In this document: one piece after another, positions 1 through 44,084 of the stretch
Position numbering within the stretch: the first letter of the stretch is position 1
Layout: every line of letters starts with the position of its first letter
Assembly (NCBI GenBank): GCA_029979565.1
Contig: JAPOHG010000013.1
Span: 1-44,084, forward strand
Reading direction: 5' to 3'
DNA from: a bacterium
GTDB lineage: Bacteria; Bacteroidota; Bacteroidia; Flavobacteriales_D; Sanyastnellaceae
Length of the DNA: 44,084 nucleotides
The notes under the pieces: model-generated
Told to the model about the DNA's origin: nothing
What the model saw: the letters and a program-made list of their open reading frames with translations, nothing else
The model's database searches: none
Program-made: the position numbers and the translations under genes

Positions 1-199
<199 letters not shown>

Positions 200-396
200 A
201 AAAGTTTAATCTGTTGAGAATCTCAGGGAATCTAACAATCTCATCCGTGCTTGGATGAGACACCACCCTCCGGGGGGAGAGTGGATTTGATGGAATCTTC
301 CGAAGAAGAATCCGGGCTGCTGCATCAAGTCAAAGAACGTTTATCGATATCCACCGACGAATCGGCTTCTTCAAATGCTCTGTTAAAAGCGGGCGA
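200..396 (-). promoter_or_regulatory. rRNA operon leader with boxA-like site and hairpin
   Basis: This is the transcribed leader between the promoter nearest 16S and the 16S 5' end. On the minus strand, GTTCTTTGAC at 338-329 resembles the boxA antitermination element (consensus TGYTCTTTRA). A hairpin at 263-284 has stem arms CCAC/GTGG and CTCC/GGAG closing a GGGG loop. The open reading frame that can be drawn through this region on the plus strand has no recognisable features and is taken as chance. BoxA function is inferred from position and similarity only. Confidence 0.55.
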
Positions 397-427
397 CAAA
401 GTTAAGTGTGTTTACAAGTCTCTTCAA
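397..427 (-). promoter_or_regulatory. rRNA promoter P3 (nearest 16S)
   Basis: On the minus strand a TTG at 427-425 is followed after 20 bp by TAACTTTG at 404-397, matching the Bacteroidota sigma-ABfr consensus TTG/TAnnTTTG. The bases right after the -7 box read TCGCCCGCTTT, nearly the same as after P1 and P2, so the three promoters look like copies of one unit. The expected start of transcription is just below 397, giving a leader of about 190 nt before 16S. Confidence 0.65.
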
Positions 428-499
428 AACTTTTGGAGGAGAACCTGCTCACAATTTTTCGCGCCGCATTCTGTAAAGAACTTCCCTCGAAAGGGGGCG

Positions 500-529
500 C
501 AAAGATAGTTCGAATAATTCAACCCACAA
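500..529 (-). promoter_or_regulatory. rRNA promoter P2 (middle)
   Basis: On the minus strand, TTG at 529-527, a 19-bp spacer and TATCTTTG at 507-500 give an exact Bacteroidota-type promoter. The initially transcribed sequence is CGCCCCCTTTCGAGGGAAG, which can fold into a short hairpin (CCCT, TTCG loop, AGGG). A boxA-like GTTCTTTACA follows at 481-472. Sequence and spacing match P1 closely. Confidence 0.75.
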
Positions 530-638
530 TCTTTTATGCGGGTTTTTTTTCGAGCCGGTAAAAACGTTCGGCCAAAGCCTTTCGTTTTCCTGTTGTCAAT
601 CGCGTTTCAATGAACGTGCCTTCCTTCGAAAGCGGGCG

Positions 639-668
639 CAAATGTAGGGTGACTTGCTCGAACGCCAA
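639..668 (-). promoter_or_regulatory. rRNA promoter P1 (distal)
   Basis: On the minus strand, TTG at 668-666, a 19-bp spacer and TACATTTG at 646-639 match the Bacteroidota consensus. The start sequence CGCCCGCTTTCGAAGGAAG is almost identical to that of P2, and a boxA-like GTTCATTGAA follows at 615-606. The -33 element lies only about 20 bp past the stop codon of the SCO-family gene, which is on the same strand. Confidence 0.75.
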
Positions 669-688
669 CAACGTTTCAACAAAAAAAT

Positions 689-1360
689 TCAATCTTTTTT
701 CGCGAGTAAAAATTCCACATCTGCAACCAGTTGATTTATAGCCTCTTCACTCGTTCCATCATAGAATCCTCGCAAGCGCCCTTTGGCATCAACAAGCACC
801 ACGTTCTCAGTGTGCACGAAGTCTTGCAGGCCACCATCACCGCCTTGCGCCTCATCATAGCATGCAAAGTAGCTCGTGCGCGCCAGCCGATAGATCTCCT
901 GCTTGGCACCTGTGAGGAACCACCAGTTGGCATGCGATGCCCCCATTCTTTTGGCATAAGCAGCGAGCACCGCAGGGGTATCGGCAGCCGGGGTCACGCT
1001 GTGGCTCAGGATGCGCCAACCGGTTTTCCCCTCCAAGGCTGCAGGAACAGCGCGCAAATTGGATGTCATGATGGGGCAAATGGTGGCACATCGGGTAAAG
1101 AAAAAGTCACTGATGAGAATTTCCCCTTCTACATCATTCAATGTGACGCTGTCGCCCAGGTGATTGACCAAATCGAAATCCAAAATGCGGTGATCCTCGT
1201 TGGACCAGAGCGCCGGATCGACCAGGGCGGGGTTCAATTCATGGGGCTGGATCACCGGTAAACTTCGTTCCGGTGTCAATTCAATGATGCCGATGGCTAC
1301 CCCAATGGCAAAGACCACCAACAGCCAGGTCACAGGTGATCGCAAGATTTTGTTCTTCAT
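689..1360 (-). CDS. SCO1/SenC/PrrC-family copper chaperone
   Basis: The protein has 223 residues with one N-terminal membrane segment (about residues 11-27) and a periplasmic thioredoxin-like domain. The family copper-binding pattern is present: CxxxC at C91 and C95 (TRCATICP) and the distant histidine H183 (DFVHTENV). SCO proteins deliver copper to the CuA site of cytochrome c oxidase or act as thiol reductases; which applies here cannot be told, because no oxidase genes are in the window. The start at 1360 is chosen because its ATG overlaps the stop of the upstream amidohydrolase (ATGA), implying coupled translation; an upstream non-ATG start at 1387 would only extend the overlap. It is the last gene of a three-gene operon ahead of the rRNA promoters. 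Confidence 0.88.
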   Translation of the reverse strand: MKNKILRSPVTWLLVVFAIGVAIGIIELTPERSLPVIQPHELNPALVDPALWSNEDHRILDFDLVNHLGDSVTLNDVEGEILISDFFFTRCATICPIMTSNLRAVPAALEGKTGWRILSHSVTPAADTPAVLAAYAKRMGASHANWWFLTGAKQEIYRLARTSYFACYDEAQGGDGGLQDFVHTENVVLVDAKGRLRGFYDGTSEEAINQLVADVEFLLAKKD

Positions 1361-3030
1361 GGACGCTCCGATTCCAAGTAACACCACTCACCAGCGATGC
1401 ATGTACCATAGATACGTGTGGCACGCACGGATTGCGCATCCACCTCGAGCCAGTTCCGATCCATCCACGTGAAATCTGCCCATTTGCCGATCTCGATGGT
1501 GCCCAAGGCGTTTTCTTGAAATTGAGCCAACGCGACCCATTGGGTCATCCCCCGCAACGCTTGTTCCGGGGTCAATGCGTTTTCCGGCTGAAACCCTCCC
1601 ACCGGATAACCGTCGGCATCCATCCGCGCTACGGCTGCAGCGAACGTCTTTCGGGGATCGATGTCTTCAACGGGAAAATCCGTTCCGAGTGCCGTCATCC
1701 CGAGCGCTTGCAACAACTCCTGGTAGGCATAGGCCCGGCGTATCCGGTTTCTTCCCAATCGTTCCCCCGCCCAGTACATATCGCTTGTAGCATGCGTTGG
1801 TTGAACCGATGGGATTACACTGTAGCTGCCGAACCGCGCTACGTCCTCTTCGGAAACCACCTGCGCGTGCTCAATGCGCCAACGCAGGTCGTTGGGTCCC
1901 TCGAGGACATCAGCGTAGGCGTCCAACACCAGGGCCGTGGCCGAATCGCCGATGCAATGCGTGGCGGCCTGCAACCCATGCCCGTGAAGCGTCTCAATCT
2001 GACGTTTGAATTCCTGTTCGCGTTGGGTTGCCAATCCAAACCAACCTGTGCGGTCGCTGTATGGCTGCCGGAGCAGTGCACCGCGTGAGCCCAATGCGCC
2101 GTCCATGTAAAACTTGACGCCGTTCACGACAAGCATATCTTCAATGCGCCGACCTGAATCCACAAGCCATGCTATGTTCTCATCACCCGCGGACACCAAG
2201 GCGTTCACGCGCAGCTTGAGCTCCCCGGATTGCTGCAACGCATCGATTCGTTCAATTTCAGTCGGTGACAACCCGGCATCGGTCACCCCAACAATCCCAT
2301 GAGCCAGCAAATTTGCCTGCGCCTCCATCAAGGCCTCCAACCTCCGCGATTCGGGTTGGGAGGGCACGATGGAGCTCACCAATCCGCATGCATTGTCTAT
2401 GAGCACACCGGTCGGATTCCCGGCGGCATCTAGCACCACCTCTCCCCCTTCAACAGCAGGTACATCTCCATCGAGCAAGCCAGCCCGTCGCAGCGCTTCA
2501 CCGTTAACAATCAGGGCGTGCCCATCAATGCGCTCCAGCGCAACGGGCTGATCGGGAAAGGCCGCGTCCAATAAAGCGCGATCTGGGAACGCTTGGCTGT
2601 CCCAGTCATTTTGATCCCAGCCCCGGCCAACTGCCCAGTCGCTTGGCCATTCTGCTTGGTGCTGGACGACCCGTTCCACGGCGGCCTCCCAACTCGTAGT
2701 GCCGAACAAATTGGCCTCGAGCAGTCCATCGGCATACCCAATTAAGTGGGCATGCCCATCCATCAAGCCAGGTGTCAATACGCCGCCGTGCAGGTCCACC
2801 GAATGTTCGGCCGCATACTTGTTCAATATGGCACGCTCGGGACCGATAGCGACAACGCGACCGCTGTCGACCGCCAGCGCTTGGGCCACAGTGTTCACGC
2901 CATCCAAGGTCAGCACTATCCCGTTGTGGACAATCAGGTCCACGCGTTCCGACTGAAATGAACAGCCCGTCCATACCAAGGCTACAGACCCAACCAACAA
3001 ATCCCAAAGCAAATTCCGTGTCATGGTCAT
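1357..3030 (-). CDS. Amidohydrolase-family lipoprotein (YtcJ-like)
   Basis: The 557-residue protein begins with a lipoprotein signal whose lipobox ends at C23 (VWTGC), so it is probably membrane anchored. The metal-dependent hydrolase (amidohydrolase_3) features are clear: GLMDGHAHL with the HxH metal ligands at 93 and 95, later HCIGDSA, RIEHAQVV and the LGTDFPVE aspartate near the C-terminus. Members hydrolyse amide or related bonds in varied small molecules; the substrate is unknown. Its ATG overlaps the SDR stop (ATGA at 3030-3027), and its own stop overlaps the start of the SCO gene, so the three genes are translationally coupled. Confidence 0.87.
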   Translation of the reverse strand: MTMTRNLLWDLLVGSVALVWTGCSFQSERVDLIVHNGIVLTLDGVNTVAQALAVDSGRVVAIGPERAILNKYAAEHSVDLHGGVLTPGLMDGHAHLIGYADGLLEANLFGTTSWEAAVERVVQHQAEWPSDWAVGRGWDQNDWDSQAFPDRALLDAAFPDQPVALERIDGHALIVNGEALRRAGLLDGDVPAVEGGEVVLDAAGNPTGVLIDNACGLVSSIVPSQPESRRLEALMEAQANLLAHGIVGVTDAGLSPTEIERIDALQQSGELKLRVNALVSAGDENIAWLVDSGRRIEDMLVVNGVKFYMDGALGSRGALLRQPYSDRTGWFGLATQREQEFKRQIETLHGHGLQAATHCIGDSATALVLDAYADVLEGPNDLRWRIEHAQVVSEEDVARFGSYSVIPSVQPTHATSDMYWAGERLGRNRIRRAYAYQELLQALGMTALGTDFPVEDIDPRKTFAAAVARMDADGYPVGGFQPENALTPEQALRGMTQWVALAQFQENALGTIEIGKWADFTWMDRNWLEVDAQSVRATRIYGTCIAGEWCYLESERP

Positions 3031-3794
3031 TGTAATTTGTGAAAATGGTAAGCGCTTGCTTGCGCAGCAGGCATGATCAAAACATCCTGAATGCTCACGT
3101 GTTCAGGCCGCGAAGCGATGTACATCACCGCGTCGGCGACATCTTCTGCCGAAAGCGGCGTGTATCCCCCATACACTGCATTGGCCGCCGCCTCGTCGCC
3201 CTTGAAGCGAACCACACTGAATTCCGTCTCGGCTGCCCCCGGGGCCACCTGCGCTACTTGGATGCCACGTGGCAGGAGGTCCATGCGCATCGCTTGGGTC
3301 AAGCCGTGCACGGCAAACTTGGAAGCGTTGTATACCGCCCCGCCCGGGTAGGCTTGGCGCCCAGCGACACTGCCGATGTTGATGATGCGGGAACCGGGTG
3401 CCATGAGTGGCGTCCATTCGCGGGTGACGTTGAGCAAGCCTTTGACATTGGTGTCAATCATTCGGTCCCAGTCGTTGTAGATTCCTTGGTCGATGGGCTC
3501 TCGCCCCACTGCCAGTCCGGCGTTGTTGACGAGCACCGTTGGAATGAAGTCAGCACTGCATGATAGAATGGCTTCAGCCGTGCCTTCCCGATCGCGCACA
3601 TCAAAACACAACACGTGTTGCACAGCGTCGCCCAATTCAGCCTGCAAGGCCTTCAATCGATCTGACCGTCGCCCAGTCAATGCCAAGGCATACCCCGCTT
3701 TCGCAGCCATGCGCGCAATAGCCTCTCCAAAACCCGACGTCGCGCCGGTAATGAACATACGACCGGGCGCATTTTGTGTTTCGTGATTTTTCAT
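3027..3794 (-). CDS. SDR-family NAD(P)-dependent oxidoreductase (YdfG-like)
   Basis: A 255-residue classical short-chain dehydrogenase. The cofactor loop TGATSGFG is at about residues 16-23, NNAG follows near 90, the catalytic serine lies in NIGSVAG, and the catalytic YNASK is near 152. Size and motifs fit the YdfG branch (3-hydroxy acid or serine dehydrogenases), but the substrate is not determined. It is the first gene of the minus-strand operon with the amidohydrolase and SCO protein. A -7 box (TACCTTTG) lies 14 bp upstream of the ATG. The opposite strand carries a divergent secreted-protein gene 41 bp away. Confidence 0.9.
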   Translation of the reverse strand: MKNHETQNAPGRMFITGATSGFGEAIARMAAKAGYALALTGRRSDRLKALQAELGDAVQHVLCFDVRDREGTAEAILSCSADFIPTVLVNNAGLAVGREPIDQGIYNDWDRMIDTNVKGLLNVTREWTPLMAPGSRIINIGSVAGRQAYPGGAVYNASKFAVHGLTQAMRMDLLPRGIQVAQVAPGAAETEFSVVRFKGDEAAANAVYGGYTPLSAEDVADAVMYIASRPEHVSIQDVLIMPAAQASAYHFHKLQ

Positions 3795-3808
3795 TTCTCT
3801 TTGCCCTT

Positions 3809-3816
3809 CAAAGGTA
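3809..3816 (-). promoter_or_regulatory. Putative -7 box for the SDR operon
   Basis: TACCTTTG on the minus strand matches TAnnTTTG and sits 14 bp upstream of the SDR start codon. No clear TTG is found at 19-21 bp further upstream, so the promoter call rests on the -7 box and its position alone. Confidence 0.45.
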
Positions 3817-3835
3817 CATTCACAAAATCCTCCTC

Positions 3836-4747
3836 ATGAAACACATTTACGCGTTGGGCCTCGCTCTCGGATTGGCCTTCGGACTTCACACAAATGCATC
3901 GGCGCAAGCCGTAACAAACACCATCGCCGAAATCCAAGGCGAGTTGTTCAGCTCCCCCTTGGTCGGCTTGTCGGTAACCACCACCGGCATCGTCACCGCC
4001 AACAACGTCACTTCGGCGACCTCAGGCGTCATCGGCTACTTCATCCAGGACGGTGAAGGGCCATGGAACGGCATTTTCGTTTACGACAACACCCAAGCCC
4101 CCGAAATTGGCGATGAAATCATCATTGAAGGCGAGGTCGCCGAGTACTACGATGTGACGGAATTGGTGAACATCAGCTACTTCGAAACGGTCAGTTCAGG
4201 CAACGACCTGCCCGCACCTTCCATCGTCCCCACGGGCGAATTGGCTTCCAGCGAAGCGTATGAAGGTTGCCTCGTTCAAATCGTGAACGCCATTTGCACC
4301 AACCCCGATGCTGACTACGGCGAAGCCATTTTCGACGACGGCAGCGGTGAGGTCAAGACCAACGACTACATGTACTTGCCGGAGGACGGTTGGATCCAGG
4401 ACGAGTACTACTCCATCACTGGATGCATCCACTATACATTCGAGGAGTACAAAATTGAGCCTCGCTACGCGGAGGACATCGTAACCGGTTTCATCAACGG
4501 CATCAGCGAGTGGCTGCCTGCACAAGAACTCAGCATGTTCCCCAACCCAGCTACCGCCGCCGTCCAATTGAGCACAACGGGTGCCGGTACGGTGACCTTC
4601 ACCGACGCACTGGGACGCGAAGCCGTTCAGGTAACCGTTCAGCAAAACAACCCAACGCTGGACATCAGTGCCCTTTCACCCGGCGTGTATACGGTCCAAT
4701 TCACGGCTGCCTCGGGCCGATGGGCCTCGAAGCTGGTGGTGCGTTAA
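3836..4747 (+). CDS. Secreted OB-fold-like protein with T9SS sorting domain
   Basis: The 303-residue protein starts with a signal peptide ending near ASAQA (about residue 24). Residues roughly 30-150 resemble the OB-fold-like domain seen at the N-terminus of extracellular nucleases (pattern of GIVTANN, GYFIQDG, GIFVYDN, GDEIIIEGEV). No nuclease catalytic domain follows. The last 70 or so residues form a type A T9SS C-terminal domain (MFPNPA, LSPGVYTVQF, KLVVR at the end), so export across the outer membrane by the type IX system is expected. The start at 3836 is chosen because the signal peptide begins there; the frame is open further upstream. A strong terminator follows. Confidence 0.82.
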   Translation: MKHIYALGLALGLAFGLHTNASAQAVTNTIAEIQGELFSSPLVGLSVTTTGIVTANNVTSATSGVIGYFIQDGEGPWNGIFVYDNTQAPEIGDEIIIEGEVAEYYDVTELVNISYFETVSSGNDLPAPSIVPTGELASSEAYEGCLVQIVNAICTNPDADYGEAIFDDGSGEVKTNDYMYLPEDGWIQDEYYSITGCIHYTFEEYKIEPRYAEDIVTGFINGISEWLPAQELSMFPNPATAAVQLSTTGAGTVTFTDALGREAVQVTVQQNNPTLDISALSPGVYTVQFTAASGRWASKLVVR

Positions 4748-4769
4748 TGCATCGGCAATCGAATTGAGA

Positions 4770-4797
4770 ACGGCTCCCAATCGGGGGCCGTTTTTTT
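4770..4797 (+). terminator. Rho-independent terminator after the T9SS protein gene
   Basis: A 9-bp stem (ACGGCTCCC pairing with GGGGGCCGT, one G-T pair) closes an AATC loop at 4779-4782 and is followed by seven T. The stop codon of the convergent methyltransferase gene lies inside the T-tract. The other strand has no good T-tract, so it probably acts mainly on the plus strand. Confidence 0.85.
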
Positions 4798-6028
4798 ATG
4801 CTTCTGTTTCGTCCGGAGTACTCACCACGCCCGGTTCCGGAGCATCGCCCGTGCCTTGATAGAGATCCCACCCCATCCAGCGGCACTCCATGGGGCCATT
4901 GAAGCATTTGATGCGGCGCTTGGTTTTCAAGCCCACTCGCTTCAACCCTTCGACGTCCGACGAAATGATCCATGCCGAATGACCCGACCAGTTGGCCTTC
5001 AAGGCATCGCCGATTTGGGCATAAAATGCCGGTGCATCCTCCAAGGGCAAACGCTCACCGTATGGCGGATTCAACACCAACAACCCCGTTTCGGTTCGAG
5101 GCTTCAATTTGAAAAAGTCCATCCGGCCCAGCTCCGCCCGTCCCACCAACTCCATGTTGGCCAATGCCTGGCGCGTTTGGGAAATGGCCGCAAAGTCACG
5201 GTCGGTCGCAAAAATCGGTGTTTCCACCGGCTCACGGGCGTCCTTCAAGGCATCGCGTACGCTCCACCACTCGTCCTCATCGAATCCTCGCCAGTCCATG
5301 AAGGCGAACTTCCGACGATGCCATTGGATGGGGAAGCCGTCCGACCACAGGGCAGCCTCCAACGTGAAAGTACCCGAGCCACACATGGCATCGTAGAGCG
5401 GAATTCCGGGTTTCCAACCCGCATGGGCCAACAAGCCTGCCGCCAGCACTTCGTTCAACGGGGCTTTGGCACCCGCCGGTCGGTAGCCCCGGCGGCTCAA
5501 CGGTCGTCCCGCAGCGTCCAGCGAAATCGTGACGGTCGTGTGGGCAATGTGCAAGTGGATGCGGATGTCCGGATCCTCCTTGTTGATGCCAGGACGCAAT
5601 CCCGAAAACTCGCGGAAGTGATCCACCACAGCGTCCTTCAGCCGGAGCATCGCGAACTGCGAGTGTGTAAACACCGAGGAGTGCACGGTGACATCAATGG
5701 AGAATGATGATTGCGGGGTCATGATGGCACCCCAGTCCCAGCGCTTGGCTTCGTCATACAGTGCGTCCGGATTCTGGGCATCGAAAGAAAGCACCGGACG
5801 CAGCACGGTCAGGGCAAAGCGACTACTCAGACACACGCGAAACAACGTCGCCATGTCGGCATGAAATTCCACCCCGCGCTTCGCTTGCTTGACCCCGACA
5901 CATCCAAGTTCGACCAATTCCTTTTCAAGAAAGTCTTCCAGGCTCGCGAGGGTTTTCGCAAAGTACAAAGGCAACCCGTTGTACGGATCCGCCTGCTCCT
6001 CATCTCGTTTGGGTTTCGTCTCGCTCAT
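4796..6028 (-). CDS. THUMP-domain class I RNA methyltransferase (RlmL N-half/YpsC-like)
   Basis: A 410-residue protein of the COG0116 family. An N-terminal ferredoxin-like plus THUMP region (about residues 15-170) precedes a Rossmann methyltransferase domain. The SAM-binding segment reads DAMCGSGTFTLEAAL and the catalytic motif is NPPYGERL (N-P-P-Y), typical of base N-methylation of rRNA guanine. Family members such as the N-terminal half of E. coli RlmL modify 23S rRNA at an m2G site. The start ATG at 6028 overlaps the stop of the SUI1-family gene (ATGA), so the two are coupled; both act on the ribosome. Confidence 0.87.
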   Translation of the reverse strand: MSETKPKRDEEQADPYNGLPLYFAKTLASLEDFLEKELVELGCVGVKQAKRGVEFHADMATLFRVCLSSRFALTVLRPVLSFDAQNPDALYDEAKRWDWGAIMTPQSSFSIDVTVHSSVFTHSQFAMLRLKDAVVDHFREFSGLRPGINKEDPDIRIHLHIAHTTVTISLDAAGRPLSRRGYRPAGAKAPLNEVLAAGLLAHAGWKPGIPLYDAMCGSGTFTLEAALWSDGFPIQWHRRKFAFMDWRGFDEDEWWSVRDALKDAREPVETPIFATDRDFAAISQTRQALANMELVGRAELGRMDFFKLKPRTETGLLVLNPPYGERLPLEDAPAFYAQIGDALKANWSGHSAWIISSDVEGLKRVGLKTKRRIKCFNGPMECRWMGWDLYQGTGDAPEPGVVSTPDETEA

Positions 6029-6387
6029 CCTCCTTTGCGTTTTGTACGAAAGCCTTTGGCCTCAAGAAAGCCAATCACCTTGTCCCGGTGGTCACCTTGC
6101 ACAAGGATGGCCCCTTCTTTGACGGCTCCTCCGGCGCCACAAAGGGCTTTCAATTCCTTTCCCATTGTCATCAGTGCCATTCCATCGTGCTCCAATCCTT
6201 CCACCATCGTCACCGGCTTGCCGGCTCGCTGCTTTCGATCCAAGCTCACATACAAGGTGGCAGCCTTGGGATCGACCGATTCGGTCGATTCTTGCTCTTC
6301 CGATACGGGAGTCCAATCGGCAGCGGTGCTGAAGACCATGCCCCCTTCACCGGATCGAAATCGCTTGTTCTTCTTTTGCCGTGCCAT
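6025..6387 (-). CDS. SUI1/eIF1-family translation factor (YciH-like)
   Basis: A 120-residue protein with a basic N-terminus (MARQKKNKRF) and a C-terminal SUI1 fold. The conserved segments are LKALCGAGGAVKEG, ILVQGDHRDK and the ending FLEAKGFRTKRKGG. Bacterial SUI1 proteins are homologues of eIF1 and of E. coli YciH, thought to influence initiation fidelity. The start at 6387 gives the usual family length; longer in-frame readings upstream carry no family sequence. It is the first gene of a two-gene unit with the rRNA methyltransferase. It is divergent from the secreted Cys-rich protein gene, 78 bp away. Confidence 0.87.
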   Translation of the reverse strand: MARQKKNKRFRSGEGGMVFSTAADWTPVSEEQESTESVDPKAATLYVSLDRKQRAGKPVTMVEGLEHDGMALMTMGKELKALCGAGGAVKEGAILVQGDHRDKVIGFLEAKGFRTKRKGG

Positions 6388-6465
6388 GACGGCGCGAAGG
6401 TACTTGAAGCTGCACGAACCGCGGTTGTATTTTGTTTTTCTGGCACGCAATGCGTATCTTATAGT

Positions 6466-7137
6466 ATGGTTTGGAAATTTGCTCTTGCGCTGGCGACCGC
6501 GCTCGCTATGCTCTCAAGTGGGATTGCACAAGGCAATTGCACAACGCTCGACTTGGAGTACATCTGCCAAAACACGGAATACGTTCAATCCGTTTCGGCA
6601 GAATGCGGCTTGGCATGCTTGTCTGAAGGTGAGGAATGCCTCGAAGCTTGCATGATTGAACAGCTCGAGCTGAGCCTCCCCTGCATTGGCTGCTTTGGCG
6701 AACAAGTGGTTTGCGTGGTGCAAAACTGCTACTTCGCTTGCGCCTTTGGCACGGAGGAAGCATGCGCGGAGTGCGCACTTGCGAACTGCGAAGCAGGCTT
6801 CAACGAATGCGCGGGTATTGTGGACAGCGACAACGACACGTGGACCAACCTCTGCGACTGCAACGATACCAACCCGTTGGTTTACCCGGGAGCAGATGGC
6901 ACCAACCAAGGGTTTGACAACGACTGCAACGGGTTGTTGAGCCCCGATGAATTGACCACGTGTTTGGCCGACATGAACGCGGACCAGATCATCGGCACGG
7001 CCGACCTGCTGATCTTCCTCGGGACATTCGACTGCAGCGACGATTGCCTGGAGGAGGCCGACTTCAATGAAGACGGTGTTGTAGGAGCGTCCGACTTGCT
7101 CATTTTCCTTTCAGAATTTGGCTTGTACTGCTTCTGA
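6466..7137 (+). CDS. Cys-rich secreted protein with MopE-like and dockerin-like calcium repeats
   Basis: The 223-residue protein has a signal peptide (about 1-22) and a mature part with 22 cysteines. Residues about 24-115 are a Cys-rich block with repeated xxC pairs. Residues about 123-160 match the putative metal-binding repeat of MopE-like proteins (DSDNDTW, CDCNDTNP, YPGADG, DNDCNG). The C-terminal 55 residues hold two EF-hand/dockerin-like loops (DMNADQIIGTADLL and DFNEDGVVGASDLL). There is no T9SS sorting domain. The start at 6466 is set by the signal peptide; the open frame extends upstream across the divergent SUI1 gene and is not used. TATCTTAT lies three bases before the ATG. The 3' end overlaps the O-methyltransferase frame. 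Function is unknown; extracellular metal binding is inferred. Confidence 0.75.
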   Translation: MVWKFALALATALAMLSSGIAQGNCTTLDLEYICQNTEYVQSVSAECGLACLSEGEECLEACMIEQLELSLPCIGCFGEQVVCVVQNCYFACAFGTEEACAECALANCEAGFNECAGIVDSDNDTWTNLCDCNDTNPLVYPGADGTNQGFDNDCNGLLSPDELTTCLADMNADQIIGTADLLIFLGTFDCSDDCLEEADFNEDGVVGASDLLIFLSEFGLYCF

Positions 7138-7843
7138 TGTCGAATTCCCGCGGGCATGGCTGACCTTTGCGAAAAATCCGCTCGTTTTGGCAGACCCCCA
7201 TCAACTGGACCACGAGTTACTCGCCTATGCGATAGCCCACAGCAGTGCTGAGGATACTGTACTCACCGAGCTGCGAAAAAAAACCTGGCAATCGGTACTG
7301 ACCCCTCAAATGCTCAGCGACCCGATTCAAGGCAAGTTTCTCCAAAATTGGAGCCGCACGGTGCGCCCCCATCGCGTGTTGGAGCTCGGCACGTACACCG
7401 GCTATTCGACCATCTGTCTCGCCGCCGGTTTGACCCCTGATGGTCGCATCGACACCGTAGAGCCCAATGACGAGTTGAATGCCATCCAAGATGAATTCTG
7501 GGAGAAAGCGGGCATACGCGCACGTGTCCATCGCCACAATGCAGAAGCCTCGGCGGTCTTGCCACAGTTAGAGGGACCCTTTGATTTGGTGTGGATTGAT
7601 GCCGACAAGCCCCGAACCGGTGACTACGTCGAGCAGTGTCTGCCGCTCTTGCGCCCTGGTGGCTGGATATTGGTAGACAATGTGCTGTGGTGGGGCAAGG
7701 TCCTTCCTTCGCGCACGGACGGAGACGCCACCAGCGAACACCTGGAGTCCGTATGCGCCGAATGGGCAGCGCGCAGCGGCATTCGCACCACGTTGTTGCC
7801 CATCCGGGACGGCATCCTCACCATTGAAAAGGTTGAGGATTGA
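7118..7843 (+). CDS. O-methyltransferase (COMT-like, class I SAM-dependent)
   Basis: The protein belongs to the PF01596 O-methyltransferase family. The SAM motif is VLELGTYTGYSTICLAAGL, with WIDADKP (metal-binding aspartate region) and ILVDNVLWWGKV further on. These enzymes methylate hydroxyl groups of catechols and related phenols; the substrate is unknown. The start is uncertain because no in-frame ATG lies near the N-terminus. A TTG at 7118 overlaps the preceding gene by 20 bp, and a TTG at 7187 would start a protein of more usual family length (about 218 residues). The family similarity begins about residue 27 of the longer form (HQLDHELLAY). It is convergent with sucC, 11 bp away, without a visible terminator. 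Confidence 0.82.
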   Translation: MACTASDVEFPRAWLTFAKNPLVLADPHQLDHELLAYAIAHSSAEDTVLTELRKKTWQSVLTPQMLSDPIQGKFLQNWSRTVRPHRVLELGTYTGYSTICLAAGLTPDGRIDTVEPNDELNAIQDEFWEKAGIRARVHRHNAEASAVLPQLEGPFDLVWIDADKPRTGDYVEQCLPLLRPGGWILVDNVLWWGKVLPSRTDGDATSEHLESVCAEWAARSGIRTTLLPIRDGILTIEKVED

Positions 7844-7854
7844 AAGAGAAGAGA

Positions 7855-9066
7855 TCAGGCCAAGACTTCGGCCACGGCTTCCGCCGCTTCCTTCAACAAG
7901 ATGGCTGACTTGACTTCCAAGCCCGACTCGTCAATCAAATGCTTCGCCTCTTCCGCATTGGTCCCCTGAAGGCGCACAATGATTGGCACATCGATGTTGC
8001 CCATGTTGCGGTAGGCGTCAACCACGCCCTGCGCCACACGGTCGCAGCGGACAATGCCTCCGAAAATATTGACCAAAATGGCTTTCACCGCCGGATCCTT
8101 CAGGATGATGCGGAACGCCTTCTCCACCCGAGCGGCATCGGCCGTGCCTCCTACGTCGAGGAAGTTCGCAGGATCTCCGCCGCTCAACTTGATGATGTCC
8201 ATGGTTGCCATGGCCAGACCTGCGCCGTTCACCATGCAACCCACGTTTCCATCCAACTTCACGTAATTCAGACCGGCTTCATCCGCTTCCACTTCGGTGG
8301 GATCCTCTTCAGTCGTATCGCGCATCGCGGCATAATCCGGATGGCGGTAGAGGGCGTTGCCGTCTAAAGAAACCTTGGAGTCCACAGCAATGACGCGGTC
8401 GTCAGCGGTCTTCAAAACGGGGTTGATTTCGAACATCGTTGCGTCGCTGCCCACGTATGCGTTGTACAAAGCGTTGACAAATTTGGTCATCTCTTTGAAC
8501 GCCTTTCCGCTCAGCCCAAGGTTGAACGCAATGCGTCGCGATTGAAATCCCTGCAAGCCCAAAGTGGGATCAATGGATTCCTTGAAAATCAATTCGGGGG
8601 TCTCTTCCGCAACCGCTTCAATGTCCATCCCTCCTTGCGGTGAGTACATGATGATGTTCCGGCCGTTTGCACGGTCGAGCAATACGCTCATGTAAATTTC
8701 TTTCGGTTCGCTGTCACCGGGACCGTAGACGTCCTCTGCAATCAGGACCTTATTGACTTGCTTTCCTTTCGCGTTGGTTTGAGCCGTCACCAAGTGGCCG
8801 CCGAGGATGCCTGCTGCCTTGCCTTTTACTTCATCGAGGCCCTTCGCCAAAACGACGCCGTGGGATCCGGTTTCCGTCACGGTTCCCTTGCCCCGACCAC
8901 CGGCATGAATCTGCGCCTTGACCACAAACCAGCCCGTACCTGTTTCCTCGGCCAATTTGACCGCAGCCTCATGGGCCGCATCAGCCGTATCCGCAACGTA
9001 GCCGTTTTGAATGGCTACCCCGAAACTCTTCAAAATGGACTTGCCTTGGTACTCGTGAATGTTCAT
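7855..9066 (-). CDS. sucC: Succinyl-CoA synthetase, beta subunit (ADP-forming)
   Basis: The 403-residue protein starts [17 protein letters not shown], the standard ATP-grasp opening, and carries [10 protein letters not shown], the [17 protein letters not shown] region, [23 protein letters not shown] and LDVGGTADA. Length is normal for SucC. It forms the nucleotide-binding half of the TCA-cycle enzyme that makes ATP or GTP and succinate from succinyl-CoA; the partner sucD is not in the window. A -7 box TACCTTTG lies 25 bp upstream at 9099-9092 on the minus strand, with only a poor -33 match. Confidence 0.96.
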
Positions 9067-9091
9067 GCGATGAATCGTTTAAAATGCGGGG

Positions 9092-9099
9092 CAAAGGTA
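9092..9099 (-). promoter_or_regulatory. Putative -7 box for sucC
   Basis: TACCTTTG on the minus strand matches TAnnTTTG and sits 25 bp before the sucC ATG, a normal leader length. At 19 bp upstream the trinucleotide reads ATG rather than TTG, so the -33 element is weak. The same octamer precedes the SDR operon. Confidence 0.5.
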
Positions 9100-9136
9100 G
9101 CAAACACAGCGCCCGTTTCATTTGTAGTTTGCAACC

Positions 9137-9805
9137 ATGAAAGAAATCATGATCGAGGCCTACGGAATCACAAAGTCATATGGACAGGTTACCGTTCTGA
9201 ACGGCGTCGATTTGGAAATTGAAAAGCACAAAATCACGGCCATTTCGGGTGCAAGCGGTGCCGGCAAGACCACCTTGCTTCAAATTCTTGGCACCTTGGA
9301 TGCACCCGACTCGGGCACCCTTTCCATCGGAGGTACCCGGGTGGAAGGATTGCAAGGCAACGCCCTCTCGGCCTTCCGCAATCGGCGCATCGGATTCATT
9401 TTTCAATTTCACCGGTTGTTGCCCGAATTCACCGCCGTCGAAAACGTTCTCATGCCCGCCTGGATCCAAGGAAACGACTCGGACCGGCACAAAGAACGCG
9501 CAGAACGCCTCCTCAAAGACCTCGGACTCGGAAGCCGCCTTCGCCATCTCCCGAACCAACTCAGTGGCGGTGAGCAACAACGCGTGGCCGCCGCCCGTGC
9601 CCTCATGAACGAACCGGATGTTGTGTTGGCTGATGAACCCACGGGCAACCTCGACTCGGGAAATGCCAACTCACTGTTCGAATTGTTTGTTGAATTGCGC
9701 GATCGCGAGGGGCAGACCTTTGTCGTGGTTACACACAATGATGCCATGGCAGCGCGTGGAGATGCGCGCTTGCACTTAAAGGACGGGCAGATCAGTTCAC
9801 CCTGA
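9137..9805 (+). CDS. LolD/MacB-family ABC transporter ATP-binding protein
   Basis: The 222-residue ATPase has Walker A (GASGAGKTTL), Q-loop region (IFQFHRLLPEF), signature LSGGEQQRVAAARAL and Walker B VVLADEPTGNLDSG. The LLPEFTAVENVLMP stretch and overall length are typical of LolD (lipoprotein release) and MacB-type ATPases. The cognate permease is not adjacent, so LolD function is plausible but unproven. A TAGTTTG box ends five bases before the ATG. It is divergent from sucC and 61 bp before the MarR gene on the same strand. Confidence 0.85.
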   Translation: MKEIMIEAYGITKSYGQVTVLNGVDLEIEKHKITAISGASGAGKTTLLQILGTLDAPDSGTLSIGGTRVEGLQGNALSAFRNRRIGFIFQFHRLLPEFTAVENVLMPAWIQGNDSDRHKERAERLLKDLGLGSRLRHLPNQLSGGEQQRVAAARALMNEPDVVLADEPTGNLDSGNANSLFELFVELRDREGQTFVVVTHNDAMAARGDARLHLKDGQISSP

Positions 9806-9844
9806 TTTGCCATTCATCGATCCGTTTCAACATTCGTATAAATA

Positions 9845-9858
9845 CTATGCATGCATAG
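9845..9858 (+). promoter_or_regulatory. Perfect 14-bp palindrome upstream of marR-like gene (candidate operator)
   Basis: CTATGCATGCATAG reads the same on both strands and ends 8 bp before the MarR-family ATG at 9867. MarR proteins bind short palindromes in their own promoters, and the gene heads the beta-oxidation operon, so an autoregulatory operator released by a fatty-acyl ligand is a reasonable inference. No second copy was noticed elsewhere in the window. Confidence 0.55.
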
Positions 9859-9866
9859 GAAATTTT

Positions 9867-10358
9867 ATGTATCTTGGACACGTGAAGCCACAAGAGACCA
9901 TTGATTTTCATTTGCGCTGGGGATGGACCAAGCTTTCGAAACTTTACGCGAGCGAGGCGGAACGGCGTGGCATTCCTTTTTCTTATGTATTCATCTTGCT
10001 CCACACCGATCGTTCGGGCACGCCGTCCACAAAGCTCGGCCCCAAAATGGGTATGGAATCGACCAGCCTATCCCGCTCCCTGAGAGGGCTGGAAGAGATG
10101 GGGTGGATTGAGCGACGGCCCGATGCTCACGATCGACGCATGATGCGCGTATATCTGACCAGCGCCGGCATCGAAGCACGGAGACAAGCGCGCGACCTGG
10201 TAGTAACGGTCAACCAACGTCTGCGCGAATTGCTCGGAGCGGAATCTGTTGATCGATTGCTCAACGAGATGCGTCGATTGAATGAAATTCTTGACAACCC
10301 GCAAGCGCTCGTCCCCGCAGACGTGCCATCAACCACTGATCATTCCTCAACACCATGA
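9867..10358 (+). CDS. MarR-family transcriptional regulator of beta-oxidation operon
   Basis: A winged-helix MarR protein of 163 residues. The DNA-binding part includes LGPKMGMESTSLSRSLRGLEEMGWIERR followed by the wing DAHDRRMMRVYLT, a standard MarR DxRxxxVxLT pattern. The ATG at 9867 is preferred; a GTG at 9882 preceded by TATCTTGG four bases earlier is an alternative start. Its TGA overlaps the ATG of the FadN-type gene (ATGA at 10355-10358), so it is coupled to the fatty-acid degradation genes it probably controls. The 14-bp palindrome just upstream is the likely binding site. Confidence 0.88.
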   Translation: MYLGHVKPQETIDFHLRWGWTKLSKLYASEAERRGIPFSYVFILLHTDRSGTPSTKLGPKMGMESTSLSRSLRGLEEMGWIERRPDAHDRRMMRVYLTSAGIEARRQARDLVVTVNQRLRELLGAESVDRLLNEMRRLNEILDNPQALVPADVPSTTDHSSTP

Positions 10359-12739
10359 GTACACCTGCTATACCATTCCATAAAATAAAACGCGCCGCGG
10401 TTTTGGGCTCCGGCGTGATGGGGTCGCGCATCGCGTGCCACCTCGCCCAGACGGGGTCCGAGGTGCTCCTGCTCGATCTGCCCTCGGCCGAAGGGCCTCG
10501 GAATGCCATTGCCGACGGCCACCTCAAGGCCGCCATCAAGTCCAATCCGTCACCGTTGTATTCGAAGCGATTCGCCCAACGCATTACCACGGGCAATTTT
10601 GACGATGACTTGGCGCAAATCGCCCAGTGCGACTGGATCATCGAGGTCGTCGTCGAACGGTTGGACATCAAGCAACAGCTTTATGAACGCGTCGAGCAAT
10701 TCCGAACGCCCGGCACATTTATTACGAGCAATACATCGGGCATTCCGTTGGCTCAGTTGAGCGAAGGGCGATCTGAAGATTTTCAAGCCCACTTCTGCGG
10801 CACGCACTTTTTCAATCCGCCGCGGTACCTGCCGCTGTTGGAGATTATCCCGGGACCGAAGACCAAGCCCGACGTTTTGGCCTTCCTCGAAGCGTATGGT
10901 GAGCGCATTTTGGGCAAGCAGGTGGTCGTCTGCAAGGACACTCCAGCCTTCATCGCCAACCGCGTGGGCGTCTTCGCCATTCAAGCGTTGTTCCACACAG
11001 TGAGCGAGATGGGACTGACGGTCGAAGCAGTCGACAAGCTTACCGGTCCAGCCATGGGTCGACCGAAAAGCGCAACATTTCGCACCTGCGATGTGGTTGG
11101 ATTGGATACGCTTGTTCACGTCGCCAATGGAGTGGCGAGCAATTGCCCCGATGATGAACGCGCTGAGGTATTCCAAACACCGGATTTCGTTCAGCACCTG
11201 GTGGACAACAACCTCTTGGGATCGAAAAGCGGCGCTGGATTTTACAAGAAAGTCAAAAACGATCAAGGCAAAAGCGAAATCCTCGCACTCGACTTAAAGA
11301 CCTTGGAATACCGTCCCAAGGTGAAAGCCAAGTTTGCCACGTTGGACATGGCCAAAGCCGTGGACGATTTGGAACAACGGACCAAGCTTCTCTTCAACGG
11401 TCAAGACGAAGCCGGAACGTTTTACCGCCGAATTTTCGCCGATGTGTTCGCATATGTAGCGAACCGAGTTCCTGAAATCGCGGACGAGCCCTACCGCATC
11501 GATGATGCATTGCGTGCCGGGTTCGGCTGGGAGTTGGGGGCTTTTGAAAGCTGGGATGCCATCGGATTCGAAGACGGCCTCAAAGCCATCGCGGACCGCG
11601 GGCTAGCGGTTCCAGCTTGGATTGATACCTTCAAGGCCCAGAGCGAAGGCACCTTCTACCGCAATGTCAATGGCGTGCGCCAATGCTGGGATCCCCGAAC
11701 GGGTACTTACGAGGCCGTTGGCGGCCAAGAAGGACGGTTGTCACTGGCTTGGTTGCCCGATTCTGCCACGGTGTGGTCGAATTCAGGAACGACCATTCAG
11801 AATTTGGGCGACGGCATCCTCAACGTCGCGTTCCACACCAAAATGAATTCCATTGGCGCGGAGGTGCTCGAAGGCATCAACAAGGCCATTGATCTCGCCG
11901 AGGCAGACGATGCATGGCGCGGCGTTGTCATTTCAAACGAAGGAGCACAATTCAGTGCCGGAGCCAATGTGGGCATGATTTTCATGATGGCCGTGGAACA
12001 GGAATACGATGACCTCAATCACGCCATTCGCATGTTCCAGAACACCGTCATGCGCCTGCGCTACTCCGGCATTCCAGTCATTGTGGCTCCTCACCAGCTC
12101 GCCCTGGGAGGCGGGTGTGAGATGTGCCTCCACGCCGATAAAGTGGTCGCCCATGCCGAGACCTACATCGGACTTGTGGAGTTTGGCGTCGGGCTCATCC
12201 CGGGGGGCGGCGGCACCAAGGAGTTCGTCCTGCGCCTGAATGATGAGATGCACGACGGCGATATGCGCATCAACCGCTTGCGCGATCGTTTCCTGACCAT
12301 TGGCCAGGCCAAGGTCGCCACCTCGGCATACGAAGCGTTCGAACTCGGTTACTTGCGGGAAGGCATCGATGAAGTCGTCGTGAACCGCCGCGACCAGCTC
12401 GCCCGAGCCAAGCGCGCCGCCATTGAGCTGTCCGAGGCCGGCTACACCCAGCCGCTGCAGCGCAAAGACATCACCGTCGCCGGCCAAGAAGGACTCGGCA
12501 TCGTGTACGTCGGTGCGCACAGCATGAAGAGCGGCAACTACATCTCCGAACACGATCAATTGATCAGCGAAAAGCTTGGTTACGTGATGTGCGGAGGCGA
12601 CCTCAGTGCGCGAACGACCGTCTCGGAGCAATACCTGCTCGACCTCGAACGCGAAGCGTTTGTCTCCCTGTGCATGCAACGCAAAACCCTTGAGCGCATG
12701 CAGAGCCTGATTCAGAAGGGTAAAATCTTGAGAAACTAA
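10355..12739 (+). CDS. fadN: 3-hydroxyacyl-CoA dehydrogenase/enoyl-CoA hydratase (FadN type)
   Basis: The 794-residue protein joins two beta-oxidation activities in the order found in Bacillus FadN, the reverse of E. coli FadB. The N-terminal dehydrogenase has the NAD loop VLGSGVMGSRIACHLAQTG, FCGTHFFNPP with the catalytic histidine, and ANRVGVF. The C-terminal crotonase domain (about residues 480-700) shows the oxyanion-hole segments GAQFSAGAN and ALGGGCEMCLHAD and the acidic GLVEFGVGLIPGGGGT. It hydrates trans-2-enoyl-CoA and oxidises the 3-hydroxyacyl-CoA. It overlaps the regulator gene and is five bases from the thiolase gene. Confidence 0.93.
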   Translation: MSTPAIPFHKIKRAAVLGSGVMGSRIACHLAQTGSEVLLLDLPSAEGPRNAIADGHLKAAIKSNPSPLYSKRFAQRITTGNFDDDLAQIAQCDWIIEVVVERLDIKQQLYERVEQFRTPGTFITSNTSGIPLAQLSEGRSEDFQAHFCGTHFFNPPRYLPLLEIIPGPKTKPDVLAFLEAYGERILGKQVVVCKDTPAFIANRVGVFAIQALFHTVSEMGLTVEAVDKLTGPAMGRPKSATFRTCDVVGLDTLVHVANGVASNCPDDERAEVFQTPDFVQHLVDNNLLGSKSGAGFYKKVKNDQGKSEILALDLKTLEYRPKVKAKFATLDMAKAVDDLEQRTKLLFNGQDEAGTFYRRIFADVFAYVANRVPEIADEPYRIDDALRAGFGWELGAFESWDAIGFEDGLKAIADRGLAVPAWIDTFKAQSEGTFYRNVNGVRQCWDPRTGTYEAVGGQEGRLSLAWLPDSATVWSNSGTTIQNLGDGILNVAFHTKMNSIGAEVLEGINKAIDLAEADDAWRGVVISNEGAQFSAGANVGMIFMMAVEQEYDDLNHAIRMFQNTVMRLRYSGIPVIVAPHQLALGGGCEMCLHADKVVAHAETYIGLVEFGVGLIPGGGGTKEFVLRLNDEMHDGDMRINRLRDRFLTIGQAKVATSAYEAFELGYLREGIDEVVVNRRDQLARAKRAAIELSEAGYTQPLQRKDITVAGQEGLGIVYVGAHSMKSGNYISEHDQLISEKLGYVMCGGDLSARTTVSEQYLLDLEREAFVSLCMQRKTLERMQSLIQKGKILRN

Positions 12740-12744
12740 TCGCC

Positions 12745-13926
12745 ATGAATGCATACATCATAGGAGGCTACCGTTCGCCCGTTGGCAAATCCGGCAAAGG
12801 CGCCTTTCGCTTTGTTCGACCGGATGACCTCGGTGAGCAAGTGATTCGAAAGCTGCTCTCCGATTTTCCGCAATTGGACAAAGAACGCATCGACGATGTC
12901 ATTGTCGGCAACGCCACCCCAGAAGCAGAGCAAGGCCTGAACATCGGTCGCATGGTGAGTTTGATGGGGCTCGATACCGACAAAGTACCGGGCATGACCG
13001 TGAACCGCTACTGCGCATCCGGTTTGGAAACCATTGCCATCGCATCCGCCAAAATCCACGCCGGACTGGCCGATTGCATCCTCGCCGGCGGCATCGAGAC
13101 CATGTCACCGATTCCGTTCGGCGGGTGGCGCATCGTGCCCAATGCCCGAGTCGCCAAAGCCAATCCAGACTGGTACTGGGGCATGGGACTCACCGCAGAA
13201 GCGGTGGCAAAAGACTTCAACGTCTCCCGAGACGAACAGGACGCCTTCGCGCTCGAAAGCCATCAGCGCGCAGCCGCGGCCATCGACGCCGGGCGGTTTG
13301 CGCCGGGTATCGCCCCCATCACCGTCAACGAGGTCTACCTCGATGAAAACGAGAAGCGGCAAGAGCGCACCCACGTCGTCGACACCGATGAAGGCGTGCG
13401 TCGCGATTCCACGCTGGAAGGCCTCGCTCGGTTGAGACCCGTGTTTGCCCAAGGCGGTTCGGTCACAGCGGGGAACAGTTCACAGACCTCAGACGGTGCA
13501 GCCTTTGTACTGGTCGTTTCAGAACGCATGCTCAAGGAACTGAACGTCGAACCCATCGCGCGGTTGGCCAGCTACCACGTAAGCGGTTTGGAGCCGCGCA
13601 TCATGGGCGTCGGACCCATCCACGCGGTACCCAAAGCACTCGAGAAAGCAGGCATCACCGCTCAGGACCTCGGCGCCGTGGAGCTCAATGAAGCTTTCGC
13701 CTCGCAATCCGTTGCCGTGGTGAAAGAACTCGGGCTGGATTCAGCGTTGGTTAACCCGAACGGGGGCGCCATTGCGTTGGGCCATCCGCTGGGATGCACC
13801 GGCGCAAAACTGACCGTGCAAATGATGCACGAGTTGAAATCCCGCCAAGCCAACTACGGCATGGTGACCATGTGCGTCGGCACCGGCCAAGGGGCCGCCG
13901 GCGTTTTTGAATTGTTGAACGCATAA
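12745..13926 (+). CDS. fadA: Acetyl-CoA acyltransferase (3-ketoacyl-CoA thiolase)
   Basis: The 393-residue thiolase has the nucleophilic cysteine at C90 (NRYCASGLETIA), the NEAFASQ segment, the catalytic histidine in ALGHPLGCTGA and the second cysteine in MCVGTGQGAAG near the C-terminus. It releases acetyl-CoA in the last step of each beta-oxidation cycle. It sits 5 bp after fadN and 11 bp before fadE, giving the same fadN-fadA-fadE order as in Bacillus. Confidence 0.94.
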   Translation: MNAYIIGGYRSPVGKSGKGAFRFVRPDDLGEQVIRKLLSDFPQLDKERIDDVIVGNATPEAEQGLNIGRMVSLMGLDTDKVPGMTVNRYCASGLETIAIASAKIHAGLADCILAGGIETMSPIPFGGWRIVPNARVAKANPDWYWGMGLTAEAVAKDFNVSRDEQDAFALESHQRAAAAIDAGRFAPGIAPITVNEVYLDENEKRQERTHVVDTDEGVRRDSTLEGLARLRPVFAQGGSVTAGNSSQTSDGAAFVLVVSERMLKELNVEPIARLASYHVSGLEPRIMGVGPIHAVPKALEKAGITAQDLGAVELNEAFASQSVAVVKELGLDSALVNPNGGAIALGHPLGCTGAKLTVQMMHELKSRQANYGMVTMCVGTGQGAAGVFELLNA

Positions 13927-13937
13927 CCCTACATCCG

Positions 13938-15728
13938 ATGTCAGAAAACACAACAGCGATCCGAGGGGGTGAATTCTTGATCCGCCCTACCGCAGCCGCC
14001 GACATTTTCATCCCTGAAGAATGGACGGAGGAGCAATTGATGATGAAGCAGATGACGTTGGACTTTGTCGAACAACGCATCATTCCCAAGCTCGAAGCAA
14101 TCGACAACCAAGAGGAAGGCCTCGTTCCGAACCTGATGCGCGAGTCCGGTGAACTGGGACTGCTTGGCAGTTCCGTACCGGAGGAATACGGCGGCATGGG
14201 ATTGGATTTCAAAACCACCATGCTCATCACCGAAGCCATTGGAGGAGCGCATGCGTTTAGCGTCAGCTTCAGCGCCCACACCGGTATCGGTACGTTGCCC
14301 ATCCTGTACTACGGCAACGAAGAACAGAAGCAAAAATGGGTGCCTGGGTTGGCCTCGGGCGAACTGAAAGGCTGCTACTGCCTCACCGAACCGAGCGCCG
14401 GTTCCGACGCCAACAGCGGTAAAACCAAGGCCCGGCTCTCCGAAGATGGAAAGCATTACATCATCAATGGCCAAAAGATGTGGATCACCAATGGGGGATT
14501 CGCGGACGTGATGATTGTGTTCGCCAAAATCGATGACGACGAAAAACTCACGGCCTTCATCGTCGACGGCCACGCTGAAGGCATCACGAAAAATCCGGAG
14601 GAAAAGAAGATGGGGATCAAGGGGTCCTCGACCCGTCAAATCTTCTTCAACGACGTGCATGTACCGGTCGAAAACCTCCTCTATGAGCGCGAGCAAGGCT
14701 TCAAGATTGCCGTGAACATCTTGAACATTGGCCGCATCAAATTGGGCGGTGCAGTGCTCGGTGCGGCAAAAGACGCGTGCACTTATGCCACGCGGTATGC
14801 GAACGATCGCGAGCAGTTTGGACGGCCCATCTCAAAGTACGGCGCCATCCGCTACAAACTCGCCGAAAGCGCCATCCGATTGTACACCTGCGAATCGGCC
14901 ATCTACCGGGCTACGCAGAACATCGACGACGCCATTGCTGCACTGAAGGCAGGCGGCATGGACCACGGCGACGCCACCCTCAAGGGCATCGCGGATTTCG
15001 CACCCGAGTGTGCCATGATGAAGGTGTTGGGCTCTGAAGTGCTCGACTATTGCGTCGATGAAGCCGTTCAAATCCACGGAGGAATGGGCTACAGCGCGGA
15101 AACCCGGGCTGAGCTTGCCTACCGCGATGCGCGGATTAACCGCATCTTCGAAGGCACCAATGAGATCAACCGCATGCTGACGGTGGACATGATCCTCAAA
15201 AAAGCCATGAAGGGCGAAATGGACTTGATGACCCCCGCCATGGCAGTGGCCAACGAGCTCACGGGAGTTCCGGATTTTGCCAGCCCTTCAAGCGACCCAT
15301 TCGAGCGGCAATTGACCTACGTCGCCAACCTGAAAAAGGCCATCTTGTTGGTGGCCGGCGGGGCCGTACAAAAGCTGATGATGAGCCTGGCGAAGGAACA
15401 GGAAATCCTCATGAACATCGCCGACATGGCTATTTGGCTGTATACCATTGAATCGACGGTCCTCCGTGTGCAAAAGTTGGCGCAGCAAAAGGGCGGAACG
15501 GACGACCTGGCAGTGCAGCTCGCCATCATGAACGTGTACACGTACGAAGCCAGCGAATGGATCCACAGCGCGGGCAAAGAAGCGTTGCTGAGCTTTGCCG
15601 AAGGCGATGAGCTGAAGATGATGCTCATGGGTATGAAGCGATTCTGCAAAACCGAGGACATCAATCCGAAGGAAGCGCGTCAGTTGATTGCCATGGACCT
15701 CATCGAAAAGAACGGATACACACTCTGA
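13938..15728 (+). CDS. fadE: Acyl-CoA dehydrogenase (FadE/YusJ type)
   Basis: The 596-residue flavoprotein is longer than standard medium-chain enzymes (about 390 residues) and resembles Bacillus FadE (YusJ). The first 400 residues carry the canonical domain: CYCLTEPSAGSDA, KMWITNGGFADV, DREQFGRPI, QIHGGMGYS and the catalytic glutamate in FEGTNEINR. The extra C-terminal helical region (about 420-596) is typical of this subgroup and of VLCAD-like enzymes. It carries out the first oxidation of acyl-CoA, passing electrons to ETF. It is the last gene of the operon; a strong terminator follows. Confidence 0.93.
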   Translation: MSENTTAIRGGEFLIRPTAAADIFIPEEWTEEQLMMKQMTLDFVEQRIIPKLEAIDNQEEGLVPNLMRESGELGLLGSSVPEEYGGMGLDFKTTMLITEAIGGAHAFSVSFSAHTGIGTLPILYYGNEEQKQKWVPGLASGELKGCYCLTEPSAGSDANSGKTKARLSEDGKHYIINGQKMWITNGGFADVMIVFAKIDDDEKLTAFIVDGHAEGITKNPEEKKMGIKGSSTRQIFFNDVHVPVENLLYEREQGFKIAVNILNIGRIKLGGAVLGAAKDACTYATRYANDREQFGRPISKYGAIRYKLAESAIRLYTCESAIYRATQNIDDAIAALKAGGMDHGDATLKGIADFAPECAMMKVLGSEVLDYCVDEAVQIHGGMGYSAETRAELAYRDARINRIFEGTNEINRMLTVDMILKKAMKGEMDLMTPAMAVANELTGVPDFASPSSDPFERQLTYVANLKKAILLVAGGAVQKLMMSLAKEQEILMNIADMAIWLYTIESTVLRVQKLAQQKGGTDDLAVQLAIMNVYTYEASEWIHSAGKEALLSFAEGDELKMMLMGMKRFCKTEDINPKEARQLIAMDLIEKNGYTL

Positions 15729-15761
15729 TCACCCACGGGTGAAATCTTTGTTGAAATCAAT

Positions 15762-15804
15762 CCGGCCGGCCAGCGTTATCTCCGCTGCGCCGGCCGGTAT
15801 TTTT
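15762..15804 (+). terminator. Strong terminator of the beta-oxidation operon
   Basis: CCGGCCGGC at 15762-15770 pairs with GCCGGCCGG at 15789-15797, extended by CAGCG (15771-15775) and CGCTG (15783-15787) with one bulged C, and is followed by TATTTTT. The M42 peptidase start lies only 5 bp past the T-tract. Confidence 0.9.
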
Positions 15805-15805
15805 G
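15776..15805 (+). promoter_or_regulatory. Putative promoter of the M42 peptidase, embedded in the terminator
   Basis: TATTTTTG at 15798-15805 is a full match to TAnnTTTG, and TTA at 15776-15778 lies 19 bp upstream where TTG is expected. The box coincides with the T-tract of the terminator and ends four bases before the ATG at 15810, so transcripts from it would be leaderless or nearly so. There is otherwise almost no room for a promoter after the terminator. Confidence 0.45.
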
Positions 15806-15809
15806 TGCA

Positions 15810-16898
15810 ATGGCAAAGAAGACGATTCTCAACAAAGCTTCAGAGAAGTTCCTCGAAGCATACCTCAATAACGCAAGCCCAACCGGATTCGAAAGCAGCG
15901 GGCAGCAACTGTGGTTGGACTACATCCGACCGTACATCGATGAGCACATTGTTGATACCTACGGCACGGTCGTTGGGGTGGTCAATCCCGATGCCCCGTA
16001 CAAGGTGGTTATCGAAGCCCATGCCGATGAAATCAGCTATTTCGTTCACTACATCACCGCCGACGGGTACATCTACCTGCGCAGAAACGGCGGAAGTGAC
16101 CACCAGATTGCGCCTTCCAAGCGCGTCGACATCCACACGCCGAAAGGCATTGTAAAAGGCGTCTTCGGGTGGCCCGCCATCCACACCCGCACCGCGGGCA
16201 AGGAGGAAGCTCCAACCATGAAAAACATCTTCCTCGATGTGGGCGCCAAAGACAAGAAAGAGGTTGAAAAGATGGGCATCCACGTCGGATGCGTGGTCAC
16301 CTATGAGGACACCTTTATGGTCTTGAACAAGGACTGGTATGTTGCCCGCGCCCTGGACAACAGAGCCGGAGGGTTCATGATTGCTGAGGTCGCGCGCCTG
16401 CTGCATGAAGAAGGCACCAAATTGCCTTTTGGCCTTTACATCACCAACTCGGTACAAGAAGAAATCGGACTGCGCGGGGCCCAGATGATCGCCGAGCGGA
16501 TTTCACCGGACGTCGCCATTGTAACCGACGTTACCCACTGCACGCACACCCCGATGATGAACAAAATCGACAACGGAGACGTGGCTGCGGGCAAAGGCCC
16601 GGGCGTGACCTACGGACCGGCAGTCCAGAACAACCTCTTGCAGCGCATCATTGACACGGCCGATGCAGAGAAAATCCCACTGCAGCGTATGGCAGCCAGC
16701 CGCTTTACCGGAACCGACACCGACGCGTTTGCCTACTCCAACAAAGGCGTGGCGAGCGCGTTGATCAGCCTCCCACTTCGTTACATGCACACCACCGTGG
16801 AGATGGTGCACCGCCAGGACGTGGAGAATTGCATCAAGCTGATCCTCGCCACCTTGAAAAACATCAAGCCCGGAGAGGACTTCAAGTACATCCGCTGA
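15810..16898 (+). CDS. M42-family metallopeptidase (glutamyl aminopeptidase/cellulase M type)
   Basis: A 362-residue zinc or cobalt aminopeptidase. Metal ligands and catalytic residues are in VVIEAHADEISY (H71, D73), ARALDNRAGG (bridging aspartate), NSVQEEIGLRGA (catalytic Glu pair) and IVTDVTHCTHTP. A late histidine in RYMHTTVEMVH completes the site. M42 enzymes form dodecameric tetrahedral aminopeptidases that trim peptides in the cytoplasm. It is a single-gene unit between a terminator and the convergent receiver gene, whose stop codon is directly adjacent. Confidence 0.92.
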   Translation: MAKKTILNKASEKFLEAYLNNASPTGFESSGQQLWLDYIRPYIDEHIVDTYGTVVGVVNPDAPYKVVIEAHADEISYFVHYITADGYIYLRRNGGSDHQIAPSKRVDIHTPKGIVKGVFGWPAIHTRTAGKEEAPTMKNIFLDVGAKDKKEVEKMGIHVGCVVTYEDTFMVLNKDWYVARALDNRAGGFMIAEVARLLHEEGTKLPFGLYITNSVQEEIGLRGAQMIAERISPDVAIVTDVTHCTHTPMMNKIDNGDVAAGKGPGVTYGPAVQNNLLQRIIDTADAEKIPLQRMAASRFTGTDTDAFAYSNKGVASALISLPLRYMHTTVEMVHRQDVENCIKLILATLKNIKPGEDFKYIR

Positions 16899-17435
16899 TT
16901 ACGCCTGCAACAGTCGCTGAATGGCGTTCGCGAGGTCAAACACCCGCGCGGTCTCTTCGGCTGAAAGACCACCCTTGTCGGCCGTGAGCGATTGAATTTT
17001 GACGGCCTCTTGCTCGGCTTTGCTCATGCGCTGCTGCAAGTCCTCACCCCGCAAAACAATGGCCTGGCGATCGTGGTATAGTTGCGAAGCTTCGTTGACC
17101 AAATCACGCAACTCCGATTCGTTCCACGGCTTCGCGATGTACTTGTAAATCTGGCCCTTGTTGATCGCATCGATGACCGCGTCGATATCGGCATGGCCGG
17201 TGAGGAGCATGCGCACCGGGTCGGGGTAATCGGGCGCGATGAGTTCAAAAAACTCCACCCCACTCAATTTGGGCATTTTCTGGTCCGAAATGATGACCTC
17301 GATGGGGTGCTCGCGGAGGATGCGCACCGCGTCGGTCGGCTCGGTGGTCACGTGCACCTGGAAATCCCGTCGAAACGCTGCACGAAACGCAGTCAAATTG
17401 TGCGCCTCATCGTCGAGGTAGAGTACGTTGATCAT
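16899..17435 (-). CDS. Response regulator, RpfG-like receiver domain protein
   Basis: A 178-residue protein made of one receiver domain (residues about 1-120) and a C-terminal helical or coiled-coil tail, with no recognisable output domain. Acidic pocket D8-D9, phosphoacceptor D51 (IISDQKMP), T79 and K102 (YKYIAKPW) are all present. The Q after the aspartate and the GQIYKYI stretch are typical of receivers related to RpfG and other HD-GYP regulators, but no HD-GYP domain follows. Its ATG overlaps the histidine kinase stop (ATGA at 17435-17432), so it is the likely partner. It is the last gene of the E1-like/acyltransferase/kinase operon. Confidence 0.88.
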   Translation of the reverse strand: MINVLYLDDEAHNLTAFRAAFRRDFQVHVTTEPTDAVRILREHPIEVIISDQKMPKLSGVEFFELIAPDYPDPVRMLLTGHADIDAVIDAINKGQIYKYIAKPWNESELRDLVNEASQLYHDRQAIVLRGEDLQQRMSKAEQEAVKIQSLTADKGGLSAEETARVFDLANAIQRLLQA

Positions 17436-19570
17436 AATGGAAATCGAATGATGAATTCTGTGCCCACGCCTTCTTCGGACTCAACCTCGACTTCAGCATT
17501 GTGATCGCTTAAAATGCCCATCACAATACTCAAGCCCAAGCCCGTCCCTTCGCCCACCGGCTTCGTGGTAAAAAACGGATCAAAAATCTGCGACTTAACC
17601 GCTTCGGACATCCCGGGCCCAGCATCCTTGATGCGCACTTCAGCCCATTCTTGCCCAATGCTTTCCACCCGATCTGTTTCGATGGATAGGATGTTCTCTT
17701 CCACCTCACGTCCAAGGGCATCCATCGCTTGAATCGCATTGGTGATGATGTTCATAAAGACTTGGTTCAAACGGCCCGGTTGGCACATCACCGGTGGCAT
17801 TTCCTCTCCCAAGTCCAATTGCAAAACCGCTGCATCTTTCAAATTGCTACGCAATACAATCAACGTCGATTCCAGCAGTTCATTGAGCTGGGCTTGGATG
17901 AAATTATCCCCGTCCATGCGGCTGAAAATGCGCAGGCCCTTGACGATTTCAGAGGTACGAACGGTGCCGTCTTCAATGCCATTGAGCAACTCCTCAATCT
18001 CCTGTTGCGTAAATTCAATGTCCAGTTGGGACAATTTCTCCTTCACCCCATTTACCTGCTCATGCAAATCAGCCGCCGCAGGATCCATCACTTTCACGAG
18101 GTCAATGACAGCGTTGAGGTCCTCGAAATCCCGTCGCAAGGACTGTGCACTCGATGAAACGAAATTGATGGGGTTGTTCAGTTCATGGGCAATGCCTGCG
18201 GTCAACTGACCAATCGATGCGAGCTTCTCGGATTGCACCAATTGCTGCTGTGCGGACTGCAATTCCTCCAAGGTGGTTCGCATGCTCGCATTCACCGCTT
18301 CTAAATCTGCCGTTCGGTCGCGTACGCGCTCTTCAAGTTTGGTGTTCTGCTCGCGCACCATGCGCTCGTTGATTTGGGAAATGCGCAGCTGCTCTTCCCG
18401 CGCATGGGCACTCTCCTTTTTGAGCTGGTTGATGCGGCTGGCCAATGCAAGGCTGAGCAGAACCATCTCAATGGCACTGCCAAGGGGCAAAGCGAAGAAG
18501 GTCCAAGCATTGTACGGAATGACCCCGGCATCTTTCAACACAAAAACAAACACGGCTACAATGAAAATCGAAAAGGCCAACAGGAAATACTTCGCTGGGC
18601 TATACCCCTTGCGCATGGTGATGATGGCACCGGGGATGAAGAAGAAAATGGCCGCCGCGCAAAAATTGATGACGTTATACGCCCACACCAGCTGGCCAGA
18701 AACGGCGAGAACGAGGGCTACGAGGTAAACAACGAAATACCCGTTTAAAAGCTTGTGCAACCAAGGCACATAGCGGCTGAGCCGAAGGAAATTTTGGGCA
18801 AAAACAATGGTCGTCAACCCGCTAAATACCCCAAAAAAGTGCGTAATGCGCGCGTTCAACCACGGCCAAGCTTCCACGTTGAAATACGGCGCATACCCGT
18901 TGAGCACGAGTTGCGTGCCGCCGATCATCAATATGAACAACGAATACTCGAGGTAGCTGCGGTCCCCCACGCTGAAAAACAGGAACAGGTTGTAAAGCAG
19001 CATCACCAGTATCACCCCGAAATACGCTGCAAACAGAATATCCCGTTGGTGGGCATCGTTCAATACCTCACGCGGCCCCGCGATGCGCATGGGCAGCAGC
19101 AATGGCTTGGACGACTTCATGCGAAACACCGCGTGCAGTTCTTCGCATTCGACCAGCGGTATGGGAAATGTGGGGTACGTGCCAAACGCACCGTCATTCG
19201 CCCCATCCTGCAGCACACCCCGGTTGTAGGTCGCGATTACTTTGCCATCGCAGACCATGTAGCCCGTCAATTCATCAATGCCGGCGTTCTGAATCTCGAT
19301 TAACTGTCCGTTCTCACTGCGGCTGTCCAACTTCAACCGTACCCAACTCACCGCATCCGACAGACCCAGGCTCGGAACAGTTTGGTCCGCGGGGTCCCAG
19401 GCGTCGTGCTGAACCACCTCCGCCAGTCCCATGAGATCCGCTTGCAGTGAATCCCGCAAAATCTCGATGCGCTTTCCAATGAGCGATTGTGCTGCACCGG
19501 CTGAGACCACCGCCATGAACACCAAAAGGCACCACGCGCGCCATGGCCGTGTTCCTGTGGCAACAGCCAT
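17432..19570 (-). CDS. 7TM-DISM sensor histidine kinase
   Basis: The 712-residue protein has a signal peptide (cleavage near AGAAQ, residue 28), an extracytoplasmic 7TMR-DISMED2-like domain (about 35-165), seven membrane helices (about 178-380), a coiled coil (385-450) and a kinase core. The phosphoacceptor is H462 (GIAHELNNP); the ATP domain has the N-box NIITNAIQAM, DAGPGM (649-654) and GTGLGLS (675-681). DISM sensors are thought to bind small carbohydrate-like or other extracellular ligands. The start at 19570 is chosen because it begins the signal peptide and overlaps the stop of the acyltransferase gene (TGATG). It is immediately followed by its probable partner receiver. Confidence 0.92.
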   Translation of the reverse strand: MAVATGTRPWRAWCLLVFMAVVSAGAAQSLIGKRIEILRDSLQADLMGLAEVVQHDAWDPADQTVPSLGLSDAVSWVRLKLDSRSENGQLIEIQNAGIDELTGYMVCDGKVIATYNRGVLQDGANDGAFGTYPTFPIPLVECEELHAVFRMKSSKPLLLPMRIAGPREVLNDAHQRDILFAAYFGVILVMLLYNLFLFFSVGDRSYLEYSLFILMIGGTQLVLNGYAPYFNVEAWPWLNARITHFFGVFSGLTTIVFAQNFLRLSRYVPWLHKLLNGYFVVYLVALVLAVSGQLVWAYNVINFCAAAIFFFIPGAIITMRKGYSPAKYFLLAFSIFIVAVFVFVLKDAGVIPYNAWTFFALPLGSAIEMVLLSLALASRINQLKKESAHAREEQLRISQINERMVREQNTKLEERVRDRTADLEAVNASMRTTLEELQSAQQQLVQSEKLASIGQLTAGIAHELNNPINFVSSSAQSLRRDFEDLNAVIDLVKVMDPAAADLHEQVNGVKEKLSQLDIEFTQQEIEELLNGIEDGTVRTSEIVKGLRIFSRMDGDNFIQAQLNELLESTLIVLRSNLKDAAVLQLDLGEEMPPVMCQPGRLNQVFMNIITNAIQAMDALGREVEENILSIETDRVESIGQEWAEVRIKDAGPGMSEAVKSQIFDPFFTTKPVGEGTGLGLSIVMGILSDHNAEVEVESEEGVGTEFIIRFPL

Positions 19571-20331
19571 CACACCTCCAATCTGAATTTGAGGTTCAAC
19601 TCCCCTTTCGGGCCGTGCACCTGGTGCACCATTCCTTCCGGGTCCTGCCAAATGCCTTCCAGCAACTCCCGGACCTCAGGTTGGACGTCGGTCAGATGTT
19701 CAGGGAAAGTGTAACGAGCGATGGTCGCCCGCAACTTCGGCGTGGGGTAGGTGAAATAACCATCCTCTCCGATGCCTTCTTCGGTAAAGAAGGCCAACGG
19801 CTTTTGCATGCGGCGGGTCACGGGTGAAGTCAAGGCGAACAAGTGCCGCCCTCCGACCATCGTCAAGGTGGCCATGGCCGCTTGGATCATGAAGGTGGCC
19901 TCCACCCCCATGCCGGCCATTTCAATGCTGTTCCACATGCCCCCCAATTCGAAGGCTCCTTCTTCGACATAGCGTTCCATGTGTCCGCGGAGTCGGGAAT
20001 CTTGACTTCCAATCGCCTTGAGCATGGGAAGTTCGTTGGTCGTCTTGGCACCGTGCATGCGTGCCCCACCGAGTACGCGACGGCTGCGTCCATCCACCCC
20101 CGTCCCCTGCCCAACGGCAGCAATGACAATCACATTTGGGTTCCCGATCCACTCCCGATTGAAAGTGGTCAACTTCTTGATACCGTAAGCTTGGAGTACC
20201 GCTTGGTGACCGTCCACCAATTCATGGCAAATGTCCGCGTGCTGGTCGGCACGGAATACGTGCACTTCAGCCTGTGCGATACGTTCTGCTTGCCGGGCGC
20301 GATCAATTGACGGATTCAAGGAGCTGCTCAT
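19570..20331 (-). CDS. GNAT or acyl-homoserine-lactone-synthase-like acyltransferase (putative)
   Basis: A 253-residue protein without a certain family name. Segments resemble N-acyl amino acid/AHL-synthase-type GNAT folds: NPNVIVIAAVG, then RRVLGGARMHG where such enzymes have VVGGxRL, ELPMLKAI, GAFELGGMWNS where they have an ELSRLWV-like motif, and RHLFALTSPVTRRM near the C-terminal part. The product ends GPKGELNLKF. I recall similar proteins beside ThiF-like genes in Flavobacteriia. Its start (ATG 20331) overlaps the E1-like gene by 29 bp, and its stop overlaps the kinase start, so all four genes are coupled. Acyl donor and acceptor are unknown; a signal-making role is inferred from context. 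Confidence 0.6.
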   Translation of the reverse strand: MSSSLNPSIDRARQAERIAQAEVHVFRADQHADICHELVDGHQAVLQAYGIKKLTTFNREWIGNPNVIVIAAVGQGTGVDGRSRRVLGGARMHGAKTTNELPMLKAIGSQDSRLRGHMERYVEEGAFELGGMWNSIEMAGMGVEATFMIQAAMATLTMVGGRHLFALTSPVTRRMQKPLAFFTEEGIGEDGYFTYPTPKLRATIARYTFPEHLTDVQPEVRELLEGIWQDPEGMVHQVHGPKGELNLKFRLEV

Positions 20332-21376
20332 TCCATTCGAGGTAGTGGCGAGCATCCGGGATGTGCTCACCGAGAAAAACACTTCGGATCACCTGTGCTG
20401 CATGGGCTCCCCCAGCGGCTACATCGGTGTACAATTGTGGCCATCCGACAAGGGTTGTGCCAACGGCCTGCAGACTGCCTACGCCACGCGCTGATGCTTG
20501 CGTCACATCAATAAAGGCATCGAAGAACTCTGGTTTCCATGTAGAAGCGCTGCGCATCTCCTCCAACATAGCATCGGAAATACGGCCATGGAGGAAGGGC
20601 GTTCCCGCCTCATCGTAACGTTCGATGTCAAGCATGCCACGGTCAGAGGTTTCCATGACCAGTGGGATGCCTTTGGCTTTGGCATGCCAGCGCAGGTTGG
20701 CCTTGGCACGGACTTGGTCACAAGCGTCGCAGACGAAGTCCAATCCGTTCATGAAAGCCTCAGCATTTTCCGGCGTAAAACCCTCCTGAAAAAGTTCCAC
20801 TTCAAAATAGGGGTCCACTTCCGCTATGGCTCGCGCTATGGCCACAGCCTTCGGGACGCCCAAATGGTGTACGCCGGTCTGAATCCGATTCAAGTTGGAC
20901 AACTCGAGCGCATCGTAATCCGCCAATTTTAACTTGCCGCAGATGCGCTCCATGGCAAGGGTCATGGCCAAGGCACTGCCCACCGAAAGGCCTGCAATGC
21001 CCACGCATTTCGTTGCGAGCTGTGCTTGTTCCTCCGATGTAATCTTATTTCGATTGCGGTTGGTTCGAACGGCAACAAATGCCGATTCGGGCAACAACCG
21101 CACCCAGGTTTGGCGCCAAGGAAACCACGCCCACGTGCCAAACGCTTCCCAGCCCTCCTCTCCAATTTCGCGCTGAATGGCTTCGGCCAAGGTGTCCGGT
21201 TGCTGTCGCAAGGCAGGTGTTCGGGTCACCAACCACTCCACCAGCTGCTCTTCCAGCGTATCAACGACTTCGCCCTTCCTGTGCCGCATAGCTTGTTCGC
21301 AAGCAACACGCTCCGCCCGATTCTCAAGCCGGTAAAGCACCGGCTGTGTGGTGTATGAAGGGACGTCGACTACCAT
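20303..21376 (-). CDS. ThiF/E1-like adenylating enzyme (Rv1355c/MoeY-like)
   Basis: The 357-residue protein has an N-terminal helical part (1-110) and an E1-like Rossmann domain. The nucleotide loop is GIAGLSVGSALA (126-137), followed by the ADYDALELSNLNR pattern (D153, D155, N161, R164), K176 and the DFVCDACDQ region carrying the acidic residue that binds magnesium. No CxxC zinc pair and no obvious catalytic cysteine of the thioester-forming E1 enzymes is seen, so it may only adenylate a carboxylate. The loop wording fits the Rv1355c/MoeY branch, whose nitroreductase half is missing here. ATG 21376 is chosen; a GTG at 21445 would add 23 residues. It opens the operon with the acyltransferase, kinase and receiver. 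Confidence 0.75.
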   Translation of the reverse strand: MVVDVPSYTTQPVLYRLENRAERVACEQAMRHRKGEVVDTLEEQLVEWLVTRTPALRQQPDTLAEAIQREIGEEGWEAFGTWAWFPWRQTWVRLLPESAFVAVRTNRNRNKITSEEQAQLATKCVGIAGLSVGSALAMTLAMERICGKLKLADYDALELSNLNRIQTGVHHLGVPKAVAIARAIAEVDPYFEVELFQEGFTPENAEAFMNGLDFVCDACDQVRAKANLRWHAKAKGIPLVMETSDRGMLDIERYDEAGTPFLHGRISDAMLEEMRSASTWKPEFFDAFIDVTQASARGVGSLQAVGTTLVGWPQLYTDVAAGGAHAAQVIRSVFLGEHIPDARHYLEWNEQLLESVN

Positions 21377-21515
21377 AGCGTTAAACCCGTGAAGTTCGTG
21401 GGTAAAGCGTGGGATGCCGGGCGAATTCCGATATGTTTTGAACACGGCTTATGTGGGAATCTGCAACCTTTTCGGGACGGGGCTCGTAACCTCGGCCAAA
21501 CGCGATTTACGCTGC

Positions 21516-21938
21516 ATGACACCTTTCAACTCCACCCCGCTCATTTGGGTCGCCTTCGGAAGCACCGCCGAAAGCGAAAGCTTCGCGGAACGCATTCGGG
21601 ATTTTGCCGAAGCTCAAGCGCTCGCCGATTCGGAAGTATCGAATGCGGAGTTTGTTCATGCCAACGCAAAACACCAATCCGCCTGGCTCCTCATTGACGA
21701 AGAGATGCAAGGCAAATCCGCCATCAAGGCATTGGCGAAGCATGCCGCAGAAGCACACGAATATTTCCGTTGCATGGTCGTGGGCGAAATCCAGGCAGAA
21801 TCCTGGCCTAAGAACACCATCTCCCTTCCTTCGGACGCGCTTTCAACAGCTGTGATTGACCGGTTGCGCAATGAATCACACGTGTTGCGCATTGCCATCA
21901 GCCGAATCCGCCACATGCGCCGGCTCCAAAACCGATAA
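21516..21938 (+). CDS. Hypothetical protein, possible degenerate receiver fold
   Basis: A 140-residue soluble protein not recognised as a known family. The strand/helix pattern (PLIWVAFG, SESFAERIRDF, SAWLLIDEEMQGKSAIKAL, FRCMVVGEI, ISLPSDALSTAVIDRL) resembles a receiver domain, with LLIDEEM in the place of the phosphoacceptor strand, but the paired acids at the N-terminal strand and the conserved lysine are missing. If so it would be a pseudo-receiver. It is divergent from the E1-like gene (139 bp between start codons) and 3 bp from the stop of the convergent DUF4924 gene. Start at 21516 is the first ATG consistent with a clean N-terminus. Confidence 0.5.
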   Translation: MTPFNSTPLIWVAFGSTAESESFAERIRDFAEAQALADSEVSNAEFVHANAKHQSAWLLIDEEMQGKSAIKALAKHAAEAHEYFRCMVVGEIQAESWPKNTISLPSDALSTAVIDRLRNESHVLRIAISRIRHMRRLQNR

Positions 21939-21941
21939 GGC

Positions 21942-22457
21942 TTATTTGCCTTGGTAGATTTTAACGTGGCCTCGTGCAAGTGCATTGGCCATCTCTCGAA
22001 TGGGTTGCAATGCCGATTGGGTTTCTAAGGACACTTCCTCTTTCCTCATTTTCAATACCAGCCAACCATACAAGGCGGTCAACATCGTCTCCGTCGGGTG
22101 GCGCAAGCCTTCTTCCATTTTGTTTTGCTCCAATTCCCGTAGGACGGGCTCAGCGGTCTGGAAGGCGCTGACGTAGATTTCGTCTTCCATGGGGCCGGTG
22201 AGCAGGTCATGCAACAAGGCCAGTTCGGTCTGAACTTCAAGCACATCGGAAACGTGGCCTTTTTCCTCCAGTTTTTCGCGCTGCATCTGCGTGTTGAGCT
22301 TCAGCAACCAGTCGCAATCGGCACCGCCCGTTCCGTTGAACAAGCCTTCAATGGCCGTTTCCGAAAACTGTGCAGCGCGCACCAAGTCCTCCATCTGCCA
22401 GACGTACAAAACGTACTCGACGATGTGGGCGTTCTTCTTGGCTGCGGCGGTGCTCAT
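21942..22457 (-). CDS. DUF4924-family protein
   Basis: A 171-residue all-helical protein with the opening NAHIVEYVLYVWQMEDLVRAAQ, which is the hallmark of DUF4924, a Bacteroidota-specific family of unknown function. Its ATG overlaps the stop of the OmpH-like gene (ATGA at 22457-22454), so the two are coupled. No membrane segments or catalytic motifs are visible. Confidence 0.75.
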   Translation of the reverse strand: MSTAAAKKNAHIVEYVLYVWQMEDLVRAAQFSETAIEGLFNGTGGADCDWLLKLNTQMQREKLEEKGHVSDVLEVQTELALLHDLLTGPMEDEIYVSAFQTAEPVLRELEQNKMEEGLRHPTETMLTALYGWLVLKMRKEEVSLETQSALQPIREMANALARGHVKIYQGK

Positions 22458-23074
22458 TCTTCGCTCTCCTCTGTATTCGCTTCTTCGGCCGGTGGATCGT
22501 ACCGGTCGTTCATGAAGTCCAGCAAGGCATTCGTGACATCGTAGTCGGGTGCTCCATACAGCACGCCTTCGCCGGACAAGCCCCAGTTCAATACCACTTC
22601 CAATCCATTTTCTTCCGCAAACACGGCCACTTCTTCGCTCAACCGCGCCGCCACCTCCGCTTGGAGTTGATTCTCCAACTGCACCAAACGGGTTTGCGAT
22701 TCATTTTGGATCTGAGCGAGCTGCGCTTCGATCTCGTACAATCGCGACTGTGCAATTTGCACCTCGTCTTCGGCCGCATTGGGTCCACTTGCGTATGCAA
22801 TCAGTTCTTGGGCCTCCTCCTGCAGTGGAGTAGCCATGCGCTCAACGGCCATTTGGGCTTGTTGAACCGCCACGAACAAGGCGCGTTCGCGTTCGGCGAT
22901 GAATTCGTAATTGGCCTGGATGGAGTCTCCGTGGACGTACGCTACGGTTGCCGCTTGCCCTTCTTGCAGGGAAGTAGAGAGTTCAGGGGCCGTGTCGCCG
23001 ACTTGGATGTAGGTCAAGATGGCGAGCCAAATGCCAAGGCAGGCAATGAGAATGGAAACAAGCTGGTTGTTCAT
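22454..23074 (-). CDS. OmpH/Skp-like periplasmic chaperone family protein
   Basis: The 206-residue protein has an N-terminal membrane segment or signal (LVSILIACLGIWLAILTYIQ), then VAYVHGDSIQANYEF, which corresponds to the start of mature Skp proteins, a long coiled coil (about 60-150), and the EENGLEVVLNWGLSGEGVLYGAPDYDVTNALLDFMN ending typical of OmpH family members. Skp holds unfolded outer membrane proteins in the periplasm; the hydrophobic start here looks more like an anchor than a cleaved signal. The C-terminus is acidic (about the last 15 residues). It is followed by the coupled DUF4924 gene and preceded by a small gene 9 bp upstream. Confidence 0.82.
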   Translation of the reverse strand: MNNQLVSILIACLGIWLAILTYIQVGDTAPELSTSLQEGQAATVAYVHGDSIQANYEFIAERERALFVAVQQAQMAVERMATPLQEEAQELIAYASGPNAAEDEVQIAQSRLYEIEAQLAQIQNESQTRLVQLENQLQAEVAARLSEEVAVFAEENGLEVVLNWGLSGEGVLYGAPDYDVTNALLDFMNDRYDPPAEEANTEESEE

Positions 23075-23083
23075 GGAATGGGG

Positions 23084-23311
23084 TTAGGGTGTGTCTTGAA
23101 GCAATAGCGCCCGCATGGAAACAAAGCATTTGAGCACGTCGTCGGCCATGCGTTCGGCACTTGATTTTACGTCCTCGAGGGAAGCCGTTTCCGCATCGAA
23201 TTTGTACGTCTGTTCGTACCGATCCAACTCGTAGCGCAACTGGTACTTGTCGTTCCAGTGGTTGATGGTGATCCGCATCAGTGGGTGCGGTACGTGGGCG
23301 ACGGTTCGCAT
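23084..23311 (-). CDS. Small conserved-looking hypothetical protein
   Basis: A 75-residue, charged protein of unknown function (YQLRYELDRYEQTYKF in the centre). An internal ATG at 23278 (MRITINHWNDKY) may be the true start, giving 64 residues. It lies 9 bp before the OmpH-like gene on the same strand and is probably the first gene of that operon. The opposite strand has the DUF1853 gene 40 bp away. No motif is recognised; it is called from its position, size and clean frame. Confidence 0.55.
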   Translation of the reverse strand: MRTVAHVPHPLMRITINHWNDKYQLRYELDRYEQTYKFDAETASLEDVKSSAERMADDVLKCFVSMRALLLQDTP

Positions 23312-23351
23312 GGTTTTCGAGTAACTTCAGCGCGAAGATAGGCCTTCAAAC

Positions 23352-24278
23352 ATGGGAATTCAGCGCAATTGGCCCCCACCGCTCGACGACGTGCTCAACG
23401 CCTGTCCAACGCGTGGGCTGCAAGAAGTCGCATGGTGCGTTGGAAGCCCCCCGCTGATGGCATCCAGCCCAGGGGTCAACCACATCGGACAGGCTGCAGC
23501 GGAGTCGGCCCGATCGGAATTCGACGCCTGGATGCACCGCGCATTGGCAGCAGGAATTGAACGCGAAACATTCGAAAGTAAACCAGGCAATCAGCGCCTC
23601 GGTCACCGATTTGAACGGTGCGTATCCACTTGGTTTCATCACCACCCGGAGTGGGCAATCGAGGCGGCCAACCACGTGGTGCAATTGGGCAAACGAACAG
23701 CAGGTGAAATCGACTTGCTGGTGGAACGCGCCGGTGAAGTCCTGCATCTCGAGTTGGCCGTGAAGTTTTATTTGAGCACTTCCGGTTCTGCGCAGTGGGA
23801 TACGTGGGTGGGTGTGGACCCGGTGGACCGCCTTGACGTTAAACTCGACAAATTCAAAACGCAGTTGGCCCTCAGTGCGCAGCCCGAAATTGCTGCACAC
23901 CTCAACCAATTCGGATGGGACGTTCACCAACGAGGCGCATGGATGAAAGGGTGGTTTTTCGAACATTTCAAGCGCATGACAGCTCCTGTCCTTCCCAGAA
24001 ACGCCTCGTTCGACTGCAATGTCGGTTGGTGGTGCCATGAAAAAGACTGGCCACAAATCTGGACCGCCGTCGGAGACTGGGTGGCCATCGCTCCGCACCA
24101 CTGGCTGCGTGTCCGTCACGATGCAGCAGACGTGGTCGACCTGACAGATACTGGAGCGCTTCCGACTGGAATGCTGAAAAACAACGCTTGCATGGTGGCC
24201 ATGGTTGAGCGCGAGAACGGTGTGTGTCGGGAAATGATGCGGGGAATTGTGGTGCACGACCATTGGCCACGGGGCTGA
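23352..24278 (+). CDS. DUF1853-family protein, PD-(D/E)xK nuclease-like
   Basis: A 308-residue soluble protein. The core GEIDLLVERAGEVLHLELAVKFYL has the D...(E/x)xK spacing of PD-(D/E)xK nuclease folds (D in GEIDLL, E-x-x-x-K in LELAVKF), and GHRFERCVSTWF upstream resembles the first helix. This is the layout of DUF1853, found in proteobacteria and bacteroidetes with unknown function. Whether it cuts DNA is unknown. It is a single plus-strand gene followed after 71 bp by a TonB-dependent receptor gene. Confidence 0.72.
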   Translation: MGIQRNWPPPLDDVLNACPTRGLQEVAWCVGSPPLMASSPGVNHIGQAAAESARSEFDAWMHRALAAGIERETFESKPGNQRLGHRFERCVSTWFHHHPEWAIEAANHVVQLGKRTAGEIDLLVERAGEVLHLELAVKFYLSTSGSAQWDTWVGVDPVDRLDVKLDKFKTQLALSAQPEIAAHLNQFGWDVHQRGAWMKGWFFEHFKRMTAPVLPRNASFDCNVGWWCHEKDWPQIWTAVGDWVAIAPHHWLRVRHDAADVVDLTDTGALPTGMLKNNACMVAMVERENGVCREMMRGIVVHDHWPRG

Positions 24279-24349
24279 ATTCGCTCATCTTTGCGGGCGT
24301 CTTGCTTGAATTAAACAATTCAGGTAGGTGAACGTCTTATAAAGAGGAC

Positions 24350-26884
24350 ATGCAAGAGACTCCACAGAATTCCCCTGCGATGGCTCGCCTTCGTGCAGGA
24401 TGGCTCATCCTCTGTTCCATCCTGCTCGGGTTGCCTTGCTGGAGCCAGCGCCCGGGAGGCCCTCCGGGTCGTTCTGGAGGCGAAAGGCCCTCGGTATGTA
24501 CAGTTTCCGGAACCGTTGCTGAAGTGGCAAACGGGAAGGTGATACCATTTGCATCGGTTGCCCTCATGAGCGTCCGCGACAGCAGCATTGTCGCTGGGCA
24601 ATTGGCCGCAGAAGACGGCTCTTTCAACCTGGTGGAATTGCCGTTTGGACGGTACCGCTTGCAGGTGAACTTCATGGGCTACGCGCCCTACAGCTCGGAG
24701 CCATTCATCCTCTCCCCCCGGACATCGACGGCTTACGATGCGGGCATCATTGCCCTCAGCCCCCGCATCAATGCCTTGGAAGAAGCCGTGGTCGTAGAGG
24801 AAGCGAGCTCCCTGGAAATGCTGATTGACCGCCGGGTATTTCGGGTCGGAAACGACTTGTCAGCTGCTGGTGGGACGGCCAGCGAACTCTTGGTCAACGT
24901 GCCTTCCGTTGCTGTGGACATCGATGGCAACGTCTCGCTGCGGGGATCTTCGCAAGTGCAGATTCTCATCGACGGCAGGCCCTCTGGATTGACGGGCGCC
25001 GCTCAAAATGCATTCTTGGAACAGATCCCCGCGAGCTCCATAGACCGCGTGGAAGTCATCACCAATCCTTCGGCGAAATACGATCCGGATGGCATGGCCG
25101 GCATCCTCAACATCATCCTCAAGAAAAACAAATTGCAAGGCTTCCACGGCCAAGCACAAGCCACACCCGGAACAGGAGGCAATCACAATGCCTCCCTCTC
25201 CCTCAATTACAAGAACGAGAAGTTTTCAGTGTTCAGCAGCGCCAGCTGGAACCAACGGGACATGTTCCGTGCAGGGGAAACCTACCGCGAGCTGGCCGGT
25301 CTGGATAGTTCTTCTGTCACGGACCAAGTGCGCGACGGCAACCAACTTCGAACAAGCCTGAATGGACGATTGGGCATGGAATGGTATCCGTCTTCTTCCG
25401 AAGTCATCGGTTGGAACGTCAACGTCAACCAAAACGAGCGATTCTACGACAATTTGCTCGAAAACGACGAGGCTTGGGACACAGGAACCCTCTACGCAAC
25501 CGACCGGCTTTCCACCGAGGGATCGAATGGACAAGGATGGGATGTCGACGGGAACTACCGCAAAGAGTTCAACAACAACCCCAAGCACGTCTTATCCGCC
25601 CAAATCCGGCACTCGCGCTCCGAATCGCGTTCCGATGAGTTCATCGAGGAGTGGGCTCGCGGGAACGACAGCGGGGCCATGGCCTTGGACACGAACATCC
25701 AGCTCAATTCCTCCATTCGAACCGTCGCTCAACTCGACTTCGAAAAGCCCCTCGCGAATGAAGGCAAATGGGAATGGGGCTGGAAATCGAACCTGTCCAT
25801 CAAGGACGACCGGTTCGAATACTTAGCCTCTGATACGGCCATCTGGCAGGAAGGAATCCTGATCCCGGTTGAACCCGTTGCAGCGGCCTTTGATTTTACC
25901 TACCGGGAAGACGTGCATGCCATTTATTCCACGTTGGGCCGGAAATACGGTGTCTATGGCGTCCAAGGTGGATTGCGCTTGGAGCAAGTATTCACTGAGG
26001 CGCTTTGGGAAGGCGATCAGTCGTTTACAAACGACTATTTCTCAGCCTACCCGTCGTTTAACCTGTCCAAGCAACGCAACGACGAAGTGAGTTGGATGGC
26101 CAGTTACAGCCGACGCGTCAACCGGCCGCGGGGACGCTCCGTGACGCCGTTCATTGACGACAGCGACAGCCGAAACATCCGCACGGGCAACCCCGAGCTG
26201 CGACCCGAATACACCAACAGCATGGAAATAGGCCACCAGTGGTCGCGAAACCGAATGTCCGTCACGACGTCCTTGTTTTGGAAGGTCACCAACGACATCA
26301 TCCAGCGGTATTCCAGCATTGATGCACAGGGCGTGCGAACCTCCAGCTGGATCAATCAAGGGCAACGCCAGAATGAAGGATTGGAAATCATTGCGATGGC
26401 CCCTTTGCCCGGACGAGGTCAAGCGCGGCTGACTGCTTCGGTGTATTACCTGCAAAACAGCGTCGGTGACGTCGAATTCGCCAACGATGCCACGGGATGG
26501 TCGTATGACCTGAACTTTTTTGCCAACCAATCCCTAGGAGTTGATGGGCAGTGGAAATGGCAAATCAACGGCATGTACCGCGGTCCCTCGATCACGCCAC
26601 AAGGTCAGTTCAATGGCTACGCGTTCATGGATGCGAACCTCCAGCGGGTGCTCATGGACGGCGACCTGACGCTCGCACTCAAGCTGAGCGATGTGTTTGA
26701 TACCCGGGAATGGTCCTACCTCTCTGATTTTGCGAACCTTTACCAGGAAAACCGTTTCAAACGCGAATCCCGCAACCTCTTCCTAACGGCCACCTGGAAA
26801 ATCGGAAAGTTGGAAGAACGCCGCCGGGGCGGCAGCGGCCGGGGTGATTACAATGGAGGAGGCTCAGAGGGTATGGAGTTCTGA
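24350..26884 (+). CDS. TonB-dependent receptor, outer membrane beta-barrel (OMP_b-brl_3 type)
   Basis: The 844-residue protein has a signal peptide ending near CWSQ, then an Arg/Gly/Pro-rich stretch, a carboxypeptidase-D-regulatory-like domain (about 48-130: SGTVAEVANGKVIPFASV, FNLVELPFGRYRLQV) and a plug (LLVNVPSVAVDIDGNVSLRG, IDRVEVITNPSAKYDPDG). The rest is a large barrel of the OMP_b-brl_3 group. The C-terminus is a low-complexity Gly/Arg tail instead of the usual terminal phenylalanine strand alone; it does end in F. The substrate is unknown. An AGAGGAC sequence shortly before the ATG could serve as a weak ribosome binding site, and an inverted repeat (TGAATT/AATTCA, 24307-24322) lies upstream. 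Its 3' end overlaps the convergent acyltransferase by 21 bp. Confidence 0.88.
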   Translation: MQETPQNSPAMARLRAGWLILCSILLGLPCWSQRPGGPPGRSGGERPSVCTVSGTVAEVANGKVIPFASVALMSVRDSSIVAGQLAAEDGSFNLVELPFGRYRLQVNFMGYAPYSSEPFILSPRTSTAYDAGIIALSPRINALEEAVVVEEASSLEMLIDRRVFRVGNDLSAAGGTASELLVNVPSVAVDIDGNVSLRGSSQVQILIDGRPSGLTGAAQNAFLEQIPASSIDRVEVITNPSAKYDPDGMAGILNIILKKNKLQGFHGQAQATPGTGGNHNASLSLNYKNEKFSVFSSASWNQRDMFRAGETYRELAGLDSSSVTDQVRDGNQLRTSLNGRLGMEWYPSSSEVIGWNVNVNQNERFYDNLLENDEAWDTGTLYATDRLSTEGSNGQGWDVDGNYRKEFNNNPKHVLSAQIRHSRSESRSDEFIEEWARGNDSGAMALDTNIQLNSSIRTVAQLDFEKPLANEGKWEWGWKSNLSIKDDRFEYLASDTAIWQEGILIPVEPVAAAFDFTYREDVHAIYSTLGRKYGVYGVQGGLRLEQVFTEALWEGDQSFTNDYFSAYPSFNLSKQRNDEVSWMASYSRRVNRPRGRSVTPFIDDSDSRNIRTGNPELRPEYTNSMEIGHQWSRNRMSVTTSLFWKVTNDIIQRYSSIDAQGVRTSSWINQGQRQNEGLEIIAMAPLPGRGQARLTASVYYLQNSVGDVEFANDATGWSYDLNFFANQSLGVDGQWKWQINGMYRGPSITPQGQFNGYAFMDANLQRVLMDGDLTLALKLSDVFDTREWSYLSDFANLYQENRFKRESRNLFLTATWKIGKLEERRRGGSGRGDYNGGGSEGMEF

Positions 26885-28123
26885 GTGCACCTTGAGGGCA
26901 TGTGCATCGGCCTTCCACGGCTGGCGCAGCTTTGAAGCAACGGGATTGTAGCCCCGCGTGTACCGATTAACCACGGCGTGGAACAGCGGATTCCTGAACC
27001 GCACTTCGCACATCAGGCGCCGGGGCAGAGCCCCCACCGAGGACTTGATTTCAAGGGCCGTTCGGCCCATGTTGACCCGCTTGCTTCCGCGTTCGATTCC
27101 GAGGCAGATGAACTCGAACAGCATGCGCTGGTAAATGGCATGGGTTTTGCGCAAATCGGGATCGAAGCCCACGAAAAATGCCTCCGTCTCTTCGCTTCCC
27201 ACGTAGGCACATTGAAATCCCTTCAACACGCCGTCCAGTTCATAGACGGTCACCACAAAATCATCGCCCCACTCTGCTTTGGAGGTGAGCACTTCCTCCG
27301 CATGCAGCGAACCCAAGCGAAACCCGGACCGTTCGTATACACCTTTGTACAAATCAATGAGTTCGTCGGTGCATTCGGCCAATTCTGAACGGGAAAGGGT
27401 CCGAATCTTGAAGGCTTCAGAGAGGGCCAAGATGCGCTTGATTTTCGTTCGCGACTTGGTCTTTAGCCCCTGCATGTAGTCGTCAAAGTGGTTCCACTTC
27501 GGATTGATATGGAACAACATCTCCGGATCGAACTCCAATGGTGTCCAACCCCGATGCTGTACTTCCCGACGTCCCTCACTATAGATGGGCTGGTCTTTGA
27601 TCATGACCACACTTGGCACTTTCACCCCGTCTAAGCAATGCGGCTGAAACACGGTCTCCGTAAGCAGCCGACGCGCCTCAGCATCGGAAACGCCAAGCGA
27701 CCAGCATTGGCCATGCTCTCCACTTCCCAGGACGGTACCCACGACGCGCACGCGAAATTGGAAACGACCGTCCTTACCGTGTAGCATTTTACTGATGCCG
27801 GTGAACCAGCTCCGTTCGGATTGGACGTGGCTGTCAAGGTTGACGCTTTCAGCGGTGGTGTCTTCGATGCACGCCAATCCGATGAGTACGCCTTCCCGTT
27901 CCCACCGAACGGCCGCTACGGGACGATCCGAGGCCCGCAAAAGCGAACGCATCATTCGGCCTTCTAAAAAGACGGATGGGTTCTCTGCATCTACCAAGAA
28001 CGCATCCCACACGGTCCAATCCACCTCATCCACAGCATTCCTGCCCCAATGCCAACTGACCTCAGTACCATCGGCAAGGGAGGTGACGTTATACCCGTTC
28101 GGCTTGTCCTTGAAATTCGTCAT
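26864..28123 (-). CDS. GNAT-fold acyltransferase, FemAB/BioF2-like
   Basis: A 419-residue soluble protein. The second half shows a GNAT-type core resembling FemAB or BioF2 acetyltransferases (DDYMQGLKTKSRTKIKR, FVVTVYELDGVLKGFQCAYVG, FVGFDPDLRKTHAIYQRMLFEFI, VNMGRTALEIKSSVGA). Such proteins transfer amino-acyl or acyl groups to cell wall precursors or lipids; the exact role is unknown. The ATG at 28123 is preferred; it lies inside the 3' end of the YfhO gene (35-bp overlap), and no later good start exists before residue 56. It is the last gene of the carB-DUF4834-YfhO run. Confidence 0.72.
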   Translation of the reverse strand: MTNFKDKPNGYNVTSLADGTEVSWHWGRNAVDEVDWTVWDAFLVDAENPSVFLEGRMMRSLLRASDRPVAAVRWEREGVLIGLACIEDTTAESVNLDSHVQSERSWFTGISKMLHGKDGRFQFRVRVVGTVLGSGEHGQCWSLGVSDAEARRLLTETVFQPHCLDGVKVPSVVMIKDQPIYSEGRREVQHRGWTPLEFDPEMLFHINPKWNHFDDYMQGLKTKSRTKIKRILALSEAFKIRTLSRSELAECTDELIDLYKGVYERSGFRLGSLHAEEVLTSKAEWGDDFVVTVYELDGVLKGFQCAYVGSEETEAFFVGFDPDLRKTHAIYQRMLFEFICLGIERGSKRVNMGRTALEIKSSVGALPRRLMCEVRFRNPLFHAVVNRYTRGYNPVASKLRQPWKADAHALKVHSELHTL

Positions 28124-30656
28124 GTGACCCTTTCCAACCCCACCAAGCCGCACCCAAAACAAAAAGCAACAAAAGCACATTGAAGAGCACATCCAACCAG
28201 GAGGAGTGCTCCTGTGCATACTCCCAAGAAATGGTGTGTTCGCCAGCAGGAACCTTCAATGCTCTTAACACGTAGTTGGCGCGTAAGGTTTCCACACGTT
28301 CACCGTCAATGCGGGCCACCCAGTCTTCAGGGTACCATATCTCAGAGAATACACCAAGCCCTTCGGCAGTTAGATTGGCCTCATATTCCACGTAATCAGG
28401 CGCGTAGTTCACCAATTGAATGGTTCCAGTGGCCCCAGGTGTCGTCCCGTCCAACACGCCTTCAAATTCAGTGTGCACCACGGCCCGAATCGGAGCATCC
28501 AAGGCCGCGGTTTTATTGATTTCCTCATCATGGGAATCGGCCCATTGCCAATCCGATGCAACCCAAGCAAATCCAGCTGCACCGGGCAAGGCCACAGGAT
28601 CTGGCATTTGACCAAAAATCACGTACCGGGTGTTGAGCATTTGGTGCCCTATGAGCGATGCGAATGCCGCTTCGGTGTCACCAGACTGGATTTTTTCAGC
28701 AAAACGAGCCCGCTCCGGGTTCAAAACCCGCTCAACAAAATCTTGGTACCGGCGCAATTTCGCTGCATGGTAGCCTCCAATGCTTTGGAAAAAATACGAA
28801 GCTGAAGCATCGGTGAAGGGGTTATCCCAGCGAAGCACCCGATAAGGTGAGCTGAAACGCATCGCTCCAAATTGACTGATGACCTGCAGCCGCTCTTTTT
28901 CAGCCCGGGTCAATCGAATGCCTTCCAATCGTTCCTCATAGTTTGCATAGAGCACTGCGGCGCGTTCTTCGTTCATGGGATTGCCGCTGAAATCTTGGGC
29001 AAGGAGCTTCATCATCTGCGGCTCCGGTGTGTACGGGAATGCATGATCCACCTCCTTCACCCAGTTCCGGTACATCCCATTGACCTTTTCTTCATTGAAA
29101 TACCGGCGGTCCACGTTCCACAAATCGACAGTGGTCACCAAAGCCAACGCGAGCAACACAATGGACGGCTTGAGTTTATTCCATGCCAAGGCGGCAACAG
29201 CACCCGATAACACCACGAGCAGACCCAAGGTGCGGAGAACGTCCGCGCGAAACACTTCCAATCGTCTGCTCAACGCCTCCTGATAACCCAACTGCTCAAC
29301 AGCTACATCCCTGCGAATGGAAGATTGGAAATCGAAAAACAACTCCGGTGCTCCATAAAATCCTACAAATACGATCACCAATCCCAGTGCACCGCCCATC
29401 CACCACCACCGGCGCTTGTTGGACATACCGCCTGATTGATTCGCTTCTGCCACAAGTTCCTTCAACCCCAGCGCCGCTCCCATGGAGACCGCCATGAGTA
29501 CCAGCACCAACATCATCTTCGTATCCCGGAATTTGCTGAACGCCGGGACGTAATCCAAGAAGAAGTCTGTCAGGAAACCGCCGTCCCTTCGGCTCAGGAA
29601 CACGGCCAACGTGGTAATAACCAGAAGGGGCCACCGCAACCTGTCCCTCCCGGCCACGAGAAACATGAAAAACAACGCAACGAGGATGGCGCCAAAGTAA
29701 AATGCACCCCCTGAAAATGTCTGTTCACCCCAGTAAAGCGGATTGTTTCCTCCTTTGATGTCGGGACACATGATCGACAGCCACTCACCATCTGCCATGC
29801 TGTATTCTAAGATGTAGTCACGGTCCAACCCTGACGTAGCCTCGGCCTGTCCCCCATTCGCTAGAATCTGCTCGCCACGAATGGTGTAATGAGCGTATTC
29901 CTGTGTCTCCTTGAGGTGCACGTATCGAGGCAAAACCCCGATGATTCCGGCCAATATCACCAAGGCATTGATGCGCAAAGCGCTCGGCCAATTCCTTTCT
30001 TGTACGCCCATGCGCCACGTTTCCGCGAGTCCACATGCCACCAGCAAGAAGAGCAAATAATAGGTCATCTGCGGATGGCCCGAAGAAACATGCAGCGCAG
30101 TGGCGATGGCCGCGACAGCCAGGCCGAGGTACAATCGTCCCCTGTACGCCCACACAACACCTGCCAAAATAAATGGCATGTACGCAATGGCGTTCACTTT
30201 GGAGTTGTGGCCGGCGGAATAGTACAAGACTTCAAACGTATTCAACCCCATCCCGATGCCACACAGCAAGGCAATCCACGGTGATGCTCCCAAGGCAAGA
30301 GCCAAAATGTAGCCTCCGAGCATGGCCAGCCAAAACACCGTGATGCCACTGTAGGGCGTGAAAAAATTGATGATTCGCTTCAGTTGGTTCGCAACATCGA
30401 AGGCCGGTCTTTCTGGATAAATCTGTGTAGTCGGCATTCCGCCAAACATCGCGTTCGTCCATCCCGGTTTTTCCCCAAATAGAACCGTGGCATCTCGGGC
30501 TTCCTTGCTCATTCCCAACCAGTTTTCGATGTCACCTTGGCGCACCACATAGCCGTCAAACGACTTGGATACCAGCGCCGATGCGAGCGCATAAAAAACA
30601 AGAACAGCCACATAATGAATGGCGTGCTTTTGGAAATGAGATTTCAATCGATCCAT
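28089..30656 (-). CDS. YfhO-family membrane protein
   Basis: An 855-residue integral membrane protein. About 12 hydrophobic segments fill residues 15-500 (for example YVAVLVFYALASALV, LWIALLCGIG-like, PLLVITTLAVFL). A large soluble part follows, including MLNTRYVIFG and FSEIWYPEDWVARIDGERV, and one last helix at the C-terminus. These segments are the marks of YfhO, which in Firmicutes helps attach sugars to lipoteichoic acid; the Bacteroidota members are probably GT-C-like glycosyltransferases of unknown target. ATG 30656 is taken; a TTG two codons earlier is possible. It follows the DUF4834 gene after 39 bp. Confidence 0.85.
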   Translation of the reverse strand: MDRLKSHFQKHAIHYVAVLVFYALASALVSKSFDGYVVRQGDIENWLGMSKEARDATVLFGEKPGWTNAMFGGMPTTQIYPERPAFDVANQLKRIINFFTPYSGITVFWLAMLGGYILALALGASPWIALLCGIGMGLNTFEVLYYSAGHNSKVNAIAYMPFILAGVVWAYRGRLYLGLAVAAIATALHVSSGHPQMTYYLLFLLVACGLAETWRMGVQERNWPSALRINALVILAGIIGVLPRYVHLKETQEYAHYTIRGEQILANGGQAEATSGLDRDYILEYSMADGEWLSIMCPDIKGGNNPLYWGEQTFSGGAFYFGAILVALFFMFLVAGRDRLRWPLLVITTLAVFLSRRDGGFLTDFFLDYVPAFSKFRDTKMMLVLVLMAVSMGAALGLKELVAEANQSGGMSNKRRWWWMGGALGLVIVFVGFYGAPELFFDFQSSIRRDVAVEQLGYQEALSRRLEVFRADVLRTLGLLVVLSGAVAALAWNKLKPSIVLLALALVTTVDLWNVDRRYFNEEKVNGMYRNWVKEVDHAFPYTPEPQMMKLLAQDFSGNPMNEERAAVLYANYEERLEGIRLTRAEKERLQVISQFGAMRFSSPYRVLRWDNPFTDASASYFFQSIGGYHAAKLRRYQDFVERVLNPERARFAEKIQSGDTEAAFASLIGHQMLNTRYVIFGQMPDPVALPGAAGFAWVASDWQWADSHDEEINKTAALDAPIRAVVHTEFEGVLDGTTPGATGTIQLVNYAPDYVEYEANLTAEGLGVFSEIWYPEDWVARIDGERVETLRANYVLRALKVPAGEHTISWEYAQEHSSWLDVLFNVLLLLFVLGAAWWGWKGSHDEFQGQAERV

Positions 30657-30695
30657 TCGCAAGTCAGATTTAGGCCCAAGTTACGGGGAACGGCC

Positions 30696-30908
30696 TCAAG
30701 CCTCATCAACCTCTTCGAAATCCACGTAATCGCCTAGGCCATCGTCCTTGGGTTTGGAGGCTTGGTGATTGGAATCGCTTCTCGGACCGCGAGCCGTCGT
30801 TCGCGTCCGATTGCGGGATTGGGTCCGAGTTCCGCCGAATACACGGTCCAACCAGCGGAACACAAACCAAACCAACGCAACCGTCGCGATGAGTCGAAGC
30901 AGCCCCAT
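30696..30908 (-). CDS. DUF4834-family small membrane protein
   Basis: A 70-residue protein with one N-terminal helix (LLRLIATVALVWFVFRWL), a basic Arg/Thr-rich middle and the ending GDYVDFEEVDEA that marks DUF4834, a Bacteroidota family of unknown function. It lies 5 bp after carB and 39 bp before the YfhO gene on the same strand. Confidence 0.78.
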   Translation of the reverse strand: MGLLRLIATVALVWFVFRWLDRVFGGTRTQSRNRTRTTARGPRSDSNHQASKPKDDGLGDYVDFEEVDEA

Positions 30909-30913
30909 GCGTT

Positions 30914-33733
30914 TTACTTGCTGAGGTACAAGTTACGCTCGCTATACACCTTGCGGAAGAAGGAGTCTCGCAAATCGGGAATGAAACGAATGCCCTCTCC
31001 TGTCGATTTCATTTCCGGACCCAACTCTTTGTTGACTTCGGGGAATTTCTCATAGGAGAAGACAGGGATTTTGACCGCGTAGCCGTCCAGTTTGGGGTTA
31101 TGAGGCAAGTCTTTCAACTTCGCCTCTCCCATCATCACTTTTGTCGCGTGGTTCACGTACGGCTCGCCGTAGGCCTTCGCGATGAACGGTACCGTTCGCG
31201 ACGCTCGCGGATTGGCTTCGATGATGTAAACTTGGTCGTCTTTCACAGCGAATTGGATGTTGATCAGGCCGACCGTTTCCAACGCCAAGGCGATGCGCTT
31301 GGTGTATTCTTCAATCTGGCTGATGATCAAATCGCCCAGGTTGTATGGAGGCAATACTGCATAGCTGTCGCCGCTGTGAATGCCCGCGGGCTCAATGTGC
31401 TGCATGATGCCGATGATGCGCACTTCATCGCCGTCGCAGATGGCGTCTGCCTCGCATTCGATGGCCCCATCGAGGTAGTGATCCAACAGGACTTTGTTGT
31501 CCGGCATGTCTCGGAAAATGTCGATGACGTGCCGCTCGAGTTCGTCCTCGTTGATGACAATTTTCATGCGCTGTCCGCCCAACACGTAGCTGGGTCGCAC
31601 CAGCAAGGGGAAACCCAGCCTCTTGCTCAGTTCGTTGGCTTCATCAGCCGTTTCGACGACGCCGAAGTCGGGATAGGGAACGCCTTCATCGCGGAGCAAG
31701 GTAGAGAATGACCCGCGGTCTTCAGCCAAGTCCAACGCACGGTAGCTCGTACCGATGATTTTGATGCCGTACCGCTCGAGCTTCTCCGCCAATTTCAGTG
31801 CGGTCTGGCCACCCAATTGCACAATGACGCCCTCGGGCTTTTCGTGCAGGATGATGTCGTAGATGTGCTCCCAGAAGACCGGCTCGAAATACAATTTATC
31901 TGCCGTATCGGAATCCGTCGACACCGTCTCGGGGTTGCAGTTGATCATGATGGTCTCGTACCCGCATTCCTTCGCGGCAAGCACCCCATGGACGCAGCAA
32001 TAATCAAATTCAATGCCCTGTCCGATGCGGTTGGGTCCACTGCCCAGCACCACAATCTTTTTCTTGTCGGTGACGATGCTCTCGTTCTCCACTTCAAACG
32101 TGGAGTAGTAGTACGGCGTTCGTGCAGGGAATTCCGCTGCACACGTATCCACGAGTTTGTAGGTTCGAATGATGCCGAGGTTGACGCGGTGCGTGTGCAC
32201 TTCCGACTCAAGGCAATCGAGCATGTGGGCGATTTGCCGGTCCGCGTAGCCTTTTTGTTTCGCTTCGCGCAAGACCACCTCCGGAATCGTATCCAACGTG
32301 TACTTGCCGATCTCCTCTTCCAAGTGAACGAGTTCTTCAATCTGGCGCAAGAACCACGGATCGATTTTGGTGATTTCGTAGATCTTTCGAATCGGAATGC
32401 CCAACTTCATGGCGTCGTACAAGTGGAACAAGCGGTTCCAACTGGCGTGGCGCAAGCTGTTTAAGATGGCGTCTTGGTCGCGCAATTCGCGGCCATCGCA
32501 ACCCAATCCATTGCGGCCCACTTCCAGTGATTGGGCGGCTTTCTGAAGCGCCTCTTGGAAAGAACGGCCAATCGCCATGACCTCGCCCACGGCTTTCATC
32601 TGCAAGCCCAACTCGCGGTTGGCGCCTTTGAATTTGTCGAAGTTCCACCGCGGCACCTTGACCACGACGTAGTCAAGCGTAGGCTCGAACATCGCGCTGG
32701 TCGTACCGGTGATGGGGTTGGGCAATTCATCGAGGTGATAGCCGATGGCCAACTTGGCGGCAATCTTCGCAATGGGATAGCCAGTGGCTTTCGAGGCGAG
32801 GGCCGAGGAACGGCTCACACGCGGGTTGATCTCGATGGCGATGATGTCCTCGTTCTCGTCATTGGACACGGCGAACTGCACATTGCAACCGCCGGCAAAA
32901 TCGCCGATTTCGCGCATCATGCGAATGGCCATGTCGCGCATGCGCTGGAACGTGGTGTCGCTCAGGGTCATCGCTGGCGCAACCGTGATGCTGTCTCCGG
33001 TGTGAATGCCCATCGGATCGAAATTCTCGATGGAACAGATGATGGTGACGTTGTCGTTGCTGTCGCGCAGCAATTCGAGCTCATACTCCTTCCAGCCCAT
33101 GACCGCCTTGTCGATCATCACTTCATGGATGGGGCTGAGGTGCAACCCCCGGGTCAACGCCTCATCGAAATCAGCCGGATCGTAGATGATGCTCGCACCG
33201 GCACCCCCCAACGTGTAGCTCGCACGAATGCACAGCGGAAATCCGAATTGCTGTGCTGCCTCCTTGCCTTCAAGGAAACTCTTCGCTGTGGCTTGCGGCG
33301 CCATGGGAATGCCCATGGACTCCATGAGGTCGCGAAACCGTTCGCGGTTCTCGGTGATCTCAATCGCATCAATATCGACACCAATCATTCGCACGTTGTG
33401 GTCCTTCCAGATGCCCATCTCATCGCATTGAATGCACAAGTTCAACGCCGTCTGTCCCCCCATCGTCGGGAGCACCGAATCGATGTTCGGATGCTTCTCC
33501 AGGATTTTTTCGATTGAAGCAGGCTCTAGCGGCTCGAGGTACACATGATCCGCCATCGCCGGATCGGTCATGATGGTCGCAGGGTTGGAATTGATGAGGG
33601 TGGTTTCGATCCCTTCTTCGCGAAGGGAACGGAGGGCTTGGGATCCGGAATAATCAAACTCGCAAGCCTGTCCAATGACGATCGGTCCGCTGCCAATGAG
33701 GAGAACCGATTTGATGCTTTTGTCTTTGGGCAT
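30914..33733 (-). CDS. carB: Carbamoyl-phosphate synthase large subunit, lacking the MGS domain
   Basis: The 939-residue protein has both ATP-grasp halves: GSGPIVIGQACEFDYSG, LPTMGGQTALNL, ASYTLGGAGASI and EINPRVSRSSALASKATG in the first; GSGPNRIGQGIEFDYCCVHG, GGQTALKLAEKLE, RPSYVLGGQRM and EANPRASRTVPFIAKAYG in the second. E. coli CarB is 1073 residues; here the C-terminal methylglyoxal-synthase-like domain that binds UMP and ornithine is absent, as I recall for flavobacterial CarB. Thus allosteric control must differ. The small glutaminase subunit carA is not in the window. A -7 box TAATTTTG lies about 73 bp upstream. Confidence 0.96.
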   Translation of the reverse strand: MPKDKSIKSVLLIGSGPIVIGQACEFDYSGSQALRSLREEGIETTLINSNPATIMTDPAMADHVYLEPLEPASIEKILEKHPNIDSVLPTMGGQTALNLCIQCDEMGIWKDHNVRMIGVDIDAIEITENRERFRDLMESMGIPMAPQATAKSFLEGKEAAQQFGFPLCIRASYTLGGAGASIIYDPADFDEALTRGLHLSPIHEVMIDKAVMGWKEYELELLRDSNDNVTIICSIENFDPMGIHTGDSITVAPAMTLSDTTFQRMRDMAIRMMREIGDFAGGCNVQFAVSNDENEDIIAIEINPRVSRSSALASKATGYPIAKIAAKLAIGYHLDELPNPITGTTSAMFEPTLDYVVVKVPRWNFDKFKGANRELGLQMKAVGEVMAIGRSFQEALQKAAQSLEVGRNGLGCDGRELRDQDAILNSLRHASWNRLFHLYDAMKLGIPIRKIYEITKIDPWFLRQIEELVHLEEEIGKYTLDTIPEVVLREAKQKGYADRQIAHMLDCLESEVHTHRVNLGIIRTYKLVDTCAAEFPARTPYYYSTFEVENESIVTDKKKIVVLGSGPNRIGQGIEFDYCCVHGVLAAKECGYETIMINCNPETVSTDSDTADKLYFEPVFWEHIYDIILHEKPEGVIVQLGGQTALKLAEKLERYGIKIIGTSYRALDLAEDRGSFSTLLRDEGVPYPDFGVVETADEANELSKRLGFPLLVRPSYVLGGQRMKIVINEDELERHVIDIFRDMPDNKVLLDHYLDGAIECEADAICDGDEVRIIGIMQHIEPAGIHSGDSYAVLPPYNLGDLIISQIEEYTKRIALALETVGLINIQFAVKDDQVYIIEANPRASRTVPFIAKAYGEPYVNHATKVMMGEAKLKDLPHNPKLDGYAVKIPVFSYEKFPEVNKELGPEMKSTGEGIRFIPDLRDSFFRKVYSERNLYLSK

Positions 33734-33805
33734 TTTTTTTTTACCCCGCTCACACTAGGCGAACGGGCGGCAAATTTTCAAGACCGTTGGGGACATTTCC
33801 GGGCA

Positions 33806-33813
33806 CAAAATTA
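33806..33813 (-). promoter_or_regulatory. Putative -7 box for carB
   Basis: TAATTTTG on the minus strand matches TAnnTTTG and lies about 73 bp before the carB ATG. No clear TTG is seen at 19-21 bp upstream. The 158-bp gap between carB and the divergent hydrolase gene holds nothing else recognised. Confidence 0.35.
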
Positions 33814-33891
33814 CACGTCGCCTTCAATCCTTCGGAAAAAAGTCATTCACAATTTTCTCGCGCTATTCACATTGCACCCGACCTTTGAATC

Positions 33892-34773
33892 ATGGAGTTT
33901 GCAACACCTGAGGAGCAAGGGCAGCGGTCGATCATCGAAAGCGAGGGCTGGGCCATTGAATACGCTGTCTGGACGACCGGCGATCTCCCTTCGGTCGAAG
34001 TCCCGGTGGTGGTTGCCTTTCATGGTTTTGCACGCCCATTGGAAGATTTGGGCGCGGCCCATCAGGCATGGCCACATCCGCACACCATGGTCTCCATCCA
34101 CCTGCCGCACCACGGGGGCAGCGGACCACTGCCGGGCAGCGGACCCGATGACCGCCCTTTGGAACCCGAGGCAATGAACCGCGTCATTGACGCCATCATC
34201 TCCCGCGAAATTCCGAACGCCGGAAACCGCACCCTGCTCGGGTACAGCATCGGGGGCAGAATTGCGCTGGCGCTTTTGGTCGACCATCCTTCGGCGTGGC
34301 ACCATATCGTCCTGTTGGCCCCGGACGGGCTGAAGCAATCGCCCTTTTACGCCATCACCGTACACACCCGCTTGGGACGTTGGGCGTGGTTTTGGATGGA
34401 TCAGCACGAGCAATGGGTGTGGAAGTGGTCGGATGCGTTGTTCAACTGGGGAGTCATCTCCAAGCACCTGCACGGGTTTATCTACTTCCATTCATCGTCA
34501 CACGCCATGCGGATGATGGTGTGGAAAGGCTGGAGGAGCCACCGGGCATGTTGGCCAAGCCATCGGATGATCAAAAGAGCCCTTGAACAAGTGCCGAAGG
34601 CCACGTTTATTTTCGGCGAGTACGACAAAATCATTCCAGCTCGCAACGCCAAGCGGCTGCACCGAATGACCCTGAATCAACCCAACGTGTCCTACGAAAC
34701 CGTGCGCTCGGGTCACAACTTGCTCAAACCCGAAACGATGGATGCCGTTGTTCGCTGTATCTTCGGTTCATGA
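33892..34773 (+). CDS. Alpha/beta-fold hydrolase
   Basis: A 293-residue soluble hydrolase. The nucleophile elbow is GYSIGG (serine), the acid is in FGEYDKIIP and the base is the histidine in SGHNLLKP; the oxyanion region is VAFHGFARP. The lid region (about 155-230) is Trp-rich. The substrate is unknown. GACCTTTG, one base off the -7 consensus, ends four bases before the ATG. Its TGA overlaps the start of the GGGP-synthase-family gene (ATGA at 34770-34773), which suggests a shared lipid-related task. Confidence 0.85.
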   Translation: MEFATPEEQGQRSIIESEGWAIEYAVWTTGDLPSVEVPVVVAFHGFARPLEDLGAAHQAWPHPHTMVSIHLPHHGGSGPLPGSGPDDRPLEPEAMNRVIDAIISREIPNAGNRTLLGYSIGGRIALALLVDHPSAWHHIVLLAPDGLKQSPFYAITVHTRLGRWAWFWMDQHEQWVWKWSDALFNWGVISKHLHGFIYFHSSSHAMRMMVWKGWRSHRACWPSHRMIKRALEQVPKATFIFGEYDKIIPARNAKRLHRMTLNQPNVSYETVRSGHNLLKPETMDAVVRCIFGS

Positions 34774-35540
34774 GTTGGCTTCACGACCTCCAAGATGATC
34801 AGCGCTGCGGACGCAAACGCCTCGCAGCTTTGCTCGATCCCGATGACTTGCCAACCGGTCGCGATTGGACCCGGTTCATGGATGGACTCAACGCCTCGCC
34901 GATCACGGACATCTTCGTTGGAGGAAGCCTGCTCACCGCGCGCAACGTCAAAGACATCCTGCAATCGCTTCGAGCCCACTACACCGGGCGGGTCACGCTT
35001 TTCCCTGGGAGCCCGGACCAAGTAACGCCGGGTGCCGACGCCGTGCTTTTCCTCTCGTTGATTTCAGGTCGCAACGCCGATTTGCTCATTGGAAGGCACG
35101 TCGAGAGCGGCATGCGCATCCGTGAGATGGGGATGGACGTGGTTCCCACCGGCTACATGCTCATAGGCGATGGACCGCTGACCACAGCATCGTACATGAG
35201 CAACAGTTTGCCCATACCATCTGCCAAAAAAGAAATCGCCGTAGCCACCGCGGTCGCCGGCGAAATGCTCGGACTGGGCGCCTTGTTCTTGGACGCCGGA
35301 AGCGGGGCGCAACAATGCATCTCACCTTCGACCATCCGCGCCGTGCGCAATGCCGTAGATTGCCCGATAATTGTCGGAGGTGGCATCGGCGATGCTGCGG
35401 GCATTGAAGCTGCCTGGCAGGCAGGAGCCGACCTTGTGGTCATCGGACACGCCATCGAAAGCCGACCCTTTCAGCTGGATTGGTTGCCGCACCCCGAGGC
35501 GTTCAGCATGCAATCCAATCCCGCTGAAGAGCAGCTTTAA
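34770..35540 (+). CDS. Geranylgeranylglyceryl/heptaprenylglyceryl phosphate synthase family protein
   Basis: A 256-residue TIM-barrel prenyltransferase. Family segments include LLDPDDLP (metal-binding aspartate), DIFVGGSLLTARN, LFPGSPDQVTPGADAVLFLSLISGRN, PTGYMLIGDG, FLDAGSGAQ and IIVGGGIGDAAG. In archaea the enzyme joins geranylgeranyl diphosphate to glycerol-1-phosphate; Bacteroidota carry a group II version with an unclear purpose, and the PcrB branch in Bacillus makes heptaprenylglyceryl phosphate. Chain length cannot be read from sequence alone. The gene is coupled to the hydrolase by ATGA and ends 10 bp from the convergent receptor gene, without a visible terminator. Confidence 0.88.
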   Translation: MSWLHDLQDDQRCGRKRLAALLDPDDLPTGRDWTRFMDGLNASPITDIFVGGSLLTARNVKDILQSLRAHYTGRVTLFPGSPDQVTPGADAVLFLSLISGRNADLLIGRHVESGMRIREMGMDVVPTGYMLIGDGPLTTASYMSNSLPIPSAKKEIAVATAVAGEMLGLGALFLDAGSGAQQCISPSTIRAVRNAVDCPIIVGGGIGDAAGIEAAWQAGADLVVIGHAIESRPFQLDWLPHPEAFSMQSNPAEEQL

Positions 35541-35550
35541 TCGAACGGAT

Positions 35551-37824
35551 TCAGAACGAGAATTCCAAGGCCACAAGACCGTGGCGTCCCGCCTGCGGGT
35601 AAACGTAGACTTCCGAAATTTCCTGCCCTCCCCATTCGTAGAAATAGGCCCAACCGTTCGCGCTGTATTGGGCATCCAAGAAATTGCGGAGGTACCCTGA
35701 TACCGCCACGTACGATCCGTTCGGGCGGTTCCACAGCCAGCGGACACGAGCGTCATGGACGTTGTACGCATCCAAGGAACGCACATCGCTCGAGGTGTTG
35801 TCCAAATACTGCTTCCCTACGTGACGGGCGGACCATTCCAGCAAGCAGGTAGATCCCACCCCGTCTTCGTTGAGGCGATTGACCGCTTCCCACGTCACGA
35901 CGCTTGATGCCGTGAAGTTGGGCGAGAAGCTGATATCCGCCGGCTCCATGTCCAAGCCAAACCCAAATTCGGTAATGCGGTTCTGTGAAGCGGTCACGGT
36001 GCTGTACCATTGGAAGCCATTGGCTGGACGCCATGCATTGGTCCACTCCAGTCCTGCTCGGTAACTGCTTGCGACATTTTGGCGAATCGGAGAGCCAACA
36101 TCGTTCAGCGCCCCGGTGAGCACGAGTTGGTTTTCGTATTGCATGAAGTAGCCCACGGCCTGCATGCTCCATTCTGGTGTTGCGATTTCCCATCCCAATT
36201 CGAGGTCCGTTAGTTGCTCCGCCTTCGGGTAAGCTGCGGTGACCCGGTCAATAAAATCGTTGCGCACGGGCTCTCGGCTTCCATGTGCGACCGAAGCAAA
36301 AACGCGGCTGCTCGGACTGAGGATGCAATCGAAGCCTAGCTTGGGGTTGATGAAGGTCATGGCCGTATCAACATACAAGGTGCGCAAGTCGTTATCGGTG
36401 CCGTTCACGGTATAGCCCACCTGGCGCACTTGCACTTCGCCGCGGATGTTGACCTTGCCGTCGGCCAGACGTTGGTCACCGCTAATGAATCCGTATTGAT
36501 CGGATTTCTCACCGAGGTTGTCGTAGTAGCGGTGCTGCGGCGAGAGGGATTTTCCGCCGGCCTCCATCCAAATGGGATTGCCAAAATGTTCACCTGCGTA
36601 CTGAAAGGCCCCCAGTCCAAACTGGATGCCGCCATTTTCGAATGCGCGACTGCCTTGGAGGATGCCACCGAAATAATCATTGTCCAACCAGCGGCGGCGG
36701 ATGACATTCGAAGTGGAGATGGTGTCCTCAGGCGTGACCACAGGCGTCCCCCCGTACAGGGCGATGTCATCGCCTTCCTTGTACTGTTCGTAGTACCCAG
36801 CACCCGCCGTGTAGTGCAACGTCGCCCCCAAATCCCAATCACCAACGCGCTGGCTTGCGTGGAGTTGGTGGTGGTCTTGGCGGTAATCGTCGACCTGATC
36901 GGCGTAGTTGTAATAATTGTGCTGACGCCCTCGGGCAATCAAATCCTCAATGCGCGCTGAGTCCGCACCGTATCCGTACTCGTATGAATTGGCGGCCCAA
37001 GCCCAGATGGAATCGGCTGGCGCATCCAATCCGATGCGGGGCACACCGTACCATGCCTGTTCTGTGCGCTCGTGGCCGAGCATCGCGGAATACGCCAACT
37101 GCCCGGAATCCCATCGGTAACCGAGGCCCAGTTGCATGCTCGACAGGTCACTTCCCGACCGGTCCATGTACCCTTCGGACAAGATGCGCGAAGCCCGGCC
37201 TTCCACGTAAAAGCCCGAACCGATCTCACCGGTATTCCACTGCGCCATGCTGCGCAACGTGCCAAACGAACCGCCGGAAAGCACCACTCGGCCCCCAGCC
37301 TTCTCATTGAATTCCATGGTTTGGATGGCCACTGTAGCACCAAATGCACCCGCACCATTGGACGAACTGCCCACCCCACGCTGGATCGTTAAATTGTCAA
37401 CGCTGCTGGCCAAGTCCGGTAAATCCACCCAATACACTTGGTGCGATTCGGCGTCGTTAAGGGCCACTCCATTGATCGTCACATTGATGTGGGTCTGGTC
37501 CGATCCTCGAATGCGCATGGACGTGTAGCCCACGCCCGCGCCCGCATCAGAGGTGACGACGAGCGAAGGAGTAAACCGCAACAGGAACGGCATGTCCATG
37601 GAGGCGTCCCGCTTGGCGAGTTCCACGGCTCCAATCGTTTGCGTCGGGAAAGGTGCACGTTCCGGCGCCTGAATGGCCGAAACTGTTGCCGGCAGCAACT
37701 GGACAGTTTTCAAGATGGAGTCCATTTCTGCAGCGGTGCTCACTTGTGCGGCGACAGGACCATTGAAGGCCAAAGCACATATCAAGGCGATGGTGAATCG
37801 GTTCATCGTTCTTAAGAGGTTCAT
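35551..37824 (-). CDS. TonB-dependent receptor, predicted thiamin-regulated transporter
   Basis: The 757-residue outer membrane receptor has a signal peptide (ending near PVAAQ), a plug domain (TIGAVELAKRDASMDMPFLLRFTP, YTSMRIRGSDQTHINVTINGV, VDNLTIQRGVGSSSNGAGAFG) and a barrel ending in LVALEFSF. There is no carboxypeptidase-regulatory domain, so it resembles BtuB-like vitamin or siderophore receptors. A TPP riboswitch occupies its leader, which points to thiamin or a precursor as substrate; thiamin-regulated outer membrane receptors have been predicted before in the Bacteroides group. ATG 37824 is chosen; an in-frame ATG at 37806 (MNRFTIAL) would also leave a signal peptide. Confidence 0.9.
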   Translation of the reverse strand: MNLLRTMNRFTIALICALAFNGPVAAQVSTAAEMDSILKTVQLLPATVSAIQAPERAPFPTQTIGAVELAKRDASMDMPFLLRFTPSLVVTSDAGAGVGYTSMRIRGSDQTHINVTINGVALNDAESHQVYWVDLPDLASSVDNLTIQRGVGSSSNGAGAFGATVAIQTMEFNEKAGGRVVLSGGSFGTLRSMAQWNTGEIGSGFYVEGRASRILSEGYMDRSGSDLSSMQLGLGYRWDSGQLAYSAMLGHERTEQAWYGVPRIGLDAPADSIWAWAANSYEYGYGADSARIEDLIARGRQHNYYNYADQVDDYRQDHHQLHASQRVGDWDLGATLHYTAGAGYYEQYKEGDDIALYGGTPVVTPEDTISTSNVIRRRWLDNDYFGGILQGSRAFENGGIQFGLGAFQYAGEHFGNPIWMEAGGKSLSPQHRYYDNLGEKSDQYGFISGDQRLADGKVNIRGEVQVRQVGYTVNGTDNDLRTLYVDTAMTFINPKLGFDCILSPSSRVFASVAHGSREPVRNDFIDRVTAAYPKAEQLTDLELGWEIATPEWSMQAVGYFMQYENQLVLTGALNDVGSPIRQNVASSYRAGLEWTNAWRPANGFQWYSTVTASQNRITEFGFGLDMEPADISFSPNFTASSVVTWEAVNRLNEDGVGSTCLLEWSARHVGKQYLDNTSSDVRSLDAYNVHDARVRWLWNRPNGSYVAVSGYLRNFLDAQYSANGWAYFYEWGGQEISEVYVYPQAGRHGLVALEFSF

Positions 37825-37860
37825 TCAACAAAAACGACGCAAGGGGGCACAACCCCAATT

Positions 37861-37876
37861 CAGGCTTGCAAGCCTG
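37861..37876 (-). promoter_or_regulatory. Perfect 16-bp palindrome (hairpin) after the TPP aptamer
   Basis: CAGGCTTGCAAGCCTG is fully self-complementary and can form a 6-bp stem with a TGCA loop. It directly abuts the 3' side of the riboswitch aptamer. A second hairpin follows (GGGG, TTGTG loop, CCCC, 37856-37844) and then a T-rich stretch interrupted by GCGTCG before the start codon. Together they probably form the expression platform, either as an imperfect terminator or by masking the start; which of the two cannot be decided. Confidence 0.6.
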
Positions 37877-37955
37877 GCTCAGCTCCCCTACCGGGATTAT
37901 CCGGTCAGGTTATGAGGGTATGTTCTCAGCACTCGGAATCGAGGCACCCCTGCGA
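37876..37955 (-). ncRNA. TPP (thi-box) riboswitch aptamer
   Basis: On the minus strand the conserved TPP aptamer pieces appear in order: AGGGGTGCC at 37951-37943, a small hairpin (TCG/CGA), GCTGAGA, TACCC pairing with the first GGGT, AACCTGACCGGATAATCC and CGGTAGGGGAG near 37882. This matches the known thiM pattern (GGGGTGCC, GCTGAGA, ACCTGATCTGGATAATGCCAGCGTAGGG). Binding of thiamin pyrophosphate should lower expression of the TonB-dependent receptor downstream. A -7 box lies just ahead of the aptamer. Confidence 0.93.
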
Positions 37956-37960
37956 CGGGA

Positions 37961-37968
37961 CAAATGTA
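37961..37968 (-). promoter_or_regulatory. Putative -7 box for the riboswitch-controlled receptor gene
   Basis: TACATTTG on the minus strand matches TAnnTTTG and is identical to the rRNA P1 box. It ends 5-6 bases before the aptamer, so transcription would begin right at the riboswitch 5' edge. The -33 position lacks a clear TTG. Confidence 0.55.
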
Positions 37969-37991
37969 CATCAAATCTGTATCTTGTTGGC

Positions 37992-38777
37992 ATGGAGATC
38001 GAGCGACTAAACGAGCTATTACAGGCTGCGCTTGAGGCAGCTGCAGCCGGTTCGGAGGTGCTCCTTCGCCATCTGTCCCAGCAAAACGATCGCCTCGTCA
38101 TCCGCGCCAAGCGTGACGGAAGTCCCGTTTCATCCGTCGATCTTGAAAGCCACGCGGCCATCACCGAAGTCTTGGCTCCGCATGGCATCCCCATCATCAG
38201 CGAAGAGGGTGCCTTGCCTCCTTTCGCAGAGCGTTCAAACTGGCCCCTTTTTTGGTTAATCGATCCACTTGACGGCACCCAGTCGTACCTCGACCACCGG
38301 GAGGGATTTGCTGTCAATATCGCGCTGTGTGATGCGTCAGGACCCATCCTAGGCATCGTCGCCGACCCATTGTCTGATCGAATTTTTGCTGGAACAAAAT
38401 CGACCCGCCCATTCACCGTTTCACTCACCAACTTGAATGTGCGGCAGGCCGTTGTTTCACAACCGGCAACCCGACCCTACCGGTTGGTTACGAGCTGGAA
38501 CGAGTCCTTGTCCAAAAAAGACTTACTTCCCCCATCCTTGAATGCTGACGCATTCCAAATGGAAGCGGTCAGCGGCGCATTGAAATTCTGCTTGCTGGCA
38601 ACAGGAGAAGCAGACGTTCACGCACGCAGCGCTTCCTACATGGAATGGGATTGTGCAGCGGGGGATGGCATTTTGCGCAGCATCGGCATTTTTGTGCGTG
38701 ACCGTGAGACCGACCAACCGCTCACCTACAACTCCATGAGCCTGCGCGTAGGAAACCTCTACGCCTCGCGCCTTTAA
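37992..38777 (+). CDS. cysQ: Inositol-monophosphatase-family 3'(2'),5'-bisphosphate nucleotidase (CysQ-like)
   Basis: A 261-residue metal-dependent phosphatase. Motif A is WLIDPLDGTQSYLDHREGFAV with the metal aspartates, preceded by IISEEGA (metal glutamate), and motif B is MEWDCAAGDGIL. This fits CysQ, which hydrolyses PAP (3'-phosphoadenosine-5'-phosphate) produced by sulfate assimilation; a generic IMPase cannot be excluded. The start at 37992 is used because the frame upstream overlaps the riboswitch region on the other strand and has no family sequence. TATCTTGT ends four bases before the ATG. It is convergent with rsgA, 3 bp apart. Confidence 0.82.
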   Translation: MEIERLNELLQAALEAAAAGSEVLLRHLSQQNDRLVIRAKRDGSPVSSVDLESHAAITEVLAPHGIPIISEEGALPPFAERSNWPLFWLIDPLDGTQSYLDHREGFAVNIALCDASGPILGIVADPLSDRIFAGTKSTRPFTVSLTNLNVRQAVVSQPATRPYRLVTSWNESLSKKDLLPPSLNADAFQMEAVSGALKFCLLATGEADVHARSASYMEWDCAAGDGILRSIGIFVRDRETDQPLTYNSMSLRVGNLYASRL

Positions 38778-38780
38778 CAA

Positions 38781-39737
38781 CTACCGGTAAGCCGTATCAG
38801 CCTCGAAGTTTTCATACAAATCGAGGTAATTAACGTACCGCTCCTCGGCAATTTCTCCTTCCTCAACGGCTGCACGGACCGCGCATTTTGGCTCCGAACG
38901 GTGCAGGCAATTGTGAAACTTGCATTCCGGAAGTTTGGCGAACAACTCGGGGAAGTAGTGGTGCAGTTGGTCCCGTTCGAGTTCAACCAACCCAAATCCT
39001 TTGATGCCCGGAGTGTCCACTAGGTAACCGCCTTCAGGCAATGCAAACATCTCGGCAAATGTCGTCGTGTGCTTGCCCTTCTGATGCGCACTTGAGACGT
39101 CACCTGTTTTCAATTCAAGGCCCGGCAGCAAGCGGTTGATCAAGGTGCTCTTGCCGACGCCGCTGTGCCCGGAGAGCAAATTGATGCCCGCCGAAGCCAA
39201 GGCAGCCTTCAACGCTTCCAAGCCCTCTCCGTTTTCAGCGGAAGTGCGGAGGGTAGAATAGCCGGCTTGATGGTACACTTCTTCGAGGTATTCCAGGCGA
39301 TGCAGGGCCTTGGATTGGCCAGCGTACAAATCGCACTTATTGAATACCAAAGTCGTCGGTACCCCATACGCCTCAGCAGTAACCAGGAATCGATCGATGA
39401 AACCTGTGCTCGTCTCCGGACTGGCCACAGTCACCACAAGAAATGCCCGGTCCAAGTTGGCGGCAACGATGTGGCTTTGTTTGGACAAGTTGACCGAGCG
39501 ACGGACAATCGCATTGCGCCGCTTCTCCCGTTCGACAATCAACGGCGGTTCATCGTCTCCATGAAATTCGATTACGACCCCGTCTCCAACGGCAAATGGA
39601 TTGGTGGAGCGGTCGCCCTGTAAGCGCAAGCGACCTCCCGCTCTGCACGAAAAAACACCGCCAGATTCCGCATCCCGAACCTCATACCAAGAACCTGTGG
39701 AGCGCAATACAACGCCGCGTGTTTGTCGGATTTCCAT
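38781..39737 (-). CDS. rsgA: Small ribosomal subunit biogenesis GTPase RsgA
   Basis: The 318-residue GTPase has an N-terminal OB-fold (GVVLRSTGSWYEV) and the circularly permuted G-motif order G4 (NKCDLY), G1 (GHSGVGKSTLINRLLP), then G3 (DTPGIKGFG). The C-terminal zinc finger carries the Cys/His ligands in CKFHNCLH and EPKCAV. RsgA checks and matures the 30S subunit. The start ATG at 39737 overlaps the gldA-like stop (TGATG); a TTG one codon upstream is less likely. It is the last gene of the pair on the minus strand. Confidence 0.95.
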   Translation of the reverse strand: MEIRQTRGVVLRSTGSWYEVRDAESGGVFSCRAGGRLRLQGDRSTNPFAVGDGVVIEFHGDDEPPLIVEREKRRNAIVRRSVNLSKQSHIVAANLDRAFLVVTVASPETSTGFIDRFLVTAEAYGVPTTLVFNKCDLYAGQSKALHRLEYLEEVYHQAGYSTLRTSAENGEGLEALKAALASAGINLLSGHSGVGKSTLINRLLPGLELKTGDVSSAHQKGKHTTTFAEMFALPEGGYLVDTPGIKGFGLVELERDQLHHYFPELFAKLPECKFHNCLHRSEPKCAVRAAVEEGEIAEERYVNYLDLYENFEADTAYR

Positions 39738-40444
39738 CAAGCGGACGTACCGAGGGATTGAAAAGCCGCCTCCAAACCACCCGGTTGGCTCGACAGGTTG
39801 ACCACCGAGTCATCAGCGACCAATTGGCCGCGGTGAATCATGACCACCCGTTCGCACATCGCCTCGACCTCTTGCATGATGTGCGTCGAAAGAATCACGG
39901 TGCGCTTTTTGCCCACCTCTTTGATCAGGTTTCGGATATCGACCAGCTGGATGGGATCCAGTCCGGAAGTGGGCTCATCCAATATCAACACCTGAGGGTC
40001 GTGGATCAACGCTTGTGCCAAGCCAACACGCTGGCGATACCCCTTGGACAACTGACCGATGAGCTTGTGGGCCTCTGGGGCCAACCCAACCCGTTCGATG
40101 ACTTCTTCCACCTTGGACTTCCGATCGGATAACTGGTACAAGTGCGCCACGTATTCGAGGTATTCCCGAACGTACATATCGAGGTGGATCGGATTGTGTT
40201 CGGGCAAATATCCAATGTGGGTTTTGGTATCGATGGGATGCTCCTCGACGTCTTTCCCGCACACTACGATCTGTCCTTCATTCGGGGGCAAATACCCAGC
40301 AATCAGGCGCATCAATGTCGATTTTCCCGCCCCATTGGGGCCCAACAAACCAAGAACTTGCGGACTCGGAACTTCCAAGCTGACCCCGTCCAAGGCAGCC
40401 TGTTGACCGAACATACGCTTCACGTTTTTGACGGAGACCGACAT
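39737..40444 (-). CDS. gldA: ABC transporter ATP-binding protein, GldA-like
   Basis: The 235-residue ATPase (from ATG 40444) has Walker A (GPNGAGKSTL), Q-loop region YLPEHNPIHLDMYV, signature LSKGYRQRVGLAQAL and Walker B VLILDEPTSGLDP. The YLPEHNPIHLDMYVREYL stretch and size fit GldA of Flavobacterium gliding motility. The permease genes gldF and gldG are not in the window, so other ABC functions are possible. It follows groEL after its terminator and precedes rsgA with a stop/start overlap. Confidence 0.72.
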   Translation of the reverse strand: MSVSVKNVKRMFGQQAALDGVSLEVPSPQVLGLLGPNGAGKSTLMRLIAGYLPPNEGQIVVCGKDVEEHPIDTKTHIGYLPEHNPIHLDMYVREYLEYVAHLYQLSDRKSKVEEVIERVGLAPEAHKLIGQLSKGYRQRVGLAQALIHDPQVLILDEPTSGLDPIQLVDIRNLIKEVGKKRTVILSTHIMQEVEAMCERVVMIHRGQLVADDSVVNLSSQPGGLEAAFQSLGTSA

Positions 40445-40477
40445 TGGCAACGAAGGTACGATGATTCCCAAGGGAAC

Positions 40478-40508
40478 AAAAAAGCCACCCCGGTTGGAGT
40501 GGCTTTTT
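40478..40508 (-). terminator. Terminator downstream of groEL
   Basis: An AAAAAGCCAC/GTGGCTTTTT stem of about 10 bp lies 20 bp after the groEL stop. On the minus strand it is followed by six T (TTTTTTG), and on the plus strand by five T, so it could also act in both directions. It separates groEL from the gldA-like gene. Confidence 0.8.
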
Positions 40509-40527
40509 CATATCGTGCGATTCAGGA

Positions 40528-42165
<1,638 letters not shown>

Positions 42166-42183
42166 TCAGTTGATTTCGATTGG

Positions 42184-42459
42184 TTAAACGATCGCCAAGA
42201 TGTCGCTTTCGCGCATCATCATGTAGTCCACTCCTTCGACTTGGAGTTCCGTGCCGGCATACTTGCCGTACAATACAAGATCACCCACCTTCACGGTTGT
42301 TGGCTCTTCCGGCTTGCCGGGTCCAACCGCTACAACGGTACCGCGCTGAGGCTTCTCCTTGGCCGTGTCGGGAATGATGATTCCACTTGCTGTCTTTTCT
42401 TCTGCAGCAGCGGGCTCAACGAGAACCCGGTCTGCGAGGGGTTGAATGTTTACTGACAT
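42184..42459 (-). CDS. groS: Co-chaperonin GroES
   Basis: A 91-residue GroES ([31 protein letters not shown], ending [13 protein letters not shown]), with the mobile loop around [13 protein letters not shown]. The start at 42459 gives the family length; the longer frame to 42510 adds 17 residues with no counterpart. It begins the groES-groEL unit, and the secG terminator lies upstream. No CIRCE repeat was seen in the 130-bp region upstream. Confidence 0.97.
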
Positions 42460-42592
42460 GTGTCTGTAGTTTTCGGTATTTGGTTTTGCTCGAGTTGTAG
42501 CGATTTTCATGCCAAGCGAGCCAAGGTCTCACTTCCCTGACACCCCGTCATGCTTTGGCACAAACCGCAGGCAAAGATGGCAGATTCTGGCA

Positions 42593-42627
42593 CAAAAAAG
42601 CGCGTCGCCTCATGGAGGGGACGCGCT
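42593..42627 (-). terminator. Terminator downstream of secG
   Basis: AGCGCGTC (42599-42606) pairs with GACGCGCT (42620-42627), with an inner CCTC/GAGG stem, and on the minus strand it is followed by TTTTTTG. It ends the lptE-hypothetical-secG run, separating it from groES. Confidence 0.88.
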
Positions 42628-42647
42628 GATCAATTCTTGCAATCGCT

Positions 42648-42944
42648 TTATTCCGTGATTGGGGTGTCAACCGCCGTGGTGGGCGCAATGCCTCGTCCTT
42701 CGATGCCCGTATCCTGTCGAGCATTGCCGAAATACACACCGGCCACGATGCACAGCACAAACAAAGCACCGGTCAAATACCACGTCGCCTTCACCAAAAA
42801 ATCAGTGGTCTTCTGCACGCCACCCATCTGACTTGCACCTTGGAAGCCTGTTGCCAAGCCACCGCCTTTTGGATTTTGAACCAAAATCACCACGCCCAAC
42901 AAGACGCAGATTATCAAAATCACGACCATCAAAAAGTATCCCAT
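42648..42944 (-). CDS. secG: Preprotein translocase subunit SecG
   Basis: A 98-residue protein with two membrane helices (about 5-22 and 55-75) joined by the SecG loop LVQNPKGGGLATGFQG. It assists SecYE in protein export. It lies 31 bp after the hypothetical gene on the same strand and is followed by a terminator. Confidence 0.94.
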   Translation of the reverse strand: MGYFLMVVILIICVLLGVVILVQNPKGGGLATGFQGASQMGGVQKTTDFLVKATWYLTGALFVLCIVAGVYFGNARQDTGIEGRGIAPTTAVDTPITE

Positions 42945-42975
42945 GGTTTCATTTTATTCTTTCAAACCGCGCGCC

Positions 42976-43827
42976 TCATTGGCGTTGGTTGAGTTTTTTC
43001 AATTGGGCTGCAAAATAAGTGCTTTTTGCTGGATATTTCAATGCCAAATGGCGATATGCTTTCCTCGCCTTACCGATTTGGCCCTGCTGCGCGAAAATTC
43101 GGGCCATGGTCTCTGTCACAAGGGTTGGATCCTCCATGACGCTGGCCTTGGCCCACTCCTCCACGGGGGCATCCACCTCCCGCAACTTGCCCATGCGCGG
43201 CTGCTGCTCAATAAACCGATCGATCAAAGCGTTGGCATCCAACCCCGCCGCTGCATCAGATGCAGTTCGCGATGATGCTCCTTGTCCGGCTTCCCCAAAA
43301 CCCACCTCTGCAGCGCGCCGTGCCAGCCATGCCGCGAAAGGAGATGCCGCAGCAGATCGGATTCGGGCCATGTCTTCCGCTTCTTGGATCGAAGGTTCAC
43401 CGCTCCTTGGATCTACTTCGCGCTCAATGGTTCGCCCAATTGCCGCAATAAGCGCCTCGCGTTCCACGGGCGCCTCCGGATCCAAGTGAGGCACGGGCGC
43501 CTCCGCTTCAATTGAAGATTCATCCCCGGCCTCCTCCAACACTTCCGGCATTTCATTTACCCAATGTTCCACCGCTTCAGCCTCTGCCTTGAGGCGCTCC
43601 ATGATGAGCAAATCGTACAACGGTTGTCGGTAGGTTCCATGCGTAGCAGCTTTAAGGAGATCCACCTCTTGTTCGATGTGCCCTCCGACTGAACTCGCCC
43701 GGGCCAACAACATAGCAATGGCGCCGGCATAGGGATACTTTTCACTCCACACCCTCAGCCCCTCCCGGTCGGATGCTTGCACCCGCTCTGGGAATTCAAT
43801 GAGCTCTTGTAAGCGTTGGATTTGCAT
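42976..43827 (-). CDS. Hypothetical helical-repeat-like protein between lptE and secG
   Basis: A 283-residue soluble protein of unknown function. The first 100 residues and last 40 are helical (WSEKYPYAGAIAMLLARAS, ARIFAQQGQIGKARKAYRHLALKYP, similar to a TPR unit), and the middle is low complexity, rich in Glu and Ala. The C-terminal unit ends STYFAAQLKKL. Such proteins lie between lptE and secG in many Flavobacteriia as I recall. ATG 43827 is chosen; the frame upstream overlaps the lptE stop region. It may scaffold something at the envelope, but nothing in sequence proves this. Confidence 0.75.
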   Translation of the reverse strand: MQIQRLQELIEFPERVQASDREGLRVWSEKYPYAGAIAMLLARASSVGGHIEQEVDLLKAATHGTYRQPLYDLLIMERLKAEAEAVEHWVNEMPEVLEEAGDESSIEAEAPVPHLDPEAPVEREALIAAIGRTIEREVDPRSGEPSIQEAEDMARIRSAAASPFAAWLARRAAEVGFGEAGQGASSRTASDAAAGLDANALIDRFIEQQPRMGKLREVDAPVEEWAKASVMEDPTLVTETMARIFAQQGQIGKARKAYRHLALKYPAKSTYFAAQLKKLNQRQ

Positions 43828-43853
43828 GGCAGCGATGCGTTCGGTCAAGTATA

Positions 43854-44084
43854 TCACCAATTTCCCAAAGAAGCGTTGAAGATGTCTTGGGAGAGCTGAG
43901 CACCGATGTCCTCCACCAGTTCGTCCTCCACTTGCAACAAATCCAAATCGCTGCTGTAGTCTGCAAAGCGGGTGAAATTCCGATCAAATCCCAACTCAGC
44001 GTCCTTGGTGTTCTCGTAGTGGATGGAGAGTCCGATGGTCAGTCGGTTTGATGCCGCTGTTTCGTCGCCTTGTACATTGACGGG
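43854..44084 (-). CDS. lptE: LptE-family LPS assembly lipoprotein, C-terminal part (partial)
   Basis: The last 76 residues of a gene whose start is outside the window. The translated end includes NRLTIGLSIHYENTKDAELG, RFADYSSDLDL, VEDELVEDIGAQLSQDIF and finishes NASLGNW, which matches the C-terminal pattern of Bacteroidota LptE (sFsRFadY, LtqDIFNasxaNW). LptE supports LptD in placing lipopolysaccharide in the outer membrane. The TGA is at 43856-43854, 26 bp before the hypothetical gene on the same strand. Confidence 0.87.
   Translation of the reverse strand, partial: PVNVQGDETAASNRLTIGLSIHYENTKDAELGFDRNFTRFADYSSDLDLLQVEDELVEDIGAQLSQDIFNASLGNW

What the first reader, a model, noticed from the sequence alone, without database searches (positions are those of the whole stretch)
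16899..21376. E1-like enzyme, acyltransferase, 7TM-DISM kinase and receiver: candidate signal-making and sensing system
Four genes run on one strand with stop/start overlaps (29 bp, TGATG, ATGA). An ATP-dependent adenylating enzyme of the ThiF/MoeY type and a GNAT or AHL-synthase-like acyltransferase could make a small acylated or activated molecule, and the kinase with its extracytoplasmic 7TM-DISM sensor and RpfG-like receiver could detect it. The receiver lacks an output domain, so it must act through a partner or by protein contact. I do not know a described system with this layout; it would be a new form of cell-cell or self-sensing.
Basis: partly seen in the sequence, partly recalled or inferred. 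Interest (0 to 1): 0.8.

Follow-up and report, generated by a model that had tools for sequence, protein, structure and literature searches.

The report
Acyl-amino-acid synthase paired with sensor kinase
An uncultured bacterium carries, side by side, genes that look able to make a small fatty-acid/amino-acid molecule and a membrane receptor that may sense it; the pairing recurs in many related bacteria, which makes it a testable candidate for an unrecognised chemical signalling system.

Summary
In detail: four intact minus-strand genes (21376-16899) with the stated overlaps. The E1-like enzyme is the ThiF half of the Rv1355c (TrzS) family. The acyltransferase has no Pfam match, but its confident model is closest to FeeM and AHL synthases. 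In print, this enzyme pair (OxzAB, TyzACB, TrzAS) N-acylates an aromatic amino acid and cyclises it to an acyl-oxazolone, whose role a 2025 paper calls a major unresolved question. New is the partner: a 7TM-DISM histidine kinase lies beside the acyltransferase in 37 of 38 positive relatives, 13 of 13 genomes of a phylum-wide draw and 34 of 34 examined loci of a distant family (apparently Chitinophagaceae). In that family the tailoring gene varies (E1, ICMT-type or class I methyltransferase, FAD oxidase, none) while synthase and kinase stay together. Best reading: a synthase with its own sensor kinase, a self-sensing system. Product, ligand and cell-to-cell use are inferred, not shown. The window lacks the flavin oxidase of the characterised oxazolone pathways, so I do not file it as a full member.

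The parts
20303..21376 (-). E1/ThiF-like enzyme, 357 aa, N-terminal (ThiF) half of the Rv1355c/TrzS family without the nitroreductase half; proposed cyclase of an N-acyl amino acid
   Evidence: Pfam ThiF; NF005901 E 4e-107; 45 invariant columns in 19 homologues incl. D153, D155, N163, R164, K176, D220
19570..20331 (-). FeeM/LuxI-fold N-acyltransferase, 253 aa; proposed N-acyl amino acid synthase
   Evidence: No Pfam match; model pLDDT 88.8, pTM 0.87; 13 best Foldseek PDB chains are BjaI, FeeM, RpaI, MesI
17432..19570 (-). Histidine kinase, 712 aa, DISMED2 + 7TM-DISM + HisKA + HATPase_c
   Evidence: Pfam; only 7TMR-DISM match in this 79.6%-complete genome; GIAHELNNP H-box
16899..17435 (-). Stand-alone response-regulator receiver, 178 aa, no output domain
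   Evidence: Pfam Response_reg; D8, D9, D51, T79, K102 motifs present; receiver resembles that of NF053512 NosR-type c-di-GMP phosphodiesterases, E 9e-42 over residues 4-124
21516..21938 (+). Divergently transcribed 140-aa ORF, possible degenerate receiver; optional fifth part, membership uncertain
   Evidence: A homologous ORF at the same place in 9 of 9 near loci L085-L093; model pLDDT 88.2 with receiver-like order of strands and helices; profile comparison with the receivers found at this place in relatives negative; Foldseek mixed

Best explanation
The operon is a small-molecule synthase with its own sensor kinase. Step 1 (inferred from fold and homology): the FeeM/LuxI-fold enzyme moves an acyl group from acyl-CoA or acyl-ACP to the amino group of an amino acid, probably an aromatic one. 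Step 2 (inferred): the E1/ThiF enzyme adenylates the carboxylate of that N-acyl amino acid and the amide oxygen closes the ring to an acyl-oxazolone, a molecule of AHL-like size with a masked carboxylate; without a flavin oxidase the ring stays saturated unless a distant enzyme desaturates it. Step 3 (inferred from the pairing only): the product or its hydrolysed form is read by the 7TM-DISM kinase, which phosphorylates the bare receiver; the receiver acts through a partner. Shown here: gene anatomy, domain families, the fold of the acyltransferase by prediction, conserved residues of the E1 domain, and the persistent synthase-kinase pairing also where the tailoring gene differs or is absent.
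For: E1: NF005901 E 4e-107; D220 and other residues invariant in 19 of 19, D220 aligned with the Asp of TcdA structures. TrzS, TyzB and OxzB ThiF proteins cyclise N-acyl amino acids, TrzA/TyzA/OxzA supply them (PMC12856293 read in part; PMC10404671 passages). Acyltransferase: model close to FeeM and BjaI, the same two structures that PMC10404671 names for TyzA; its profile also finds TrzA-like neighbours in 2 of 4 actinobacterial plasmid loci (E 5.7e-7 and 1.8e-6 among 476 ORFs). E1-acyltransferase fusion in L106. Pairing with the kinase: 37 of 38 relatives (co-occurrence 37/1/2/20, Fisher p 1e-12, by genus 17/1/2/15, p 6e-7), 13 of 13 of the phylum draw, 34 of 34 examined in family f15, 67 of 80 best named E1 loci. 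In f15 the tailoring gene is E1 in 21, ICMT-type methyltransferase in 4, class I methyltransferase in 2, FAD-binding oxidase in 1, none in 5, undetermined in 1 of 34.
Against: No product or ligand evidence exists. The flavin oxidase of the characterised oxazolone pathways is missing in the window and no nitroreductase-family gene lies on its contig; the ThiF role in related stieleriacine-type clusters is called enigmatic (PMC12479983). Generic GNATs tie with LasI and BjaI in Z (1xeb 15.0) though over fewer residues. G053 has the enzymes without this kinase; L106 has a fused enzyme without a recognised kinase; 5 of 80 E1 loci with room have no adjacent same-strand acyltransferase (L116, L122, L126, L129, L137); 6 of 67 paired loci with room lack a same-strand receiver. 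Known tryptazolones stay mostly in the cell pellet, which fits poorly with an exported signal. The positive sets share members and many are close kin, so counts and p-values overstate independence.
Confidence: 0.57

Rival explanations
1. The kinase and receiver sense another envelope or environmental cue and control production of the acyl-amino-acid compound, which is a stress, antimicrobial or membrane metabolite and not a signal.
For: Operon linkage alone cannot tell regulator from receptor. Secreted N-acyl tyrosines with antimicrobial activity and a possible stress role of oxazolones are discussed in PMC12856293.
Against: The receiver in the window has no DNA-binding or other output, and the kinase stays with the acyltransferase when the modifying gene is changed or absent.
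Confidence: 0.27
2. The kinase guards the cell against its own product: the compound is a membrane-active or antimicrobial metabolite and the two-component pair is a self-protection or envelope monitor.
For: 7TM-DISM sensors sit in the membrane and the product would be amphiphilic (inference). No transporter or other biosynthetic gene was labelled between these genes in the loci annotated.
Against: No immunity or export gene is a constant partner; long conserved co-inheritance of a single synthase and kinase fits sensing at least as well.
Confidence: 0.1
3. E1 is a cofactor, sulfur-transfer or ubiquitin-like/defence enzyme and the operon is unrelated to oxazolones.
For: ThiF domain similarity to MoeB, ThiF and TcdA and weak PADLOC E1-E2 matches, best E 5e-14.
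Against: Much stronger match to the Rv1355c family; no sequence of 19 has two CxxC motifs and 3 have one; PADLOC matches cover only residues about 101-260; adjacency to or fusion with the acyltransferase.
Confidence: 0.04
4. The genes are neighbours by synteny only, without shared function.
For: Flanking DUF4924, OmpH, DUF1853 and M42 genes are also syntenic in near relatives.
Against: The flanks change in distant genomes while the synthase-kinase pair stays, and the order of E1 and acyltransferase is swapped in 18 of 67 named loci.
Confidence: 0.02

Closest known systems
TrzAS (Rv1356c-Rv1355c), TyzACB and OxzAB acyl-oxazolone pathways
   Same: N-acyltransferase of FeeM/BjaI-like fold next to a ThiF-family cyclase of the Rv1355c type (PMC12856293, PMC10404671)
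   Different: Those carry a flavin-dependent oxidase, fused or adjacent; no histidine kinase is mentioned (the word kinase does not occur in either paper); trzAS neighbours are c-di-GMP genes
Stieleriacine, thalassotalic and kyonggic acid clusters
   Same: N-acyl amino acid synthase with ThiF, nitroreductase or methyltransferase genes (PMC12479983, section read)
   Different: Other phyla; no kinase (word absent); no oxazolone was observed there
LuxI-type AHL synthases and FeeM
   Different: 10-14% identity; no Pfam autoinducer-synthase match
CqsA/CqsS, LqsA/LqsS and RpfF/RpfC synthase-kinase signalling pairs (recalled, no call)
   Same: Synthase gene beside a membrane histidine kinase
   Different: Unrelated synthases and sensor domains; here 7TM-DISM

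Membership tests
Acyl-oxazolone biosynthesis cluster (Oxz/Tyz/Trz) | ThiF-family cyclase with conserved ATP-site Asp | tested here: met
   NF005901 E 4e-107; D220 invariant 19 of 19. That D220 equals D217 of TrzS is inferred from the TcdA alignment, not aligned directly
Acyl-oxazolone biosynthesis cluster (Oxz/Tyz/Trz) | Adjacent amino-acid N-acyltransferase of FeeM/BjaI-like fold | tested here: met
   29-bp overlap with E1
Acyl-oxazolone biosynthesis cluster (Oxz/Tyz/Trz) | Flavin-dependent oxidase fused or adjacent | tested here: not met
   E1 ends before the nitroreductase half; three nitroreductase-family genes exist, all on other contigs. Relatives with a fused E1 exist (14 of 67 named loci with kinase)
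Acyl-oxazolone biosynthesis cluster (Oxz/Tyz/Trz) | Makes an N-acyl oxazolone | not testable with these tools
   Needs chemistry
LuxI/FeeM N-acyl synthase | Fold | tested here: met
LuxI/FeeM N-acyl synthase | Sequence profile of the family | tested here: inconclusive
   No match for the window protein and no LuxI/FeeM model among the families listed for 68 homologues; profile search of PDB gives chance hits only
Two-component system with 7TM-DISM kinase | 7TM-DISM sensor, phospho-acceptor and ATPase domains, receiver with acceptor Asp | tested here: met
Two-component system with 7TM-DISM kinase | Receiver with output domain | tested here: not met
   Only Response_reg in 178 aa; 7 of 14 aligned homologues continue into a kinase module
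Quorum-sensing synthase-receptor pair | Synthase and receptor genes linked across lineages | tested here: met
Quorum-sensing synthase-receptor pair | Receptor responds to the product; density dependence | not testable with these tools
   Needs experiment
MoeB/ThiF sulfur-transfer E1 | Two CxxC zinc motifs (recalled) | tested here: not met
   0 of 19 have two, 3 of 19 have one, first 370 residues examined
CBASS-type E1-E2 defence protein | E2 part joined to the E1 domain | tested here: not met
   PADLOC matches lie within about residues 101-260 and align to the E1 part of the models; all 357 aa otherwise match the Rv1355c model

The most novel reading that the evidence does not exclude
Bacteroidota carry a widespread, modular chemical signalling system that has not been described: a LuxI/FeeM-fold enzyme makes an N-acyl amino acid, an interchangeable enzyme (ThiF cyclase with or without flavin oxidase, ICMT-type methyltransferase, class I methyltransferase, FAD oxidase, or none) sets its chemical identity, and a dedicated 7TM-DISM kinase reads it through a receiver relay. 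Oxazolones would then be signals, a counterpart of AHLs in this phylum.
Probability: 0.42. Interest if true: 0.92.

Novelty: new variant of a known kind. Interest (0 to 1): 0.76.

Why it matters
The authors who characterised acyl-oxazolone enzymes write that the physiological role of these molecules is a major unresolved question and note their likeness to cell-cell signals (PMC12856293, discussion). A sensor kinase that stays with the synthase across Bacteroidota makes this testable in cultured bacteria such as Chitinophaga, Algoriphagus or Dyadobacter strains that carry the operon. It would also give a class of 7TM-DISM kinases a concrete candidate ligand.

Tried and rejected
Cofactor, sulfur-transfer and defence readings of E1 were tested and are disfavoured. 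Sequence searches did not place the acyltransferase: Pfam none for the window protein, 3 of 68 homologues touch Acetyltransf_1 (best E 0.0012); PDB by phmmer and by profile gave chance hits; the predicted model was needed. The divergent 140-aa ORF looks receiver-like in its model, but hhalign against relatives' receivers gave probability 3.7 and Foldseek mixed receivers with other flavodoxin-like folds: open. G004 first looked like a loss of E1, acyltransferase and kinase; its M42 gene lies about 400 bases before the end of contig C167 and its DUF4924 gene is cut by the start of C129, so an assembly gap at the operon is likely. A plasmid search with an acyltransferase homologue found nothing. 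The GNAT beside the Streptomyces plasmid E1 matches PF13302 and not the family profile, and was not counted.

An error of mine: the kinase query was out of frame, so kinases are unlabelled there; searches use the corrected query, and re-annotates the same loci.

Literature, search listings. None of the listed papers was seen to describe the synthase-kinase layout; the library holds only open-licence PMC papers, and the original OxzAB paper was not among the results. For the 6, 4 and 6 papers I saw titles and abstract starts only.

Rows set aside or against: of 80 named E1 loci, 10 have no adjacent same-strand acyltransferase: 4 at contig ends (L103, L123, L125, L160), one fused (L106), five with room (L116 Allokutzneria, L122 Brevibacillus, L126 Polyangia with a homologue on the other strand, L129 Streptomyces, L137 Dyadobacter CY347). 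Three with acyltransferase but no kinase are contig ends (L101, L143, L150). Of 67 paired loci 59 have a same-strand receiver; of the 8 others L097 and L102 are contig ends and six have room (L104, L110, L124, L145, L146, L151). In f15, 34 of 38 positive genomes were examined; G545, G553, G547 and G477 were not. The named set, the relatives and the f15 draw share genomes, judged by equal contig lengths (for example G007 and L085, G456 and L163, G497 and L120), so the counts are not independent. Gene calls are mechanical ORFs labelled by phmmer. Whether E1 exists elsewhere in the genomes of the five loci without a tailoring gene was not tested.
Full report
WHAT IS THERE. The window is contig C4 of a 1.96-Mb, 79.6%-complete genome. 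Its nearest named relatives are Flavobacteriales MAGs such as UBA5692 (E1 85% identical) and UBA979. An M42 peptidase gene lies on one side, DUF4924, OmpH and DUF1853 genes on the other.

THE SIGNALLING PAIR. The kinase carries DISMED2, 7TM-DISM, HisKA and HATPase_c and is the only 7TM-DISM protein found in the genome. The receiver has the acidic pocket, acceptor, Thr and Lys motifs and no output; it resembles the receiver of NosR-type c-di-GMP phosphodiesterases (NF053512, E 9e-42 over residues 4-124). In 7 of 14 homologues aligned the same gene continues into a kinase module (Pfam for L038), and a further small receiver often follows.

CONSERVATION. Anchored on the acyltransferase: 38 of 60 relatives have it, and in 37 of the 38 a kinase orthologue (E under 1e-100) lies directly beside it by coordinates. 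The table is 37 both, 1 acyltransferase only (G053), 2 kinase only, 20 neither (Fisher p 1e-12; by genus 17/1/2/15, p 6e-7; close kin inflate this). Both kinase-only genomes have the kinase cut by or at a contig end (L214, L215), and G004 among the 20 is probably an assembly gap. Phylum draw: 13 of 395 genomes positive; kinase in line in 13 of 13 (11, G000 and G025). Anchored on E1: of the 80 best named loci 70 have an adjacent acyltransferase, 67 the kinase next, 59 a same-strand receiver; order E1-acyltransferase-kinase 49, acyltransferase-E1-kinase 18. Among them are cultured Chitinophaga, Sphingobacterium, Algoriphagus, Dyadobacter, Pedobacter, Mucilaginibacter and Cryomorpha strains. L106 is an E1-acyltransferase fusion. 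These sets overlap and are not independent.

THE TELLING VARIATION. In the 34 f15 loci the tailoring gene is E1 in 21, an ICMT-type methyltransferase in 4, a class I methyltransferase in 2, an FAD-binding oxidase in 1, absent in 5 and undetermined (contig end) in 1. The constant core is synthase plus kinase; what varies is the enzyme that would modify the acyl amino acid. E1 enzymes activate carboxylates and ICMT methylates them (established for the families, recalled), so masking of the carboxylate may be a shared theme, as the lactone does in AHLs. This is inference.

MECHANISM. Most likely the synthase makes an N-acyl amino acid, E1 activates and cyclises it, and the kinase reads the product and phosphorylates the receiver. 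Enzyme steps: inferred from homology and fold, about 0.8. Sensing: inferred from linkage only, about 0.6. Use between cells: open; acyl-tryptophans were found mainly in supernatants and tryptazolones mainly in cells (PMC12856293), so the exported form may be the acyl amino acid.

STANDING. The window is not filed as a full oxazolone cluster: the flavin oxidase of the characterised pathways is missing, and the three nitroreductase-family genes found are on other contigs, so a distant desaturase is possible but unshown. As far as homology tells it works like such a cluster up to the cyclised product. No listed paper was seen to describe the synthase-kinase layout, within an open-licence library. 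Beside trzAS and two Rhodococcus relatives lie c-di-GMP genes (PMC12856293; GGDEF proteins), a second hint that these molecules touch signalling.

Noticed in passing
window 21516-21938 (+): Conserved 140-aa ORF divergent from the operon, with a receiver-like predicted fold and a nearly invariant Asp61 at the end of the third strand; no Pfam match.
   Followed up: partly
L106:6409-8307: Saprospiraceae MAG with E1 and acyltransferase fused in one 632-aa protein and no recognised kinase beside it.
   Followed up: partly
L048:4902-5612 (G053): The one acyltransferase-positive relative without the kinase has instead a hydrophobic protein, cut by the contig end, without a significant Pfam match.
   Followed up: partly
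L165:3807-8055 and L167:3865-8010: Rhodococcus plasmids with GGDEF gene, TrzA-like gene and Rv1355c-family gene side by side.
   Followed up: partly
L203:7296-11569: Fused-size E1 gene followed by two tandem acyltransferase genes and the kinase.
   Followed up: no
L077, L078, L208, L209; L199, L200; L201: Variant loci in which an ICMT-type methyltransferase, a class I methyltransferase or an FAD-binding oxidase stands where E1 stands elsewhere.
   Followed up: yes
window 15810-16898 and 21942-24278: M42 peptidase on one flank and DUF4924, OmpH and DUF1853 genes on the other are largely syntenic in near relatives.
   Followed up: no
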